NCBI GenBank assembly: GCA_015207585.1
Contig: JADEWQ010000017.1
Coordinates: 1 to 64,000, forward strand
Direction: 5' to 3'
Source: Pleurocapsales cyanobacterium LEGE 06147
GTDB taxonomy: Bacteria; Cyanobacteriota; Cyanobacteriia; Cyanobacteriales; Xenococcaceae
Length of the DNA: 64,000 nt
Shown here piece by piece: positions 1-64,000 of the stretch; positions within the stretch are counted from its first letter, which is position 1, and every line of letters starts with the position of its first letter. Below the pieces are notes generated by a model. That model did not search any database, had not been told where the DNA came from, and saw nothing but the letters and a program-made list of their open reading frames with translations. The translations under genes and the position numbers were made by a program.

Positions 1-2
1 AC

Positions 3-107
3 CCTGGTACTGATTATTATGAACAACAATATCGAGAACGAATGGTGAACAATCTCAGGAAAAAGGCGATTTCTTTGGGTTTTGAACTAGTGGCTCAATC
101 CCAGTAA
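3..107 (+). mobile_element. C-terminal fragment of an IS transposase
   Basis: The reading frame is open from the window edge and ends in TAA at 105-107. It encodes 34 residues that include DYYEQQYRER and a basic helix ending LGFELVAQSQ. From memory this resembles the C-terminal tail of a transposase type common in cyanobacteria; I cannot name the IS family. The rest of the element lies left of the window. The fragment overlaps, on the opposite strand, the abnormal end of the YihY/BrkB gene, so it marks the right end of an insertion. Confidence 0.5.
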
Positions 108-675
108 CTAATGGTGTTTCTCGAGAGGTGGCGACTAGTTCGAGGATAGTTTTGATAGCAATATTTGAGATTAAGGAAGTCAGCAGCAATAGAGCAGTTC
201 CAAACACTAACAGAAATGCCACAAGTTTGTTAGCAAGAAAGGAAAGCACCGTCCCACGAATCGATCCTGTTTCAGAAGAGGGATTATTTGTTCGCCAAAT
301 TTTATCGACTGAACTATTCAAAACGGCAAAGACTGTACTAGCTGCAAATAAGAGCAAGCCAAATCCAACAATGCCGGCACCAGCACTATTCCGATTGAGG
401 GTAATAACGGTTTCTATAACCAAATCATGAACTTCTGGAGGCAGATACCGCTCTATCACTTGTTTGATGTCTTGAAATACTTCAGTATTGGGTCCAATCA
501 ACGAACCAAAAACACTCAGTATAATGAAGAGAATCGGAAATAGTGAAAAGAGGGTATAGTAAGATAGAGCCGCTGCCATACCGGAACAATCATCTCGATT
601 CCACTTCAGTCCCGTTTGGATGAATAGTTGAGCCGTTTTTGAGGGTAGGATGGTAGACCGAATATATTGAATCAT
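55..675 (-). pseudogene. YihY/BrkB family membrane protein, 3' end lost to an IS
   Basis: The 206-residue product starts at ATG 675 and has the N-terminal signature of the YihY/virulence factor BrkB family: DDCSGMAAALSYYTLFSLFP, followed by hydrophobic segments near residues 35-60, 98-120 and 150-175. Family members are usually about 280-320 residues. Here the family-like sequence stops after about residue 190 (around ELVATSRETP), and the last residues are read antisense through a transposase tail ending at 107. The C-terminal third, with the last two or three membrane helices, is therefore missing or displaced left of the window. The family was once called ribonuclease BN in error; its role in the inner membrane remains unclear. 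The product is probably non-functional. Confidence 0.75.
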
Positions 676-1107
676 AAAGACTGATGAAGTGAACTACACG
701 CGATAAATTGCAAGCTTTGAGTCTCCTGTGCCGTTGCCCCCCATGCAAGCATAAATTGGATTTACACGGCATTTCTAATATTTCTACCTTTATCTTCTCC
801 GTAAAAAAACTCGCACAGAAATCCCAGTTTCACATCTGTTTAACGCTCAACAAGTTTTAATTGTTACACAACTTCTTCTACTACGGAGATTAGTTTGTTA
901 GCTTGGTTTTTGCTGTTTGCAATGCAGTGCAATCCAAGTTGCAATCTCCTAATAAAAAGGTTTTAAGTATTAAATTATTATAGATTTGAAATAATTGTAC
1001 AATAGCTCAAACGTTTGTTAAAGAAAAATAATGCTCTGTCCTCCAGCAAGCTGGGGAACTTCTTTTAGAAGATAGTTAAGACTTTTTCTTTGGAAATATA
1101 AAATTAA
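676..1107. other. Intergenic, no gene seen
   Basis: This is about 430 bases of AT-rich DNA between the 5' end of the broken yihY gene and the 3' end of the large membrane hydrolase. A weak stem (CCAGC-AA-GCTGG, 1043-1054) lies downstream of the leftward gene and could belong to a terminator, but it is too short to call. I see no reading frame with coding character. Confidence 0.5.
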
Positions 1108-4100
1108 TTAAAGTGTCATCGGGGCGATAGGTTCGATATCCGGATCGTACCCGCCTATCTGATTGGTACGCAAAACCCAGACTGATGCTCCATGTTCCAG
1201 AAAAACTTTAACGATCGTATCGCTGGCTTTACGGGGTAGAAGTGTTCGCCAACTGCCCAAGCCGACCCAAAGGTTGCGCAGGGGTTCATCTTCCATGGTC
1301 GTACCTAAATTGAATTCATTAGTTTCCCAATCAGTGCGGGGAGCCCCCAGAGGTTGCAATTTGCGGTATAGCTTTTCTTTTACGTCCAGAAGTTGCTGAT
1401 AGCGCGGTGCCTGAGATGGGTTATCCGCTAGCCAGGTTTGTAGCAGGGTCTGATTGGCAGCGATCGCTTGAGAAAGGGAGCGAATGCTAGCAAACAAGGC
1501 TTGATTAGAATCCTGAGCGCAGTTATTAGCAGGACCGACGTAGGTTGCCCCCGTACCATCCCCAATACGATAGCGGGCGGTCATTGCCTCTAGTTGGTTT
1601 AACATATTACTGAGAGCAGATCGGCGAGTCCCGTTGATGTCGAAGTCGCCTGTAAATGGCTCGAACTTAATCAAAATATCGCAAACAGGGCGATTACCCA
1701 ACCAACCAAACTGGCGATCGCCCATGTAGCGCGACCAGTGGATGGTTCCTGCTGTTAAGCCGTCGGTATTGTGGGTATATACTTGGTAATACTGAATTTC
1801 AAATCGTAATTCATCACTGAGCGGATCGCGAATCACGGTGGCGAGTCCATAGGCAAAGTGACCGAAAAAGATTGGCGTCGCGGCTGCGGGTTCTTTCTTA
1901 TTCCCACCAATGCCACCATAGACGTGCAGCAGGAGTGCGCGATCGCCCTTTTTCCAGTCGTCGATGGCAGCTTGAATCTGTTCGGTGTAGTGCTTTCCTA
2001 CACACAATACCGAGGAGATTTTGCCTTTTTGTGCCGCCGCATTTGCCCAGGATTCCCGCCCAATATAGCGGTAGGAAGCTTTACTGCCAAACACCACTCG
2101 GTCGGGCTGGAGGCGAAACAGCGAGCGGGGAGCTAACGCCTGCACCACAAAGAATCCGTCAGCATCTTTGGCACCGTAGATGTACCATCCCGTTTCATTC
2201 AGCGGAGTTTGTTCCAAATTGTGCGTGCTAGAAGGATAGCTGCCATAAGCTTGAGCCAGGAGTACCTGAGGCAAGCGCACCACTTCTTCCCAGCCATCAA
2301 ACTGGCGGGAGATGGAATTAAAATGCTTGACTTGAAAGCGATCGGTGTTCGGAATCGGAGCTAAAAATTGCACCAGAGCGTAGTAGCGTCCGGTAATCTC
2401 AATTGGTTGATGGGCAATGCGTAGAATAGGATAATTCCTGGCTTCTGACTGCTCAACTCGAACCTCTCCCGCCAGCATCACAATCAGGTCATCGGTCGGG
2501 TGGGAGCCTGCCAGTGATTCTAGCGGACCTACCTGTCGCCAGTGGTTCAGCCGTTCTGGATGAATGCTACCACCATAGCGGCTGGAATATTCAGCATCGA
2601 CGCTAAAGTGAACGTCGCGAGTTACAGCTCGCACCAGTTCTTTCACAATGGGAAGATCCATCCACCGCAGCATCACCGTTTGCCCTACCAACGATTCATA
2701 GCCGCGCGGAGCGTGATGCACTTCAAACCAGACCCCCCTCACTTCACGACGTTCGCTCGACTTGGGCAAAATTAAACGACCTATCCAGGGAGCGATCGGA
2801 CGATACCATTGCCAATCGACGGTTTGAGTTAAGGGATAGTAGGTATAGTTATTAAAATCCGCTTGCTTGTAACGTTCGTAATTGCTAATTTGTCTGGGAC
2901 GGTGGGGCGTGGAAACTAGAAGACGACCTTGCAAAATTGAAAGAATAATTGCGATCGTGTGTTGGAGATGGCTCTGACCATTGGGCAATAATGCATTAGG
3001 GTCCATCATTCCTCCCGGAACCTGATGTCCCATCGGACCGAGTGAAATTTGGCTGATTTTGCCCTTACGCATTGCCCGATTCCAATATGACAAAGGTAAC
3101 CACTTTCGTCGCCCTGGAAACAGAATCGGACCCAGATGAGCAACTCCATCTTTATCGCCTACTAAATGGTAAAGATGCTCTAGTTTCAAAAAATTATTGT
3201 TGGCACTCATCACGCCACCCAGAGAAATCACCTCAATCTCACCCCCCAAGACACGCCTGAGATAGGGTGCCACCGCTACCGACATCTGAGCACCGCCGCT
3301 ATAGCCAATCAGAGTAATGGGGATGCCTTCACCAGCTTGATAACCCCGTTCGAGCAAGCCTTTATAAAGTACCTTGGCAATTCCCTGATTGTAGATGGGT
3401 CCATAACGCTTGTCGGCGGATACGGCAACAATCCAAGCATTGCGGAGATTCACCATGAAGCCCATAAGAGATGTTGGATTTTGCCACCGCATTTTGTCTG
3501 CCAGCCGCCAAACCCATGCCAGAGGACGATCCTGATTTAAGGGCTTATTTAAAACTGAATACAGCATTAACCCTTGAACGAACTCCACATCCTTCGGTAA
3601 GACTACCTGGAGTGCCCGAACGAATTCGACCACATCTGGCGTATACTCTTCACTTGACTGTCCCACCCCATCCACATAGACGACATAGCGGGAGGGGCGA
3701 TCCTGCGTAGCAGGTGCTGCCGCACCGCTTTGACCGAGCGGTTGCGACGGAACGATTTGTGCAGGGCGATCGTCCAGGTTATCGCCGTACCAGCCCGCCC
3801 ACCAACCTAAAGTTTCCAGAGGAGCCAAGAGTCCGGCAAAGACGATCGCAACTATCCCAATCCAGGTTAGCTCTACAATCCAGCGCGCCAGCCGAGGGAG
3901 GTTTTCATACCAGCCAAACAGGTTTTCATGAATCGGATCTAGTAGGATGGCGATGAGTAGAAACAGCAGAATCATCCCTAGCAAGATCAGTCCCAGTCGA
4001 ACCGCCTGGGGAATGCCCTGCAATCGATGATTTAAACGCACTCCGAGGGTCTCAGTATCCGCAGATAGAACCCGAACATTATCGAGACTCGGGGATGTGA

Positions 4101-4833
4101 TAGCAACGGTTGCATCGCGGGGTTGGGTTGATATAGAGAACGATAAAGCAGGCGACTGGGCTTGGCGCTCTTCTAATGCTCGCTCAGACTCGAGTGAGGA
4201 AAGCCGAGTCTCTAAACCGGACTGGACAATTGCTCTTAATTCCGAACGCTTATTAGCTAGCTCGACCCCTGACACCCTTTTAGTTAAGCGTTGTCCGAAT
4301 TTGGCAATCGGCTGTCCGATAGTGCCTTCTAAAACTTGGAGCATAAACCAGCCAAACGCCACATGGACAAAAGCTGATGCTGCACTTACCTGGGCGATCG
4401 CGCTAAACCCCACGACCATCACCAGCAAATGCCAGACCGATAAAAGGTTGAGAATCGGCACTCCAGCATAGGGTAAAGCGGCAAGAAAACTAAAATGTAA
4501 CGGGGCATAACTCAGCCCCAAGGCTTTGACGAGATCGCTCCAGGGTATGCGCACTAAGCCAGGCAGCCAACCGATCGACCAGGTGCTGAACACCAAAAAA
4601 AGAAAACCACAGGTGAATAAAACTGCATTCAATAACAGGCTAAAAACAAAGCGTGCTGGTCGTACCCGATTAATGAACAAAATAATGCTCTGTCCCACTC
4701 CTAATGAGAGTCCGGCTGTCAAGACGACCAGGAGGGCTGCTGTTTGTCCCTCCGGAAGATTGATAATTCTTTGGAATGCTTCTTGGCTGAGGGAAAAGGC
4801 TCCGCCAATCAGATCGCCAAGGTGCTCAAACAT
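1108..4833 (-). CDS. Large membrane protein with alpha/beta-hydrolase-like domain, unknown function
   Basis: ATG 4833 is preferred over TTG 4839 because AGGAG lies 8 bases upstream of it; the product is about 1241 residues. Residues 25-180 hold four or five hydrophobic segments, and about 285-350 hold two or three more. A central domain (about 385-650) looks like an alpha/beta hydrolase: it opens YVVYVDGVGQSS, has a nucleophile-elbow motif GYSGG near 511, an Asp in VGDKDG near 563 and a His in MGHQVPGG near 605, in the order Ser-Asp-His. The C-terminal 500 residues are soluble and I do not recognise them. A GAAAPATQ tract near residue 370, between membrane and hydrolase domains, is encoded by a dispersed repeat (3699-3728). 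The gene lies 46 bases downstream of a DUF3611 gene on the same strand, so the two are probably co-transcribed. The triad is inferred from motif order only. Confidence 0.7.
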   Translation of the reverse strand: MFEHLGDLIGGAFSLSQEAFQRIINLPEGQTAALLVVLTAGLSLGVGQSIILFINRVRPARFVFSLLLNAVLFTCGFLFLVFSTWSIGWLPGLVRIPWSDLVKALGLSYAPLHFSFLAALPYAGVPILNLLSVWHLLVMVVGFSAIAQVSAASAFVHVAFGWFMLQVLEGTIGQPIAKFGQRLTKRVSGVELANKRSELRAIVQSGLETRLSSLESERALEERQAQSPALSFSISTQPRDATVAITSPSLDNVRVLSADTETLGVRLNHRLQGIPQAVRLGLILLGMILLFLLIAILLDPIHENLFGWYENLPRLARWIVELTWIGIVAIVFAGLLAPLETLGWWAGWYGDNLDDRPAQIVPSQPLGQSGAAAPATQDRPSRYVVYVDGVGQSSEEYTPDVVEFVRALQVVLPKDVEFVQGLMLYSVLNKPLNQDRPLAWVWRLADKMRWQNPTSLMGFMVNLRNAWIVAVSADKRYGPIYNQGIAKVLYKGLLERGYQAGEGIPITLIGYSGGAQMSVAVAPYLRRVLGGEIEVISLGGVMSANNNFLKLEHLYHLVGDKDGVAHLGPILFPGRRKWLPLSYWNRAMRKGKISQISLGPMGHQVPGGMMDPNALLPNGQSHLQHTIAIILSILQGRLLVSTPHRPRQISNYERYKQADFNNYTYYPLTQTVDWQWYRPIAPWIGRLILPKSSERREVRGVWFEVHHAPRGYESLVGQTVMLRWMDLPIVKELVRAVTRDVHFSVDAEYSSRYGGSIHPERLNHWRQVGPLESLAGSHPTDDLIVMLAGEVRVEQSEARNYPILRIAHQPIEITGRYYALVQFLAPIPNTDRFQVKHFNSISRQFDGWEEVVRLPQVLLAQAYGSYPSSTHNLEQTPLNETGWYIYGAKDADGFFVVQALAPRSLFRLQPDRVVFGSKASYRYIGRESWANAAAQKGKISSVLCVGKHYTEQIQAAIDDWKKGDRALLLHVYGGIGGNKKEPAAATPIFFGHFAYGLATVIRDPLSDELRFEIQYYQVYTHNTDGLTAGTIHWSRYMGDRQFGWLGNRPVCDILIKFEPFTGDFDINGTRRSALSNMLNQLEAMTARYRIGDGTGATYVGPANNCAQDSNQALFASIRSLSQAIAANQTLLQTWLADNPSQAPRYQQLLDVKEKLYRKLQPLGAPRTDWETNEFNLGTTMEDEPLRNLWVGLGSWRTLLPRKASDTIVKVFLEHGASVWVLRTNQIGGYDPDIEPIAPMTL
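3699..3728 (-). repeat. Two-hairpin GGTGCGGCAGCACC repeat, copy 1 (inside a CDS)
   Basis: On the minus strand this reads GCGGTGCGGCAGCACC followed by TGCTACGCAGGATC. It is almost the same as the copy at 13586. It forms GGTGC-GGCA-GCACC plus a second small hairpin. It is in frame inside the large membrane hydrolase and encodes the GAAAPATQD linker. Confidence 0.75.
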
Positions 4834-4879
4834 TTTCAAATCTCCTGGTTAAATTTGACAAGATTTGTAGCTATTGATA

Positions 4880-5482
4880 CTAATCGTGCGGGTTGCGATG
4901 TTGTCCAACTTGATACAGCAGCAGCAATGCCACAATGGTTCCTATTAAGCCAGCGGCGATCGCATTCACCATAGCTTGAATGGCAATCATATTCGATGGG
5001 GCGATTAATGCTCCCTGGGTCATCGTCGTCGTAGTTTGATTGGGGATAATCACGGTCGAACCTTGAGGCAAAACCAACATTCTGAAAGTCAATTCACCCA
5101 CCCGCATAAGGGCGATTAGCACTGCAATTGTCATAATACTAAGGTTGGCAACTAGCCCCAACTTCAGATCTCGGAGCACCTGGAACTTAGCCGGACGCAG
5201 ATTTCGACTCTCTAGCTTATTTGCTAGCTGTATATAGCGAAAACACCAGTAAATACTGAAGAATAGAATTATTAAACAGGCGATCGCCAACCATAAACCC
5301 AAGGAAAATATACCAATCTGTTGCTGTCTGGTTCTAAATAAAATAGTCGTGACTACTACTAAAAGTGGAATAAATCCGAGTAGGGCTTGTAAGACAAGAC
5401 CAGTCCATCCCAACCTGCGGAGAGAACGGGCAATCTGTTGGGGAGTTGGGTTAGTAGATTGAGGCTTGAGGAAATCAATCAT
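4880..5482 (-). CDS. DUF3611 family membrane protein
   Basis: The 200-residue protein starts at ATG 5482. It has four hydrophobic segments (about residues 28-48, 57-78, 112-130 and 165-192) and an N-terminal QQIARSLRRLGWTGLVLQ segment that I associate with DUF3611 proteins of cyanobacteria and plastids. Length fits the family. The biochemical role is unknown. Its stop is 46 bases before the start of the giant membrane hydrolase on the same strand, so the two likely form an operon and may work together in the membrane. Confidence 0.7.
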   Translation of the reverse strand: MIDFLKPQSTNPTPQQIARSLRRLGWTGLVLQALLGFIPLLVVVTTILFRTRQQQIGIFSLGLWLAIACLIILFFSIYWCFRYIQLANKLESRNLRPAKFQVLRDLKLGLVANLSIMTIAVLIALMRVGELTFRMLVLPQGSTVIIPNQTTTTMTQGALIAPSNMIAIQAMVNAIAAGLIGTIVALLLLYQVGQHRNPHD

Positions 5483-5705
5483 AGAACGGATTAATTGATA
5501 AGAAAGTATGAGCCTGTGATTTTCAAATTAAAATAAAATCGGAATTTACTTCACTTATTCTTTACTCTTTAATATTTTTTTGCTTTTTTCGTAGAAATAA
5601 ATATTTTTGCTCACTTGATAAGCTAAATATCACCGTTTTTATTAAGATTTACCTAGTTTTTACCAAATATAAGTCAATAAAGAGGCAAAAAAATATTTCT
5701 ATATC

Positions 5706-5870
5706 TTGTTCTTGGATATTCGTGCTAAAGAAGTTTCGGTGCAATATACCCCGGCTGAGTGGATCGAGCTAGCGGTATTTATGCGTCTCCACAGCGAGGA
5801 TCCTAATGGTAGCTTGGCTGCTTGGGCAACAAGCTTGCGCTATGGTGGGGGTCTCCACGCCGATTTTTAG
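5706..5870 (+). pseudogene. Possible coding remnant, unrecognised
   Basis: The frame encodes about 54 residues, including VQYTPAEWIELAVFMRLHSE and ending ATSLRYGGGLHADF before TAG. Its composition looks like real protein, but it has no start codon with a ribosome site. The 3' end coincides with a GGGGGTCTCCACGCC hairpin half-site. I do not recognise the family. It may be the tail of a gene cut by recombination. Confidence 0.3.
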
Positions 5871-5987
5871 ATGAATGATTTAATCAATATTGTTTCTTGT
5901 TAAACAACGGTATAAACGAGTTAGGGATATTGTGTATCCAAAAGTAAACCTCATGACTTAGGTGGGAATCTCCAGCCGAGAAATTAG

Positions 5988-6107
5988 ATGAAAAAGAAAG
6001 ATAGGGAAAGGCTTTTTAATGAGATTTACACGATAGATAAATCAACAGGACTTTACGCGATCGAGATCGCGCTCGATATTAATGACACAAAACAAGCTAT
6101 TAAGTAA
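5988..6107 (+). CDS. Small ORF, probably a gene remnant
   Basis: This 39-codon ORF has ATG at 5988 and encodes MKKKDRERLFNEIYTIDKS followed by TGLYAIEIALDIND. The pattern looks like the N-terminus of a longer protein that now ends early. No Shine-Dalgarno sequence is evident. No family assigned. Confidence 0.3.
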   Translation: MKKKDRERLFNEIYTIDKSTGLYAIEIALDINDTKQAIK

Positions 6108-6155
6108 TTGATAATCAGTAATAAGTAATTAGTAATTGATAATTGGGCTTTTAAT

Positions 6156-6875
6156 ATGAATCAGACTCAAAAAGTTCAATTCGCCCATCAAGGTTTTTGG
6201 GCGATCGCTCTGACCTTGTTTATGATTGCCTACAATGTCAATGTTATGCATGCCATTATGGCTGCACTCGTGCGCGATCTCAATTCGAACGTTGGTGCCA
6301 TACAGAATATCCTGGTCGTGTTTTTCCTCGTAACCGCTTCTTTTGCGCCCACAATGGAGAACCTGTGTCGCTTTTACGGTCGAACTCGTATCTTTGGCAT
6401 CGGCTTGGTTTTGTATGGCATCGGGATAACCCTCACTTCTCTAAGTCCCACGATTGAAATTTTCGCCCTTTGTTTTTCACTATTAACAGGTCTGGCTGCC
6501 ACGCCTTTGATTAGTACCCCCTGGGCGATCGCAGATTCGATCTATGACGGTAACAAAGAGCGGACAATCGTAGCACTCATCTTGGCTTCAACACTGGGTG
6601 GCTTATTTGGGGCTCTACTGGGAGGTTATCTTGCCTCAAATGTTGGTTGGCGTTGGGCATTTGTGCCTTCACTTCTAGTTTTAATGCTCGTGTGGCTTTT
6701 AAGGCGATCGCTATCTAACGCTCTTCCGTCAATCTATCCATTGCTACGAGCGATTAGTCTTGATGCGGCAACTTCCGGCATCAGAACTTCACTATTAATC
6801 TCGCTCCTCCTTACGGGAATTTGTTTTCTACTCTCCACCACCTTACCCAAGTATAGTTCCTGTCGCCGCTCTTGA
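6156..6875 (+). pseudogene. MFS transporter, truncated after about six helices
   Basis: The 239-residue product has six hydrophobic helices in its first 185 residues and the MFS pattern ASTLGGLFGALLGGYLASNV-GWRWAFVPSL between helices 5 and 6, typical of the 14-helix EmrB/QacA-like group. Full members are about 450-520 residues. After a seventh hydrophobic stretch (SLLLTGICFLLSTTLPKY) the frame ends quickly in YSSCRRS. A second frame (about 6852-6952) then reads SIVPVAALEEGCSKISTNLA to a stop, which could be a displaced tail. I infer an internal deletion or frameshift, so the protein is probably inactive. No clear ribosome site precedes ATG 6156. Confidence 0.65.
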
Positions 6876-7074
6876 AGAAGGGTGTTCGAAGATCTCTACT
6901 AATTTGGCAACTTTAAAAGTGCGATCGCCACAGGCTTATTTAAAGTTGTTTTAGAGTTACGTTAGTCTAAACTACAGTTACAAGGCGCTTTCAGGTATCA
7001 TCTGAAGAAACGAATTACTGCATTGGAAGCAGTAGAGCGCTCGGTTCGAGCAGGCGCTCGCGAACGGTTAATCT

Positions 7075-8382
7075 TTATAAATGTCCTTGTAGTGCGATGT
7101 GGTCTACAATATCGCGAATACCCTGCCGGATAGTTTGTGGATTACTGTTGTAATCATGAGTAATGGTAATGACATAACGTTCTTTATAAGCTTTCCTAAT
7201 AAGGACACCAACCGTAGTGCCGAGTACCTTAGAATTCTTTCCCGTTTTTTCCCCAATCCATTGTTCGGAAGAGTCACTCAAAGCTTGGTAACCCAGTTCT
7301 CGGTCAGATTGTCTAACTAGGGCATCTAAAAGAACGTTATCGCCGGGATGCTCCTGATTATAAATCTTCACCATCATGTCGGTTAGCTCCCTTGTAACGA
7401 TACGATTGATTTGGGAGCCTCCTGCATTCGAGGGATAAATTCGGTTTCCTACCAGTTTGCGATCGACCAATGTAAAAGTGTAGCCGCGATCGCGCAACAC
7501 TTGATTAATATAATCTCGTCCCAAGTAGTCGATGAGTTGATTGGTGGCAATATTGCTGCTGCGATCGATCGTCCGTAGCAAGAGTTCTCGTAAAGTATGC
7601 TCTCGACCCGACCAGATATTAGCACCTTCGGGATCTTCGGTGTAATTTCCTCGACTGACCTTGATTTTAGTATCCAAGCTAATATTCTCGCTGGTGACTT
7701 TTTCCATTAGAGCGATGGCAATCGGAACCTTGATGAGACTAGCCGCGCTAGCAGGGTAAGTATCTCCACGCCAATAACGACAGTCACCATCTGAGACCTG
7801 ACAAACGGTAATACTCACCCTGTCAGGATTACCCATACGCGTTGCAATGAGCTTTAGAAAGTATGACTGTGCCACATCGACTTGATAGGCAATAGACTGA
7901 TAATGCTTTTTGTATTGGGCGATTTTCTGTTCGGCGATGGGAGAGAGTAGGGTTTGTTGGGGAATCTTTTCCAGTTGAGCGATCGCTTGTAGCCATAAAG
8001 ACTCAGCATCCTGAAGCAAATCGAGAGATGGTTGCTCGTCTTTAGTTCGATCGACAGCTTGGGTCGCCAAACTCATAGCAGCTGCTAAATTTTCTCTAGC
8101 TTGTTGTTCTAAATGAATTTTGATTTCGAGCGCCTGAACCGTTTGCCTTAACTCATCTTTAATAGGTTCATCAGACTGAGTAATTGTTTCAGTCTTACTT
8201 AGCAAGCGATCGCGAAGTTGCTTGAGTTCTTCTAAAGATTGGATGCTGTTTAAAGACTCTAAACCAAAAGCAGTAATCTCCGTTGGAGGAGCTAGAGCTA
8301 GGGGGGGTTTTACTATTGCTAACCCTACAATAAAACCTAGGGTTTCGATCGCCGTCAACAATAATTGCCAAAACCGGTTCAT
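7075..8382 (-). CDS. Class A beta-lactamase-related serine hydrolase with N-terminal helical region
   Basis: The 435-residue protein starts with a hydrophobic segment (LLLTAIETLGFIVGLAIV), so it is exported or membrane-anchored. Residues 45-185 are charged and helical, probably coiled coil. The C-terminal 240 residues carry the serine beta-lactamase/DD-peptidase motifs in order: SLIK (SxxK, near residue 213), SSN (near 276, in place of SDN) and KTG (near 379, in GEKTGK). The family acylates beta-lactam-like or peptidoglycan substrates in the periplasm. Cyanobacterial homologues are usually annotated as serine hydrolases, and resistance should not be assumed. The gene stands alone, with its start facing a rightward gene 230 bases away. 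Confidence 0.82.
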   Translation of the reverse strand: MNRFWQLLLTAIETLGFIVGLAIVKPPLALAPPTEITAFGLESLNSIQSLEELKQLRDRLLSKTETITQSDEPIKDELRQTVQALEIKIHLEQQARENLAAAMSLATQAVDRTKDEQPSLDLLQDAESLWLQAIAQLEKIPQQTLLSPIAEQKIAQYKKHYQSIAYQVDVAQSYFLKLIATRMGNPDRVSITVCQVSDGDCRYWRGDTYPASAASLIKVPIAIALMEKVTSENISLDTKIKVSRGNYTEDPEGANIWSGREHTLRELLLRTIDRSSNIATNQLIDYLGRDYINQVLRDRGYTFTLVDRKLVGNRIYPSNAGGSQINRIVTRELTDMMVKIYNQEHPGDNVLLDALVRQSDRELGYQALSDSSEQWIGEKTGKNSKVLGTTVGVLIRKAYKERYVITITHDYNSNPQTIRQGIRDIVDHIALQGHL

Positions 8383-8611
8383 TTGTGAGCTTCGCTAGGG
8401 AACAGATAATTATCCCGAGTTCGAGTTTTACTACTAACCAGGGTTTAATATAAAGAATTGTTCGTAAGGTTTCTGCATATTCAGATACGTACCAACACCT
8501 TATTTGGTATTTAGTCAAAAACTGCTGTTAGAGGTTTTTGCAACGCTGTCACTTTCTGGTCATATTTACTGTCGACACTGGAAATAGCAGAAATTTATTA
8601 GGAAGTTATCT

Positions 8612-9010
8612 ATGAATCAGGGCAGATTCTGGAGCTTAGCCCTAACAGCAACTATTTCTACACTGGCAGTTCCTGTCATCGCACGAGCACAAGTTAGTAT
8701 TGAAGAGTTACAGCGCTCTGGTGCTGGTGTAACAATATCGGGTGAAGTCGTAAGCGTTGTCGGCAACGATTTCGTTCTTGATGATGGCACCGGACAAATA
8801 ATCGTTGATGCCGGACCAAATTGGTGGCACCAAATCGATGTTTCCCAAGGAGAGGAAGTTACGGTTACCGGTGAGTTAGGTAGAGGAGGCGAATTGGATG
8901 CCTATTCCATTACCCGTTCTGATGGCTCGACGATTGAGATTCGCTCTCCTGGAGGTCCGCCTCCCTGGGTGGGGGGTCCCCATCGAAATAGTCGAGGTCC
9001 CAATCCTTAG
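8612..9010 (+). CDS. Exported OB-fold (YgiW/YdeI-like) protein
   Basis: The 132-residue protein has a signal peptide ending ARA near residue 26 (LALTATISTLAVPVIARA). It is followed by a single small beta-rich domain (VTISGEVVSVVGNDFVLDDG, then EEVTVTGELGRGGELDAYSI) that fits the bacterial OB-fold group of periplasmic stress-tolerance proteins. The tail is Pro/Gly-rich (PGGPPPW). AGGAAG precedes ATG 8612 by 8 bases. Function in this family is poorly known; the members seen in enterobacteria are linked to stress tolerance. It opens the plus-strand run that continues with a permease 112 bases on. Confidence 0.65.
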   Translation: MNQGRFWSLALTATISTLAVPVIARAQVSIEELQRSGAGVTISGEVVSVVGNDFVLDDGTGQIIVDAGPNWWHQIDVSQGEEVTVTGELGRGGELDAYSITRSDGSTIEIRSPGGPPPWVGGPHRNSRGPNP

Positions 9011-9122
9011 AGGTGCTGAAAGAATTTTAAAACATTTTATTTGATGGGGAAAAGTTAAAAATATCAAGTCTACTTTACCCTTCTTCACAAAATGCTAATT
9101 TAACTGAGACAGTACTAATTAA

Positions 9123-10481
9123 GTGAGCTTATTTAGAAACAACAATTCACCAAAACCTATAGTAGCAAGTGAAACAGCAGCACCCAAACCAGCACTAGCA
9201 TTTATAGATGCCGTTGCCCTTATTGTCGGAATTGTTATTGGTGCAGGGATTTTTGAAACGCCAGCTCTTGTAGCTGCCAATGCTGGAAGTGAAACAGTAG
9301 TAATGCTGGTTTGGTTGTTAGGAGGCGCAATGTCATTGATAGGGGCTTTGTGCTATGCCGAACTGGCGACAGCATATCCTCACGCAGGAGGCAATTACTT
9401 CTATCTCAGGCGTGCTTTTGGCAATCCCCTCGCCTTTCTCTTCGCCTGGGCGCGCATGACGGTCATACAAACTGGTTCGATCGCCCTATTAGCTTTTGTG
9501 TTCGGCGATTATGCCTCTCAGTTATTTGGATTGGGTCAATATTCTTCCTCCCTATACGCAGCACTTGCTGTGGTTTTTTTGACTGTTTTAAACATCCTCG
9601 GTATCCAGCAGGGAAAGTGGACGCAAAATTGTCTGAGCGCAGCGAAAGTCCTTGGTTTATTATTGCTGGTCATCGTCGGTTTAGCTTGGGCATCGCCTCC
9701 TACTTCGGTAGATCCTACTGCGCCTGCATCCACAAACACTTTAGGAATGGCGATGATTTTTGTGCTGCTTTCTTATGGCGGCTGGAATGAAGCAGTTTAT
9801 ATTTCTGCGGAGTTACGCAATCTCAAACGGAATATGGGACGATCGCTAATTTGGAGTATCGGTATTATTACAGCAATTTACTTGGCGATCAATTTGGCAT
9901 ATCTCCAGGGGTTGGGGCTAACTAATATGGCGGACTCCCAAGCAGTAGCTGCAGAACTAATGCGTAGGGCTTGGGGCAATCCTGGTGCCTGGTTTATCAG
10001 TCTGCTTATCGCCGTTTCTACTTTTGGTGCCATCAATGCCACCATTATTACCGGTGCTCGCACCAACTATGCGTTAGGGAAAGACTTTTGGCTGTTTGGC
10101 TTTCTCGGACAATGGCATAGACGGGCTAATACACCTATCCGCGCTTTAATCGTGCAGGGGGCGATCGCCTTATTGTTAGTGATGCTGGGAACCTTAACTC
10201 GTGGAGGTTTTGAAACGATGGTAGACTATACCGCCCCCGTGTTCTGGTTCTTTTTTCTCCTAACGGGCATATCCCTATTTGTATTGCGCGTGCGAGAACC
10301 AAATAAACCCAGACCGTTTCAAGTTCCTTTCTATCCCCTAACACCAATTCTTTTTTGTCTGATCTGTGGTTATTTACTCTACTCCAGTCTTACTTATACA
10401 GGCGTAGGAGCATTTTTCGGCGTAATAGCAGTAGTTGCTGGCATACCTCTATTGCTTTTGTCTGGCGATCGACAATCGTAA
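9123..10481 (+). CDS. APC family amino acid permease
   Basis: The 452-residue protein starts at GTG 9123. It has about 12 hydrophobic segments and the APC signature in helix 1 (ALIVGIVIGAGIFETPALVA), with GGAMSLIGALCYAELATAYP in helix 2 and GGNYFYLRRAFGNPLAFLFA after it. These are features of the amino acid-polyamine-organocation superfamily in the inner membrane. The substrate cannot be read from sequence. No strong Shine-Dalgarno precedes the GTG. The next gene starts 39 bases downstream on the same strand. Confidence 0.85.
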   Translation: MSLFRNNNSPKPIVASETAAPKPALAFIDAVALIVGIVIGAGIFETPALVAANAGSETVVMLVWLLGGAMSLIGALCYAELATAYPHAGGNYFYLRRAFGNPLAFLFAWARMTVIQTGSIALLAFVFGDYASQLFGLGQYSSSLYAALAVVFLTVLNILGIQQGKWTQNCLSAAKVLGLLLLVIVGLAWASPPTSVDPTAPASTNTLGMAMIFVLLSYGGWNEAVYISAELRNLKRNMGRSLIWSIGIITAIYLAINLAYLQGLGLTNMADSQAVAAELMRRAWGNPGAWFISLLIAVSTFGAINATIITGARTNYALGKDFWLFGFLGQWHRRANTPIRALIVQGAIALLLVMLGTLTRGGFETMVDYTAPVFWFFFLLTGISLFVLRVREPNKPRPFQVPFYPLTPILFCLICGYLLYSSLTYTGVGAFFGVIAVVAGIPLLLLSGDRQS

Positions 10482-10520
10482 ATCAAAATATAAATTACTC
10501 TAATTTAAATGGGAGAAAAT

Positions 10521-11165
10521 ATGATTCAGTTACGACGAAAGATCGGATTTTTGCTGATTAGTTTGAGTATTGGTAGTTTTCTCGTTATCGGATGTAACGG
10601 TCGGCGCAATTTCGGCGATACTACAACTACTCCCCCAGCTCAAGCACCTACAACTAATGGTCAAAACGCGGCTCGGGCTGACGTGCCTTTTGTCCCCACA
10701 CCAAATGAAGTAGTAGAGGAAATGCTCCAGATTGCCAATGTAACGGGTGATGATGTTCTCTACGATCTCGGTAGCGGTGATGGACGAATCGTCATTACTG
10801 CCGCACAGAAATATGGTACTCGGGGCACTGGGATAGAAATTAATCCGGAACTGGTCGAACAAAGTCGAGCTAACGCTGAGGAAGCAAGAGTTGCCGAGCG
10901 CGTGGAGTTCTTGCAACAAGACTTGTTTGAGACCGATTTGAGTGATGCCACAGTAGTAACTCTTTATTTATTGCCCGATATCAATCTAAAACTAAGACCC
11001 AAACTCTTTGAAGAACTCCAACCCGGTACGCGCATCGTGTCCCATGACTTTGACATGGGAGAATGGGAACCAGAGCGAGTAGAGCAAATACAGGGACCAG
11101 TTCGCCAGCATACGATTTATTACTGGGTTGTTCCTGAAGAAGTTCCAGAAAATTTAACTCAATAG
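10521..11165 (+). CDS. Lipobox-bearing class I SAM methyltransferase
   Basis: ATG 10521 is chosen over ATG 10509 because GGGAG lies just upstream of it. The product is 214 residues. Residues 1-25 form a lipoprotein signal (IGSFLVIGC, Cys near 25), followed by a Thr/Pro/Ala-rich linker. Residues 60-190 are a Rossmann methyltransferase domain: VLYDLGSGDGRIVI is the SAM-binding motif I, GTGIEINPELVEQ is motif II, and VVTLYLLPD is motif IV. An extracytoplasmic SAM-dependent enzyme is paradoxical because SAM is cytoplasmic. Similar leader-bearing methyltransferases do exist in databases. The substrate is unknown. It follows the APC permease by 39 bases. Confidence 0.78.
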   Translation: MIQLRRKIGFLLISLSIGSFLVIGCNGRRNFGDTTTTPPAQAPTTNGQNAARADVPFVPTPNEVVEEMLQIANVTGDDVLYDLGSGDGRIVITAAQKYGTRGTGIEINPELVEQSRANAEEARVAERVEFLQQDLFETDLSDATVVTLYLLPDINLKLRPKLFEELQPGTRIVSHDFDMGEWEPERVEQIQGPVRQHTIYYWVVPEEVPENLTQ

Positions 11166-11490
11166 TAGTTATTAATTGATAATTGATAAGGGATAATTGA
11201 TAATTATTAATTATCCATTGACTCGGTGACTCCTTCTTAAGAATTTGCCTATTTTCCTTAGCTGATTTTTTGACTGTCATTTTTTGGTCACATTCATTAC
11301 CAATAATCAAATTGAGGGAAAGAACGCTAAATTACGTTGACTGGATTAAAGCGATCGATAATAAATCGTCGAGAATATTCCTGACAAGCCCTGCTTTTAA
11401 AGACGTGGAGCTTAAATAAAAACGTAAAAAACGAATTTTTTTCAATTTAAATTTTTACTGTTTAATTCCAGTAGCAGGCGTTCCTAACTT
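11166..11490. other. Intergenic, AT-rich repeat tract
   Basis: A run of ttattaattgataattgataa units (about 11168-11215) is followed by AT-rich DNA up to the ferric-reductase-like gene. GAGGAGGAAA at 11514-11523 is the ribosome site of that gene. No reading frame of coding character is visible. Confidence 0.5.
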
Positions 11491-11529
11491 TTGTTTTTTT
11501 GTGTAGACAGGCGAGGAGGAAAGTCTCAA

Positions 11530-12867
11530 ATGCAACGTCTGTTAATGAGAAGTCCAGTAGCGATCGCTGCCTTTTGGATTGGAGTATATCTTTTTATTAC
11601 TCTTTTGCCACTGCTCGTACTTTTGCTATATGCTCCCCCAGAAGGTAGGACTTTTTGGACAGAGTTTTCAGTAGCTCTAGGTTTTATCGGTTTAGCTATG
11701 ATAGCGCTTCAGTTTGCGCTGACAGCGCGAATTAATCGGATTGAAGCTTCCTATGGCATTGATATTATTCTGCAATTCCATCGTTATATTTCTATAGTTG
11801 CCTTCAGTTTTATTCTCATTCATCCCCTCATTTTATTCATAACCCGTCCGGAAACCTTAGAACTGCTCAATTTTCCAGTAGCTCCATGGCGGGCTAGGTT
11901 TGCCGTTATAGGAACTTTAGCACTGATCGTGCTGGTAGTCACTTCTATCTGGCGCAAACCGCTGCGCATAGAATACGAAAGTTGGCGGATCTTGCACGGT
12001 ATCCTAGCAGTCATGGCGGTGGGTTTTGGGCTGGCACACGCTTTGGGAGTAAGTTATTATTTGGGGCTATTTTGGAAAGGTGTGCTTTGGAGCGCGATCG
12101 CTCTGTTTGCTCTTTGGCTATTGGTTTACGTCCGCCTTGTCAAGCCTTGGTTCATGACCAAGAAACCTTACTTGGTAGAAGAAGTCATTCCTCAACGAGG
12201 CAATGTCTGGACCCTAGCTTTAAGACCGAGAGGACATGAGGGAATAAAATTCCAACCAGGTCAATTTGCTTGGATTACTCTCGATATCTCTCCCTTTCGC
12301 ATGCGAGAACATCCTTTTTCCATGTCGTCCAGTGGCGAGCGTCCCGAACGCCTAGAATTTACTATTAAAGCCCTGGGAGACTTTACGAAAACGATTAAAG
12401 AGGTCAAGCCAGGCACTAAAGCTTATCTCGATGGACCTTACGGGGTGTTTACCACGGATCGCTATTGGGATTCTGCCGGATTTGTCCTGATTGCTGGTGG
12501 CATTGGCATTACGCCGATGATGAGCATGCTCGTTACTGCTGCCGAACGGAAAGACGATCGCTCTTTTTTATTAATTTACGCCAATAAAAAATGGGAAGAC
12601 GTAACTTTTCGCGAGGAACTAGATGAACTCAAAGAAAAATTAGACCTCACCATCGTACACGTACTTAGAGAACCGCCCCAAGATTGGTCTGGAGAGACGG
12701 GTTATGTCGACCGAGAACTATTAGAGCGTTATATTCCTCTCCATCGAGGTAGCCGCCAATACTTCATCTGTGCTGCACCAGTAATGATGGATAAGGTAGA
12801 AGCTGCTCTGTACGAGCTAGAAGTGCCAGTTACTAACGTTCACATGGAGCATTTCAATCTAGTTTAG
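11530..12867 (+). CDS. Ferric reductase-like transmembrane flavoprotein oxidoreductase
   Basis: ATG 11530 is preferred over the upstream start at 11491 because GAGGAGGAAA precedes it by 6-7 bases; the product is 445 residues. Residues 1-205 hold six hydrophobic segments with helix histidines suitable for haem (FHRYISIVAFSFILIHP, and WRILHGILAVMAVGFGLAHA). Residues 215-445 form a ferredoxin-NADP reductase-type module: FAD motif REHPFSMSS near 258 and NAD(P) motif AGGIGITPMMSML near 321. This is the ferric reductase/NADPH oxidase architecture, moving electrons from NAD(P)H through FAD and haem across the membrane. The acceptor (iron, oxygen or other) is not evident. An SRPBCC gene follows after 29 bases. 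Confidence 0.85.
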   Translation: MQRLLMRSPVAIAAFWIGVYLFITLLPLLVLLLYAPPEGRTFWTEFSVALGFIGLAMIALQFALTARINRIEASYGIDIILQFHRYISIVAFSFILIHPLILFITRPETLELLNFPVAPWRARFAVIGTLALIVLVVTSIWRKPLRIEYESWRILHGILAVMAVGFGLAHALGVSYYLGLFWKGVLWSAIALFALWLLVYVRLVKPWFMTKKPYLVEEVIPQRGNVWTLALRPRGHEGIKFQPGQFAWITLDISPFRMREHPFSMSSSGERPERLEFTIKALGDFTKTIKEVKPGTKAYLDGPYGVFTTDRYWDSAGFVLIAGGIGITPMMSMLVTAAERKDDRSFLLIYANKKWEDVTFREELDELKEKLDLTIVHVLREPPQDWSGETGYVDRELLERYIPLHRGSRQYFICAAPVMMDKVEAALYELEVPVTNVHMEHFNLV

Positions 12868-12896
12868 ATAATTTACCTCGGAGAAATCGAGCCGCG

Positions 12897-13331
12897 ATGA
12901 AAGAGCTTTATACTGAAATTGAAATAGAAGCCCCAATCGAGCGAGTTTGGCAAATACTGACAGATTTTACCAGTTTTCCCGATTGGAATCCCTTTATTCG
13001 CCAAATTAAGGGAGAACTTCAAGAAAATAAGCAGCTGATAGTCTGCATTCAACCTTCTGGTGGCGATAGGATGAGATTCCAACCAACAGTTATTAAGGTA
13101 CAACCCAATTCCGAGTTGCGATGGCGAGGACATTTTCTCATCCCAGGACTCTTTGATGGCGAACACATTTTCGTCCTCGAACCTTTGGACAAAAATCGCG
13201 TGCGTTTTAGCCAACGAGAAATTTTTAAAGGATTATTAGTTTTGCTATTGAGCAAAAAACTGGATACGGAGACTAAGCGAGGTTTTGAAGAAATGAATCT
13301 TGCCTTAAAAAGGCGAGTCGAACAAAACTAA
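12897..13331 (+). CDS. SRPBCC/START-like small-molecule-binding protein
   Basis: The 144-residue protein opens ELYTEIEIEAPIERVWQILT and continues DFTSFPDWNPFIRQIKG, the standard start of the SRPBCC (Bet v1/polyketide cyclase-like) fold. Length fits one domain. A GGAG (12880-12883) lies upstream of ATG 12897. The fold makes a hydrophobic pocket; the ligand is not predictable. It lies 29 bases after the ferric-reductase-like gene and 30 bases before a 48-codon membrane peptide, so the three probably share a transcript. Confidence 0.8.
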   Translation: MKELYTEIEIEAPIERVWQILTDFTSFPDWNPFIRQIKGELQENKQLIVCIQPSGGDRMRFQPTVIKVQPNSELRWRGHFLIPGLFDGEHIFVLEPLDKNRVRFSQREIFKGLLVLLLSKKLDTETKRGFEEMNLALKRRVEQN

Positions 13332-13361
13332 ATTGCCACTTTCACTCAAATTAGGAGGTTT

Positions 13362-13508
13362 ATGCGTTACAGTATTATGCTACAAGTGGTAGGAATTATC
13401 TCTTTTATTCTCGTCGCTACAGCCGCTTTATTTGGTTGGTTGCAAAGTCGTCCTGCACCGACGCAAACAAGTTTAGAAGATCGGGTTGTATCTCTCAAAC
13501 AATCATGA
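13362..13508 (+). CDS. Small membrane peptide, 48 aa
   Basis: A near-ideal ribosome site, TAGGAGGTTT, sits 4-5 bases before ATG 13362. The peptide has one hydrophobic helix (VVGIISFILVATAALFGWL) followed by a short charged tail ending VVSLKQS. It starts 30 bases after the SRPBCC stop in the same orientation. The strong ribosome site, single helix and operon position support a real short gene. No family assigned. It may be an accessory subunit of the upstream flavoprotein, which is inference only. Confidence 0.6.
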   Translation: MRYSIMLQVVGIISFILVATAALFGWLQSRPAPTQTSLEDRVVSLKQS

Positions 13509-13585
13509 GACAAACATTGTCTATTAGCAAAAATAAAAAGTTCGGCTTAAAACAATTGCGCACTGCCGAAGTCAGCTCTCTTCGA

Positions 13586-13615
13586 GGTGCGGCAGCACCT
13601 GCCACGCAGGATCGC
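13586..13615 (+). repeat. Two-hairpin GGTGCGGCAGCACC repeat, copy 2
   Basis: This intergenic copy reads GGTGCGGCAGCACC followed by TGCCACGCAGGATCGC. GGTGC-GGCA-GCACC and CCTGC-CAC-GCAGG are two adjacent hairpins. It differs from copy 1 by a single base in the second loop. Confidence 0.8.
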
Positions 13616-13638
13616 TCGCTCAATTGAATTGATTAGCC

Positions 13639-14265
13639 ATGGGATTGTACCTCAGAAGCTACCTTTGTTCGCGTTCCTTAAAAATAATTCTTTTGTCAAT
13701 CTCGGCTTTAGTTGTGGTGGTATTTGTCCTCGCCTACTCTCCCACTTGGATCGTGCCTCCAACGGCTCCGATCGCTCCAATTACCGTCTATGTCACTGAC
13801 TATGGCTACCACGGCAGGTTAGTTCTACCTTCTCGCCAAGGCGGACTCGTTCAATATGCCTACGGAGATTGGGATTATTTTGCTTTGGAGCGACAGAACT
13901 GGAATAAGGCAATCGCCGCACTGCTGATTCCCACTCAAGGAACCCTCGGCAGACGTAGAATTAAAGATTTTGCAGAGCTTCGCCAGATACTCGGTCCGGA
14001 TTGGCAAGATATCCTACTGAGTTTTGAGGTAGCCACCAGCAAAGCCTTTCACTTAGAAGAATCTTTAGATGTACGCTTCGATCGAAACATTGACACCCGT
14101 GTCTTCAATCCACACAATGGTTTAACTTTTGTCAAAGACGAGTGGGATTATACCTTGTTGCACAATAGCAACCACGAGCTGGTTGAGTGGCTTGAAGACT
14201 TAGACTGCCGAGTTAAAGGCTTTCCAACGTTGCCTAATTTCCAGATCCAAGAGGTTCAACCCTAA
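13639..14265 (+). CDS. DUF2459-like membrane-anchored protein
   Basis: The 208-residue protein has one N-terminal helix ([20 protein letters not shown]) and an extracytoplasmic domain opening [17 protein letters not shown], the pattern I associate with the DUF2459 family (VYV..HG.H..LVLP). [13 protein letters not shown] matches the conserved aromatic segment of that family. Length is typical. Function is unknown. The last codons overlap, in another frame, the homology-bearing stretch of the truncated invertase downstream. No clear Shine-Dalgarno sequence precedes ATG 13639. Confidence 0.6.
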
Positions 14266-14323
14266 AACGGCGGAGAATATAGGACTTCATCAAAAGGATT
14301 TCCAAGAGGGAATCGAGCTAATT

Positions 14324-15217
14324 TTGGAAATGTGTTTGGCTCATCGGTTTGCCATGTATCCAACGATGTTGGTTCCCGATGACTCGTTTATGATTGACCG
14401 TCGTTTAGGGGTTTACGGACATCCCCTCGAAATTCAAGTGCTGTTTTACGCGGCTTTACGGGCGGCTAAAGAATTACTTTTACCCAACCAAAATAATCGA
14501 ACTTGTATCGAGAGCGTTAATCAACGCTTAGAAACCCTTACCTACCACGTACGGGAATATTACTGGCTCGATCTGCAACGCTTAAACGAAATTTATCGCT
14601 TTCAAGGGGATGAATTTGGCAAAGAAGTAGCCAATCGATTTAATATTTATCCCGGTTCGATTCCCAACTGGCTAACGGAATGGCTGCCCGAAACTGCGGG
14701 TTATCTAGTCGGCAATCTCGGTCCGGGATGGATGGATTTTCGGTTCTTTACCCAAGGAAACCTGATCGCAATTATTACTTCCCTAGCAAGCGAATCCGAA
14801 TCTCAACAAATTATGGATTTAATCGAGCAACGCTGGCACGATTTAATTGGTTACATGCCTATGAAAATTTGTTTTCCTGCTCTCGAAGGCAAGGAGTGGG
14901 AAATCGTTACGGGAGCCGACCCCAAGAATATAGCCTGGTCGTATCATAATGGAGGTAGTTGGCCCGTCTTACTGTGGCTATTGGCAGCAGCAGCGCAAAA
15001 AACCGGACGTACGAAACTTGCTCGCAATGCGATCGCGCTTGCGGAAAGTCGCTTAAAGCAGGATAGATGGCCCGAATATTATGATGGCAAGTCTGGTCGC
15101 TTGATTGGCAAAGAAGCTAGAAAATATCAAACCTGGACGATCGCCGGTTTATTGGTAGCTCAAGAAATAATCGCCAATCCGGAGCATTTAAAACTGCTAA
15201 GTTTCGAGGAGAATTAA
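14324..15217 (+). pseudogene. Alkaline/neutral invertase (GH100), N-terminal part missing
   Basis: The 297 residues match the C-terminal 60-65% of cyanobacterial alkaline/neutral invertases, which split sucrose to glucose and fructose in the cytosol. Recognisable blocks are [47 protein letters not shown] and [20 protein letters not shown]. Full enzymes are about 450-490 residues. In-frame homology begins near 14297 ([11 protein letters not shown]), before the first ATG, and is replaced upstream by the DUF2459-like gene. Missing is the block with the catalytic Asp (D188 in Anabaena InvA, in the VDSGLWW segment); the second catalytic residue (E414 there) probably survives in WPEYYDG. I infer a deletion that left an inactive relic, although the remaining frame is clean. 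Confidence 0.8.
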
Positions 15218-15281
15218 TTGAACGTTAAGCGCGGCAGTCCTCAGACAAAATCGGCTAGCTTGTAGTTCATTTATTTTGAAT

Positions 15282-16682
15282 ATGTCATCTGGTCAAAAAT
15301 CGAGCAAAAAAAAGAACTGGTTTAATAAACTAATAGCAATTATTGCGCTAATTAATTATGCTTTAGTGCTGTTTAATGCTACTTATATTCCCGCTCGCAA
15401 TTTTTATTGGCAAATTTTTCCCGCTTTAACTCAGCTATACGATCCGATTAAGGCAATCGAACCCCATCGCGAAACCCAAAATTATCTCGAGGGAGTTAAC
15501 GAACTCGAAACCCAAATCGAGCAAACGGGATTATTATCGCCTCAAAGTGAAGCTTTACTAAATGAACTACAAATTTTAAGCTACCGATTAATCGAAGACA
15601 ATCCCTTCGAGACAGGCGAGCGCAGCAGGATTTTAGCAAAAATTAAAAATGAAGTCAGGATTCGTGTTGGAGAAGAATCTGCTCGGGATGCCTTTACTAC
15701 TTTTTGGAGTCAAGATTATCTTGCTCAAGCGGGTTGGCAACAGGAACTTAATTTTTTTAATACAGAACTCAGACCGCTAATCGAAGCAAATTATTATCGA
15801 GATATCAATCGCTTTGGTCAATTTATCGATTACTTTTGGTTAATCGATCTACCGTTTATCATCTTATTTGCTCTAGATATTATTATCAGAACGTATCGCA
15901 TCAGTCGCCGCAATCCTCAATTAACTTGGTTGGAAGCAATTCTGCGACGCTGGTATGATTTTTTCTTGGTGCTTCCGTTTGCTCGTCTGTTGCGAATCAT
16001 TCCTGTAACCATTCGTCTTTATCAGGCAGGCTTGTTGAATTTAGAACCTTTGCGCAGACAACTCAACTACGACTTTGCCATAAGTTTTGCCGAAGAACTT
16101 ACCGAACTAGTCGGCATTCAAATTATCGATCAAATGCAAGAGTCAATCGAGCAGGGGGAGCTGGCACGCTGGTTATTTCATCCCGAGTCCCGCCGTTCCT
16201 ACATTCAGATTGGGAATCGCAACGAAGCAAAGGTTATCGCTTCTCGATTGGTCAATATCAGCGTCCATGATGTTCTTCCTCAAATCCAGTCTGACGTTCA
16301 GGCTTTAGTGCATCATAGTCTGGAAAATACCCTCAACCAAATTGCTTTTTACCAGCAAATACAAAAAGTACCTGGTTTTAGTAATTTACCTACTCAGTTA
16401 ACGGAACAATTAGCCAAAAATCTGTCCCAAACAGCATATGACAATATAATAAAGGCTTTTGAAGACCCGGTTGGAGCGCAATTAACCAATCGTCTAATTA
16501 CCAACTTCCGCGATGCCTTGGAAATAGAATTACAGAAAAAACACAACCTACAAGAAATTGAATCTTTACTCGTCGATATGTTAGAAGAAATTAAAATCAA
16601 CTACGTTAAGAGAATTGCAGCGGGAGGAATGGAAAAAGCTTTAGCAGAAGCCGACCAACTTCAGCGACTGGTACAAAATTAG
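15282..16682 (+). CDS. Conserved cyanobacterial membrane protein, unknown
   Basis: ATG 15282 is favoured over TTG 15276; the product is 466 residues. One helix lies near residues 18-38, a charged periplasmic-like segment follows (to about 180), then a helix pair near 188-206 and 228-250. The second half is soluble and helix-rich (EELTELVGIQIIDQMQESIE, QLTEQLAKNLSQTAYDNIIK). The arginine-rich LLRIIPVTIRLYQAGLL segment after helix 3 resembles the S4-S5 area of voltage-gated ion channels, a weak hint only. Its stop overlaps by 4 bases the stop of a convergent small gene. I do not recognise a characterised family. Confidence 0.6.
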   Translation: MSSGQKSSKKKNWFNKLIAIIALINYALVLFNATYIPARNFYWQIFPALTQLYDPIKAIEPHRETQNYLEGVNELETQIEQTGLLSPQSEALLNELQILSYRLIEDNPFETGERSRILAKIKNEVRIRVGEESARDAFTTFWSQDYLAQAGWQQELNFFNTELRPLIEANYYRDINRFGQFIDYFWLIDLPFIILFALDIIIRTYRISRRNPQLTWLEAILRRWYDFFLVLPFARLLRIIPVTIRLYQAGLLNLEPLRRQLNYDFAISFAEELTELVGIQIIDQMQESIEQGELARWLFHPESRRSYIQIGNRNEAKVIASRLVNISVHDVLPQIQSDVQALVHHSLENTLNQIAFYQQIQKVPGFSNLPTQLTEQLAKNLSQTAYDNIIKAFEDPVGAQLTNRLITNFRDALEIELQKKHNLQEIESLLVDMLEEIKINYVKRIAAGGMEKALAEADQLQRLVQN

Positions 16683-17068
16683 TTTTTTAGCTCATAGCGG
16701 GCTAACTTTCGGACATCTTCCTGAGATAATCCTAGTTCTCGAGCAAGGATCATTTCTATTTGCTCGAATTCGGTGACTGGGAATTGAAATTCCAGCTTTT
16801 TGAGCTCGGAATCATTAGTTTTGACCTCAACTTCGGTAAAACCCAGCTCGCGATCGATTTGTACTTGAATTACTACCACATTGAACGCCAGTTGCACCTG
16901 CGTATTTGTATCGGCTTCTACTTCATCTGTAGTATCGTAGGGACGACTTAAAACCTGGTCAGTTAAAAATTCGCCTCCCATCCAAAAAGCGATACCTAAA
17001 ATGGGGAGAAAAAGCCAAAAATCTAGATTGAGATTAAAAAATTTTTGCCACCCGCGGGATGAAAACAT
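16679..17068 (-). CDS. Small single-helix membrane protein, unknown
   Basis: The 129-residue protein starts at ATG 17068. It has one hydrophobic helix near residues 17-34 (FWLFLPILGIAFWMGGEFL) and a soluble, acidic beta-strand-rich C-terminal domain (QLAFNVVVIQVQIDRELGFT, LKKLEFQFPVTEFEQIEMIL). It converges on the 466-residue membrane protein with a 4-base overlap of stop codons. The two may interact, which is inference from position. No family recognised. Confidence 0.6.
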   Translation of the reverse strand: MFSSRGWQKFFNLNLDFWLFLPILGIAFWMGGEFLTDQVLSRPYDTTDEVEADTNTQVQLAFNVVVIQVQIDRELGFTEVEVKTNDSELKKLEFQFPVTEFEQIEMILARELGLSQEDVRKLARYELKN

Positions 17069-17378
17069 AAAGCGATCGATACAAATAACAAGTTTTCTCT
17101 ACTAAAAAGACTATCTTAGGCTCGATTGCGCACTCTCTCCTAAAAGAGTGAATTTAATCGATAAAAGATCGAACTGAGGAAAGATGCGTAATAAGCAGCA
17201 TATCTTTATTATTAGGATTTTGGAGACAATTTTTTGTCAAGCAGCCGACGCTGCAAGGAAGGAGAAAGAAGGAAATACGGGATACAAGGACAAGGTAATA
17301 CAGGGAAATGGGGATTCTGGTTTCAAATTTCTTTCCTCTTCCTTCCAAGATGGAAATCTTGATTTTTATGGACAGAAA

Positions 17379-18059
17379 ATGAAAATTCTATTAGTAGAAG
17401 ACGATCCCAAGCAATTAGAACCGATTCAAGCTGCTTTATTACAAGTTGGTTATCTCGTCGATGGAGTAGACGATGGCTACACCGCTCAATGGCTGATGTC
17501 GGAAAAAGACTATGACTTGCTAATTTTAGACTGGATGTTGCCAAAAGTCAGTGGCTTAAACCTCTGTCGCCAATATCGACAGACAGGGAAGACTGCACCA
17601 GTACTAATTCTTACTGCTAAAGACACTAGTATAGATAAAGTAACCGGACTCGATGCTGGTGCGGATGACTATCTGGTTAAACCTTTCGATCTGATCGAAC
17701 TGTTGGCACGAATACGCGCTCTGTCAAGGCGATCGCCTCTGTGGCAAGGAGATCTTCTTAGGGTCGCAGATTTAAGTCTATACTTAACCAAGCTGATTGT
17801 CGAACGAGGTAAAACACAAGTACAGCTATCTACTCGGGAGTGTCAGTTACTAGAGTATTTTCTCCGTCATCCCCATCAAGTTTTAACCCGCGATCGCATA
17901 GAACAATATTTGTGGGAATGGGATACGGAACCAGAAAGCAATGCAGTGACTGCAGCAGTCCGCAGACTTCGACAACGTTTACAACTGGTTGACGCGGCAG
18001 ATTGGATCGAAACAGTTTACGGTATGGGTTATCGCCTCAGTCCTCCAGATGATAAGTAA
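17379..18059 (+). CDS. OmpR/PhoB-family response regulator
   Basis: The start is set at ATG 17379 (MKILLVEDDPKQLEPIQAAL). The frame is open further upstream but that part has no coding character. The product is 226 residues. The receiver domain (1-118) has the acidic pair ED near 8-9, the phospho-acceptor Asp in LLILDWMLPKVSG near 50, Thr in ILTAKD, and Lys in DDYLVKPF. A winged-helix DNA-binding domain follows (TRECQLLEYFLRHPHQVLTR, SNAVTAAVRRLRQRLQ). It acts as a phosphorylation-controlled transcription factor. No histidine kinase gene lies beside it, so the partner is encoded elsewhere. Confidence 0.9.
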   Translation: MKILLVEDDPKQLEPIQAALLQVGYLVDGVDDGYTAQWLMSEKDYDLLILDWMLPKVSGLNLCRQYRQTGKTAPVLILTAKDTSIDKVTGLDAGADDYLVKPFDLIELLARIRALSRRSPLWQGDLLRVADLSLYLTKLIVERGKTQVQLSTRECQLLEYFLRHPHQVLTRDRIEQYLWEWDTEPESNAVTAAVRRLRQRLQLVDAADWIETVYGMGYRLSPPDDK

Positions 18060-18717
18060 CTTGACAGATTTATACATTTTTACGCCCATCATCTTCAAGG
18101 TCAAATCTAACTTCATCTGTTCTATCTTTTATAAAAAGAAATAGTTAGTGAGATATATTTTTTAAAAGTTTATTTATCTCGCTCATCTAATAGTAGCAAT
18201 TAGTTAATATCTTGAAATTAGTATTTAAATTTATTCTAATCGAGCGTTTAATCCATTTAGTTTTTACTCACTAAAATTAAAGTTATCTTATATTTTTATA
18301 ATATCAATTAAATTTCATCAAATCAATTAATTGAAACACTTCATGCTGGTGATCTTAATCACTACTTATATAAGAGTCGAATCCTTAGTATTTATCCACT
18401 TCACTTTTTTTAAAAATATACTTTTTGAGTAAATTTTCTGAAGACTAATCTTTGTTGAAGCAATTATAAAGTTAAATAGAGTTGCGAAAAATATTTAGAA
18501 AATAAATCTCGAACAATTCAAAGAAACCCATTTGATTTAAAGGCAGACATAAAAATATAAAAATATTTTGCTAGCTTATTTTTGAAGTTTGCGGAATTAG
18601 CTAAATCAAGCTTTATTTACAAATTCTAGTTTAATGTCAATGCTTGACTATTTAAAATAAGCAGCTATTTTTGTTTGTCTTAATTTATTCTTTAGCATCA
18701 AATAAAAGTATTCGATC
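18060..18717. other. Intergenic, AT-rich
   Basis: About 660 bases of very AT-rich DNA separate the response regulator from the polysaccharide lyase. I see no reading frame with coding character, no recognisable RNA and no strong hairpin. It could hold a long leader for the lyase. Confidence 0.45.
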
Positions 18718-19890
18718 ATGAACCAAACTAACTCAGTAAATAATCAGGTTAGACAGTCAATCGATGTCGATTTTAATGTTATGAACGATTGGAGCCAATG
18801 GGGTGGTTTTACTGGCTCTATAAGCTTTACTAATAAGGGCAAATCTTTTGAGGGATGGACGATTGAATTCGATGCACCTTTTGATATTTATGAGATTTGG
18901 CGTGGAGAAATTGTCAGTCGCAAAGGTAATCGTTACGTAATTAAAGATGTTTCTTGGAACAAAGATGTTGACCCTGATGAAACTGTTGATTTTGTTTTCA
19001 ATGCTCGCGTTCCCGACAAAAAAGTTACGACTCCGAATAACTATCTTTTCAATCAACGACCTCTTAACGATTCGCTAGCAATGCCAAAACCATCTTTACC
19101 TTCTCCCCCTCCATCTCCAACTTCAATTAGTTCCAACGCCATCTCGGTAGGATTTGAACAGCATTCTCCGTACACGAAATACACGCGTTCTGCACAAAGC
19201 AAAGATTGGAAGGTATTGTGGTCAGAAGACGGCAAGATGAACAACTACTCTATGATTACCAATGAGATTGCTCTCTCCGGCGAAAAATCTTTAAAAATGA
19301 CCTATCCTTCAAATACTCAAGGTGGTGGGGGTGCAGCATGGCAGGTTCCCGCTCAAAAAGAATACTATCTTTCTTATTGGCTAAACTTCGACAAAAATTT
19401 TGATTTTGACGGTCCCAAGCATAGTGGAGGGAAGATGCCAGGACTAGGGGGTGCAGGTGGTCTTTGTTCTGGAGGGGATACTTGTAATGGAAATAACGGA
19501 TTTACCTCTAGGTATATGTGGAGAGAAAATGGGAGAGCTGTTTTATATTTGTACCACATGGGTAAACAAAAATGGGGAGATGATTTTAGGCTTCAAGGAA
19601 GCGATGGCAGTGATAAATATTTTGAGCGAGGTAAATGGCATAACCTGGTTCAGAGAGTACAAATTAACGATGGAAATCAGTCTAATGGAGAAATAGATAT
19701 TTGGATGGACAAAGAGAAAGTACTCTCTCTGGATAATCTCAAGTTCGTCACCAATAATAAAGGTATCGATACCGTATTTTTTAATACTTTTCATGGAGGC
19801 TCTAGCAGCGATTGGTGGCCAGAGCGCGAGGTATATGCCTACTTTGATGACTTTGTCGTCTCGACCAATGCTTCCGATGTAGGTTTATAG
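18718..19890 (+). CDS. CBM2 plus PL14-like polysaccharide lyase
   Basis: The 390-residue protein has two domains. Residues 10-105 look like a family 2 carbohydrate-binding module, with NDWSQWGGFTGSISFTNKG, FEGWTIEFDAPFDI and surface Trp residues. A Pro/Ser-rich linker (KPSLPSPPPSPTS) follows. Residues 140-388 resemble the polysaccharide lyase family 14/alginate-lyase beta-sandwich: YYLSYWLNFDKNFDF, GGKMPGLGGAGG, GKWHNLVQRVQIN and DTVFFNTFHGGSSSDWWP. Such enzymes cleave uronate polysaccharides by beta-elimination. There is no signal peptide at the N-terminus, which is odd for a CBM enzyme. No strong Shine-Dalgarno is visible at ATG 18718. Downstream lie a terminator and a glycosyltransferase gene. 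Confidence 0.78.
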   Translation: MNQTNSVNNQVRQSIDVDFNVMNDWSQWGGFTGSISFTNKGKSFEGWTIEFDAPFDIYEIWRGEIVSRKGNRYVIKDVSWNKDVDPDETVDFVFNARVPDKKVTTPNNYLFNQRPLNDSLAMPKPSLPSPPPSPTSISSNAISVGFEQHSPYTKYTRSAQSKDWKVLWSEDGKMNNYSMITNEIALSGEKSLKMTYPSNTQGGGGAAWQVPAQKEYYLSYWLNFDKNFDFDGPKHSGGKMPGLGGAGGLCSGGDTCNGNNGFTSRYMWRENGRAVLYLYHMGKQKWGDDFRLQGSDGSDKYFERGKWHNLVQRVQINDGNQSNGEIDIWMDKEKVLSLDNLKFVTNNKGIDTVFFNTFHGGSSSDWWPEREVYAYFDDFVVSTNASDVGL

Positions 19891-19942
19891 CTTTTTGGAG
19901 CGAGCAGAGGTGTTTAATCTAATACTAAATCCAGTTACAGCA

Positions 19943-19987
19943 GCTATTCTTACCAGGCGATCGCCAGATAGGAATAGCGCTTTTTTA
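19943..19987 (+). terminator. Rho-independent terminator after the lyase gene
   Basis: GCTATTC (19943-19949) pairs with GAATAGC (19972-19978) around a loop that contains the HIP1-type palindrome GGCGATCGCC. A TTTTTT run follows at 19981-19986. It lies about 50 bases after the lyase stop. Confidence 0.6.
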
Positions 19988-20480
19988 TTTATATTTATTT
20001 TAAGCTACGAAAAATTACCAAGTTTTTTTGCTATTGTTGAGGATTGACTCAGTCAGTAGAAGTAATAGTTTAACTTAATTCAGTGCGATCGCCTATTGCC
20101 AATTCATGGACTAATTTATTAGACAATATCGGGATTGTTCCATCACGAATGTAAGCAAAAAGCGTCGCCTATTAATAAGCAACGATCTAATTAGACAGTA
20201 ATATTCAAAAAGCGATCGCCTGCTAGAAAAAATCCTTTTTATAGTGTATATTTATTTTGATTGTTAATATGTAAAGATTATGTATCGAAACTGGATATAA
20301 TGTAAATTAATAGAATCCTGCTCAATTTTCGTATTTGCGTCAGGCTTATATTATAGGGAAAGACTTCTTACTGAAATGAATAAATTTACAGAAAATATAA
20401 TTACTTCGGCAAACAAAAAAGTAACTATTGTTCTTCTTAAGAGTTGAGCTTAAAGCTAAATAAACCAAAATTGGTTCGAC
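19988..20480. other. Intergenic, AT-rich
   Basis: About 490 bases with several GCGATCGC sites and no reading frame of coding character. It contains the upstream region of the glycosyltransferase gene. No defined promoter or RNA was recognised. Confidence 0.45.
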
Positions 20481-21449
20481 ATGGAAAAGACTCAAACTAA
20501 ACAACTCGATCGAGATTTAAACATCTCATCTCGACGATACATTTTGATCTCTCCTTGCCGTAATGAAGCACCATATATACAAATAACTATACACTCTGTT
20601 GTGGCACAGACTATTCGACCAACTAAGTGGCTCGTTGTCGATGATAACTCAACGGACGAAACTCCTGAGCTTTTAGCAGAAGCTGCCTCTAAATATCCTT
20701 TTATTGAGGTGATTAGACGCGATCGCTCTGGGGGAAGAAAAGTAGGACCGGCCGTTATTGAAGCCTTCTATACAGGTTTCCAAACTATTAATCCCAATGA
20801 CTACGATTATATATGCAAGTTTGATATGGATCTCGATATCCCATCCAACTACTTTGAGTTGTTAATGCAGCGGATGGAGGCTAATCCTCGCATCGGGACT
20901 TGTAGTGGGAAACCTTATTTTCGAGATAAGCAGGGACGACTCATCAGTGAAAAATGTGGGGATGAAACCTCTGTAGGCATGACTAAGTTCTATCGCGTGG
21001 AGTGTTTTCAACAAATTGGAGGGTTTGTTCGTGAAGTCATGTGGGATGGTATTGACTGCCATCGTTGCCGCATGTATGGTTGGATTGCCTGTAGTTGGGA
21101 CGATCCGAAACTTCGTTTCATTCATTTACGACCTATGGGTTCTAGCCAAAAAGGAATGCTTATAGGAAGAATGAGACACGGATTTGGACAATACTTTATG
21201 GGAACGGGATTACTTTATATGATCTTTAGTGCCTTTTATCGTATGACTAGACCACCAATAATTATCGGCGGTTTCTTTATGCTGATTGGCTACCTTAAAA
21301 GTATGTTGTTACGACACCAACGCTATGATGACTTAGAGTTTCGCAAGTTTCTTCGCCGTTATCAATGGAATTGTTTGCTCAAAGGTAAGGCACGAGCAAC
21401 CCAAGAATTAAATCGATGCCAAGCAAAAAAATGGATGCAACTACAGTAG
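20481..21449 (+). CDS. Family 2 glycosyltransferase
   Basis: The 322-residue protein has a GT-A fold start: YILISPCRNEAPYIQITIHS, then WLVVDDNSTDETPELLAEAA with the nucleotide-sugar-binding DD, and YICKFDMDLDIPSNYFELLM with the DxD-like metal site. A C-terminal hydrophobic stretch near residues 250-275 suggests membrane association. GT2 enzymes add sugars to polysaccharides, lipids or proteins; the acceptor is unknown. It lies between a polysaccharide lyase and a methyltransferase, consistent with a role in surface polysaccharide. Confidence 0.85.
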   Translation: MEKTQTKQLDRDLNISSRRYILISPCRNEAPYIQITIHSVVAQTIRPTKWLVVDDNSTDETPELLAEAASKYPFIEVIRRDRSGGRKVGPAVIEAFYTGFQTINPNDYDYICKFDMDLDIPSNYFELLMQRMEANPRIGTCSGKPYFRDKQGRLISEKCGDETSVGMTKFYRVECFQQIGGFVREVMWDGIDCHRCRMYGWIACSWDDPKLRFIHLRPMGSSQKGMLIGRMRHGFGQYFMGTGLLYMIFSAFYRMTRPPIIIGGFFMLIGYLKSMLLRHQRYDDLEFRKFLRRYQWNCLLKGKARATQELNRCQAKKWMQLQ

Positions 21450-21598
21450 ATATAGAGATTTTCATTTGAGTCCAAAGTTCACGTAATAACTATTTTTTTG
21501 AACTTTGAACTATTGACTCTGTACCTTATCCAAATGAAAACTGCTATAGCTGAAATTTGCTAATAGATAAGATCGAATTTATTCAATTTCTGAAATAC

Positions 21599-22432
21599 AT
21601 GGATAATTCTATATACGAACCTATATCTTATACGGCTGGGAAAATTCTGCAAAAGAAAGCGCGGGATACTTCTATTCCTTATGTTCAAGAACTAGCAGAT
21701 ACATTAAAAATAAATTGGAAATCAACTAAAATTAGGGATTGGTTGCGAAAACTCATCTGGGGAAAAGTTCGTCCGGGTCTTTATCTCGAACTAAGATATA
21801 ATGCTATTTCGCAAGCATTGCAGCTTTATCCAGAATCAGCCGTGTTGGAAATTGCAGCTGGATACAGCACCCGAGGATTAGTTGAATGTTTGCACAGAGA
21901 AGCTTACATTGAAACCGATCTAGATAAACTGATTTTTCATAAAGAAAAAATCATCGATTTGATGCAAGAAGGCAAGCGTAGTTCTTGCCATTATTTTAAG
22001 CCTCTGAACATATGTAACCCTCAAAGTGTAGAACGGGTTGGAAATTTTATTCAAAGTCTAGGTTTAACCAAACCTATTGTTGTCATTCATGAAGGATTGT
22101 TTATGTATTTAAATCCTGCAGAACAGGAACTGGCACGGGATAATCTTAAAATTTTTTTAGCCAAATATTCGCCGGATGGAGCATGGATCACTACTGATTT
22201 TTCTGAAAGAGATTTGAATTTAACAATCTTGCAGCAATTTATGATGAAAAAACTCAGTAAAGAAGTCGAAAGAAAACTTTATTATTTTCCTAATGATGAT
22301 GCAGTGACAAAATTCTTAAAAGCAGCTAATTTCAACTTTACTAAATTGCCTAATTTGGAGGCAAAAAATGATAAATCAGAGGTGCGCTCAGTTGCCGAAG
22401 AATTTAGAGCTTATCAGATTACTTTAAGCTAA
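21599..22432 (+). CDS. Class I SAM methyltransferase, leucine carboxyl methyltransferase-like
   Basis: The first ATG is at 21599 (277 residues); the frame extends to TTG 21557 and neither has a clear ribosome site. AVLEIAAGYSTRGLVECLH is SAM motif I, YIETDLDKLIFHKEKIIDLM motif II, and VVIHEGLFMYLNPAEQELAR matches the conserved EGxxxYL motif of the leucine carboxyl methyltransferase group. In bacteria this group mostly methylates small molecules, including O-methyltransferases of polyketides and sugars. It lies 150 bases after a GT2 gene, on the same strand, so sugar or glycolipid methylation is possible. Confidence 0.72.
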   Translation: MDNSIYEPISYTAGKILQKKARDTSIPYVQELADTLKINWKSTKIRDWLRKLIWGKVRPGLYLELRYNAISQALQLYPESAVLEIAAGYSTRGLVECLHREAYIETDLDKLIFHKEKIIDLMQEGKRSSCHYFKPLNICNPQSVERVGNFIQSLGLTKPIVVIHEGLFMYLNPAEQELARDNLKIFLAKYSPDGAWITTDFSERDLNLTILQQFMMKKLSKEVERKLYYFPNDDAVTKFLKAANFNFTKLPNLEAKNDKSEVRSVAEEFRAYQITLS

Positions 22433-22441
22433 TATCAGTTC

Positions 22442-22469
22442 GTAGGGACGTAGCATGCTACGTCCCTAC
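22442..22469. repeat. Perfect 28-bp palindrome
   Basis: GTAGGGACGTAGCA is followed at once by its exact reverse complement. It lies just after the methyltransferase stop. It belongs to the same structural class as the palindromes at 26493, 32192, 33518, 46275, 54386 and 62072, with a different arm sequence. It could also act as a transcript-end hairpin. Confidence 0.75.
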
Positions 22470-22584
22470 AAAGGTCAAAAAAAGAATAGTTTTTAATGGG
22501 CAAACTTAGAATTTGAATTGTTTACATCTCCTCTTTCTTTGCTGGAAAGAAAACCAAGTTCTACAAGAGGTAATTATACAAGGG

Positions 22585-22772
22585 TTAATTTGTTACCCAA
22601 TCTAAAGCTTTTTCCTTTTCGGTAAAGAGAAAATGTTTGACTTCGATACTAGGAAATAGTTTATCGCTTACACTAGCCAGCTTTTCTAGCCATCCTTTCT
22701 CAGAAACGATCGCTTCTTTTTCAAAGTTTTTAAAATGTTGTTATCAGTATTAGTTGGAAGTAGTTCAATCAT
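22585..22772 (-). pseudogene. SpoIIAA-like (STAS fold) protein with internal deletion
   Basis: A start with ribosome site (GGAG before ATG 22772) gives MIELLPTNTDNNI, the usual N-terminus of SpoIIAA-like proteins, which then runs into a frame that stops early. In another frame the C-terminal half of the family is intact: VSEKGWLEKLASVSDKLF, then IEVKHFLFTEKEKALDWV, ending in a stop at 22585-22587. Family members are about 120 residues. About half, the central strands, is gone. I read it as a small deletion that also broke the frame. Confidence 0.65.
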
Positions 22773-22860
22773 CGTCTCTATCTCCTAAATTCTGACAAAG
22801 AGACTATATCCACTCTAACGTTTCTCTTAAAAGTTGTTCGCGAGCATAAGAGTTTTTTGA

Positions 22861-23970
22861 TTAATTACGCTGGTAACGCATTCCTGGTAACTGAGTAACT
22901 AAACCCATTAATTCTAATTCCAGTAGTGCTGCTAAGATGGCACTCGCGTCTAAATTAGTTTTTTGAACGATGAGATCGAAGGGAGTAAATTCGGCAGAAA
23001 TAGTCTGTAATACTAAAGCTAATTGAGGTTCCAATTCTGGCAGAGACAGAGATAACTTAGATGGTTCCGGTGCGTCTAGCTGCGGCATCGTACCCAACAT
23101 TTCTAACAAATGTTCCTCACTTAAAATGACATTGGCGCCGCGATTGAGCAAACCCAAACAGCCAAGAGATTGCTGATTATCTAAAGAACCAGGTAAGACA
23201 TAAACATCTCGTCCAAAATCGTTAGCAAAATGCGCCGTAATTAATGCTCCGGATTTTGTCGGTGCTTCCATGATTAAAATTGCTCTACATAAACCAGCAA
23301 TAATGCGATTGCGAGCCGGAAAATTACCGCGATCTGGTTTGGTTCCGGCAGGATATTCACTGAGAATTAAGCCTTCGCTCTGTATTTGTTGATAAAGTTG
23401 CTGATTACTAGCAGGATATACTACATTGACTCCCGTACCCAAAACGGCGATTGTTCTGCCGCCAGCCTCTAAGCAACCTCGATGAGCTTCCGTATCGATC
23501 CCTGCAGCCATTCCCGAAACGACAGAGAAACCATGTTTGACTAGAGTGAGACTAATTTTGCGCGTCCAACGCTTGCCGTATTCCGTGGGATAGCGAGTAC
23601 CGACTATGGCAATGAGGGGTGTAATTCCCTGATTTTCTTGAGGTCGAACTTTGCCTCGATAGTATAAGATTGGCGGCGGACTGGGAATTTCTAGTAAAAG
23701 ACGAGGATATTCTGGATCGGCAGGTGTCCAGAACTGGGTATTATTGCGGCTGTGTTCTTCTAACAGTTGAACTGGATCGAGTTGCGATCGCTCTTTTTTT
23801 ACTATCTCAATTAACTTAGTGCCAAATCCCTCCACTTCCCCCAAAGCTAGTGCTGGAGCCTTCCACGCCTCGGCTAGAGTACCGAAATGTTGTTGTACCC
23901 GCTTGAGTAATATCGGTCCTACACCATTAATTTGCGACCATGCCAACCAGTAAGCCCGTTCTTGTTGCAC
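22861..23970 (-). CDS. dprA: DNA-processing protein DprA
   Basis: The 369-residue protein begins at GTG 23970. It has an N-terminal helical (SAM-like) region (AWSQINGVGPILLKRVQQHF), then the DprA Rossmann-like domain with IAIVGTRYPTEYGKRWT, SGMAAGIDTEAHRGCLEAGG, AVLGTGVNVVYPASN and SEYPAGTKP, all hallmark motifs. A C-terminal winged-helix (about 300-369) is present. DprA loads RecA onto incoming single-stranded DNA during natural transformation. Length is normal and nothing is missing, so the host keeps this competence function. The AraC gene is divergent across 116 bases. Confidence 0.95.
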   Translation of the reverse strand: MQQERAYWLAWSQINGVGPILLKRVQQHFGTLAEAWKAPALALGEVEGFGTKLIEIVKKERSQLDPVQLLEEHSRNNTQFWTPADPEYPRLLLEIPSPPPILYYRGKVRPQENQGITPLIAIVGTRYPTEYGKRWTRKISLTLVKHGFSVVSGMAAGIDTEAHRGCLEAGGRTIAVLGTGVNVVYPASNQQLYQQIQSEGLILSEYPAGTKPDRGNFPARNRIIAGLCRAILIMEAPTKSGALITAHFANDFGRDVYVLPGSLDNQQSLGCLGLLNRGANVILSEEHLLEMLGTMPQLDAPEPSKLSLSLPELEPQLALVLQTISAEFTPFDLIVQKTNLDASAILAALLELELMGLVTQLPGMRYQRN

Positions 23971-24086
23971 TTAACTATTCCGTTTACAATTTAAACTTAC
24001 AGCGATCGCTGCTAACTTATTTTTCCCGTGAATTGATTTAAATTTATTACTATTCCTAATTTATATAACCATAGCTGCTACTAGTC

Positions 24087-24962
24087 GTGTCTCAAGAGCA
24101 ACCTGTCGATTTAAAGGGAGAATATATCGAACATCTACATCTCCTCTCCAGCGATATAGCAGGATGGGATAGTCTTAATCTCATCTATGAGTTAGAACCT
24201 GCTGGTGAAATGCCAGAAACTTGGTTAGATCGGCATATCCTGATTATCTGTCTGGGGAATTTTCGGGCTAATTTAAAGCTTAACGGCAGTTGGCAATGTC
24301 ATGATTATGCTAGAGGCGATATTGTTCTTTTTCCAGCCAATGAACTATTTCCCAAAGCACAGATAGATCGAGAAGTTCCCTTAATCGAACTTTTCCTAGA
24401 ACCTGCAATTATTACTCGGAGTATCTCTGAAGCTGTCGATACAGAGAAAATTGAACTTATACCACAGTTAAAGTTACGAGATCCTCTGATTCAACAGATA
24501 GGACTGGCGTTAAAAGCTGAATTAGAAGTAGGAGGCGTAGATAGTCGGCTGTATGCAGAGTCGATGGCAACAGCACTTTCATTACATTTGCTGCGGCGGT
24601 ATTCGTCAAGGAAACAACAGATTAGATCCCGTACGGGAGGATTACCCAAGTATAAGTTAAGGAAAGTAATAGATTACATCCAAGAACATTTAGACCAAAA
24701 TCTTACCTTGGCTGAACTTGCCACCCTAGTACAGATGAGTCCTCATTATTTCGCCAGCTTGTTTAAGCAATCGATGGGACTGACACTCCATCAATATGTA
24801 ACTAAATGCCGCATTCATAAAGCAAAACAGTTACTGCGTCAAACCGAGTTACCAATTATTGAAATTTGTCAGAAAGTAGGGTTTGAGAGTCAGAGTCATT
24901 TTACTAGAGTCTTTCGTCAACAGAACGCAATGACACCAAAAGCTTATAGAAATTATTTTTAG
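24087..24962 (+). CDS. AraC-family transcriptional regulator
   Basis: The 291-residue protein starts at GTG 24087. The C-terminal 100 residues form the double helix-turn-helix of AraC/XylS: QNLTLAELATLVQMSPHYFA, SLFKQSMGLTLHQYV, then IIEICQKVGFESQSHFTRVF. The N-terminal 180 residues are a probable sensor domain without an assigned ligand. It is divergent from dprA and is followed 103 bases later by a ferric-reductase-like membrane gene on the same strand, which it may regulate (positional inference). Confidence 0.9.
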   Translation: MSQEQPVDLKGEYIEHLHLLSSDIAGWDSLNLIYELEPAGEMPETWLDRHILIICLGNFRANLKLNGSWQCHDYARGDIVLFPANELFPKAQIDREVPLIELFLEPAIITRSISEAVDTEKIELIPQLKLRDPLIQQIGLALKAELEVGGVDSRLYAESMATALSLHLLRRYSSRKQQIRSRTGGLPKYKLRKVIDYIQEHLDQNLTLAELATLVQMSPHYFASLFKQSMGLTLHQYVTKCRIHKAKQLLRQTELPIIEICQKVGFESQSHFTRVFRQQNAMTPKAYRNYF

Positions 24963-25065
24963 GCGATCGCAAGATTAGAACATTTTTCGGAAGAACAGGC
25001 AAGACAGCGCTCGCTCTAGCTCTCTAAACTTAATATGCAAGCTTTTCGATATTTTTAATCTATAT

Positions 25066-25602
25066 ATGTTCGCCCTCATCCTGCTGATTCATGGTATTAA
25101 TGAACAAGGTATGCGCGTAGCTATCAGAGCAACTGCTCGTACTTCCTGTCTACTTTTTCTTGGTGCTTTTGTCGCTTCGACACTGCGTAGGATTTGGTCG
25201 AGTAAACTGACGGAGTGGTTGCGCACTAACCGCCGTTATCTGGGAGTTTCTTTTGCTGTATCCCATGCTTATCATGCCCTAGCAATTATCGGTTTGGCGA
25301 TCGTTACTGCTGAGGATGCTGTTCAAACCGACCATGGTGGCAATTTAGGTTATTTCTTTATCATTGCCATGACGGCAACCTCCTTTCAATCCACTGCCGC
25401 TTGGCTAGGACATCGTGCTTGGCAGATTTTACATACTGTAGGGATGTACTATCTTTGGCTGGCGTTTACCTATGCTTTTAGTCTAAGACTTAACGAATCG
25501 ATTTTAATTTATACACCCTTTGTTGGATTATTGATTTTAGCAATGATACTTCGTCTGATTGCGTCAAAACTCCGAAGTCGACTAAACAGAGAAATTATTT
25601 AG
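25066..25602 (+). CDS. Ferric reductase-like transmembrane protein without flavin domain
   Basis: The 178-residue protein is almost entirely hydrophobic with five or six helices. Spaced helix histidines (VSFAVSHAYHALAIIGLAIV, and WLGHRAWQILHTVGMYYLWL) fit the haem-binding ferric reductase-like membrane domain, as in MsrQ-type proteins. It lacks the FAD/NAD(P) module present in the gene at 11530. It would pass electrons in the membrane to or from a separate partner. It follows an AraC regulator gene. Confidence 0.7.
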   Translation: MFALILLIHGINEQGMRVAIRATARTSCLLFLGAFVASTLRRIWSSKLTEWLRTNRRYLGVSFAVSHAYHALAIIGLAIVTAEDAVQTDHGGNLGYFFIIAMTATSFQSTAAWLGHRAWQILHTVGMYYLWLAFTYAFSLRLNESILIYTPFVGLLILAMILRLIASKLRSRLNREII

Positions 25603-25807
25603 CTTCTATAGCAGTACTAAATTATTTATTTATTACTACACAGGAGGCAGAATGAGGAGAGTAGTGAGTGGGGATTGGGGAGTAGGGAGTAGGGAGTAGC
25701 TTCCATTGCACCGACTCCCGATTCCCTTTTGAACTTTGAACTTTTTAAATTAGCCCTGATACGCCTAACTTTTTTCTACAATAAAGAAAAAAAGATGTAA
25801 TGTAGAA

Positions 25808-26056
25808 ATGGCTCTCAATATCAAAAACGCAGAAGCAGATAGGCTGGCTAGAGAATTAAGTCAACTGACTGGAGAAACGATTACAGAGGTAGTAATCAAG
25901 TCTTTGCAAGAAAGATTAGACAGGGAACAAAGCAAACAGACTACTCCAATACCTCTGCAAGAAGAACTATTCAATATTGCCAAACGCTTTCAGGCACTTC
26001 CTACTTTAGACGACAGAAGTGAAGAAGAAATTCTCGGTTATAGCGATGGTTATTGA
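25808..26056 (+). CDS. vapB: VapB-type antitoxin
   Basis: The 82-residue protein opens MALNIKNAEADRLARELSQL and TGETITEVVIKSLQERLDRE, a ribbon-helix-helix start typical of the VapB/Rv0623 group. Its acidic tail (DDRSEEEILGYSDGY) should wrap the toxin. The stop overlaps the toxin start by 11 bases, giving translational coupling. The complex is expected to bind its own promoter. Confidence 0.85.
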   Translation: MALNIKNAEADRLARELSQLTGETITEVVIKSLQERLDREQSKQTTPIPLQEELFNIAKRFQALPTLDDRSEEEILGYSDGY

Positions 26057-26435
26057 TACTTCGGCAATTTTGGCAATACTTAACTTAGAGTCAGAAGCAG
26101 AGGTATTTACAAATGCGATCGCCAACGATCCGCTCCGCCTTCTTTCTGCTGGTACTGCTTTAGAAATTTCAATTATTGTTAAAGCACGTAAAGAAGAAGT
26201 AGGAATTAGAGAATTAGATTTTTTTATCTACAAAGCAGCTATTAATACGCTCAATTTTGATGAAAATCAGTTGAAAATGGCTCGCTATGCCTTTTTCAAA
26301 TATGGCAAGGGTAGACATCCTGCCAGTTTAAATTTTGGTGATTGTTTTGCCTATGCCTTGTGCAAAACTTCTGGACAACCATTGCTATTTAAAGGCAACG
26401 ATTTTAGTCAGACTGACATTATTGCGGTAGTTTAG
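26046..26435 (+). CDS. vapC: VapC-type PIN-domain ribonuclease toxin
   Basis: ATG 26046 is chosen because it gives the standard PIN start MVIDTSAILAILNLESEAEV and overlaps the antitoxin stop; the product is 129 residues. Acidic residues expected at the metal site are visible: Asp in MVIDTS, Glu in GTALEISIIV, Asp in NFGDCFAYALC and Asp in FKGNDFSQTDI. The domain looks complete and active. VapC toxins cleave specific RNAs, often tRNAs, when freed from VapB. Confidence 0.88.
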   Translation: MVIDTSAILAILNLESEAEVFTNAIANDPLRLLSAGTALEISIIVKARKEEVGIRELDFFIYKAAINTLNFDENQLKMARYAFFKYGKGRHPASLNFGDCFAYALCKTSGQPLLFKGNDFSQTDIIAVV

Positions 26436-26492
26436 GGATTTGCGTCCTAATTTTTGAACTTTAATAACTGTTCCCTGTTCCCAAAGAGCTGT

Positions 26493-26513
26493 GACGCGAA
26501 TCGAATTCGCGTC
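26493..26513. repeat. Short palindrome (GACGCGAAT arms)
   Basis: GACGCGAAT, loop CGA, ATTCGCGTC: a perfect 9-bp arm pair with a 3-base loop, just after vapC. It shares the inner GAAT/ATTC with the copies at 32192 and 46275. Confidence 0.65.
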
Positions 26514-26584
26514 CTTGTAAGCCCCGTCGTTCCCTAAAAACCTTATCTAAAAAACTAAAGTTTTCCAAGTAAACGCGGTTTAAA

Positions 26585-27928
26585 TTATTGGAAACCCTTA
26601 CTTTTTTTCTTTTTCTTTTTAGTTTTAGATTTTTGTACTTGTGCTACTGCTTCGGTAAACAAATCGTGTAAATGTTGAGGCACGCTCGCAATTTCGGGTA
26701 GGGTTGGTTCGAGGCGTTTTTCATATTTTTTCAGAGTTTCTGGTAAATCCCGTTCGAGATTGTAATCGGGAAGATTGAGGGTAGTTTGCAAAACTTTTTC
26801 TAACTGAGGAGCATATTGCTGTTGTAGCTGCTGCCAAATATAGTAGTTAATCTGGGGGTCTTCTAGATATTTGCGTACTAATAGTTGACAAGTTTGATTT
26901 TCTTCTGATGCTTCTGATGCCAAAAGAGTAGTTAACTTAGTGTAGGTAGAAAGATACATCTGTCCCCAGCGAGGATGAGAAAAAACCGTAACTTGTTCGG
27001 CTTGTTTTATTTCCGGCGGTAGCTCGATTTTGGACGTGACGAGGGATAATTTTTCCTTACTTTTAAGCATTTTATCGACAGCCTCTGCTTCGGCACCAAC
27101 GGCTACAGCTGCTTCTTCTATTTCTTCCTCATCTGCTCCCGTTTCCCGAATTAACTCCTGTACAGATTTCGAGCTATCGATGCCTGCTAGTCTTCGCTCG
27201 CTCATTTTAGCTTGCAACTCGCCCAGTTGTTGATTCAGTTTGTATCCTGGTAAAGTAAGGCGATCGCTCCCGAAAAAATCAACAAATTCTTGATGATAAA
27301 TGACAACGGATTCCCAAGCTTGTTCTAACAAATCGGGTGCATCGCCATAGAGGGAATCGGGATAGTTGCGTTTAAATTCACCAATGGCAACTGCTAACTT
27401 GGGTTGGCTCAATCTCCCTTTAGTAATAAAGTCGCTAAACAGCATCCAATTGCGATAGCCGCTTTGCGGCTCTGCCTTCGGCAGCTCGTCGAGGGGTGCA
27501 ATTCGGGTTAGGAGAATTTCTCCTCCTTGCCAGCGCGACTTTTCGTTAGTTGGTATGTTGGGAGATAAGAAAACGCGGTAATGCTTGGCAGTTAACCAGT
27601 TCATTAACTCCAAGCAATCGGGTAAAATTTGCTTGATTTCAAATAACCCAGTAAAACTATCTTGCCATTTGTTGAGGAGGTTGCGATCTCCGTCAGTCAA
27701 ATCTGTTGCTTGAGCCAAAAAAAGTTCTATCGGTGTTTTTTCTCCTACTTTACCTGCTGTAATAAAAGTATCGAGAATTAAATTTTGTTGCTTAATGCCA
27801 TAGCGTTCTTTGTTCCCCTGTTGAGCAGCATAGGATTCTAGAGCAACTGCAATTTCTCCTTCGGCATCGTAAACAAAATCAACTAAAGCCTGCTTCAGTT
27901 CAACAGCTCGTTCTAACTGGGGGTTCAT
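26585..27928 (-). CDS. Unrecognised cyanobacterial protein with Lys-rich tail
   Basis: The 447-residue protein starts at ATG 27928. It is soluble, mostly helical and acidic, and ends in a strongly basic tail (VQKSKTKKKKKKSKGFQ). There is an acidic Ala-rich segment (ADEEEIEEAAVAVGAEAEAV) near residue 265-290. A two-hairpin repeat (27457-27484) lies inside the frame and encodes residues around DELPKAEPQSG near 150. I recognise no characterised domain. It stands alone, convergent with the vapBC pair. Confidence 0.6.
   Translation of the reverse strand: MNPQLERAVELKQALVDFVYDAEGEIAVALESYAAQQGNKERYGIKQQNLILDTFITAGKVGEKTPIELFLAQATDLTDGDRNLLNKWQDSFTGLFEIKQILPDCLELMNWLTAKHYRVFLSPNIPTNEKSRWQGGEILLTRIAPLDELPKAEPQSGYRNWMLFSDFITKGRLSQPKLAVAIGEFKRNYPDSLYGDAPDLLEQAWESVVIYHQEFVDFFGSDRLTLPGYKLNQQLGELQAKMSERRLAGIDSSKSVQELIRETGADEEEIEEAAVAVGAEAEAVDKMLKSKEKLSLVTSKIELPPEIKQAEQVTVFSHPRWGQMYLSTYTKLTTLLASEASEENQTCQLLVRKYLEDPQINYYIWQQLQQQYAPQLEKVLQTTLNLPDYNLERDLPETLKKYEKRLEPTLPEIASVPQHLHDLFTEAVAQVQKSKTKKKKKKSKGFQ
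27457..27484. repeat. Two-hairpin repeat variant inside a CDS
   Basis: AGCCGC-TTT-GCGGCT is directly followed by CTGCC-TTC-GGCAG: two perfect adjacent hairpins, the same layout as the GGTGCGGCAGCACC repeats. It is in frame within the 447-residue unknown protein. Confidence 0.6.
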
Positions 27929-28109
27929 AGCGATCGCTTTTTCTTTTTTTCCTCAATTCACTATACCGTAGAGAATCAAATTCGGCTCTACATCTTAAAG
28001 ATAGATCGCTTTTTCTGACCTGCGCTAGAAGACAGACAGATTTAAATTCAACAAACTAAATGTCAAATATCATAATTTATTTTTAAATTTATTTCTGGAG
28101 AAAAATGAA

Positions 28110-28574
28110 GTGAATATACCTTCTTGGCTAATTATCGGAGCTGTAACTATTTTAGTAGCTCTGGCAGGCAACTTACTTTCGTCCCGAGATAGACGCTGGT
28201 TTAAACGCTTGCGTCGCCCGCAATGGTTAACTTTTGAACCAGCCATTCCCTTTATTTGGATATTTGTCTTTATCTGCGGTGCTTGGTCTGCTTATCTAGT
28301 TTGGGAAGCTACTGCAAGCTGGTTTTTAATGGCTTTTTACTTATTAGTAGAAGTTTTAATTATTGCTTATACTCCTGTCATGTGTAAGCTGCGTAGTCTA
28401 AAAGTAGGAACGATTATTGGCGGTACGGGTTTCTTTTTCGGTTTATGGTTAGCTATAACTGTTCTTCCTATTTCTGGGCGGGCTACTTTGCTTCTACTTC
28501 CCTATCTCGTTTGGAGTCCTATCGGCACTTATGTCACTTGGCAAATGATGCGGCTCAATCCGGCTGATAGTTAA
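28110..28574 (+). CDS. TspO/MBR family membrane protein
   Basis: The 154-residue protein starts at GTG 28110 with GGAG upstream. It has five hydrophobic helices and TspO landmarks: WFKRLRRPQWLTFEPAIPF in the first loop (usual form KPxWxPP), then FICGAWSAYLVW, and late YLVWSPIGTYVTWQMMRLN. TspO proteins bind tetrapyrroles and cholesterol-like ligands and act in stress or porphyrin handling. This copy departs from the usual PP after the Trp, so it belongs to a divergent subgroup. Confidence 0.7.
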   Translation: MNIPSWLIIGAVTILVALAGNLLSSRDRRWFKRLRRPQWLTFEPAIPFIWIFVFICGAWSAYLVWEATASWFLMAFYLLVEVLIIAYTPVMCKLRSLKVGTIIGGTGFFFGLWLAITVLPISGRATLLLLPYLVWSPIGTYVTWQMMRLNPADS

Positions 28575-28966
28575 TGCCTTAATCTAACTTTTGATATACC
28601 CTCTTAAGAATATTTAGTCTAAGACTATCTATTTTTTCAGACAACTGATAGATGTCTTAAGTTCAATATTTAAGCAAAAATATAAGGAAAATTTATAGCT
28701 TTATCCTTATTTCTCTAACCGAGTAAATCGAGCATGAAACAAAAAAGGGAAACTATTGAGATGGAAAGCAGAAAACTCTAAATTTAGTAAGAGGAGCGAG
28801 CAGTTTGATAACATCCTATTAGTTTTAATCATATTCGCTTAACTTAAGTAGCTGTTAAAAAATTAAATCGATTAGTTATTAGCAGTAAAATTACCGAGTC
28901 TCCTGCGCGGGAACCAAGTTCCCGCGCCCGACTCGCTCAAACAATCAAATCAACAAAAGCAAAATC
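28575..28966. other. Intergenic with a strong palindrome
   Basis: About 390 AT-rich bases. The only structured element is the hairpin at 28896-28934, close upstream of the large repeat protein. No reading frame of coding character. Confidence 0.5.
28896..28934. repeat. Nested palindrome GCGCGGGAAC
   Basis: GCGCGGGAAC (28905-28914), loop CAA, GTTCCCGCGC (28918-28927), with an outer GAGTC (28896-28900) pairing GACTC (28930-28934). It lies 32 bases before the start of the 1047-residue repeat protein and includes its upstream region, so it could affect that gene's transcript leader. Confidence 0.7.
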
Positions 28967-31900
28967 ATGTTTCAGGCAGAAAACATAATTTTAAATATAT
29001 CTACTACATCTCTCCTCGGACAGACAGTAGTCCCACCAACCCCAGCACCACCAGAAGCAGCAGCAGAAAGTACGGCTTTAATTTTTAGCGGACCTCAATT
29101 TTTTTCTGCCTTAGTGGCTGGAGTAATGCTGGCTTTTGCTTTTCAACTCCTGTTTACCAATCTAGGAGTTGCATCGGGAATTTCTTTATTGGGACGTTCT
29201 TCGGATTCAGATTCGCACGCGGATTCAGAGCAAAAACATTCGGCAAGTTTAGGCGGAACATTAAAAAGAATTGGTTTCGCTGTGGGTTTAGGTACATTAA
29301 TCAGCGTGACATTGGCTCTGTTTTTGGCTTGTCTACTAGCAGTAAGGCTAAGTCTGTTTGTTTCTCCTGTATCGGGAGCAATTGTCGGCTTGGTAATTTG
29401 GGCAACTTTCTTTTCCTTGATGGTGTGGCTTAGTTCCACGACTGTCGGCTCTTTAATTGGCTCGGTTGTCAATACAGCAACTTCCGGAGTGCAAGCCCTT
29501 GTCGGCACGGCAACGGCAGCAATTGGTAGTAGGGCAGCTAGCGATCGCGTAGTAGCTACCGCAGAAGCAGCCGCAACAGCAGTAAGACGCGAATTAGGCG
29601 CGGCAATCGACCCCGTAACGATGCGGGAAAATGTAGAAGAGTTACTGCAAAGCGTCAGAAAGCCAGAGTTAGACATAGAACAAATTACCAAAGATTTCGA
29701 GCGATTGCTAGAGGATGAGGAGTTAGATGTGCTCGCCAATAACGATAGGCTGCGGGAGATCGATCGCCAAACCTTTGTGCAGTTGATTAGCGATCGCACC
29801 GACTTGTCTAAAAGAGAGATCGATCGCATTGCCGATCGCCTCGAATCTGTCTGGAAGAACAAAATTAATAAATCATCCTCTTCCGGTAATCCCGTAGCCG
29901 AATTGGCTAATTACCTAAAGTCAGCTAGCAAAGAAGAATTACTAGGCAGCGATCTAAGTCAGCAACTGAAGCGTCTGAGAGAAGATATAATGCCCCGTCG
30001 GCAGTCACAATCTCAACAAGGTAGCGGTCCTCTAACTCAAGTGGCAACTATGGGCTTAAATAGTCTCATCGGTATGTTAATGGGTCGTACCGATCTATCT
30101 GATTTAGATATAGAAAAAATTGTCGCTCAACTGCAACAAGCTAAAGATTTCTTAGGAGAACAAACCGATAAAGTTGCCACTCAAGTAGGAGTAAAAGAAC
30201 CTACTCCTTTCAGTCCCATCCGCTCGGATATAGAAAACTATCTGCTCAACGCCTATCCCTGGCAGCTAAAACAGTCTAACTTAAATGTAGAATTTCGCGA
30301 TCTGTTCTACGACCCCGAAGCCGATCCCCAAGCAGTAATAAATCAGTTGCAAAGCATCCAGCGGCGCGATTTTGTCGAGCTGCTCGAACAAAAAGGTCTG
30401 CTGACTCAAGAGCAAATTCAATCTACGGCTGACCAACTCGAAGCCATTCGCTTAGAAGTACTCGCTACAGCAGAAGCAGCAAGAGAAAGAGAAGAGAACA
30501 TTGCCTTACTGGCAGAAGTAGAAAACTATCTCGTCAATACGCCTAAAGAAGATTTGTCGCCAGAGAAAATTTGGCTTAACTTCAAGCCTATTCTCGAAAA
30601 TCCTGATATTACCCACGACCAGTTAAATAATCGCCTGATGCAGCTCGATCGCCCGACTTTCGAGCGACTATTAACACAACGAGGGGATCTAAATGAAGTT
30701 GAAATTTCAGCGATTATTACGGAGTTAGAAATGACTCGCGATCGCGTTTTGCAAGAATCACGGGAAACGTTTGGTGCAGCTAAAGCTAAAGCACAAAGAC
30801 AGTGGCTTCACGTGCAATCCTATTTGCGAGATACGGGCAAAGAGGAACTCAACCCAGAAGCAATTAAGCGAGAGCTCCAGCTACTCCTCGAAGAACCGGA
30901 AGCAGGTACTGCTGCCCTCCAAGCCAGATTGGCTCAATTCGACCGCGATACCCTCGTTAAGTTGCTGAGCCAACGTCAGGATGTCAGCGAAGAAGAGATC
31001 GAAAAAATTATCGACGAGGTTGAAGGTGTCTGGATTCAGGCCCGTTCTCTACCAGGACAATTGATGGGTAAAGCCGAACAGCAATACGAACGAGCTACAT
31101 CTGCTATTGCTCAATATTTGCGGGATACGGGGAAAGAAGAACTCAATCCCGAAGGAATCAGAAATGATTTAACCTTGCTCCTGAATGACCCCAAACTCGG
31201 TGCGAGAGCTATTCGTCATCGTCTCGCCGAGATGGATCGCGACACTTTAGTTCAGTTACTCACCCAACGGGGAGATCTAAGCGAAGAGCAAGTCAACAAT
31301 ATTATCGACGAAGTACAATCTACTCTGCGCAATATTGCTAGAGTACCGCGAAGATTAGCAGTCAGAACTCAAGAGAAAGTACAGGACTTCCAAAGCGCGA
31401 TCGCTGACTATCTTCGTTCTACTGACAAAGAAGAACTTAATCCTGAAGGCATCAGAAGGGATCTAGAATTGCTACTCAGAGATCCTCGTTTGGGAACCCA
31501 GAGTCTCAAGGATAGGCTGTCTCATTTTGACCGAGATACGCTGGTGGCATTGCTGTCTCAACGGGAGGATATTAGCGAAGCAGACGTTAACCGGATCGTC
31601 GACCAAATCTTATCGGTACGCGAGCGCTTTATGTCACAACTACAAGCCATTCAAGCCAGAATTCAGTCGGTTATCGACCGTATTTTGGCTAGAATCCGCG
31701 CCTACCTCAATGGCTTGGAGCGTCCCGAACTCAATTATGATGGTATTAAACGGGACTTACAAACGTTGTTTGACGACCCTCAAGCAGGTTTTGAAGCACT
31801 CCGAGACCGCTTCTCTCAAATTAATCGCGATACTTTAGTAGCTGTTCTGAGTTCTCGCGACGACATTTCTGAAGCTGATGCCAACCGCATGATCGATCAA

Positions 31901-32110
31901 GTGGAAAGGACGCGCGATCGCATCTTACAAAGAGCTGAACGGATTCAACAACAAGCCCAACTGCGCCTCGAAGAAGCCAAACTGCAAGCACAAAAACAAG
32001 TAGAAGAAACCCGCAAAGCAGCAGCAGCAGCTTCTTGGTGGCTTTTCTTTACCGCCCTGATTTCGGCCGCAGCTTCTGCCGGTGCAGGTGCTCTTGGGGT
32101 AATTGACTAG
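28967..32110 (+). CDS. Large membrane protein with eight tandem helical repeats
   Basis: The 1047-residue protein has an N-terminal Pro/Ala segment, then three or four membrane helices (about residues 45-68, 100-128 and 133-180). From about residue 220 to 980 it carries eight repeats of roughly 80-110 residues. The consensus is Y-L-R-x-T-x-KEELNPE-GI-RxDL-LLL-DP, then LxQ-DRDTLVxLLSQRxDISE and an (I/V)D(E/Q)V helix. Repeats 5-8 are the most alike. A charged coiled coil (QQAQLRLEEAKLQAQKQVEE) and a final hydrophobic helix (ASWWLFFTALISAAASAGAG) close the protein, so both ends are in the membrane. This looks like a cyanobacterial scaffold of unknown role. A diguanylate cyclase gene follows 323 bases on. 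Confidence 0.75.
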   Translation: MFQAENIILNISTTSLLGQTVVPPTPAPPEAAAESTALIFSGPQFFSALVAGVMLAFAFQLLFTNLGVASGISLLGRSSDSDSHADSEQKHSASLGGTLKRIGFAVGLGTLISVTLALFLACLLAVRLSLFVSPVSGAIVGLVIWATFFSLMVWLSSTTVGSLIGSVVNTATSGVQALVGTATAAIGSRAASDRVVATAEAAATAVRRELGAAIDPVTMRENVEELLQSVRKPELDIEQITKDFERLLEDEELDVLANNDRLREIDRQTFVQLISDRTDLSKREIDRIADRLESVWKNKINKSSSSGNPVAELANYLKSASKEELLGSDLSQQLKRLREDIMPRRQSQSQQGSGPLTQVATMGLNSLIGMLMGRTDLSDLDIEKIVAQLQQAKDFLGEQTDKVATQVGVKEPTPFSPIRSDIENYLLNAYPWQLKQSNLNVEFRDLFYDPEADPQAVINQLQSIQRRDFVELLEQKGLLTQEQIQSTADQLEAIRLEVLATAEAAREREENIALLAEVENYLVNTPKEDLSPEKIWLNFKPILENPDITHDQLNNRLMQLDRPTFERLLTQRGDLNEVEISAIITELEMTRDRVLQESRETFGAAKAKAQRQWLHVQSYLRDTGKEELNPEAIKRELQLLLEEPEAGTAALQARLAQFDRDTLVKLLSQRQDVSEEEIEKIIDEVEGVWIQARSLPGQLMGKAEQQYERATSAIAQYLRDTGKEELNPEGIRNDLTLLLNDPKLGARAIRHRLAEMDRDTLVQLLTQRGDLSEEQVNNIIDEVQSTLRNIARVPRRLAVRTQEKVQDFQSAIADYLRSTDKEELNPEGIRRDLELLLRDPRLGTQSLKDRLSHFDRDTLVALLSQREDISEADVNRIVDQILSVRERFMSQLQAIQARIQSVIDRILARIRAYLNGLERPELNYDGIKRDLQTLFDDPQAGFEALRDRFSQINRDTLVAVLSSRDDISEADANRMIDQVERTRDRILQRAERIQQQAQLRLEEAKLQAQKQVEETRKAAAAASWWLFFTALISAAASAGAGALGVID

Positions 32111-32191
32111 ATTAAAAGAAGAAGGGAAAGGGGGACAGTTAGTCAACAGTTATCAGTAAGCAGTGAACGGGTATTAGGTTTTAGGTGGTAG

Positions 32192-32211
32192 GGGCGAATA
32201 GTCATTCGCCC
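32192..32211. repeat. Short palindrome (GGGCGAAT arms)
   Basis: GGGCGAAT, loop AGTC, ATTCGCCC. It is preceded by GGTAG and followed by TTTT. It belongs to the variable-arm palindrome set. Confidence 0.65.
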
Positions 32212-32384
32212 TTTTGCTAGTTTATGCTTCCTAATCTTTCTATCTATTGATAGAACTTTTTTTGACTGGGTGACTTCTTGACTCATGACTGAAGACTAGA
32301 GACGTTTTCCCTTTTAACTCTTCCCCAGAAATATTAAACTTTCTTATATCTTTAGTAGGAATCCAACCAATAAACCAGTCTGTT

Positions 32385-32427
32385 AAGTTAGAAAAGTTAC
32401 ACTAACAACTTGTAACTTTTCTAACTT
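32385..32427. promoter_or_regulatory. Inverted repeat over the diguanylate cyclase leader
   Basis: AAGTTAGAAAAGTTAC pairs exactly with GTAACTTTTCTAACTT, with an 11-base spacer. The right arm ends seven bases before the ATG at 32434, where a ribosome site would lie. It may be an operator, or an mRNA hairpin that hides the ribosome site. No Shine-Dalgarno sequence is visible between arm and start. Confidence 0.5.
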
Positions 32428-32433
32428 AGATTT

Positions 32434-33447
32434 ATGAATTCCAGTCAAGATGAAGAGCATAAGGGAAAAATTTTACTGGTAGACGATCGCCCCGATAATT
32501 TAAAACTTTTATCTTTAGTTCTGGAGCAAAAAGGCTATTACACTCAGGAAATTGTCGATGGATATACAGCGATCGAAGTAGCACGAGAAATCGTGCCTGA
32601 CTTGATCTTGCTCGATATTATGATGCCTAAAATTGATGGTTATCAAGTCTGCTTATCACTAAAAAAATACAGTCAGACCAAAGAAATTCCCATTATCTTT
32701 TTAAGTGCTGTCGATGACACTATCTACAAAGTCAAAGCTTTAGAGTTAGGAGGTGCAGACTACATTACCAAACCATTTTCTCTAGATGAGGTAGTAGTCC
32801 GCGTCGAAAAACAAATAGAAATTCAAAGATTACAAAAGCAACTTCAACAGCAAAATGATTTATTACAACAAGAAATTTACAAGCGTATTCAAGCTGAAAC
32901 TGCTTTGCGTCGAGCTAACCAACAATTAAAATATCTTGCCACAACAGATAGTTTGACCGGAACTGCCAATCGTCGTCGATTTGATGAATATCTCAAACAG
33001 GAATGGCAACGATTGACTAGGGAACGAGCACCAATAGGTCTGATTGTAGGCGATATAGACTATTTTAAACTCTACAACGATACTTATGGTCACCAGGCAG
33101 GCGATCGCTGTCTGCAACAAGTAGCTCGAGCTATTCTTAACTCGGTAAAGCGTTCTGCCGATTTAGTTGCTCGTTACGGAGGTGAAGAGTTTGCCATAAT
33201 TTTACCCCGTACCCCTCTTGCTGGTGCAATTCATGTCGCTCACAAGATTAAGACAGCAGTTAGACAACTGAACAAACCTCATGAGAAATCTCCGGTAAGC
33301 AATTTTGTCACCGTTACTCAAGGAGTGACAGAAACTATTCCCTCTCACGAAAAGTCTCCTGAAGTTTTAATTAAAGTAGCCGATAGAGCACTATACGACG
33401 CTAAGAAGCAAGGAAGAGATTCTATTGTCTCTTATCCTTTGTCATGA
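32434..33447 (+). CDS. Response regulator with GGDEF diguanylate cyclase domain
   Basis: The 337-residue protein is PleD-like. The receiver (residues 8-125) has DDRPDN at the start, the phospho-acceptor Asp in LILLDIMMPKIDGYQ near 60 and Lys in ADYITKPF. A short coiled coil (LQKQLQQQNDLLQQEIYKRI) links it to a GGDEF domain with an intact RYGGEEFAIILPR active site near 248. The inhibitory RxxD motif (RSAD) sits five residues before it. It should make cyclic di-GMP when phosphorylated, with product feedback. Its leader carries a 16-bp inverted repeat. It may act on the surface polysaccharide functions in the window; that link is inference. Confidence 0.93.
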   Translation: MNSSQDEEHKGKILLVDDRPDNLKLLSLVLEQKGYYTQEIVDGYTAIEVAREIVPDLILLDIMMPKIDGYQVCLSLKKYSQTKEIPIIFLSAVDDTIYKVKALELGGADYITKPFSLDEVVVRVEKQIEIQRLQKQLQQQNDLLQQEIYKRIQAETALRRANQQLKYLATTDSLTGTANRRRFDEYLKQEWQRLTRERAPIGLIVGDIDYFKLYNDTYGHQAGDRCLQQVARAILNSVKRSADLVARYGGEEFAIILPRTPLAGAIHVAHKIKTAVRQLNKPHEKSPVSNFVTVTQGVTETIPSHEKSPEVLIKVADRALYDAKKQGRDSIVSYPLS

Positions 33448-33517
33448 GATAGGACAATTTAGTATTCGGTACAATTAAGTTATTAATATCAAATCCGGGT
33501 AAACAATCACAATCTCT

Positions 33518-33545
33518 GTAGGGGCTAACGGCTGTTCGCCCCTAC
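33518..33545. repeat. Short palindrome (GTAGGGGC arms)
   Basis: GTAGGGGC and GCCCCTAC flank a 12-base centre that itself has an AAC/GTT pair. It is preceded by TCT and followed by TTAAAAA. It belongs to the variable-arm palindrome set. Confidence 0.65.
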
Positions 33546-33743
33546 TTAAAAACTAATGCGTTCTATTCAACCAAAAAACGCTGTAATTATTGTGACATCT
33601 CGCCGCAAGCACGGCAAACGAGCTTTTAATCATCACTAAAATTTTGGGCTAGATTAAAACAGAGCTTGCCAGGCTGTTTTATGGATTCTATTTCTGAAAT
33701 TTAGAATAGTTAATTGTCCAATTCTTTAGCAAATAGTAGAAAC

Positions 33744-33983
33744 ATGAGTGTCAAGATCCGCTTTTTACCAGACGATATCACTGTTAAAGCCGAACCTGGA
33801 GAACCGATCCTCCAAGTAGCACAAAGAGCTGGTATATTCATTCCTACTGGTTGTTTGATGGGTTCTTGCCATGCCTGCGAAGTCGAACTAGATGACGGCA
33901 GTACTATCTGTTCTTGTATCAGTGCCGTTCCCGTCAATAAAAAAGAGCTAACCATCAATCTTTATGACGATCCTTTGTGGTAA
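33744..33983 (+). CDS. 2Fe-2S ferredoxin-like protein
   Basis: ATG 33744 is chosen; the upstream extension to TTG 33714 has no homology-like sequence. The 79-residue protein has the beta-grasp start (MSVKIRFLPDDITVKAEPGE) and cluster cysteines in CLMGSCHACEVEL with a fourth Cys in STICSC, i.e. Cx4Cx2C plus C. This is the plant-type 2Fe-2S arrangement, but the protein is shorter than photosynthetic ferredoxin (about 97 residues). It is a minor ferredoxin that transfers single electrons to an unknown partner. Confidence 0.85.
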   Translation: MSVKIRFLPDDITVKAEPGEPILQVAQRAGIFIPTGCLMGSCHACEVELDDGSTICSCISAVPVNKKELTINLYDDPLW

Positions 33984-34005
33984 ATGAAACTTTGTTTTGA
34001 GTAAG

Positions 34006-34697
34006 TTATCGTCTTGCTAAAATTACGTAATCATCAATAACGTAATGAGAAGTATAATTTTGTCCTAAATATTTTTGTTGCAGTGCAGTGAGATAAATTT
34101 GTGGTGATAAATTTTTGTAAGCAAACTGATAAAAATTTGATTTGCTTGGCGTTCTTTTACCTGTTGAAGTCAAATATTTGTACCATTCTAATTTTAAATC
34201 TAGTTCTTTAAGGAGCATTTGAATAACCATTTGTTCTCGTTCGATATCTTCACTGTGAAATACACCATAAAGATTAAAAAGATTAAATAATTTCCTTCCC
34301 TGAATAATTAGCAAGACATAACCATCATGAGCCAAGTTATTCTGAAAAATTTTTTGATAAATTTTGTGAGAATTATATCGATCTTGGGATTCGTAAAAAA
34401 AACAGTGAGAAATAACAATAAAATCAAAGAATTTTTCGGGCAATTTAGCAGCATAATTAACATAATCGAAAATATTAACTGTATGGAAACGAAAATAAGC
34501 ATTAATAGATATGGGTAAAGATTCTATATACTTGCGCCAAAATTGCAATCCTAGATATTGTAATCGATCTTGTTGCTCTAGAGAATAATAAGAAATATGC
34601 ATTTGAGGAAGAGCAAAAAAGCCATAAGTACTCAACAGTAATAAAGCTAATCCATAAATTGTCGTGCCAGGACCCGCTGCAATATCTAGTATTTTTA
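34006..34697 (-). pseudogene. Class I SAM methyltransferase, N-terminus missing
   Basis: The first possible start in frame is TTG 34635, but homology continues upstream to about 34697: LKILDIAAGPGTTIYGLALL is SAM motif I, without any ATG in frame. KFFDFIVISHCFFYESQDRY is the motif IV region and LAHDGYVLLIIQGRK the post-motif strand. The part that should precede motif I is missing, and the frame joins directly onto the broken 3' end of the SPL-like gene. I infer one deletion that removed the SPL C-terminus and the methyltransferase N-terminus. A relic is most likely. Confidence 0.6.
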
Positions 34698-35369
34698 GTT
34701 TATAATAAACTCCCGTTCGTGTTCGGGAAAAGTGGGAAGGAGAGGAGTAATCGTAATAGAGAATCTAAGATCGTGGTTTGTGTCGCAAGAAATGCTATGT
34801 CTGAGTTTGCCAATAGCTTGTAGTCTGGCTTTAATACTTGGCGATCGCGGTTCAAAATCCTGCCTGACTGGTTCGCTACCAGTGGGAATACTCATATTAA
34901 TCCGCAAACGCTCGAATTGTCCTAATAGATCGATATCTCTCGTAATCATGGGACTACGAGTTTGAATCACTAGGGTTGGTTGGTAGGGCAGCATTACCTT
35001 TAACAATTCTCTGGTTAGCTGTTGTTTAGCTTCCAAGGGTTGATAAGGATCGGTAACGCTGCTAAGATAAATACTGGGAGTATGATGGGGACGTTTCTTG
35101 TGCCATCTAGCTAACTCTTTCTCTAAAATTTCTACTGCATTCTCTTTAACTACTACCCAATCTCCCCAAGCCTGACGCAATTTAGGATCGGGACTAAAAG
35201 CAGCAGCATAACAATAACTACAGCCATACTGACAGCCACGATAAGGATTTAAGGTAAAGTCGTAAGCACTAATAAATCCAGTAGCTTTGTTGAGAAGCGA
35301 TCGCGCCTTGACTTTATAAATATCCGCACTAGCAAATTTTTCTTGAACTATCCACTTTTTTATAGACAT
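34695..35369 (-). pseudogene. SPL-like radical SAM protein, C-terminus missing
   Basis: The 224-residue product starts at ATG 35369. It has the CxxxCxxC cluster motif NPYRGCQYGCSYCYAAAFSP near residue 43-55 and SIYLSSVTDPYQPLEAKQ plus LVIQTRSPMITRDIDLL, typical of the SPL/Rv2578c radical SAM family. Relatives are usually about 290-340 residues. It stops at HEREFIIN, where the sequence switches to the methyltransferase fragment. The radical SAM core is nearly complete but its last strands and the family tail are missing, so activity is doubtful. The family resembles spore photoproduct lyase but its substrate is generally unknown. Confidence 0.7.
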
Positions 35370-35756
35370 TAACTATGAAAAATTAATACCTCATACCAGT
35401 CATCAATCATCCATCCATGATATTTCTTTTATTTAGAATCGGCAAGATAGCAATATTATCTGAAGTCCTCTGGAATAATTACATTTAGGTTGGAAAGCTA
35501 TTTCATTTTTATCCTAAATGGACCAAGAAATTTATTTATTCGCTTAAAACTTAAGTCCGTATTATAAGACTTTTGCTATGAGACAGAGAATTTATTCTCT
35601 GTCTGTAGTTGCTTAGTATTAGTCATACTAATTAACAAGATATCCATAAAAAATTTAAAAATAAAATTACTTATCTACAAAAAATAAACACGGATGTTGA
35701 AGATTCTTTATCCGTGCTTATTAATATTTTTGCCAAAATTATTAATAAAACAAATT
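35370..35756. other. Intergenic with hemA terminator
   Basis: About 390 AT-rich bases. It contains the hemA terminator (35683-35722) and the upstream region of the SPL-like gene. Nothing else recognised. Confidence 0.5.
35683..35722 (-). terminator. Terminator of hemA
   Basis: AATAA-A-CACGGAT (35683-35695) pairs with ATCCGTG-C-TTATT (35710-35722). On the minus strand it is followed by TTTTTTG. It lies 35 bases after the hemA stop. Confidence 0.7.
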
Positions 35757-37043
35757 CTAACTATACTGTTCTTCTGTGTCTAAATTAAACAACATTTGTA
35801 GCGACTGAAGACAGCGACGGCGAGCTTCTATATCTTGTTGAGCTCTCAACTGTACCATAGGTTCGTGAAGAATCTTATTAACAATACCTCTGGTTAGAGC
35901 TTCAATTACTTCTTGATGTTTTTCGGCAAATTCTGAACCCAAACGGGATAATGCCTTTTCCAATTCTTGCTCGCGAATGCTTTCTACTTTAGTGCGCAAG
36001 CAGCTAATTGTGGGGACGGTTTCGAGCGATCGCCACCATAAGATAAAGTTTTCTACTTCTTCTTCGAGAATTACTTCTGCTTCTTGAGCTAGATGTCGAC
36101 GACTTGCTTGGTTGGCAGCGACTACAGCTTTAAGATCGTCAACGTTATAGGCAGCAATATTAGCCAGATTGTTGACATCGGCTGCTACGTTCCGAGGTAC
36201 GGAGATATCGATCGACATTAGAGATTTTTCTGTTGGGATAGCAGTTTCTAATTTGGCTCGATCTATGATAGGTTCGGTTGCACCGGTGCTGGTAAAAACA
36301 ATATCCGATGCCGCGATCGCGCTCATCATTTCAGAGAGAGGATGAATTAATAAATCTACTTCCGGAAATTTTTCGGCTAATTCTTGCGCTCGTCGGTGAG
36401 AACGATTGACAATGGCGATGTTTTTTGCACCTTTAGCTAGCAGATGTTTGACTAATAGACAAGCCATTTTACCCGCACCGATAATAGTGATGCGATAGGC
36501 GGCTAAGTTTTCTACTTTGGTTTGGGCTAGTTCTACGGCAGCGGAACTAATGGAAACCGCACCCGTACCTATACTAGTTTCACTACGTACTCTTTTACCA
36601 GCAGAGATGGCTTGTTTGAAGAGGCGGTCTAAAAGCCGTCCCAATCCTTTGTATTTCTGTGCCAATTTGTGGGTATTTTTGACCTGAGCTAAAATTTGTC
36701 CTTCTCCCAATACCAAACTTTCTAATCCAGCAGATACTCGCATCAAATGACGGAGAGCATCTTCATGCAAAAGGGTAAATAGATGTCTTCTTAACTCATA
36801 AAGGGAAATTTTACCTTTTTCTGCCAAAAATTGCGTGATTTCTACTACTCCCTGTTCGGTTTCTTTGATAATGGCATAGATTTCCAGGCGGTTACAGGTA
36901 CTGATGATTGCTACTTCTTCTACATGAGGATAGCTCCGCAACTGCGCGATCGCCTCTTCCATTTTTGCTTCTGGAATACTGAGTTTTTCTCTTACTTCTA
37001 CAGCAGCGGTTTTATGACTGAGACCGACAACTACAATATTCAT
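35757..37043 (-). CDS. hemA: Glutamyl-tRNA reductase
   Basis: The 428-residue enzyme starts at ATG 37043 with GAGAAG upstream. It has the catalytic Cys in [15 protein letters not shown] near 50, [38 protein letters not shown] and the NADPH motif [20 protein letters not shown]-terminal dimerisation helix domain is present. It reduces the glutamate of glutamyl-tRNA to glutamate-1-semialdehyde, the first step of haem, chlorophyll and bilin synthesis, in the cytosol. Length is normal. It lies downstream of glpX on the same strand but a strong hairpin stands between, so it probably has its own promoter in the 176-base gap. Confidence 0.97.
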
Positions 37044-37166
37044 GTGTTCTTCTCAAGGTTTTTGCTTAAACTAATTTGACTTAAATATGTGGTCGATAGC
37101 CGAAGAATAATTTAGTATCTGTATCATTCAAAGAAATTTTAAAGTGAGGAAAAAAATCAAGAAAAA

Positions 37167-37205
37167 GTAAAAAGCAAAAAACTAAATATTGCTTTTGCTT
37201 TTTAC
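37167..37205 (-). terminator. Terminator between glpX and hemA
   Basis: GTAAAAAGCAAAA (37167-37179) pairs exactly with TTTTGCTTTTTAC (37193-37205). On the minus strand a TTTTTC run follows. It lies 15 bases after the glpX stop. Confidence 0.75.
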
Positions 37206-37219
37206 CTTTTAGCTAACCA

Positions 37220-38257
37220 TTACTTCAATTGCAAGCTCTTCGGCTGCTCAAACATGTGTACTGTATCTACAAAACGAGCTGTTTTAGATTGGGAAGAAAT
37301 AACCAAGCTTTGGGTTCTGGCTCCGCCTTTGAAAAAACGTACCCCTTCCATCAAAGTACCTGGAGTAATTCCACAGGCGGCAAACAAAACCGTCTGACCA
37401 CCAGCTAATTCTTCAGCATTGTAAACCCTGTCTGGGTCATTAATGCCCATCTCTTTTAATCTAGCAATATTGTTCTCTTTGCTTTCACCGATCAAGCCAG
37501 TTTTGACTATTTCCGGATCGTAAATTAACTGTCCTTGGAAATGACCGCCGAGACAGCGCATGGCAGCAGCAGAAATTACTCCTTCTGGGGCAGCACCAAT
37601 ACCCATTAGAGCGTGAATATTAGTACCCGAAAAGGCACAAGATAGAGCAGCAGAAACATCTCCATCGCTGATCAATCTTACTCTGGCTCCGGCTGCGCGA
37701 ATTTCTTGGATTAAATCTTGATGACGGGGACGATCCATAACCACGACGACTAATTCCTCAACAGCCCGACCCAGACATTCGGAGAGGATTTTGAGATTTT
37801 CGGTAGCGGATTTATTAATATCTACATGACCCTTAGCTACTGGGGGTGCAGCTAACTTTTTCATATAGAAATCAGGAGCTGCGAATAAACCGCCTTTTTC
37901 CGAGATTGCCAATACTGCCATCGAACCTGGCTGACCGTATGCCACTAGATTCGTACCTTCGCACGGATCCACAGCAATGTCAATTTCTACCAGCTCATCT
38001 GGGTTGCAGTACTGTTTCGCATCTTCGCGGGTACAAATGCCTACTTCTTCACCGATGTAGAGCATGGGAGCATCGTCCCGTTCCCCCTCACCGATGACGA
38101 TGCGACCTCGCATGTAGATTTTGTTCATCCGCTCCCGCATGGCTTCTACTGCGACTTGGTCGGCAGTATTTTTATCGCCTTTGCCCATCCATTTGGCTGA
38201 GGCGATCGCAGCTTGTTCGACTACCTCAATAATTTCTAATCCGAGGGTATTTTCCAC
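37220..38257 (-). CDS. glpX: Class II fructose-1,6-/sedoheptulose-1,7-bisphosphatase (GlpX type)
   Basis: A GGAGG lies before both TTG 38260 and GTG 38257; GTG 38257 gives the usual [15 protein letters not shown] start and 345 residues. Landmarks are [20 protein letters not shown], the metal site [16 protein letters not shown] and [20 protein letters not shown]. The enzyme dephosphorylates fructose-1,6- and sedoheptulose-1,7-bisphosphate and is the main Calvin-cycle phosphatase in cyanobacteria. It is normal in length and followed by a terminator, then hemA. Confidence 0.95.
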
Positions 38258-38408
38258 CAAGATTTTCCTCCCTACTCCATATTTTCCCAGCTTATGGGAT
38301 GCCTACTCAAGTCAAAAGTCTATCAGAGAGAGGTATACACTTCGATATTTTTTAAGATTTGATAAGTTGTATGACAAATGCGCTCTTTACTCGAAAAAGC
38401 AAGACTGC

Positions 38409-41400
38409 TTAAAAATTTCGTTGATATCGAATCTGTACTTCATTAAAAATGTAGTCATAAGTTGCTCTAACAGAAGAGTTGCGATCGATTTGGTAAACCC
38501 CTTCTAAGAATGGATAGACGCGTAAATAATCTAAACCAATCTCTCGACCTACACCGACAACAAAATTTTCTACTTGATAGAATAGATTTCTTTGAATCGG
38601 AGCAATAACAAACTGAGCTACGCCAAATTCAATCAATTCTTCTGCATTACTATCCTGTAATTGTTCGGCTAACTCTAAAAACTCTTCACCCAGCAAACCA
38701 ATAATTTCTGCTTCGCTGCGAGAAGGAATACTAGTTAATTCAACTGCGGGAGAAGTAAGGATTTGGCGATCGCGATCTCCTTCTACAATAGCTACATTAA
38801 TACATCTTTCGAGTCGGTTTAATTCAGCTGGAGTATAGCCTACCGTATCTTCTATGACTGGGGATTCGGCGTTAACTCTACAGGTAGCAGGTGCTGGTTG
38901 ACCCAAACCAGGTAATAACTCTTGTGCCTCTCCATCGATACTTAAAGTGACATTGATTATATCTGTTTGACCTACTTGAGAAATTGGATCGGGGATTTCA
39001 TTAGCACCCGATTCTAATAGGCGGAGGTTTCTTAATTCGGAAACTTCGGTACCTAATTGAACGTCAAGATAAGGATTGAACAAACCCTCTTGGGGAGTAA
39101 AAACAATAGTATTTTCGCGATCGCGAGCTAGAGAAAAATTATTAGCCAACAAATCTACATCTGCTCGAGTTATCAGAAGCGTACCTTCTGGTTCGAGGCT
39201 AGCAAGAGTATCGTAAATTCCATTAAGGATTAAATCGCCTTCTACAACAACATTATAAAGAGGTTGCTGTTGTACTCTAAAATTCTCTAAGTTGACGCGC
39301 AAATTATTTAATCTGGCTAGGATAGGAGGCAGGGGCGGAGTTTCTTGGAGTTGACCGTTCAACATGGTAGGAGTAGCTTGCTCGTCATCGCCTTCAGGGA
39401 TAAAAGCATTGCCATTCAATAAATTCACTCTGCCGTCAATTACCGGATTGAGGGCAGTACCAGTTATTACTACTTCTCCATTAATTCCTCCTGCGTATAG
39501 CCCTTCAAGGTCAATTTCTTCCCCTTGTGGAATATTAACGGTTAGGGGATTATCGATATTTGCTAATGGTTGCAACAGGGGCAAAGTTCCTGCCGCAGTC
39601 AATCCACTGTTGGCAAAAGTCCCCGTTAGAGTTTCAACGTCAAGAATTCGGTTCCTGAGGAAAGCTCGACCACTAACGTTGAGAGATTCTCCCAAAGCAG
39701 TAATTTGAACTATGGCATCTTGCAAAGTTACTTCACCAGTAGCAGTTAGATCGTGCAGGATGAAATCTCTAGCTAAATCTATACGTCCCCGTGCTTGTAA
39801 TTGTGCTTCTCCTTCTCCCCCAAGCCAGACCAAGTTTTCTTGAGTAAAGGCACCCAGTAAGGCAAGGGCTTGGGTGCCTAGTTGAGCATTTAGGCTAAAT
39901 ACGTCATTAGTTTGTGGTTCGATAGGAAAAGGAATGCTCGCTTCGATTTGAATTGAATCTGGTGCAGTAGTGTTGAACTGCAGTTGTTCATTAGCGTAAT
40001 TAAAGTTGCCTACAATTGTGTCTAGTAAAGCGCGACCCCCAAAGGCAGGATTAGCTAAGGCGATATCCCCCTCAATCTGGGGTTGAGTTAAACTACCTCG
40101 AATCGTTCCTGAAGCATCGATTATCCCAGCTACGTCTACGGGTATATTGACAAAGTTATCTACTTGGTCGAGAGAAAGGTTAGTTACTTGGAAGCTAGCA
40201 TCTTGTTGTTGGGGAGAGAGTCTTCCTTCTAAAGATAAGAGTGTATTGCCAACCTGAGCGGTAGTGGTTTCTAAATTAACTACACCGTCCTCAAAAATAC
40301 CGCGAACCAGTAATTGGTCGATGGGAATAGTTTGAATTTGTTCTGTAATGAAACCGAGGGGTTCGACGATGTTAGCAAAAGCTCGTTGAGGTTGCCACTG
40401 CCAATCGCTACCTTGAACGTCAAAGTTAATTGCGGGTGTAGTTATAGTTCCAGCCAACAGCACTTCTCCCGTGTAACCTCCCCGTATATCTAACTGAGTG
40501 GGAACTTCTCCTGCTTGTCTTTCGGCAGCGATCGCTTGAATTCGGCGTTCGATCTCTTGTAACAAGCGGAGCTTTTGGGCAATGGATTCATTCACAGCTT
40601 CAATTGATTCGGGCATTACTGCTTTTGCCTCGGCATATTCGGGAGTTTGGAATAAGCGAGCCAAGTCTTCGATCTCAAACCAGCGAAAAGCTGTCAGCAG
40701 ATCTTGGATGTATGCTTCGGGAATATTTAGCCTGCCGTCGAGTTGTCCCGAATCTAAGTTCAAGCTGCCTACAAAATTATAAAGACTATCTCCTAGCTCT
40801 AGAGATGCTGTAGTTACTTGAGCCAGATTGGCATCGTCGTCATAAGCAAACTCAGCTTGAAATCGGTCTGCTTCAATATAGCCAATGGCAGGTCGCGCGA
40901 CCTGTATTTGTCCTACGGTGGCTAGGGTAAAGAGATTGACATCGACTTCTCCCGTAGCGTCTCCTGCTAATGGACCTTCAATACCTAAAGGTTGACCGGG
41001 GGCAAGATTGAGTAGAGCGAGGGGAAAGTTGAGAATATCGAGAGAAAAGAGGTCTTCTTGACGTTCTCCAACAGCTATTACAGGTTCGGCTGTTCCTTCT
41101 CCTTGACGCAGTTCTACTCCAGTAGGTAAGTAAGGAAAACGACAGCGATCCTCAGTACAGGGTTCGGCTGCTGCAGCGATTACGTCTCTATTTCCTCGTA
41201 GATCGATCGCTAGTTCATCTCCCGAGACTAGATTTAATTCTCCCGTTAAAACTGGTTCAAAGACTACGTCATTAAAAGCAAAATTGTCTAGACGCAAATC
41301 TCCAATTAGAGCTAGATTACCCGGTTCTAAAGGGGCTGAGAGCAAGTTTCTGCCATCGAGTCTGCCTTGAAAATCCGCTTGTCCGCTTAGGTTGACTCTC

Positions 41401-43871
41401 TCTGCTAACAACTGGTTATCACTAGTTGCTTGGGCAATTAATTGATCGATGGGGAGGCGATCGAAATCAATTAGAGCATCGAGATCTAAATTGACATTAG
41501 CTATGTCCGGATTGGTCGTCAGATTGGCTAAAACTAAATTACCCCTAGCATCTAGCTCTTGTTCTCCTAATTGCCCTGAGAAATTATTTACTTGAATGGG
41601 AAAAAATTCCTCTGTTCTTAGGAGCGGATTAAGATTACCAGCCAAATTAACTCGGGCATCTAGAGGATCTAAGTCTAGGGGTTGTTCTCTCTGGGGTAAC
41701 AGCTCGGTTACTAGTAAAGATGTATTTAAATTATTGGCTGTGGCGTTAGCTTGCCATTGATTATTCAGTAAGTTGCCATTAACACGAGCCGTACCCTCGG
41801 CAACGAGCAAGTTAGCATCTACAGTTCCTTGAAAACTACTAAGATTAGGATCTTCACCCAGAGTAAGTAATTGCTGTAGTTGACCGGAAAGAGCGAGGCG
41901 ACTCGACTGAATCGTCACTGGAATAGTTAGAGCGGGCACAAATTCATTTACGGCGATCGCCGATGTAGTAGCAACAGCGTCGATGATGCCTGCAGCAAGG
42001 GTACTTCTGACTGAGACATCGCTACCATCTACATTTAAAGCGAGATTGGCTCTGCCTTCAGTTCGATTGAGAACATCCTCATCGAGTACGCCAGATAAAA
42101 CAATATCTCCAGTTTCTAGAGTAATCGGTCGATCGATAGTGAATTGGTCGGTTGCCAGTTGCGCTAAAAAGGGTGTAAGGGGAACCGAACTGGCAGCGAT
42201 CGCACTTTGCCAAATTTGTTGTTCTAAGTTGGCATTACCTTCGACAGTTAATGTACCTTCCCCGATATTGACTCGTGTATCTCGCACGAGGATATTTTGT
42301 TCTCTCAAAAGAAGTGTTCCTCGACCGGAAATATTTTCAACCCCTGCCGTGGTAGCCTGGGGTATCTGCCATTGTACTCTTGCATCTGGTTGTCCTAAGG
42401 TACCTCCGGCATTTCCTCTGGCGTTCAGAGTACCTACGCTAATTTGTTCGGGCAAGGAGTAATAGGGAGCGAGAATCTGTTCTGTCGGCAATTGAGCTTG
42501 GAAATCAAAATTCAACGGCATGGCGTTGACATCTATGGCTCGCTCTTCGGCTAGAGATTCCCCAATATTAGTTTGAATAGTTCCTTTACCAGTAATCGTT
42601 CCTCCCACTAAGGGTGTAGCTTGCAAACTTTCGAGCACAAATCGGTTGAGATCGGCAGTAAAATCTGCGGTAACTTGCTTAAACTGGGTTTGGGCTAAAG
42701 TGACCGTTTGAGTATTATTAATCGTGCCCGTCAGCAAAGGTTCTCTAATCGCTCCTGTCAGTTGCATTTGGGCTTGCATCTGCCCTGCTAAATCGACTGG
42801 TAAATTTCCCGGTGCGATTTGCTCTATACTTGTCAGGCTAAAGGGCAAAATATCTATGCTGAGGTCATAACCCCGCTGCCAATTAAGCGTCCCTTTTATC
42901 TGGGCGACAATATCGGCAAGAGTTACTTGGGTATCTTGAACTCGGGCATCTTCGCCTTCAAAATCTAGTCGCGATCGCGCTGTTATGGGTGCGGATAAAT
43001 CCGTTGCTTCTCCTTCTACTCCTTGAAGATTGACAAACCCTTCAACGTTGGCAGCGGCAATCTCCTCAAATGAAGGTATGTGGATATCTAAATCGGCGTT
43101 GAGAATACCGTTACTTAAACTAATCGGAGAATCGGGTATTAAAGATACTACATCAGCTAAAGCTAAATCTTCGACCAAAAGCCTGGTGTTAGTTTGACCC
43201 GTATCGAGGCGAGTATGTCCTCTTAGGGTCGCTTTGGCTTGAGCAATAGCCACATCCAAGTCATACTCTACCAGTTCTTCCTCGACAGGATTATATCTGG
43301 CACTACCGTTTAGTCCTATCTGAATGGGCGGCTGGTTATAAGGAACGGCAGTAATTTGTCCTTGTTCGATATTGCCAGTTAAATCTAGGTAGATTAGCGG
43401 TTCTCCCTCGCCTTCAGGCAAATCCAGATTCAACCACGTACCATCTGCTGCTTGTTCGAGATAAACTTCGGGTTGAATGAGGGTAATATCTAAAGGTAGA
43501 GTCCGGCGGAAAATGACGGGTAAAATATTAAAGCCGACTCTAATCTCGTCAACAGTAGCTTTATTAGGGGCGGTATCCGTTGGTCTGATAAAAGAAGGTC
43601 CGAAGGTAATCCCGGTGAGAGAAAAACTCTTTACTTCCCCTAAATCGACCGGCTGATTAATAACTTGACTCAGTTGTGTCTCCAGAAAAGGTGGTAGCCT
43701 ATGTCTGACAACGTATTGCGTGCCCAAGTAAGCCCCTACGCCAACGGCGATCGTCACTGCAGCACCTAAAACTAACCTTTTCGATGGATGTTTTAGCCTC
43801 TGTTGCAGGCGTTCGTGCCAATTTTCTCTTTCTGGACTAGGGTTGGGGGGTCGATTGTCAGAGCCAGTCAT
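38409..43871 (-). CDS. TamB-like translocation and assembly protein
   Basis: The 1820-residue protein starts at ATG 43871. A single N-terminal helix (LVLGAAVTIAVGVGAYLGTQ) anchors it in the inner membrane. The rest is long, beta-strand-rich and repetitive with GNANLEQQIW- and LTGTINNTQT-type strand repeats, as in the bridge-like AsmA/TamB group. The C-terminal 400 residues correspond to the DUF490 domain (LLITRADVDLLANNFSLA, LDVQLGTEVSELRNLRLLES) and end in YQIDRNSSVRATYDYIFNE and VQIRYQRNF, the usual strand at the BamA-family contact. It carries lipid or assists outer membrane protein assembly across the periplasm. Size fits cyanobacterial TamB. Confidence 0.9.
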   Translation of the reverse strand: MTGSDNRPPNPSPERENWHERLQQRLKHPSKRLVLGAAVTIAVGVGAYLGTQYVVRHRLPPFLETQLSQVINQPVDLGEVKSFSLTGITFGPSFIRPTDTAPNKATVDEIRVGFNILPVIFRRTLPLDITLIQPEVYLEQAADGTWLNLDLPEGEGEPLIYLDLTGNIEQGQITAVPYNQPPIQIGLNGSARYNPVEEELVEYDLDVAIAQAKATLRGHTRLDTGQTNTRLLVEDLALADVVSLIPDSPISLSNGILNADLDIHIPSFEEIAAANVEGFVNLQGVEGEATDLSAPITARSRLDFEGEDARVQDTQVTLADIVAQIKGTLNWQRGYDLSIDILPFSLTSIEQIAPGNLPVDLAGQMQAQMQLTGAIREPLLTGTINNTQTVTLAQTQFKQVTADFTADLNRFVLESLQATPLVGGTITGKGTIQTNIGESLAEERAIDVNAMPLNFDFQAQLPTEQILAPYYSLPEQISVGTLNARGNAGGTLGQPDARVQWQIPQATTAGVENISGRGTLLLREQNILVRDTRVNIGEGTLTVEGNANLEQQIWQSAIAASSVPLTPFLAQLATDQFTIDRPITLETGDIVLSGVLDEDVLNRTEGRANLALNVDGSDVSVRSTLAAGIIDAVATTSAIAVNEFVPALTIPVTIQSSRLALSGQLQQLLTLGEDPNLSSFQGTVDANLLVAEGTARVNGNLLNNQWQANATANNLNTSLLVTELLPQREQPLDLDPLDARVNLAGNLNPLLRTEEFFPIQVNNFSGQLGEQELDARGNLVLANLTTNPDIANVNLDLDALIDFDRLPIDQLIAQATSDNQLLAERVNLSGQADFQGRLDGRNLLSAPLEPGNLALIGDLRLDNFAFNDVVFEPVLTGELNLVSGDELAIDLRGNRDVIAAAAEPCTEDRCRFPYLPTGVELRQGEGTAEPVIAVGERQEDLFSLDILNFPLALLNLAPGQPLGIEGPLAGDATGEVDVNLFTLATVGQIQVARPAIGYIEADRFQAEFAYDDDANLAQVTTASLELGDSLYNFVGSLNLDSGQLDGRLNIPEAYIQDLLTAFRWFEIEDLARLFQTPEYAEAKAVMPESIEAVNESIAQKLRLLQEIERRIQAIAAERQAGEVPTQLDIRGGYTGEVLLAGTITTPAINFDVQGSDWQWQPQRAFANIVEPLGFITEQIQTIPIDQLLVRGIFEDGVVNLETTTAQVGNTLLSLEGRLSPQQQDASFQVTNLSLDQVDNFVNIPVDVAGIIDASGTIRGSLTQPQIEGDIALANPAFGGRALLDTIVGNFNYANEQLQFNTTAPDSIQIEASIPFPIEPQTNDVFSLNAQLGTQALALLGAFTQENLVWLGGEGEAQLQARGRIDLARDFILHDLTATGEVTLQDAIVQITALGESLNVSGRAFLRNRILDVETLTGTFANSGLTAAGTLPLLQPLANIDNPLTVNIPQGEEIDLEGLYAGGINGEVVITGTALNPVIDGRVNLLNGNAFIPEGDDEQATPTMLNGQLQETPPLPPILARLNNLRVNLENFRVQQQPLYNVVVEGDLILNGIYDTLASLEPEGTLLITRADVDLLANNFSLARDRENTIVFTPQEGLFNPYLDVQLGTEVSELRNLRLLESGANEIPDPISQVGQTDIINVTLSIDGEAQELLPGLGQPAPATCRVNAESPVIEDTVGYTPAELNRLERCINVAIVEGDRDRQILTSPAVELTSIPSRSEAEIIGLLGEEFLELAEQLQDSNAEELIEFGVAQFVIAPIQRNLFYQVENFVVGVGREIGLDYLRVYPFLEGVYQIDRNSSVRATYDYIFNEVQIRYQRNF

Positions 43872-44091
43872 AGCAAGGGGCGCAAAAAATACTACTTTTG
43901 AATTAATACATTTAAACGATTAAATCAAGTAAACAGCATCTTAACCTCCTCCAATCTTTACGCCTTCTTTCCTGCGGTGGAGAATTCTCTCTGGGAGAGA
44001 AAAATTCTGCTAAAACTGCTAACGACCAAGATAAGCGGCGGCAAATAGATTTAGCAACTCGACCGAGATCTCTCCCCGTCCGCTTCATCAA

Positions 44092-44778
44092 CTAGTTGTG
44101 GCGCGGTGCGGCAGCACCCGCATTCGCGGGAGCGCTATAAGGCTCTAAAAAACCTTTGTCACGCCATTTTTGGATAAACCAATCGATAACCATGCATAGT
44201 TTTTCTTCTTCAGGTTCATAATACTTCTCGGTGGTAGGCATAGGAAAGAAATAACCAATTGAGTACAAAAACACCTCCAGATCTTGCTCTAAATTATCAA
44301 TTTGAAATAATTGTGCCTGAATTCCTTCCTGTAAGATGTTCAAAATGTTATTCTTGACTGCCTTACCCTGTCCTTTCTGCAACTCTGGTTTCAGGCGAAT
44401 CGCAGCACGAGCAAGCTCAGCAGCATGAGATCCACTAAGACGATTCTCTCGAACTGCACGGAAACGATTGACAAGATAAGCCTTAAGTTTTTCCGTCGCG
44501 GGCATTTGCGAGCGCAAAATCTTCTCAGTATCTGCAATATGTTGCCGAGTATAGGCTTCAGCCGTCGCAATCAAAATTTCATTTTTGTTTTTGAAATACA
44601 AATACAGTGTCCCGACCGCTATTCCAACATCTTCAGCAATTTCCTGCATCGTTGTTTTCCTGACCTCGTATTGATTCAGCCGCCGCTTGGCTGCATTCAA
44701 GATTGCTTCTCGTTTTGCCTCATCCAGTCGTTGCACGATCGGGTTAATATCTTTTCTGCACTGTGACTTTAATGCCAT
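44092..44778 (-). CDS. TetR-family transcriptional regulator
   Basis: ATG 44778 gives 228 residues and overlaps the P450 stop by 35 bases; a GTG at 44736 would start just after the P450 stop, and ATG 44814 is also open. The N-terminal helix-turn-helix is clear: AKREAILNAAKRRLNQYEVR, KTTMQEIAEDVGIAVGTLYL, YFKNKNEILIATAEAYTRQH. The rest is a ligand-binding helical domain. The last residues (SAPANAGAAAPRHN) are encoded by a dispersed two-hairpin repeat, so the C-terminus has been extended or replaced. It lies at the end of a P450 operon and may regulate it. Confidence 0.85.
   Translation of the reverse strand: MALKSQCRKDINPIVQRLDEAKREAILNAAKRRLNQYEVRKTTMQEIAEDVGIAVGTLYLYFKNKNEILIATAEAYTRQHIADTEKILRSQMPATEKLKAYLVNRFRAVRENRLSGSHAAELARAAIRLKPELQKGQGKAVKNNILNILQEGIQAQLFQIDNLEQDLEVFLYSIGYFFPMPTTEKYYEPEEEKLCMVIDWFIQKWRDKGFLEPYSAPANAGAAAPRHN
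44103..44135 (+). repeat. Two-hairpin GGTGCGGCAGCACC repeat, copy 3 (at a CDS end)
   Basis: GCGGTGCGGCAGCACC is followed by CGCATTCGCGGGAGCGC. Hairpins are GGTGC-GGCA-GCACC and CCCGC-ATTC-GCGGG. It encodes the last residues of the TetR regulator, including GAAAP, on the minus strand. Confidence 0.75.
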
Positions 44779-46138
44779 ATTTCGGACGCAAAGTAAATCG
44801 CGGCTCGATTTCAATGGACTGATGGGGAACTAACTCAATACTAAAACGCTGGGCGATCGCTGCCAAAATCAGGGTCGATTCCATGAGTGCAAAATTCTTG
44901 CCAATGCAGGTGTGTGACCCCGCACCAAAGGGAAGATAAGCAAATTTTGGTCTTTGAATCACGTTTTCAGGCAGGAAGCGATCGGGATCGAATCGTTCTG
45001 GATTATCCCAAAACTCAGGATGACGGGAAATGAAATAAACGGCAATATTGAAAATTGACCCCTTAGGAATGAAATATCCCTGAATTTCGTCATCTTCTAG
45101 GGCAACTCTGGGTGCTAGCCCCAACCCAGGAGGGCGAAGGCGTAAAGATTCATCCAATACGCGGCGAGTGTATTGCAGTTGGGGTAGTTTCTCAAACGTT
45201 AGGTCATCCTCATTGAAAACAGTTTGTACCTCATCCAGTAGATTTGCCATCACATCAGGATGAGTCCCCAACAGATACCATGTCCAAGCCAACGTCGTTG
45301 CTGTGGTTTCATGTCCGGCATCGATTAATGTAATCACTTCATCGTGCAGTTGGCGATCGCTCATTCCTTCCCCAGTAACTTCATCCCGGACAGTTAAAAG
45401 CATCGATAGCAGATCGCGGTTATCTATCAGATTGTGACGGCGCGCCTGGATAATCTCTAGAACGACGCGATCGAGGGTTTGTTTTGCTTGACGAAACTTA
45501 AGATTTCGAGGAGTGGGTATCCAGACTGGCGGTGCAAGTGGAGTATTTATTCGGTAATAGACATATTCCAAAGCTGTCCGAAAGGCTTGTCCCAATCTGT
45601 TATACTCGCCACTGATATCTACGCTGAATAGAGCCGAACTGACAATCTTCAATGTGAGGCGCGTCATTTCGGCTGCAATGTCAATCACTTCACCTTCTGG
45701 CTTTTTTTCCCATTCGCGCAGGAGAGATTGCACACAACTCAGCATCACTGCATAGAGGTTGACCAGTTGCTTTTGATGAAATGCAGGTTGCATCAAGCGG
45801 CGGTGCTTGAGCCACAACTCTCCTTCACTGGTGAACAGCCCTTGCCCCTGGACTAAGCCCATCGGTTTTAGAAAGAAATCAGGCTTTCTGTATCGTTCTT
45901 GGTGGGTAGATAAGATATGTTCTGCGTGGTCTGGATGAGCCGCAAGGTAAAATGTAAAGCCCGGCACGATCGGCAAGCGGACTAAATCCCCATACTCGCG
46001 CCACAGGCGATCGAGATATTCAATCGGCTGGTGCTGAAGTTCTGAGAGTTTCAAGAGTAAATATCCTCGGGGTCCTGGTGGCAAGTGGCGATTGCGCTTT
46101 TCTATCACTTGGGCTGAAGGTGCTTGATTTTTAGACAT
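44744..46138 (-). CDS. Cytochrome P450
   Basis: ATG 46138 is preferred over the extension to 46222 because AGGTGGGAA lies upstream and MSKNQAPSAQVIEKR leads into RHLPPGPRGYLLLKLSELQ. The product is 464 residues. The I-helix (LIDAGHETTATTLAW), ExxR helix (ESLRLRPP) and haem loop FGAGSHTCIGKNFALME with its Cys near 412 are all intact, so it should be active. The layout resembles the CYP110-type P450s of cyanobacteria. It is a monooxygenase needing external electron transfer; none is encoded beside it. A TetR gene overlaps its 3' end. Confidence 0.92.
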   Translation of the reverse strand: MSKNQAPSAQVIEKRNRHLPPGPRGYLLLKLSELQHQPIEYLDRLWREYGDLVRLPIVPGFTFYLAAHPDHAEHILSTHQERYRKPDFFLKPMGLVQGQGLFTSEGELWLKHRRLMQPAFHQKQLVNLYAVMLSCVQSLLREWEKKPEGEVIDIAAEMTRLTLKIVSSALFSVDISGEYNRLGQAFRTALEYVYYRINTPLAPPVWIPTPRNLKFRQAKQTLDRVVLEIIQARRHNLIDNRDLLSMLLTVRDEVTGEGMSDRQLHDEVITLIDAGHETTATTLAWTWYLLGTHPDVMANLLDEVQTVFNEDDLTFEKLPQLQYTRRVLDESLRLRPPGLGLAPRVALEDDEIQGYFIPKGSIFNIAVYFISRHPEFWDNPERFDPDRFLPENVIQRPKFAYLPFGAGSHTCIGKNFALMESTLILAAIAQRFSIELVPHQSIEIEPRFTLRPKYGIKVTVQKRY

Positions 46139-46274
46139 GGGGTATTCCCACCTAATGAAAAATGAATATTTTAGACTATTATTCATTTTTGTGTTGAACA
46201 CTAGTAGATAGTCTGTTACCATGCCTCCAATCGAATATTGAGCGGCATTACGGGGCGTGCAAGCGAGGGGTCGT

Positions 46275-46295
46275 GGGCTGAATTGTATTCAGCCC
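46275..46295. repeat. Short palindrome (GGGCTGAAT arms)
   Basis: GGGCTGAAT, loop TGT, ATTCAGCCC: a perfect 9-bp arm pair with a 3-base loop. It belongs to the variable-arm palindrome set. Confidence 0.65.
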
Positions 46296-46307
46296 CTTGT
46301 GAACCCC

Positions 46308-46554
46308 TAGGGCTGTTTCATTCTCGTAAAAGTATAGATGGGGAAATAGGGAAATAGGAGGTTTTTTAGACAAATCATCTGGATTTTGACATTATTTATC
46401 GATTAATATTTTTGGTCAGTCAACCAATTGTGAGTAATTTCAGTTGCTTAAAAATAAGTTAATTTCTTGATATCTGCTCATTCCCCGGACTCCCTATCGC
46501 CCTATCTTCTAAAATCGTTAATTTATCGGACTTAGCAACAGCCCTGCCTTGTAA
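46308..46554. mobile_element. MITE-like element, copy A
   Basis: The left end AGGGCTGTTTCATTCTCG and the right end (CGGACTTAGCAACAGCCCT) are imperfect inverted repeats with shared AGGGCTGTT. The inside is AT-rich and non-coding. Its right flank aligns with that of the element at 51234: AAAATCGTTAATTTATC here and AAAATCATTAAATTATC there. No transposase is present; borders are approximate. Confidence 0.45.
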
Positions 46555-46837
46555 ACCCCGTCCGCCCTCGAAAGGCAGAGTCAGACCCTTACTAATTGCT
46601 CAATTAAGAAATATGAATTTTGCTATGGGCATTAGTTACGAGGCGTACAAGCTCTGCTTCGCCTTCGAAGGGCGGAGTCAGCCTTTTACAAACACTAAGA
46701 ATAAGCAAAACAAGAAATAATTTAATATTCCCCCTTAATCGTTGTTTATAAGCAAAGCCTGTCATTTTAATCAAGATGGTTTATGTTTATGATAATTCTG
46801 CTTGGCAGTTTAGCCTTCAGTACCCTTTTAGATAGAA

Positions 46838-48181
46838 ATGAACCATCTATCCTCCGTTAGGAAAAAAACTCCCGCTAGAGTCAATCGTTGGTTTAAATGG
46901 TTATCTCCAGGACTGTTTGTCAAACGCTGGTTACTGATTAGTGCCAGTGGTTTTTTACTCACTGTTTTAGGAATAGCTATTTGGAGCAAACTGACACCGA
47001 TCTATCGCTTACTTGAGTTTATTTCCTCTCTGTTTGAGACGATCGCCAAAGTAGTTCCCAGTTATGTCTCTGGTCCGCTCGCCATTGCTATTGGTCTTTT
47101 TTTAGTCTTTTGGGGACAGTTGCGAACAGTGGGCTCGATTACAGAAGTATTCAAACTAGACCAAGACGAAGAATTAATTGATATGTTGCTAACTCGTCGT
47201 CGTCTCAATAAAGGTCCAAAAATTGTGGCAATTGGCGGAGGAACTGGTCTTTCTACTCTTCTGCGAGGTTTGAAAAAATATAGCAACAATATTACAGCGA
47301 TCGTTACTGTTGCCGATGATGGTGGTTCTTCGGGAAGACTGAGGCGAGAAATTGGCGTATTGCCCCCAGGAGATATTCGCAACTGTTTAGCGGCTTTAGC
47401 CGATGAAGAAAAGTTATTAACCGAATTATTTCAATATCGCTTTCAGGCAGGAGATGGTTTAGTCGGACATAGTTTTGGCAATTTATTTCTCACAGCGATG
47501 AGTGAGATTACAGGAGATTTGGAACAAGCAGTTGCAGCTAGTTCCCAAGTATTAGCCATACGAGGAAAAGTTTTACCAGCTACCCTTAGTGACGTGCGTT
47601 TATGGGCAGAATTAGATGATGGCAGGATCGTTGAGGGAGAGTCCAATATTCCCAAAGCTAAGGGACGCATTCGCAACCTTGGCTGTCTTCCCTCGAATCC
47701 TCCTGCCTTACCCGCAGCCATTAAGGCAATTGAAGAAGCAGATTATATTATTATTGGTCCCGGTAGCCTTTATACCAGCATTATTCCCAATCTACTGGTG
47801 CCAGAAATTTGCGAGGCGATCGCCCATGCTCCTGTTCCTCGCATTTATGTTTGCAATATTATGACTCAACCTGGAGAAACCGAAGGTTATACTATTGCCG
47901 ATCATATTCGGGCGATCGACCGAGTCTGCAATCGCAAACTGTTTGATGCTGTCTTAGTTCATCGTCAATCTCCTTCTCCCCAATCGTTGCAGCGTTATGC
48001 CCAAGAAAATTCCCATCCTGTCTTTTTAGATCGAGAGGATGTGGCTAATTTAGGTCGTCGAATTGTCTTGGCAAACGTAATGGATGAAGACGAAAGTACG
48101 GGTTATGTCCGTCATAACTCCCATCGGCTGGCTAGAGTGTTACTGCGTTGGTACAGTGGCAAATGGCAACCTAAGTATTAG
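46838..48181 (+). CDS. YvcK/CofD-like gluconeogenesis factor with membrane N-terminus
   Basis: The 447-residue protein has two hydrophobic helices near residues 25-48 and 77-92, then the YvcK/CofD-like domain. [20 protein letters not shown] near 130 is the nucleotide-binding start, followed by [34 protein letters not shown] and [20 protein letters not shown]. In Bacillus, YvcK binds UDP-sugars and acts in cell-wall and carbon control. The N-terminal helices are an addition over the about 320-residue bacterial form. The stop is directly at the left end of a MITE-like element. Confidence 0.85.
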
Positions 48182-48336
48182 AGGTTATCTGAGAAGTCTT
48201 ATTTGCTACATTCGATCCCCCCTCGCCTCCCTTGTCAAGGAGGGAAAAGAATCAAGGTCCCTCTTTGTCAGGGGGATTTAGGGGGATCGAAAAACTTAAA
48301 ACTGAGTTGAATCTACTTTTCAGACATCCTCTTAGA
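48178..48336. mobile_element. MITE-like element with about 20-bp terminal repeats
   Basis: The left end TTAGAGGTTATCTGAGAAGT (48178-48197) matches at about 16 of 20 positions the reverse complement of the right end (48315-48334), which reads TAAGAGGATGTCTGAAAAGT. An inner perfect pair TTCGATCCCCC / GGGGGATCGAA (48211-48221, 48281-48291) makes a second hairpin. It contains no gene. The left end overlaps the yvcK stop codon. Confidence 0.55.
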
Positions 48337-48781
48337 TAGTAGGTAGTTGGGCATTCATTAATTCACTGGTAGAAAAGGGTAACCGAGAACAGAGGACAGA
48401 AAGCAATTTGTGTAATTAATTCTGCTTTTAGGTAGTAGATAAAAACTTAAAATATTACATGAGATGAAACTTTTCCAATTTCTTTGGCTTCCCTCGTGTT
48501 AAGGAAAGCTAGGAGGGATCGTTAGTAATAGTATTTGTTTGGAGATCCTCCTTGCATCCCCTAAACCTCTCCATCTCCCTCTTCTCCCCTTAAAGGGGAG
48601 ATAATAAGGGATTGGAACTTTAAAAAAGTTGCACGCGAGGTAATATTTATCGATTTTAAAAAGTTGCTTTACATACTTTACATAAAATAATTTTCTTTTT
48701 TTACCTTTCCTTTATCATAAAAAAGTTAAATATAAGGTATAAATATAGCATTTGCAACTTCCTTAGACGGATAATTCTATC
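48337..48781. other. Intergenic with purine/pyrimidine repeat
   Basis: About 445 bases. It has a region near 48486-48605 with aggatcgttag, ggagatcctcc, cctaaacctctccatctccc and aaaggggagataataaggg segments, a relic of another small repeat of the CCCC-TTAAA-GGGG type. The rest is AT-rich upstream DNA of the glycosyltransferase gene. Confidence 0.45.
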
Positions 48782-50086
48782 ATGTCTTTTGTTAATAATT
48801 CGCAATTAATAAAAAATAATAAAAAAACCGTTTTTGTTACCTCCGATAATTCACGCATTCTTCTTTTATCAATGCGCGAAATAGCCGATTTAGTTGCCTA
48901 CTGTTGTTTATATGAATTTGAAGATGTTATCTCTACTTTAGATACAGTAGATACTCTCAAACCTTTAAGCCACTATGATGTTAATACACTCAGAAGGATT
49001 TATAAACTAGCTAACCATCTCACCCATTCAACTATAGTTGCTAATTCCCTAGTACCAAAATTCAATCCATTTATTGTAGAGAAAGAATACGAGCTGTTTT
49101 TTCCTGTCTTTAACTCTCCTTTTGAATTATTCTCGCTTTATTATCTAAAAAATTGGCGGAAAAAATGTAAAAAAGCAGTTTGCTATATAGCTGAAGTTTG
49201 GGAGCAATATATTCAAAAGTCTAATAAATATCTTTTGGAGTTTTTAAAGGATTTCGATCATATTTTTCTGGGCGTTAGCCATACTACCGAGATAGTTGCT
49301 CAAATGACCGGTCGTCCCTGTACTTATCTGCCGCCTGGGGTCGATGCCTTAAAATTCTGTCCTTATCCCCTTTATCCTCACCGCAGTATTGATGTTTGTT
49401 CTCTCGGACGGCGATCGCCACTAACCCATCAAGCTTTGCTAGCTCTGGCAGAACAGGGGCAAATTTTTTATTATTACGATACGCTCAAAACGTCTGGCTT
49501 CAAAAATGCAGAGCGACAACAAACTTTTCGCGTCAATAGTGCTAGAGAGCATAGACTTATTTTGGCCAATATAACCAAGATAAGCCGTTATTTTATTGCC
49601 AATCGTGCCAATGCTAACGAACCTTATTTAACGCGGGGAAAAGAAGAGATTGGTTATCGCTTTTTTGAGGGAGCCGCTTCGGGAACCGTCATGTTGGGAG
49701 ATCCACCCGCTACAGACAAATTTAACCAATATTTTAATTGGCCAGATGCAGTAATCAAAATTCCTTTTGACGCTCCTAACATAGGAGAGATTATTGCCGA
49801 ACTCAATGCCCAGCCGGAACGTCTTGCCAGAATTAGGAGAGACAATGTCGTCAACTCTCTACTGCAGCATGACTGGGTATATCGCTTAAAAAAAGTTTAT
49901 CAAACAGTAGGTCTTCAACCCACTATCAACATGTTGTCTCGCGAAGCTCAATTGAAGGAGTTAGCTTACGTAATTGCAAGCAGAGGGAGCGAACCTCTCG
50001 CGCAGCAAGCTGTCAAGCATCCCGCGAATGAAGTAAGTGAACTTTTTACTAAACGCCTCGACAAAGCAGAAATCTCGCCAATGTAA
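48782..50086 (+). CDS. Glycosyltransferase, GT4-like
   Basis: The 434-residue protein has no membrane helix. The C-terminal half carries the GT-B features: FLGVSHTTEIVAQMTGRPCT, YLPPGVDALKFCPYPLYPHR after the first domain, and RGKEEIGYRFFEGAASGTVM, with the nucleotide-sugar-binding E (EIGYRFFEGAASG), then VIKIPFDAPNIGEIIAELN. The pattern suits DUF3880/glycosyltransferase-group-1 proteins in cyanobacterial surface glycan clusters. The acceptor and donor are unknown. It lies 46 bases before the beta-sandwich lipoprotein gene on the same strand. Confidence 0.75.
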   Translation: MSFVNNSQLIKNNKKTVFVTSDNSRILLLSMREIADLVAYCCLYEFEDVISTLDTVDTLKPLSHYDVNTLRRIYKLANHLTHSTIVANSLVPKFNPFIVEKEYELFFPVFNSPFELFSLYYLKNWRKKCKKAVCYIAEVWEQYIQKSNKYLLEFLKDFDHIFLGVSHTTEIVAQMTGRPCTYLPPGVDALKFCPYPLYPHRSIDVCSLGRRSPLTHQALLALAEQGQIFYYYDTLKTSGFKNAERQQTFRVNSAREHRLILANITKISRYFIANRANANEPYLTRGKEEIGYRFFEGAASGTVMLGDPPATDKFNQYFNWPDAVIKIPFDAPNIGEIIAELNAQPERLARIRRDNVVNSLLQHDWVYRLKKVYQTVGLQPTINMLSREAQLKELAYVIASRGSEPLAQQAVKHPANEVSELFTKRLDKAEISPM

Positions 50087-50132
50087 AGTCATCAACCAAA
50101 TTAGCAATTAAGAGAACCAAAAATGTAAATTT

Positions 50133-51230
50133 ATGGACCAAGGTTCCAGAAAAAAAAATAACCGATATACTCGTCGCAAATTTATTCAAACTAGCATTCT
50201 AGCTACTGCTAGTGTTATCGTTCATGGATGCCTGACAGAAGAGAAACCTTTAGTAAAAGTGTTTCACTGTCCCAAGCGTTTTTCTCGTCGATACGGGGAA
50301 TTAACTGTCAATATTTGTGGTTCTCTTTCTTCTGGTGCTAAAAACACTCAATACAGACTCAATCAAGGTCAATGGCATAAGCTTCTTCCTCAAGGAAAAC
50401 CACGAGTTCCTCCACCTCTTTTTACTATTGAGTTGAGACCAGAAGAATTGCATTCAGGAATAAATGAGTTAATTATTGAGGCTAGCACTAGTAATAACGA
50501 TCGCCCTGAAGTAACCTCCTTGCAGTTTGAATACGATCCAAACCCAATCGATTTGCCTATAAAGGTAGATTGGTCGAGAAACTCAGACTTAGAGGTTCAG
50601 GACGGTTACTGGGAAACTTTTGAAGTAGATGGCAGTTGGCGCGTGCGTCCAAAACCAGGTTTTGAAGAGTACGATCGCATTCTTAACGTCACGGGTGCTT
50701 TTCCAGGAGGACGCAGAATCGAAACAGACGTAATCTTTCGAAAAGCTGGCTGGTTGGGATGGCGTGGCAAAGGTACTTATGGTTTTGGCATTCTCTCAAT
50801 GTGGGGAGGACATCCCGACGATCTAGGAGTTTATCCCCGTCGCGGCTGGAATTTCGGGATTGCCTGGTTTTCTGGTCCTCCCCACGATCCTCCAGGCAAA
50901 GTAGTAGAATTCAGCTACAAGTACGGCGATAGGGATGCTATTTGGTCTACTAATTATCAGCCATTAGAGCTAAAATCCAATGTTCGTTATTCGATTATTA
51001 GCGAGTGTTTCCCAGAACTTGATGCTTCTGGCAATCATTTACGTTATCGACAAAGAATGAAATGGTGGGCAGAGGGAGAAAGCGAACCCGAACAATGGAT
51101 GGAGATTACCGATGAAATAAAAGAGGCTAATGGTAAAAGCCATCTTCTGCAACCTGGAGAGTATGCTGTTGCTTTACTAGCTCATAACACTCAAGTGGAT
51201 TTTGGTCCCGTTACCATTACTCCCCTATAA
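50133..51230 (+). CDS. Exported lipoprotein-like beta-sandwich protein
   Basis: The 365-residue protein has a Tat-like leader (RYTRRKFIQTSILATASVIV) that ends in a lipobox VIVHGC, so the Cys near residue 32 is probably acylated after export. Residues 40-130 form a first beta-rich domain (VNICGSLSSGAKNTQYRLNQ). Residues 165-360 look like a lectin/glucanase-type beta-sandwich: RIETDVIFRKAGWLGWRGKG, GFGILSMWGGH, LKSNVRYSIISECF, RYRQRMKWWAEGESEPEQWM. It may bind or cleave a glycan at the cell surface. It follows a glycosyltransferase gene by 46 bases. The fold is inferred from motif feel and needs a structure model. Confidence 0.6.
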   Translation: MDQGSRKKNNRYTRRKFIQTSILATASVIVHGCLTEEKPLVKVFHCPKRFSRRYGELTVNICGSLSSGAKNTQYRLNQGQWHKLLPQGKPRVPPPLFTIELRPEELHSGINELIIEASTSNNDRPEVTSLQFEYDPNPIDLPIKVDWSRNSDLEVQDGYWETFEVDGSWRVRPKPGFEEYDRILNVTGAFPGGRRIETDVIFRKAGWLGWRGKGTYGFGILSMWGGHPDDLGVYPRRGWNFGIAWFSGPPHDPPGKVVEFSYKYGDRDAIWSTNYQPLELKSNVRYSIISECFPELDASGNHLRYRQRMKWWAEGESEPEQWMEITDEIKEANGKSHLLQPGEYAVALLAHNTQVDFGPVTITPL

Positions 51231-51233
51231 TAA

Positions 51234-51400
51234 TTAGGAATGTTTCATTTTTGAATAAAACAGGGGGAGAGCTAGAGATATAGGAGGATAGGGAAAATTT
51301 TTGACAACTATTCTAAATTTTGACCCAATTTTTTATCTCTTTATCTCTCAAAATCATTAAATTATCCTACTTTGAAACAGTCTTGCCCTATAATAAGCCT
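51234..51400. mobile_element. MITE-like element, copy B
   Basis: The left end GGAATGTTTCATTTTTG and the right TTGAAACAGTCTTGCC share TGTTTCA/TGAAACA in inverted orientation. Its middle (gacaactattctaaattttg, ctcaaaatcattaaattatc) parallels that of the element at 46308. No transposase. Borders approximate. Confidence 0.4.
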
Positions 51401-51781
51401 TCTGTATCTAAATTCCATGGTGAGATGACACGGAGCTTACAAGGTGAGGGGGCGATCGCAGAGAATTTCGATCGCATATATTAGGCGGAATTAAACAAAC
51501 TTTGTTGGTGCAAATTCAATTATCAAAAAGCTATTAGCTATCGGCTTTTGGCTGTTAGCCCAAATGAGCTAACAGCTAACGACTGAGAGCTTTCAATTTC
51601 TTTCGTCTGACAGAGTTATTGAAATCGATTTATTTGTTATCAACTAAAAAGTAGAGCTAGAAGGAATAGCAGTGAGTTTTAAACAAAAAAACTCTTTTTC
51701 TGCTTAGAAAAATCGAATTTATTTATAAATCTCCAACTGCTGTTGCTTAAAGCTGAATTAAACTTCTAAGGAGGGTTTTCT
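51401..51781. other. Intergenic, AT-rich
   Basis: About 380 bases with one GGCGATCGC site and an imperfect inverted repeat, agctattagctatcggctttt / gctgttagcccaaatgagctaacagct, near 51530-51585. GGAGGG before 51782 is the ribosome site of the next gene. Confidence 0.45.
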
Positions 51782-52192
51782 ATGGCTACTCAAGCCAAAC
51801 CTGGTCGTCCAAACGATCGACAGCCTGACCAGTGGCAAAAAGACTTAAATCCCGATCCAGAAGCGGGAAAAAATATCGGTCCGCAAGGGGATCGACTGGG
51901 AAGATACGATCTTACTGCCTACGATCTTAAAGAACTTCACGAGCAATTAAAAGACTTTAACAGCGACGAATTGAGACAGATTCCCATCTTACAACCAGGA
52001 ACCCGCCTCAAACAGGGTGCAACCTACATCAATCTTAAAGATCCCGCCCGTCAAGAATTTAAAGCGATGGGTGATATGGAAGCAGACGAAAACAACTTTT
52101 TTGTCCCGAAAACTGAGGTTGGTTATCAAATTTGGAATCGCTTGATTGGAGTGGAAAATCCAGAAAGGATGGGAGAGCCGAGCGAATCCTAA
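51782..52192 (+). CDS. Small soluble cyanobacterial protein, unknown
   Basis: AAGGAGGGTTTTCT precedes ATG 51782. The 136-residue protein is hydrophilic and Gln/Asp-rich. Its first part is probably disordered (RPNDRQPDQWQKDLNPDPEA), then DLTAYDLKELHEQLKDFNSD and LRQIPILQPGTRLKQGATYI. No signal, no helix. I recognise no family. The strong ribosome site and a terminator hairpin at 52210-52246 support expression as a single gene. Confidence 0.6.
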   Translation: MATQAKPGRPNDRQPDQWQKDLNPDPEAGKNIGPQGDRLGRYDLTAYDLKELHEQLKDFNSDELRQIPILQPGTRLKQGATYINLKDPARQEFKAMGDMEADENNFFVPKTEVGYQIWNRLIGVENPERMGEPSES

Positions 52193-52209
52193 ATTGAATA
52201 ATTAAAATA

Positions 52210-52246
52210 GCGATCGCTTCAATTGACTAGATTTGGAAGCGATCGC
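52210..52246. terminator. Bidirectional terminator between convergent genes
   Basis: GCGATCGCTTC (52210-52220) and GAAGCGATCGC (52236-52246) form an 11-bp perfect stem that uses two HIP1 sites as arms. CTTCTATTTATTT follows to the right, and ATTTTAATTATT on the minus strand. It lies between the 51782 gene and the leftward radical SAM gene. Confidence 0.6.
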
Positions 52247-52264
52247 CTTCTATTTATTTACAAG

Positions 52265-53821
52265 TTATACCTTTGAAGTACTCGGAATTGAAGTTTGGGC
52301 GCGGCTAGCTAAATATAAAGCTAATTGAGTATTAATATGTTCGCGCACTAGCTGACGATACTCCGTAAAATGTTCGAGGTAAGCACAAACCGTTAAATAA
52401 CGGTCTACACTGCGGGGATTGTGCCGGAGCATCTTCCCTAAGTTACTCCAAAACTTCCAGCGAGATTTTGGCAGTACACCTTGTCGCCAACATAAAAGCA
52501 GCAAGGCTCGAATAACTTTCCAACGAGGTTGGATTCCTTTTGAATGCCTGGGGTTTCCCAGCTTCATAAAATGACGAAGAGTCCGGTCTAAATATTTTTC
52601 TGGCTCATATAGTCGCCAGAACGCATCTACGTATTCATGGGCAATCTCTTCTAAAGAGCGAGTTGGGACGAAGTTCATCAAAGTAGTTTGGTTGCCATTG
52701 CTATTGCGTTCGTATAATCGCTCTTCTTTCTCCAGTCTGTGCCAAAGAGCAGTATTGGGCAAAGCTTGCAACATACTTAACATGGCAATGGGAATGTCTG
52801 TCTGTTCCACAAACTGGACGAGGCGATCGCCGGCTCCCGTGCTTTCCCCATCGAAACCCAGAATAAAACCTGCCATAACTCGCAGACCTGCTCTGGTAAT
52901 TTTATCTATAGATTCACTGAGAGGATCGCGGGTATTTTGGAATTTTTTAGTTAGAGTTAAGCTGTCTGAATCTGGAGTTTCTATCCCCAAAAAGACTACA
53001 GTAAAATTGCAGTCGACCATTAACTCCATTAATTCTGCATCTTGAGCAAGATCTACCGAAGCTTCGGTGGTAAAGCTAAAAGGATAGTTTTTTTGCTCCA
53101 TCCAGACTTTTAATTCCTTTAGCAGCAACTTCACATTACGCTTGTTGCCGATAAAGTTATCATCAACCATAAACACGCTACCTCGCCACCCCAGATTGTA
53201 AAGGTGTTCGAGTTCACCGATCAGTTGTACTGGCGTTTTGGTACGAGATTTACGACCATAGAGGATAATGATGTCGCAAAACTCGCATTGAAAAGGACAG
53301 CCGCGAGAAAATTGAATTGACATATTATCGTAGGCATCGAACTCCAGCAAATCATAACGAGGAATAGGAGTTTCCGTTACCGAAGGTTTCTCTGTTGTTC
53401 TAAAGGTACCGCTTGACTCGCCGCGCTCGAGTGCTTCGACAAACATGGGTAGGGTTATTTCCCCTTCATCTAAAACCAAATAGTCCGCATCTTGAACTTC
53501 ATGGGGTAAAGAAGTAGAATAAGGTCCTCCCACGGCTACAGGTTTGCCTCGCCTCTTGGCTTCTTGTATTTGAGCGAGTAAATCTTCTTTCTGGACGATC
53601 ATACCAGAGATAATAACCAACTCAGCCCAATTCCATTCCGACTCGGCGATCTGGCGAACATTGCGATCGACCAGCTTAAACTCCCACTCTTGAGGCAAAA
53701 TTGCCGCTACGGTAATTAAGCCAAGAGGAGGTAGCAAGGCTTTACGGTTTATTAAAGCCAAGGTTTTCTCAAACGACCAGAAACTTTTGGGAAATAAAGG
53801 ATAAATAAGTAAAACTCGCAT
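52265..53821 (-). CDS. B12-binding-domain radical SAM protein (DUF4070 type)
   Basis: ATG 53821 is favoured over the extension to 53914 because MRVLLIYPLFPKSFWSFEK is the usual start. The product is 518 residues. Residues 1-140 are a B12-binding-like Rossmann domain (LITVAAILPQEWEFKLVDRN, VAVGGPYSTSLPHEVQDADY). CxxxCxxC in FSRGCPFQCEFCDIIILYGR near 176-186 is the radical SAM cluster site, followed by LEHLYNLGWRGSVFMVDDNF. The C-terminal region fits DUF4070. Relatives include hopanoid and lipid-modifying enzymes such as HpnJ/HpnR types, but the substrate here is unknown. It is monocistronic and convergent with a small gene. Confidence 0.88.
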   Translation of the reverse strand: MRVLLIYPLFPKSFWSFEKTLALINRKALLPPLGLITVAAILPQEWEFKLVDRNVRQIAESEWNWAELVIISGMIVQKEDLLAQIQEAKRRGKPVAVGGPYSTSLPHEVQDADYLVLDEGEITLPMFVEALERGESSGTFRTTEKPSVTETPIPRYDLLEFDAYDNMSIQFSRGCPFQCEFCDIIILYGRKSRTKTPVQLIGELEHLYNLGWRGSVFMVDDNFIGNKRNVKLLLKELKVWMEQKNYPFSFTTEASVDLAQDAELMELMVDCNFTVVFLGIETPDSDSLTLTKKFQNTRDPLSESIDKITRAGLRVMAGFILGFDGESTGAGDRLVQFVEQTDIPIAMLSMLQALPNTALWHRLEKEERLYERNSNGNQTTLMNFVPTRSLEEIAHEYVDAFWRLYEPEKYLDRTLRHFMKLGNPRHSKGIQPRWKVIRALLLLCWRQGVLPKSRWKFWSNLGKMLRHNPRSVDRYLTVCAYLEHFTEYRQLVREHINTQLALYLASRAQTSIPSTSKV

Positions 53822-53939
53822 GAAAATATCCAGTTTTGTATGACCATTACGTTGATTTAAGCTTATCGCTCGATCGCAGTTTGATAATCTTAAAATTTTT
53901 ATAATGCCAGGCAAATATTTTCAGCAAAGTAGTTACGGG

Positions 53940-54080
53940 ATGACCTGCCGAGACTCTTTTTGAGTGGTAGGAATCTCCACGCCTTCAGGCTGGAGAGGAG
54001 GTCAATGAAATATTAGTTAAGCTAACCCATTGAAATGGGTTTGAGCTTTGAGCCGGAACTTTAGTTCGCGGCAAACTGCG
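53940..54080. mobile_element. Remnant of an IS200/IS605-like right end (three hairpins)
   Basis: Three hairpins stand in a row: TCTCCA-C-GCC-TTCA-GGC-TGGAGA (53974-53996), AACCCAT-TGAA-ATGGGTT (54024-54041) and GCCG-GAACT-TT-AGTTC-GCGGC (54052-54072). The first, followed by GGAGGTCAATG, resembles the terminal hairpin and guide-like end of TnpB-associated elements. No tnpB or tnpA frame remains. The assignment rests on appearance only. Confidence 0.4.
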
Positions 54081-54172
54081 TAAGTCCTAATTATCTGTTC
54101 CTTGTCGAAAATCTGGATACCCTAATTTATAATTCCCTTGCTATATCTAAAAAAAATTTCTATTAACTTTAA

Positions 54173-54243
<71 letters not shown>

Positions 54244-54699
54244 TCGTTCTTTAATTTTACCTTAACGAGTATATCAAATTATTTACCACTAGGAGAAACT
54301 ACTACTCGAGCAAATTTTTTAGCTTTGTCGGCGGGAAGCTCCACATTATACTAAATTGCTAAATTTCTGCGACCAATTAATCTCTGTAAGGGCGCATAAC
54401 CATGCGCCCCTACAAAATATTATGTTGCAACTAAAAAATAAGAAGAGCTCCGCGCTTATCTTCAACGCACGCTAGCTTCGCACCTTGTTCGCGGTGCGCC
54501 AACTCAATTTGTGGCAGTTCTTTTTTTTGGGTAAACGGAACTTTTGATTAATAATCAAAAATAAAAATATTTATTGGTTAATAATATTTAGTTTTAAGAA
54601 TAATCTTTAAATACTTTGTTGAAAATTAAAAAGAAGATTTTTTATTTTTTAGGATAAATAATTATAACAATAAAATAAGAAAATATTTGGGAGGTCTCC
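54244..54699. other. Intergenic with palindromes
   Basis: About 450 bases. It holds the palindrome at 54386-54413 and a GC-rich hairpin (GCACC-TTGTTCGC-GGTGC, about 54479-54496) like the two-hairpin repeats. GGGAGG before 54700 is the ribosome site of the next gene. Confidence 0.55.
54386..54413. repeat. Short palindrome (GGGCGCAT arms)
   Basis: GGGCGCAT, loop AACC, ATGCGCCC, preceded by TCTCTGTAA and followed by CTACAAAA. The flanks TGTAGGGGC / GCCCCTACA are kept as at 33518. It belongs to the variable-arm palindrome set. Confidence 0.65.
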
Positions 54700-55068
54700 A
54701 TGGTTAGTCACGCTTCCAATAAAAAAATCTTAACAGTAAATCCAGGAGATAGAATTGCTCCAGAACCACAAACAATTGAAGAAAAAGCAAAACAAATTGC
54801 TGTTGATAACTGGGATTTAACGGGACATGATAAAATTCCTACTTACTTTGTGATTAACTATCCCAATGGAGAAGTAAAAGCCTTACATCATGTCAGAGAT
54901 GCGCGAGCAATTTCTGATGCAATTCGCCAAATGAATTTGCAAGAAGAAGAGGGAACAGATAGAAGAGCAAATCCGCCTATAACTAGCAGTGGCTTAATTA
55001 TTGTTGTAGGTATATCTTGCTTAATTCTATGTCTGATGACCGCAATTATTGCGATCGGTGTTTTTTAA
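54700..55068 (+). CDS. Small C-terminally anchored membrane protein, unknown
   Basis: GGGAGGTCTCC precedes ATG 54700. The 122-residue protein has a soluble N-terminal part (EEKAKQIAVDNWDLTGHDKI, YFVINYPNGEVKALHHVRDA) and one C-terminal helix (GLIIVVGISCLILCLMTAII), so it is probably a tail-anchored protein. I recognise no family. It converges on ybaB with a shared hairpin terminator between them. Confidence 0.6.
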   Translation: MVSHASNKKILTVNPGDRIAPEPQTIEEKAKQIAVDNWDLTGHDKIPTYFVINYPNGEVKALHHVRDARAISDAIRQMNLQEEEGTDRRANPPITSSGLIIVVGISCLILCLMTAIIAIGVF

Positions 55069-55080
55069 GCTAGAAAAGAA

Positions 55081-55117
55081 AATCCAACGCTTCTACTTAC
55101 GCTAAAAGCGTTGGATT
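55081..55117. terminator. Shared terminator between convergent genes
   Basis: AATCCAACGCTT (55081-55092) pairs exactly with AAGCGTTGGATT (55106-55117) over a 13-base loop. It is flanked by AAAAGAAA on the left, giving a U run on the minus strand. It lies between the 54700 gene and the leftward ybaB gene. Confidence 0.65.
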
Positions 55118-55142
55118 GTCATATTCAATAAATTATCTTTGT

Positions 55143-55481
55143 TTAAAGCCCTGGCAGATTCAAACCGCTAGTTAGTTCTTCCATGCGCTCCCGCATAGTT
55201 TCGGTAGATTTATTATAAGCATCTTTCATTGCCATGGTTACCGATTCAGAGAGAGCTTCTGCTCCTTGAGCAAGAGCATCAGAGCCGATTTCGACGCGTC
55301 GGGGTTCTTGATTGCCGCTAACGACTACTTTTACCAACCCATCAGCACTTTGCCCTTCAATTTCCATCTGCTCTAGTTGTTCTTGGAGTTGCTGAGCTCC
55401 CTGTTGAACTTGCTGAGCTTTTTTAAATGCTTCAGCAAGTTCTCTCATTTTTCCTAATGGTCCAAATCCTCTTCCTGCCAT
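55143..55481 (-). CDS. YbaB/EbfC family nucleoid-associated protein
   Basis: The 112-residue protein starts at ATG 55481. It has the helix-strand-helix layout of Yba[21 protein letters not shown] with a Gln-rich helix, the strand [20 protein letters not shown] and [20 protein letters not shown] at the C-terminus. Members bind DNA as dimers and influence gene expression. It lies 67 bases after murB on the same strand. Confidence 0.92.
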
Positions 55482-55548
55482 AATTTAAATGTAAGTGTTT
55501 TGTCTACAAAAACGCTCGGTGCTATTAATTATCGTGGCTAGTCGGCTG

Positions 55549-56439
55549 TTAAAATTCGCCTACTAGTTTAACTTCTGGTTCTAAAGACACTGACCAATGA
55601 TATTCTACTTTTTCTTGAATATAACGAATTAATTCAAAAATATCGTTAGCAGTTGCCTTACCGCAGTTGAGAATAAAATTAGCGTGACGATGAGCCACTT
55701 GAGCATCTCCTATTTTATGACCTTTCAATCCCAGTTGCTCGATCAACCATCCGGCTGCATGGGGTTGGGGATTGCGAAATACACTACCACAACTGGGTAA
55801 ATGATAGGGTTGCGAGTTTTTGCGTTGAGTCCAATTCTGATTGGCTGTTGCCATTACCTCGGCTTTAGTAAATCCAGGCTGTAATTGAAATGTTGCTCTA
55901 GTTACAATACGGTTATTCCCCTGAAGATTCGATGTGCGATAAGCATAACCTAAATCCTCTGGTTTGAGTTGAGCGACTGTACCGTCAGGAGATAAAACAG
56001 TAGTACTAACAAGAAGAGCCGCCAAACATTGATTATGGGCTCCGGCATTCATCACCACGGCACCACCAACAGTTCCAGGAATACCTACCGCCCACTCTAA
56101 TCCACGCCAGCCTCGTTTGGCAGCTTTCCAGGCTAGTCGCGCTATGGGTTCTCCTGCATCCGCAGTAAGTAAACCTGTTTCCGCGTCAAATTCATAGCTG
56201 CGCAGATGACGGGTGCAAATGACTAATCCAGACATACCGCGATCGCTCACCAACAAGTTAGATCCTGCCCCTAAAAGAGTTAAGGGCAAGTCGTGGGATA
56301 GATACCACTCTAAACTAGCTTCTAGTTCTTGTGCATTTTTTGGTGCTACGTACCATTCTGCTTCGCCTCCTACTCGATAAGAAGTCTGACTGGCAAGGGG
56401 TACATTGGGTTTAATTAAATGCTCGATTGATTGACTCAT
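55549..56439 (-). CDS. murB: UDP-N-acetylenolpyruvoylglucosamine reductase
   Basis: The 296-residue enzyme has the FAD-binding LTLLGAGSNLLVSDRG, the segment GLEWAVGIPGTVGGAVVMNA and the catalytic Ser in HLPSCGSVFRNP. It lacks the extra C-terminal domain of type I MurB, so it is the shorter type II form typical of many bacteria. It reduces the enolpyruvyl group with NADPH to give UDP-MurNAc in the cytosol. It lies 173 bases after murC on the same strand. Confidence 0.95.
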   Translation of the reverse strand: MSQSIEHLIKPNVPLASQTSYRVGGEAEWYVAPKNAQELEASLEWYLSHDLPLTLLGAGSNLLVSDRGMSGLVICTRHLRSYEFDAETGLLTADAGEPIARLAWKAAKRGWRGLEWAVGIPGTVGGAVVMNAGAHNQCLAALLVSTTVLSPDGTVAQLKPEDLGYAYRTSNLQGNNRIVTRATFQLQPGFTKAEVMATANQNWTQRKNSQPYHLPSCGSVFRNPQPHAAGWLIEQLGLKGHKIGDAQVAHRHANFILNCGKATANDIFELIRYIQEKVEYHWSVSLEPEVKLVGEF

Positions 56440-56612
56440 ATTGGTTGTCGCTACAGAAACAGGTTGAGTTATTGCCCTGAGTTAAGCTAAGCGCGATCGC
56501 TTAAGTTTCTTTTATATTTTTTTTAGAATGGATGACTCAAGGTTAATGAGATTGTTCCTCAGCGTCAACGATAATTTAACCTATTTGTGTGAGCTTTTTG
56601 TGTTTATTGAAA

Positions 56613-58112
56613 TCAGTAAAGAGCAAGAATTTGCAGAATTTGTTGATTGAGATTGCCCGCACCGAGAAAGAGAGCGAGATCGCCTGGTTGCAGGATTTGT
56701 TGTTGTAGAAAACTACTGAGAGAAGACAGAGAAGGATGATAGTGTACTTGAGGGTGGTGTTGGGCGATCGCCTGGGCTAGATGTTCGCCACTAATACCGT
56801 TGACATTTTCTTCTCCCGCACTATAAATATCGGTAACTATAACAATGTCTGCATTACCAAAGGCAGTAGCAAATTCATGGATAAAGGCTTGGGTACGACT
56901 ATAGCGATGAGGTTGAAAGACTGCCACTACTCGCTGAAAACTGGCATCTTCATCGACTCTAAGACGAGCAGCACCTAAAGTAGCTTTGATTTCGCTGGGG
57001 TGATGAGCATAGTCGTCGATAAAAACAATACCATTAGCTTCTCCCCGTTGCTCAAATCGCCGTTTAGTTCCCTCGAAGCGGGCGATCGCTTCTGCAATAA
57101 CAGGAAATTCTAATCCTAATTTTCGTCCCACCGCTACTGCTGCCAGCGCATTACTGAGATTGTGCTTGCCGAGCAATTGCACTTGGAGATCGCCCAAATA
57201 AGCTCCTCTTTCCCACACTCGAGCTGTACTACCCCAAGCATGATAATGAATATTTTTTACTGTATAGTCTGCCCCAGTAGCTGGGTTGAGGCTATAACTA
57301 ATACTTAGTTCCAAATTTTGGCGAATATTGTCATCGTCGAGACAGCCAATCAAAGTACCGCACTGCTCCCCAAAAAGCTGAAAAATCTTGACTACTTCTT
57401 CTACGTTTTGATAATGATCTGGATGGTCTAATTCAATATTGGTAACCACTCCAATAGCTGGAGAATGCTTGATGAGAGAACCGTCGGATTCATCTGCTTC
57501 TGCAACCAGAAAGTTACTCTCGCCGACGCGAGCATTACCTTGCCAGGCATCTACTTCGCCGCCGACAATAATTGTTGGGTCTAAACCAGTCATCAATAAT
57601 AGATAACCAATCAAACTGCTAGTGGTAGTTTTACCATGAGTTCCCGAAACTGCAATACTCTGGTAATTTTGAATTAAAGCAGCTAATAAATCAGAGCGAT
57701 GAAAAATAGGACAACCCATTTCCACTGCAGCCCTATACTCTAGATTAGTCGGCTCGATCGCTGTCGAACAGATTACCTGGGGTAAGGGAGATGTTGATAG
57801 ATCTTTGAAGGAGTCACTCAACCGAGAAATAATAGTAGATTTTTCCCCGACAGAACTTCCTGCCAATACGGCTGATGCAGGTTCGCAGCGAGATTGAGAT
57901 GGAGAGAGAAAAAAAGTTAGATTAGCTGCTTCTTGACGACTAAAAATATGCGCGCCCAAGGATTTTAACCGTTCGGTAATGTGATTGGGACGCAAATCGG
58001 AACCGGATACTGGTAGTTGACGCTTGGCGACAACATAAGCGAGGGCTGACATCCCTATTCCCCCAATACCAATGAAATGAAATGGTCTGCCGCTTAAATC
58101 TACTGTTTTCAC
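56613..58112 (-). CDS. murC: UDP-N-acetylmuramate--L-alanine ligase
   Basis: The product has 499 residues and starts at GTG 58112. VDLSGRPFHFIGIGGIGMSA starts the first domain; AVSGTHGKTTTSSLIGYLLL near 155 is the P-loop; EADESDGSLIKHSPAIGVVT and VFIDDYAHHPSEIKATLGAA follow. It adds L-Ala to UDP-MurNAc with ATP. A Ser-rich insertion near residues 66-112 (PSQSRCEPASAVLAGSSVGE and on) separates two parts of the first domain. Cyanobacterial MurC often has a variable loop here, so I regard it as lineage length variation. It is followed by murB. Confidence 0.95.
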   Translation of the reverse strand: MKTVDLSGRPFHFIGIGGIGMSALAYVVAKRQLPVSGSDLRPNHITERLKSLGAHIFSRQEAANLTFFLSPSQSRCEPASAVLAGSSVGEKSTIISRLSDSFKDLSTSPLPQVICSTAIEPTNLEYRAAVEMGCPIFHRSDLLAALIQNYQSIAVSGTHGKTTTSSLIGYLLLMTGLDPTIIVGGEVDAWQGNARVGESNFLVAEADESDGSLIKHSPAIGVVTNIELDHPDHYQNVEEVVKIFQLFGEQCGTLIGCLDDDNIRQNLELSISYSLNPATGADYTVKNIHYHAWGSTARVWERGAYLGDLQVQLLGKHNLSNALAAVAVGRKLGLEFPVIAEAIARFEGTKRRFEQRGEANGIVFIDDYAHHPSEIKATLGAARLRVDEDASFQRVVAVFQPHRYSRTQAFIHEFATAFGNADIVIVTDIYSAGEENVNGISGEHLAQAIAQHHPQVHYHPSLSSLSSFLQQQILQPGDLALFLGAGNLNQQILQILALY

Positions 58113-58468
58113 CCTTAAATCTCCTTATCACACCACAATTGTCGTGGATTATTATCACTGAAAATTAATACGGGCTATGATAGCAAGAGTTTTTGATTCT
58201 AGGTAGGGTAATTAAGCGCAAATTACTGAAATTATTGTTCTCTTAAACTCTTGCAACCAAAAAAGAAACGCTATTTCGGTGTTATTAGTTGAGATAAGAA
58301 TTGCCTTAAATTATTAAGTATAAAACCATAACTGCAAGGGTTTCCAGTTTTCTCCCTGACAAAAATCAATTGCAATTACTGTATTGAATTATTCAGACTT
58401 TACGATATGATGAGTCTTATTAAGAATGTTTTAATCTATTCATCTAAGAAAATAGAGGGCAAGACGCA
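58113..58468. other. Intergenic between divergent murC and gap2
   Basis: About 356 AT-rich bases that must carry the promoters of both murC and gap2. I could not fix -10/-35 sites with confidence. No reading frame of coding character. Confidence 0.45.
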
Positions 58469-59485
58469 GTGATTAGAGTAGCAATTAACGGTTTCGGACG
58501 TATTGGACGTAATTTTTTACGTTGCTGGCTGGGGCGAGAAAATAGTCAGCTTGAAGTAGTGGGGATTAATGATACCTCTGACCCGAAAACCAACGCCCAC
58601 TTGCTAAAATATGATTCAATGCTGGGTATATTAGATGCTGATATTGAAGCTGACGCTAATTCTTTAACTGTTAATGGAAAAACCATTAAATGCGTATCCG
58701 ATCGCAATCCTTTAAACTTGCCCTGGAAAGATTGGGAAATTGACTTAATTATTGAGTCTACCGGCGTATTTGTTACTGAAGAAGGAGCATCAAAACACAT
58801 ACAGGCAGGTGCAAAAAAAGTTCTCATTACAGCACCGGGAAAAGGTGGAAATATCGGTACTTACGTAATGGGGGTCAACCACAAAAATTACCAACACGGT
58901 AAAGAAAATATCGTCAGCAATGCTAGCTGTACGACTAACTGTCTTGCCCCCGTAGTTAAAGTGCTTCACGAAAACTTTGGCATCATTAAAGGAACGATGA
59001 CCACCACTCACAGTTATACTGGTGACCAACGTATCCTCGATGCTAGCCACCGCGATTTGCGACGGGCAAGAGCTGCAGCGATTAATATCGTACCTACATC
59101 TACGGGTGCAGCTAAAGCAGTAGCTTTGGTATTGCCTGAATTAAAGGGTAAACTAAATGGGATTGCGCTACGGGTACCTACACCTAACGTTTCTGTAGTA
59201 GATTTTGTGGCTCAGGTAGAGAAAAAGACAATTGGTGAAGAAGTTAATGAAGCCCTTAAAAAAGCTGCTCAAGGCGAACTCAAAGGTATTCTCGGCTACA
59301 ATGAACTTCCCTTAGTTTCTTGCGACTATCGCGGCACCAACGAATCTTCGATTGTTGATGCTAGCCTAACTCTGGTTATGGACGGTGATATGGTTAAAGT
59401 AGTTGCTTGGTACGATAACGAGTGGGGTTATTCACAACGAGTAGTAGACTTGGCAGAACTGGTTGCTTCCCACTGGCAAGCTTAA
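58469..59485 (+). CDS. gap2: Glyceraldehyde-3-phosphate dehydrogenase, Gap2 type
   Basis: The 338-residue enzyme starts at GTG 58469. It has the NAD(P)-binding start [20 protein letters not shown], the active-site Cys in [20 protein letters not shown] near 154 and the [20 protein letters not shown] segment. The photosynthetic (Gap2/GapB-like) subgroup uses NADPH in the Calvin cycle; the Thr-free SYTGDQR context and cyanobacterial host suggest this form. No CP12-like tail is present. A terminator follows. Confidence 0.95.
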
Positions 59486-59510
59486 ACCGACAAGCTAAAG
59501 CTGAATTCTC

Positions 59511-59538
59511 CCCCGTCAGTAAGCAGGCGGGGTTTTTT
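59511..59538 (+). terminator. Terminator of gap2
   Basis: CCCCG (59511-59515) pairs with CGGGG (59528-59532), followed by TTTTTT. It lies 26 bases after the gap2 stop. Confidence 0.75.
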
Positions 59539-59638
59539 ATTTTCTGACCATCCATTCTCTTGGGAGAGAGTGATGTAGGGAATTGACCATTTATGTACTT
59601 AAATGGTTACAATAAAGAAAAAGATCGGAATCATAGCT

Positions 59639-59908
59639 ATGGACGCGATTACCTATACCCAAGCTCGTAAAAACTTCACTGCCGTCATGAATCAAGTTTG
59701 TGACGACCACGCACCAATTATTATTACCCGTCAGTCAGAACGCCCAGTAGTCATGATGTCCCTGGAAGACTACAACGCTATTGAAGAAACCATGTACTTG
59801 CTGAGAAGTCCCAAAAATGCCCAACGTCTCTATCAAGCGCTCGAACAATTAAAAGAAGGTAAATATCAAAAGCGTGAATTAATCGAGGAAGACACCACTG
59901 CTGAGTAA
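59639..59908 (+). CDS. yefM: YefM/Phd-family antitoxin
   Basis: ATG 59639 is chosen because MDAITYTQARKNFTAVMNQV is the usual start; the frame opens upstream at 59603 without family sequence. The product is 89 residues. It has the Phd fold DNA-binding part and the toxin-neutralising tail (EDYNAIEETMYLLRSPKNAQ). It binds the YoeB toxin and represses its own operon. The toxin gene follows after 5 bases. Confidence 0.9.
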   Translation: MDAITYTQARKNFTAVMNQVCDDHAPIIITRQSERPVVMMSLEDYNAIEETMYLLRSPKNAQRLYQALEQLKEGKYQKRELIEEDTTAE

Positions 59909-59913
59909 AAAAC

Positions 59914-60165
59914 GTGGACATCATGTTTTTAGAGAATGCTTGGCAAGATTATTTATACTGGCAGAAAACAGATAAAAAAATTCTCAAACGCATCAACGAA
60001 TTAATTAAAGATATACAAAGAATGCCTTTTGAAGGTATTGGTAAACCGGAACCCTTAAAGTTTGATATGTCAGGCTTGTGGTCGCGTCGAATCGACCAAG
60101 AACATCGCCTAATTTATCAAGTTAGAGAGAACTACATTATTATCGTTCAGTGCCGTTACCATTAG
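59914..60165 (+). CDS. yoeB: YoeB-family mRNA interferase toxin
   Basis: The 83-residue protein begins at GTG 59914, or at ATG 59923. LENAWQDYLYWQKTDKKILK, PFEGIGKPEPLKFDMSGLWS, RRIDQEHRLIYQVRENYIII and the final QCRYH are family hallmarks, including Glu, Arg, His and the terminal Tyr-His needed for ribosome-dependent mRNA cleavage. The toxin appears intact. It forms a classical operon with yefM, 5 bases upstream. Confidence 0.92.
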   Translation: MDIMFLENAWQDYLYWQKTDKKILKRINELIKDIQRMPFEGIGKPEPLKFDMSGLWSRRIDQEHRLIYQVRENYIIIVQCRYH

Positions 60166-60440
60166 TGAACTACCTATCGCTTCTCTTGCGAGTAAGCTTA
60201 GGCTTCCTACCCAAAGAATTGCCTCAGTAGCAAGCTACGTTGGTCTTACATCCTGACGATAGGCTATCCCTCCAGTTCCTGAAGTTCTGAATTTTTTACT
60301 ACTATGCTTTTTATCGCAGCTTCCACAAGTCCACTACGGCGGGTCAGGTTCGTGCCGTTACATCCTTCTTACCGTTGAGAGCTTCCATCATCAGCCCAAG
60401 TCATTACCTTGCAGACCTAGAAAGCTATGTCTATAATGTT
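60166..60440 (-). mobile_element. Decayed IS200/IS605-like element (tnpB 3' region and right end)
   Basis: On the minus strand the left end reads GGTAGGAAGCCTAAGCTTA, CTCGCAAGAGAAGCGATAGG, TAGTTCACT: a GGAAGCC ... GTAGTTCA arrangement with a mismatched stem that I associate with the right ends of cyanobacterial TnpB elements. The upstream frame has interrupted, TnpB-tail-like words (NGTNLTRRSGLVEAAIK). Stops interrupt it, so no protein is made. The match is from memory and needs a search. Confidence 0.4.
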
Positions 60441-60626
60441 ACCAAAATTGAGAGGGGGCTTTTATGAAGATTTTGTAAATTTTTGCTCGCCTATCCATCC
60501 TGACTCTGAGCTATCACTACAGAGCAGGACTTCCGGCGGATTAGTTAAATTTAGGTGCAGTCACGCTCGCTGGGTTTTATATTCCTACTGCTACGATCTG
60601 GTATGATTCAAAAATGCGCAATCTTC

Positions 60627-60658
60627 GCGGTGCGGCAGCATCCGCTTTGCGGGATCGC
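60627..60658 (+). repeat. Two-hairpin GGTGCGGCAGCACC repeat, copy 4
   Basis: GCGGTGCGGCAGCATCCGCTTTGCGGGATCGC. The first hairpin is GGTGC-GGCA-GCATC (one mismatch), the second TCCGC-TTT-GCGGGA. It lies 62 bases upstream of glcE. Confidence 0.75.
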
Positions 60659-60720
60659 GAAAGAAATGGGAAAATGAGGAGTATTGAATTTATTCAATTA
60701 GCTCATTTTCTCTTGTCAAC

Positions 60721-62058
60721 ATGACTAAAGCGATCGCTACTCAAATTCAATCTTTGTTTAATAATGATGCCGAATTAGTCGAATTTGCCAATGCTAATTC
60801 ATCTTGGCAACAGAAAATAGCAGAGGCAGTGATTTCTCCTCAATCTTCCTGTCTAATTTTTCCCCATACAGTAGAAACTCTTTCCGCGATCGTCAAACAA
60901 GCAGGGCAGCAGCAATGGCAAATTTTACCTTGTGGTAATGGTAGCAAATTGGATTGGGGAGGATTGGCTAAAGAGGTAGAGCTTGTTGTCAGTATCCAAA
61001 AGCTAAATCGCATCATCGAACATGCTGTAGGGGACTTAACAGTTACAGTAGAGGCAGGAGTTAAACTAGCCGATTTACAAGCCGCTTTACAACCGACAGG
61101 TCAATTTTTACCTATAGATCCAGCCTTTTCGGAAAGAGCGACTATCGGTGGCATTGTTGCCACAGGAGATACCGGAAGTTGGCGACAACGGTATGGTGGT
61201 ATCAGGGATATGGTTTTGGGCTTATCTTTTGTCCGCGCTGACGGCAAAATTGCCAAAGCTGGAGGAAGGGTAGTTAAAAATGTGGCAGGTTATGACTTGA
61301 TGAAGCTGCTGACTGGTTCTTATGGAACTTTAGGAATTATTACTCAAATTACTTTTCGTACCTATCCTTTACCAGAAGCGTCGGGGACAATAGTGCTGAC
61401 GGGAGAAGCAGAAGCAGTGGCAAAAGCAACGCAGACGCTACGAAATTCCTCTCTTACGCCCACTGCCGCAGACTTGCTTTCGGCATCGGTAATAGAAGAG
61501 TTGGCAATAGGAAAAGAATGCGGTTTGCTCGTACGCTTTCAGACTATAAGTGAAAGTGTTAGAAAACAATTAGCTCAACTAGAAGCGATCGCACGACAGT
61601 TAGATTTACGGATTAGTTTTTATCAGGATAAAGATGAGACAGACTTATGGCAGAGATTGCCACAAATAATCCGTCTGCCTAGCAATGACATGGCAATTAT
61701 TTGCAAAATAGGAGTAGTACCCTCTGCCGCCGTGGGGATGCTCCAAGAACTAACTAAAATTACTGCCAGTCGGAGTTTGGGAATGATTCATACGGGTAGT
61801 GGTATTGGCATATTGCAGTTTAACAGCGAAGACAGGAATGGGATTGAGGAGATGCGATCCCGCTGTGCGGGTGCTGCCGCACCGCTCTGCCAACAACATC
61901 ATGGGTTTTTAACTATCTTGACAGCACCCAAATCTATTAAACAGCAACTCGACCCCTGGGGTTATACGGGTAATGCCTTAGAGATGATGCGCACGATTAA
62001 ACAAAAATTCGATTCTCAGAATATTTTAAGTCCCGGCCGTTTTGTGGGTGGAATTTAA
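60721..62058 (+). CDS. glcE: Glycolate dehydrogenase FAD-binding subunit GlcE
   Basis: The 445-residue protein has an FAD-binding type 4 domain: ILPCGNGSKLDWGGLAKEVE near 70, LTVTVEAGVKLADLQAALQP, SERATIGGIVATGDTGSWRQ and GRVVKNVAGYDLMKLLTGSY. Length is somewhat above the E. coli GlcE. It oxidises glycolate in photorespiration together with GlcD and GlcF; glcD is not in the window. A GAAAP-coding repeat is inserted in frame near residues 378-388 (MRSRCAGAAAPLCQQHHG). glcF follows 175 bases downstream. Confidence 0.92.
   Translation: MTKAIATQIQSLFNNDAELVEFANANSSWQQKIAEAVISPQSSCLIFPHTVETLSAIVKQAGQQQWQILPCGNGSKLDWGGLAKEVELVVSIQKLNRIIEHAVGDLTVTVEAGVKLADLQAALQPTGQFLPIDPAFSERATIGGIVATGDTGSWRQRYGGIRDMVLGLSFVRADGKIAKAGGRVVKNVAGYDLMKLLTGSYGTLGIITQITFRTYPLPEASGTIVLTGEAEAVAKATQTLRNSSLTPTAADLLSASVIEELAIGKECGLLVRFQTISESVRKQLAQLEAIARQLDLRISFYQDKDETDLWQRLPQIIRLPSNDMAIICKIGVVPSAAVGMLQELTKITASRSLGMIHTGSGIGILQFNSEDRNGIEEMRSRCAGAAAPLCQQHHGFLTILTAPKSIKQQLDPWGYTGNALEMMRTIKQKFDSQNILSPGRFVGGI
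61854..61885 (-). repeat. Two-hairpin GGTGCGGCAGCACC repeat, copy 5 (inside glcE)
   Basis: On the minus strand it reads GCGGTGCGGCAGCACCCG followed by CACAGCGGGATCGC. It is in frame in glcE and encodes RSRCAGAAAPL. Confidence 0.78.
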
Positions 62059-62071
62059 GAATCAGGAGTCA

Positions 62072-62099
62072 GTAGGGGCGGTTTGCAAACCGCCCGTAC
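62072..62099. repeat. Palindrome with GTAGGGGCGGTTTG arms
   Basis: GTAGGGGCGGTTTG is followed by CAAACCGCCCGTAC, a 28-base palindrome with one mismatch. It lies 14 bases after the glcE stop. It belongs to the variable-arm set. Confidence 0.7.
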
Positions 62100-62233
62100 A
62101 GGAGTCAGAAAGTTATAAGTTATGAATTTTGAATTTTGAATTAATAACTCATAACTCAAAACTCTTAAAAGCTAAAAGCTTTTTTTGAACTTCGAACTAT
62201 AAAAGCAGTTACTAAAAATAATAAATAACCCTT

Positions 62234-63634
62234 ATGCAAACTTCAGAAGATTTTTTAGCTAAAACAAAACCAATTGCCCCAGAGCGATCAAAGAGTTTTA
62301 ATGTACAAGAGTCGTTTGAGCGAGAAATCAAGGGATTTGATGCCAAAAATCCACCCAAACAAGAATTAATCGATACCTGCGTTCACTGTGGCTTTTGTTT
62401 GGCTACTTGTCCTAGTTACCGCGTTATTGGTAAAGAGATGGATTCGCCACGGGGGAGAATTTATCTGATGAATGCGATTAACCAAGGAGAAGCAGCCTTA
62501 GAGGAAGCCACTACTCAACATTTTGACAGTTGTTTGGGCTGTCTTGCTTGCGTGACTACTTGCCCTTCGGGGGTGCAATACGACAAGTTAATTGCTGCTA
62601 CTCGTCCGCAGGTAGAAAGAAACCAACCCCGTAGTTTACCAGATAGATTAATTAGAACCTTAATCTTTAATCTTTTTCCCTATCCCAACCGACTGAGGAC
62701 TTTGCTTCCGCTTTTCTGGTTTTATCAAAAATTTGGATTGCAAAAATTAGTTCGTCAATCGGGTTTATTGCCAAAACTATTTCCCCGTTTGGCAGCGATG
62801 GAATCTATTTTGCCAGAAATTACTGCTGATTCTCTGCAAGATAACCTCCCAGAAATTATTCCAGCTCAAGGCAAAAAACGCTATCGAGTTGGCTTGATTT
62901 TAGGCTGTGTCCAAAGACTCTTTTTCTCTTCAGTCAATGAGGCAACCATTAGGGTTTTAACGGCTAATGGTTGTGAAGTAGTTATTCCTAAAAATCAAGG
63001 TTGTTGTGCTGCCTTACCGGCGCACCAAGGGCAAGAAGAGCAAGCACGGGTATTAGCCAGACAGATGATTGATAGTTTTGCTCAAACAGAAGTAGATGCC
63101 GTTATTATCAATGCTGCTGGTTGCGGACATACGTTAAAAGAATACGGTCACATCCTTGCCGATGACCCCGAATATCTGGGAAAAGCTAAAGCATTTGCCA
63201 ATAAGGTTAAAGATATCCAAGAGTTTTTAGCAAAAGTAGGACTTACAGCTAAGTTATCGCCTTTGACCGAGGGCGAGCTAAAAATAGCTTATCAAGATGC
63301 CTGCCATTTATTGCACGGACAAAAAATCAGCTTGCAACCGCGTCAGTTGTTGGCACAAATTCCAGGGGTCACTCTCAAAGAACCTGTAGATGCAGCATTG
63401 TGTTGCGGTAGTGCGGGAGTTTACAATATGCTGCAACCGGAAGTAGCTGATGAACTAGGACAACAAAAAGTTACTAATTTACTCAATACTGGTGCAGATT
63501 TAATTGCCTCTTCCAATCCTGGTTGTTCTTTACAAATTAAAAAACATTTGCGTCTAAAAAATAAAGTAATTCCTTTAATGCATCCTATGGAACTATTAGA
63601 TTATTCTATACGAGGAATGAAATTAAATCTTTGA
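62234..63634 (+). CDS. glcF: Glycolate dehydrogenase iron-sulfur subunit GlcF
   Basis: The 466-residue protein carries two 4Fe-4S ferredoxin motifs: CVHCGFCLATCP near 49 and CLGCLACVTTCP near 99. Two CCG (cysteine-rich) domains follow, with NQGCCAALPAHQGQEEQARV and ALCCGSAGVYNMLQPEVADE. This is the complete GlcF layout. It passes electrons from glycolate oxidation to the quinone pool at the membrane. It follows glcE by 175 bases, with a palindrome in the gap. Confidence 0.95.
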   Translation: MQTSEDFLAKTKPIAPERSKSFNVQESFEREIKGFDAKNPPKQELIDTCVHCGFCLATCPSYRVIGKEMDSPRGRIYLMNAINQGEAALEEATTQHFDSCLGCLACVTTCPSGVQYDKLIAATRPQVERNQPRSLPDRLIRTLIFNLFPYPNRLRTLLPLFWFYQKFGLQKLVRQSGLLPKLFPRLAAMESILPEITADSLQDNLPEIIPAQGKKRYRVGLILGCVQRLFFSSVNEATIRVLTANGCEVVIPKNQGCCAALPAHQGQEEQARVLARQMIDSFAQTEVDAVIINAAGCGHTLKEYGHILADDPEYLGKAKAFANKVKDIQEFLAKVGLTAKLSPLTEGELKIAYQDACHLLHGQKISLQPRQLLAQIPGVTLKEPVDAALCCGSAGVYNMLQPEVADELGQQKVTNLLNTGADLIASSNPGCSLQIKKHLRLKNKVIPLMHPMELLDYSIRGMKLNL

Positions 63635-63727
63635 TGGCAGCTTCAGTTACTTTTTTTGGTAGCCAGTCGAACTGACATTAAAATATTTTCTATCTCGGCT
63701 TGACTCCTTTTTGCCCAAATTTTGGCA

Positions 63728-64000
63728 ATGACAAAAATTCTAATTTTGTATTCAACTCTTGGCTCTGGACACCTACACGCAGCAAAAGCCTTAGAAGAAG
63801 CATTTTTGCGTTTTCCAGAGGTTGAAGTTCAAACCGAAGATGCACTTGCCCACGCCAGTCGCATTTATCGCAATACGATCGTCCAGATTTACAAACAGTT
63901 GAGTGAAAGAGCACCACAGCTTTACAGAGTCTATTATGAAGGAACTGACGCGGACGAACTGGAAGAATCCCTCGATGATAATCTGTCTGTAGCCAAAGTA
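63728..64000 (+). CDS. MGDG synthase-like glycosyltransferase (GT28), partial
   Basis: ATG 63728 starts 91 visible residues; the gene runs off the window. TKILILYSTLGSGHLHAAKA is the GxGH-type start of the MGDG synthase/processive diacylglycerol glycosyltransferase N-domain, followed by ALEEAFLRFPEVEVQTEDAL. The domain binds the lipid acceptor. Most cyanobacteria make MGDG by another route (MgdA plus epimerase), so the substrate is open. The TTTTTGCCC before it contains no clear ribosome site. Confidence 0.75.
   Translation, partial: MTKILILYSTLGSGHLHAAKALEEAFLRFPEVEVQTEDALAHASRIYRNTIVQIYKQLSERAPQLYRVYYEGTDADELEESLDDNLSVAKV

Follow-up and report, generated by a model that had tools for sequence, protein, structure and literature searches.

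What is the short hairpin-forming repeat that recurs in this stretch of cyanobacterial DNA, and how did it come to be read as GAAAP within proteins? The stretch analysed here (the window) comprises 64,000 nucleotides from Pleurocapsales cyanobacterium LEGE 06147, and a preliminary description had named five copies and a variant in it, taking them for a REP-like element that inserts into linkers and loops and supplies new protein segments. The core motif, GGTGCGGCAGCACC, gave nine strand-matches in the window, whereas 100 dinucleotide shuffles gave 0.12 on average, and a covariance model derived from 31 distinct copies recovered exactly the five named places at 45.1 to 53.5 bits, with the next best score at 9.4 bits (Table 1). 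The repeat is thus dispersed beyond what base composition would give. The supposed variant at 27457 does not belong to it, since a search of the genome that allowed three mismatches returned this sequence a single time and the covariance model gave no hit there. An Rfam scan of the window returned one tRNA and nothing else.

Table 1 Copies of the element in the window and the open reading frames that host them. Core positions are those of GGTGCGGCAGCACC at up to two mismatches.
Feature	Position	Strand	Core	Insert and hairpin-2 loop	Description
Copy	3697..3728	(-)	3713(-)	24 nt, TAC	Reads in frame as GAAAPATQDR near residue 370 of ORF 1111-4839(-)
Copy	13584..13615	(+)	13586(+)	24 nt, CAC	Left HIP1 half mutated (GAG); outside called genes
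Copy	44103..44135	(+)	44105(+)	25 nt, ATTC	Right HIP1 half mutated (GAGCGC); within ORF 44092-44814(-)
Copy	60627..60658	(+)	60629(+)	24 nt, TTT	Hairpin 1 with one change (GCATC); upstream of GlcE ORF, outside called genes
Copy	61854..61885	(-)	61870(-)	24 nt, ACA	In frame, antisense to GlcE ORF
Host ORF of 3697 copy	1111..4839	(-)			1243 aa; no Pfam match at E 0.001
Host ORF of 44103 copy	44092..44814	(-)			TetR-like, named from translation alone
Host ORF of 61854 copy	60721..62058	(+)			GlcE-like: FAD_binding_4, FAD-oxidase_C

All three copies within ORFs read GAAAP, as had been claimed, and the one in GlcE places eight additional residues after the FAD-binding domain and ahead of the C-terminal Pfam stretch. 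The copy at 44103 does not add a segment in frame: it is of the frame-shifting 25-nt form and rewrites only the last residues of the TetR-like ORF, which then ends in ...SAPANAGAAAPRHN before its stop (the end without the insert was read by hand from the DNA). Nor do the three copies share an orientation, the 3697 copy lying sense to its host gene and the other two antisense; GAAAP can be read from either strand because the first hairpin is palindromic.

Across the 6.23-Mb genome (244 contigs), searches at up to three mismatches found a 32-nt form 110 times and a 33-nt form 33 times, and controls with the backward sequence of either form gave 0 matches. Copies collected with their flanks came to 135 distinct ones, 102 of the short form (eight of the 110 were left out) and 33 of the long form. 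The 32-nt form was present in three of 39 relatives, with 1, 3 and 1 copies, and among 386 genomes of the phylum searched at up to two mismatches only this genome and one other (G136, with 3 copies) matched; within the genomes searched, amplification is confined to the genome studied here. The 33-nt form was sought in this genome and in an exact scan of GTDB, a collection that may omit this genome; the exact scan returned six stretches, two of them cyanobacterial and four from other phyla that we judged to be chance matches. A search of plasmids gave five records with partial matches, from Rhizobium, Sinorhizobium and Streptomyces. Carriage by phage was considered and rejected, since the single viral contig that matched has a GC content of 0.71, lacks HIP1 at the locus and was judged a chance match. 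Separately, a CTCGC...GCGAG variant with GACCGC in place of GATCGC at its end is present once or a few times in relatives (L071, L072, L074 and L075); those at L072 and L075 may belong to a larger repeat, since their flanks are common to both.

The consensus unit is GCG-GTGCGGCAGCAC-CCGC-loop-GCGGG-ATCGC, and subtracting 24 or 25 nt from it leaves GCG plus ATCGC, the HIP1 octamer. What is inserted consists of two adjoining hairpins, GTGC-GGCA-GCAC followed by CCGC-loop-GCGG or a compensated variant of it, with a hairpin-2 loop of 3 nt in the 24-nt insert (32-nt form) and 4 nt in the 25-nt insert (33-nt form). The second stem was CCCGC/GCGGG in 80 of the 135 copies, CTCGC/GCGAG in 15 and CCTGC/GCAGG in 14, so that 109 copies carry one of three fully paired, compensated versions, which is evidence that the pairing of hairpin 2 matters; hairpin 1 hardly varies among copies and thus affords no compensation test. 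Compared with shuffles, the lone strand showed no clear excess of folding strength (RNA z from -0.22 to -0.96, DNA z from -0.68 to -2.02), and in the predicted minimum-energy fold the left half of HIP1 mostly pairs with the first arm of hairpin 2, leaving hairpin 2 unformed. Flipping of the hairpin-2 loop was rejected: AAA/TTT and ATTC/GAAT are both present among the copies, yet no copy had GTA or GCA, as flipping of TAC and TGC would give.

The unit's ends place the insertion point between bases 3 and 4 of the octamer (GCG^ATCGC, GCGATCGC), a word present 61 times in the window and about once per kb in the sequence examined. Relatives that lack the insert allowed this point to be read directly. 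Of 34 hosts in a combined query, eleven had no alignable relative; the remaining 23 together with GlcE, GcvP and the 1243-aa protein gave 26 hosts. In the relatives of these, HIP1 stood in exact register at the insertion point in 17 of 114 aligned windows, compared with 14 of 8851 control positions taken in the same frame elsewhere within the same alignments (Fisher P = 4 × 10−25). Nine of the 17 cases came from GlcE and the rest from glucokinase, an S15 peptidase, an AMP-binding enzyme, CoaBC and ScpB, which makes six of the 26 hosts; at these readable empty sites the element is inserted into HIP1, and for the other hosts we infer the same target from the ends of the element. The net length difference at the junction was zero in 68 of the 114 windows and ran from -11 to +9 residues in the others. 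GlcE provides the clearest series, as all 18 relatives aligned (out of 28 that matched) lack exactly eight residues, with HIP1 intact in 9 of them and one base off in 4 more; likewise, 4 of 4 relatives of the D-Tyr-tRNA deacylase lack exactly eight. No target-site duplication was found at the empty sites read (GlcE, glucokinase, the S15 peptidase and others), where a single HIP1 stands with no extra residues. Insertion into genes, as first proposed for this repeat, is therefore borne out by orthologues that lack the insert for most of the hosts that could be aligned.

We next asked how the two length classes are distributed with respect to genes. Genes were called with our own codon-usage script, trained on the long ORFs of the window and run on the flanks with the insert taken out, and a location counted as coding at a score of at least 10 in an ORF of at least 100 codons. 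By this measure 56 of 102 copies of the 24-nt form were coding compared with 3 of 33 copies of the 25-nt form (Fisher P = 1.8 × 10−6, with three other thresholds in agreement); the remaining 46 and 30 copies lay outside called genes. HIP1 sites in the same sequences (the window and about 1.5 kb around each copy) were coding in 277 of 414 cases, which gives odds ratios for a coding location of 0.60 for the 24-nt form and 0.05 for the 25-nt form. The 25-nt form is thus nearly absent from genes, while the 56 coding copies of the 24-nt form are spread over 55 ORFs and add eight residues in frame to each predicted protein at each insertion. The preliminary description had missed both HIP1 as the target and the way that loop length (3 or 4 nt) tracks presence in or absence from genes.

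Among coding copies, we observed a strong bias toward one reading, in line with what had been suspected from the window. HIP1 phases 0, 1 and 2 account for 145, 108 and 24 of the coding HIP1 sites, and the coding copies fall into these phases as 3, 28 and 4 in the sense orientation and 3, 11 and 7 in the antisense orientation (six-frame chi-square 54.9, P = 1.4 × 10−10). The frames that yield GAAAP are sense phase 1 and antisense phase 2, which together hold 35 of the 56 copies, compared with about 24% expected from the frames of HIP1 (P = 8.5 × 10−10); among copies whose host scores above its Pfam cut-off the enrichment persists (21 of 34, P = 2.7 × 10−6). Within HIP1 phase 1 alone the skew toward the sense orientation (28 against 11, P = 0.009) is informative, because a palindromic target should favor neither orientation. 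The scarcity of stop codons is unremarkable by comparison: the five main element types have none in six frames apart from one antisense frame of the TAC type, and half of the shuffles of one unit are free of stops too.

Two processes could produce this bias, selection on the encoded peptide or a preference at insertion, for example for certain flanking bases or for the direction of transcription. Mismatch-free copies (19 of 32) and mismatched ones (16 of 24) show the bias alike, so that slow purging is not seen and either early selection or biased insertion is indicated; that mismatch-free copies are already biased is what an insertion preference would predict, and sense copies outnumber antisense ones among coding copies (35 to 21), a difference that was not significant by our own estimate. 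However, the two GAAAP frames are opposite to each other in orientation relative to the gene (28 sense in phase 1, 7 antisense in phase 2) and are therefore not predicted by orientation alone, although the phase 2 counts of 7 antisense and 4 sense are too few to test. Phase 0 is the commonest for coding HIP1 (145/277), yet it holds only 6 of the 56 copies and 1 of the 34 with Pfam support, and the frame-shifting form is almost absent from genes. On balance we consider an insertion preference an unlikely source of the bias, if one that keeps some weight, and favor selection on what the inserts encode.

The proteins that carry these inserts are largely recognizable. A Pfam scan of 40 host proteins gave a match for 34 (one of them below its curated cut-off) and none for 6, with names that include DnaG, DnaX, GcvP, glucokinase, Mg-chelatase (presumably a ComM-like protein), ScpB, CoaBC, D-Tyr-tRNA deacylase, Lnt, 4-alpha-glucanotransferase and 2-oxoacid dehydrogenase E2. 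Among proteins with Pfam matches, 14 of 31 inserts lay inside a matched stretch compared with 19.0 expected from coverage (P = 0.027; domain limits were set by hand, and loci L129, L116 and L118 were left out for repeats or for two inserts), so the insertion into linkers and loops that had been proposed holds only as a mild preference. At the position of the insert, the best solved homologue is ten residues shorter in the deacylase and six shorter in GcvP, and in glucokinase the insert falls in a part of the solved homologue that does not align; a structure model of the deacylase had a mean pLDDT of 52.8 and was not used. GcvP is not a clean eight-residue case because the loop varies in length, with relatives lacking the insert. 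One of the loci set aside, L116, contains an NRPS-like gene at 1102-3930(-), with condensation, PP-binding and thioesterase matches, that bears two element copies, both antisense and in frame.

In the 1243-aa protein, two relatives, G008 (88% identical) and G001 (83%), keep similar residues at the place of the insert (SSTAAPVTQERP and SGAAALAEQDIP), and the covariance model scores 14.7 and 13.4 bits there (E = 0.084 and 0.23), values that are weak alone but fall at the orthologous place; we read these residues as decayed shared copies of the element. The paralogue of this protein in the same genome lacks the eight residues there and bears a separate copy elsewhere, and four more distant relatives lack ten residues. 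One could take the likeness of the residues in the two close relatives to mean that they form a conserved protein motif of long standing, or match by chance, with the likeness of the DNA secondary. The retained DNA signal at the two relatives' positions, the absence of the residues from the paralogue and the four distant relatives, and the location of 46 of 102 24-nt copies and 30 of 33 25-nt copies outside called genes leave this reading with hardly any probability, and we retain insertion followed by decay. CoaBC of a further relative, G011, likewise carries eight additional residues where the insert lies (DQASLALRD, compared with DAAAPALRD here), and these are probably a decayed shared copy as well. 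In ScpB of both G008 and G001, nine additional residues stand at the insert position, and they are unrecognizable as the element.

Among known systems, the closest parallel is found in Nostoc. SDRs, described by Elhai et al. 2008, are reportedly 21-27 nt long with a hairpin structure supported by compensatory changes; the element, at 24 nt in 102 copies and 25 nt in 33, falls inside that range, and its hairpin 2 likewise varies by compensation. SDR5 of Nostoc is inserted precisely between nt 3 and 4 of HIP1 (PMC4390886), the point at which our consensus divides into GCG...ATCGC. The element differs in its sequence, as far as compared, and in residing in Xenococcaceae; it has two length classes of opposite gene distribution, and its in-frame use is measured here. 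In six 50-kb stretches of Nostoc plasmids (300 kb), HIP1 was interrupted twice at this very point by 21-nt inserts that are nearly identical to each other and differ in sequence from the element; from their position they would be SDR5. The shared insertion point and these plasmid inserts could also indicate a single family by descent, beyond membership of one type. The sequences nevertheless look different (by eye, with probable SDR5 represented by the two plasmid copies), and a search for the 32-nt form that allowed two mismatches was positive, among the 386 genomes of the phylum, in this genome and G136 only; we regard common descent as possible but lean against it, and take the likeness as one of type. 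One of the 21-nt inserts, at L087 36360-36388 in a plasmid of Nostoc sp. C052, lies in HIP1 inside an annotated IS630 transposase gene and amounts to seven codons. Nostoc elements of the 21-nt type may also enter genes in frame.

In-frame palindromic elements in conserved genes, including genes of DNA replication and repair, are known from Rickettsia and other bacteria (PMC3733652, PMC2229807). Rickettsia palindromic elements (RPE) are given as 105-146 bp long (PMC2229807), and more than half of intragenic GTAG/CGTC inserts as dimers or groups contributing 20-30 residues (PMC3733652). Like these, the element has copies in frame within conserved genes and absent from orthologues, but it contributes eight residues from 24 nt, targets an 8-bp word and carries no GTAG/CGTC tag. 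It shares with MITEs that it is non-autonomous and dispersed, and differs from them in being far shorter and in the lack of target-site duplication at the empty sites read.

REPs and REPINs moved by a RAYT (REP-associated tyrosine transposase) are likewise short hairpin repeats amplified in one lineage, and the preliminary description had proposed such a system. This genome has 14 Y1_Tnp matches and two intact RAYT-like ORFs (58.9 and 69 bits, both under the curated cut-off of 80 bits). A mutated element copy (C191:7080-7111) sits 22 bp before one of these ORFs and one further copy is some 0.75 kb away from a broken RAYT-like stretch of C238; overall, 3 of the 14 matches have a copy within about 750 bp compared with about 0.6 estimated by chance, a post hoc comparison, and two of those three are IS200/IS605 transposases by NCBIfam. 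Against such a link, RAYT-like proteins occur in 25 of 40 genomes, and 22 of the 24 besides this one lack the 32-nt form at up to three mismatches. The consensus of the element contains neither a GTAG nor a CGTC tag and its target is HIP1, whereas a GTAG...CTAC palindrome stands beside or inside the gene at all five RAYT-like loci examined (two here, three in relatives). We thus find it improbable that a RAYT moves the element.

In our reading, the element is probably a minute non-autonomous mobile element of SDR5 type that lives at HIP1 as a unit of 24 or 25 nt. The 24- or 25-nt DNA is apparently mobile; our best guess is that an enzyme acting in trans would join a folded single strand, of DNA or RNA, to HIP1 where the octamer has been cut or nicked. 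Purifying selection would remove frame-shifting copies and copies read as an unfavorable peptide, and with copies purged in this way the protein-borne set would be a filtered sample of many insertions. A further step, which we think doubtful, is that the element is adapted to life in proteins through its frame-keeping 24 nt, a palindromic first hairpin that yields the mild peptide GAAAP from both strands and a target common in genes, and that some inserts may be useful linkers. If this were so, the element would be a standing source of new protein segments, with the insert of the 1243-aa protein, similar in two related species, as an example.

In-frame palindromic elements and HIP1-targeted insertion are each already known, from Rickettsia and other bacteria and from Nostoc, respectively. 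The combination of an eight-codon element in HIP1 with frame-keeping and frame-breaking forms that are oppositely distributed was not found in the literature searched, a body that did not include Elhai et al. 2008. Our data suggest that HIP1-targeted insertion reaches beyond Nostoc. They also amount to a natural experiment, with 135 inserts, of a frame-keeping and a frame-breaking length, at a single 8-base target word, which allows the tolerance of proteins to an eight-residue insertion to be measured in one genome: how often it is accepted, with which peptides and where, in hosts that match the Pfam families of DnaG, DnaX, GcvP, glucokinase and D-Tyr-tRNA deacylase. The availability of empty sites also opens the movement of such tiny elements to direct testing.

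The GTAG-tagged palindromes (GTAGGGACGTAGCATGCTACGTCCCTAC, GTAGGGGCGGTTCGCGAACCGCCCCTAC) merit description in their own right. They occur at 22442-22469 of the window, at 2076-2103 of locus L309 and at 1300-1327 and 1778-1805 of locus L315, and together with the RAYT-like genes of this genome and three relatives they likely form a REP/RAYT pair, judging from their arrangement. A GTAG palindrome is also read inside a RAYT-like gene itself (L315 1778-1805, in the gene at 1501-2157; L310 1045-1701), where it yields the residues CRGGSRTAP with the low-complexity stretch TTTEPTTTEP directly after.
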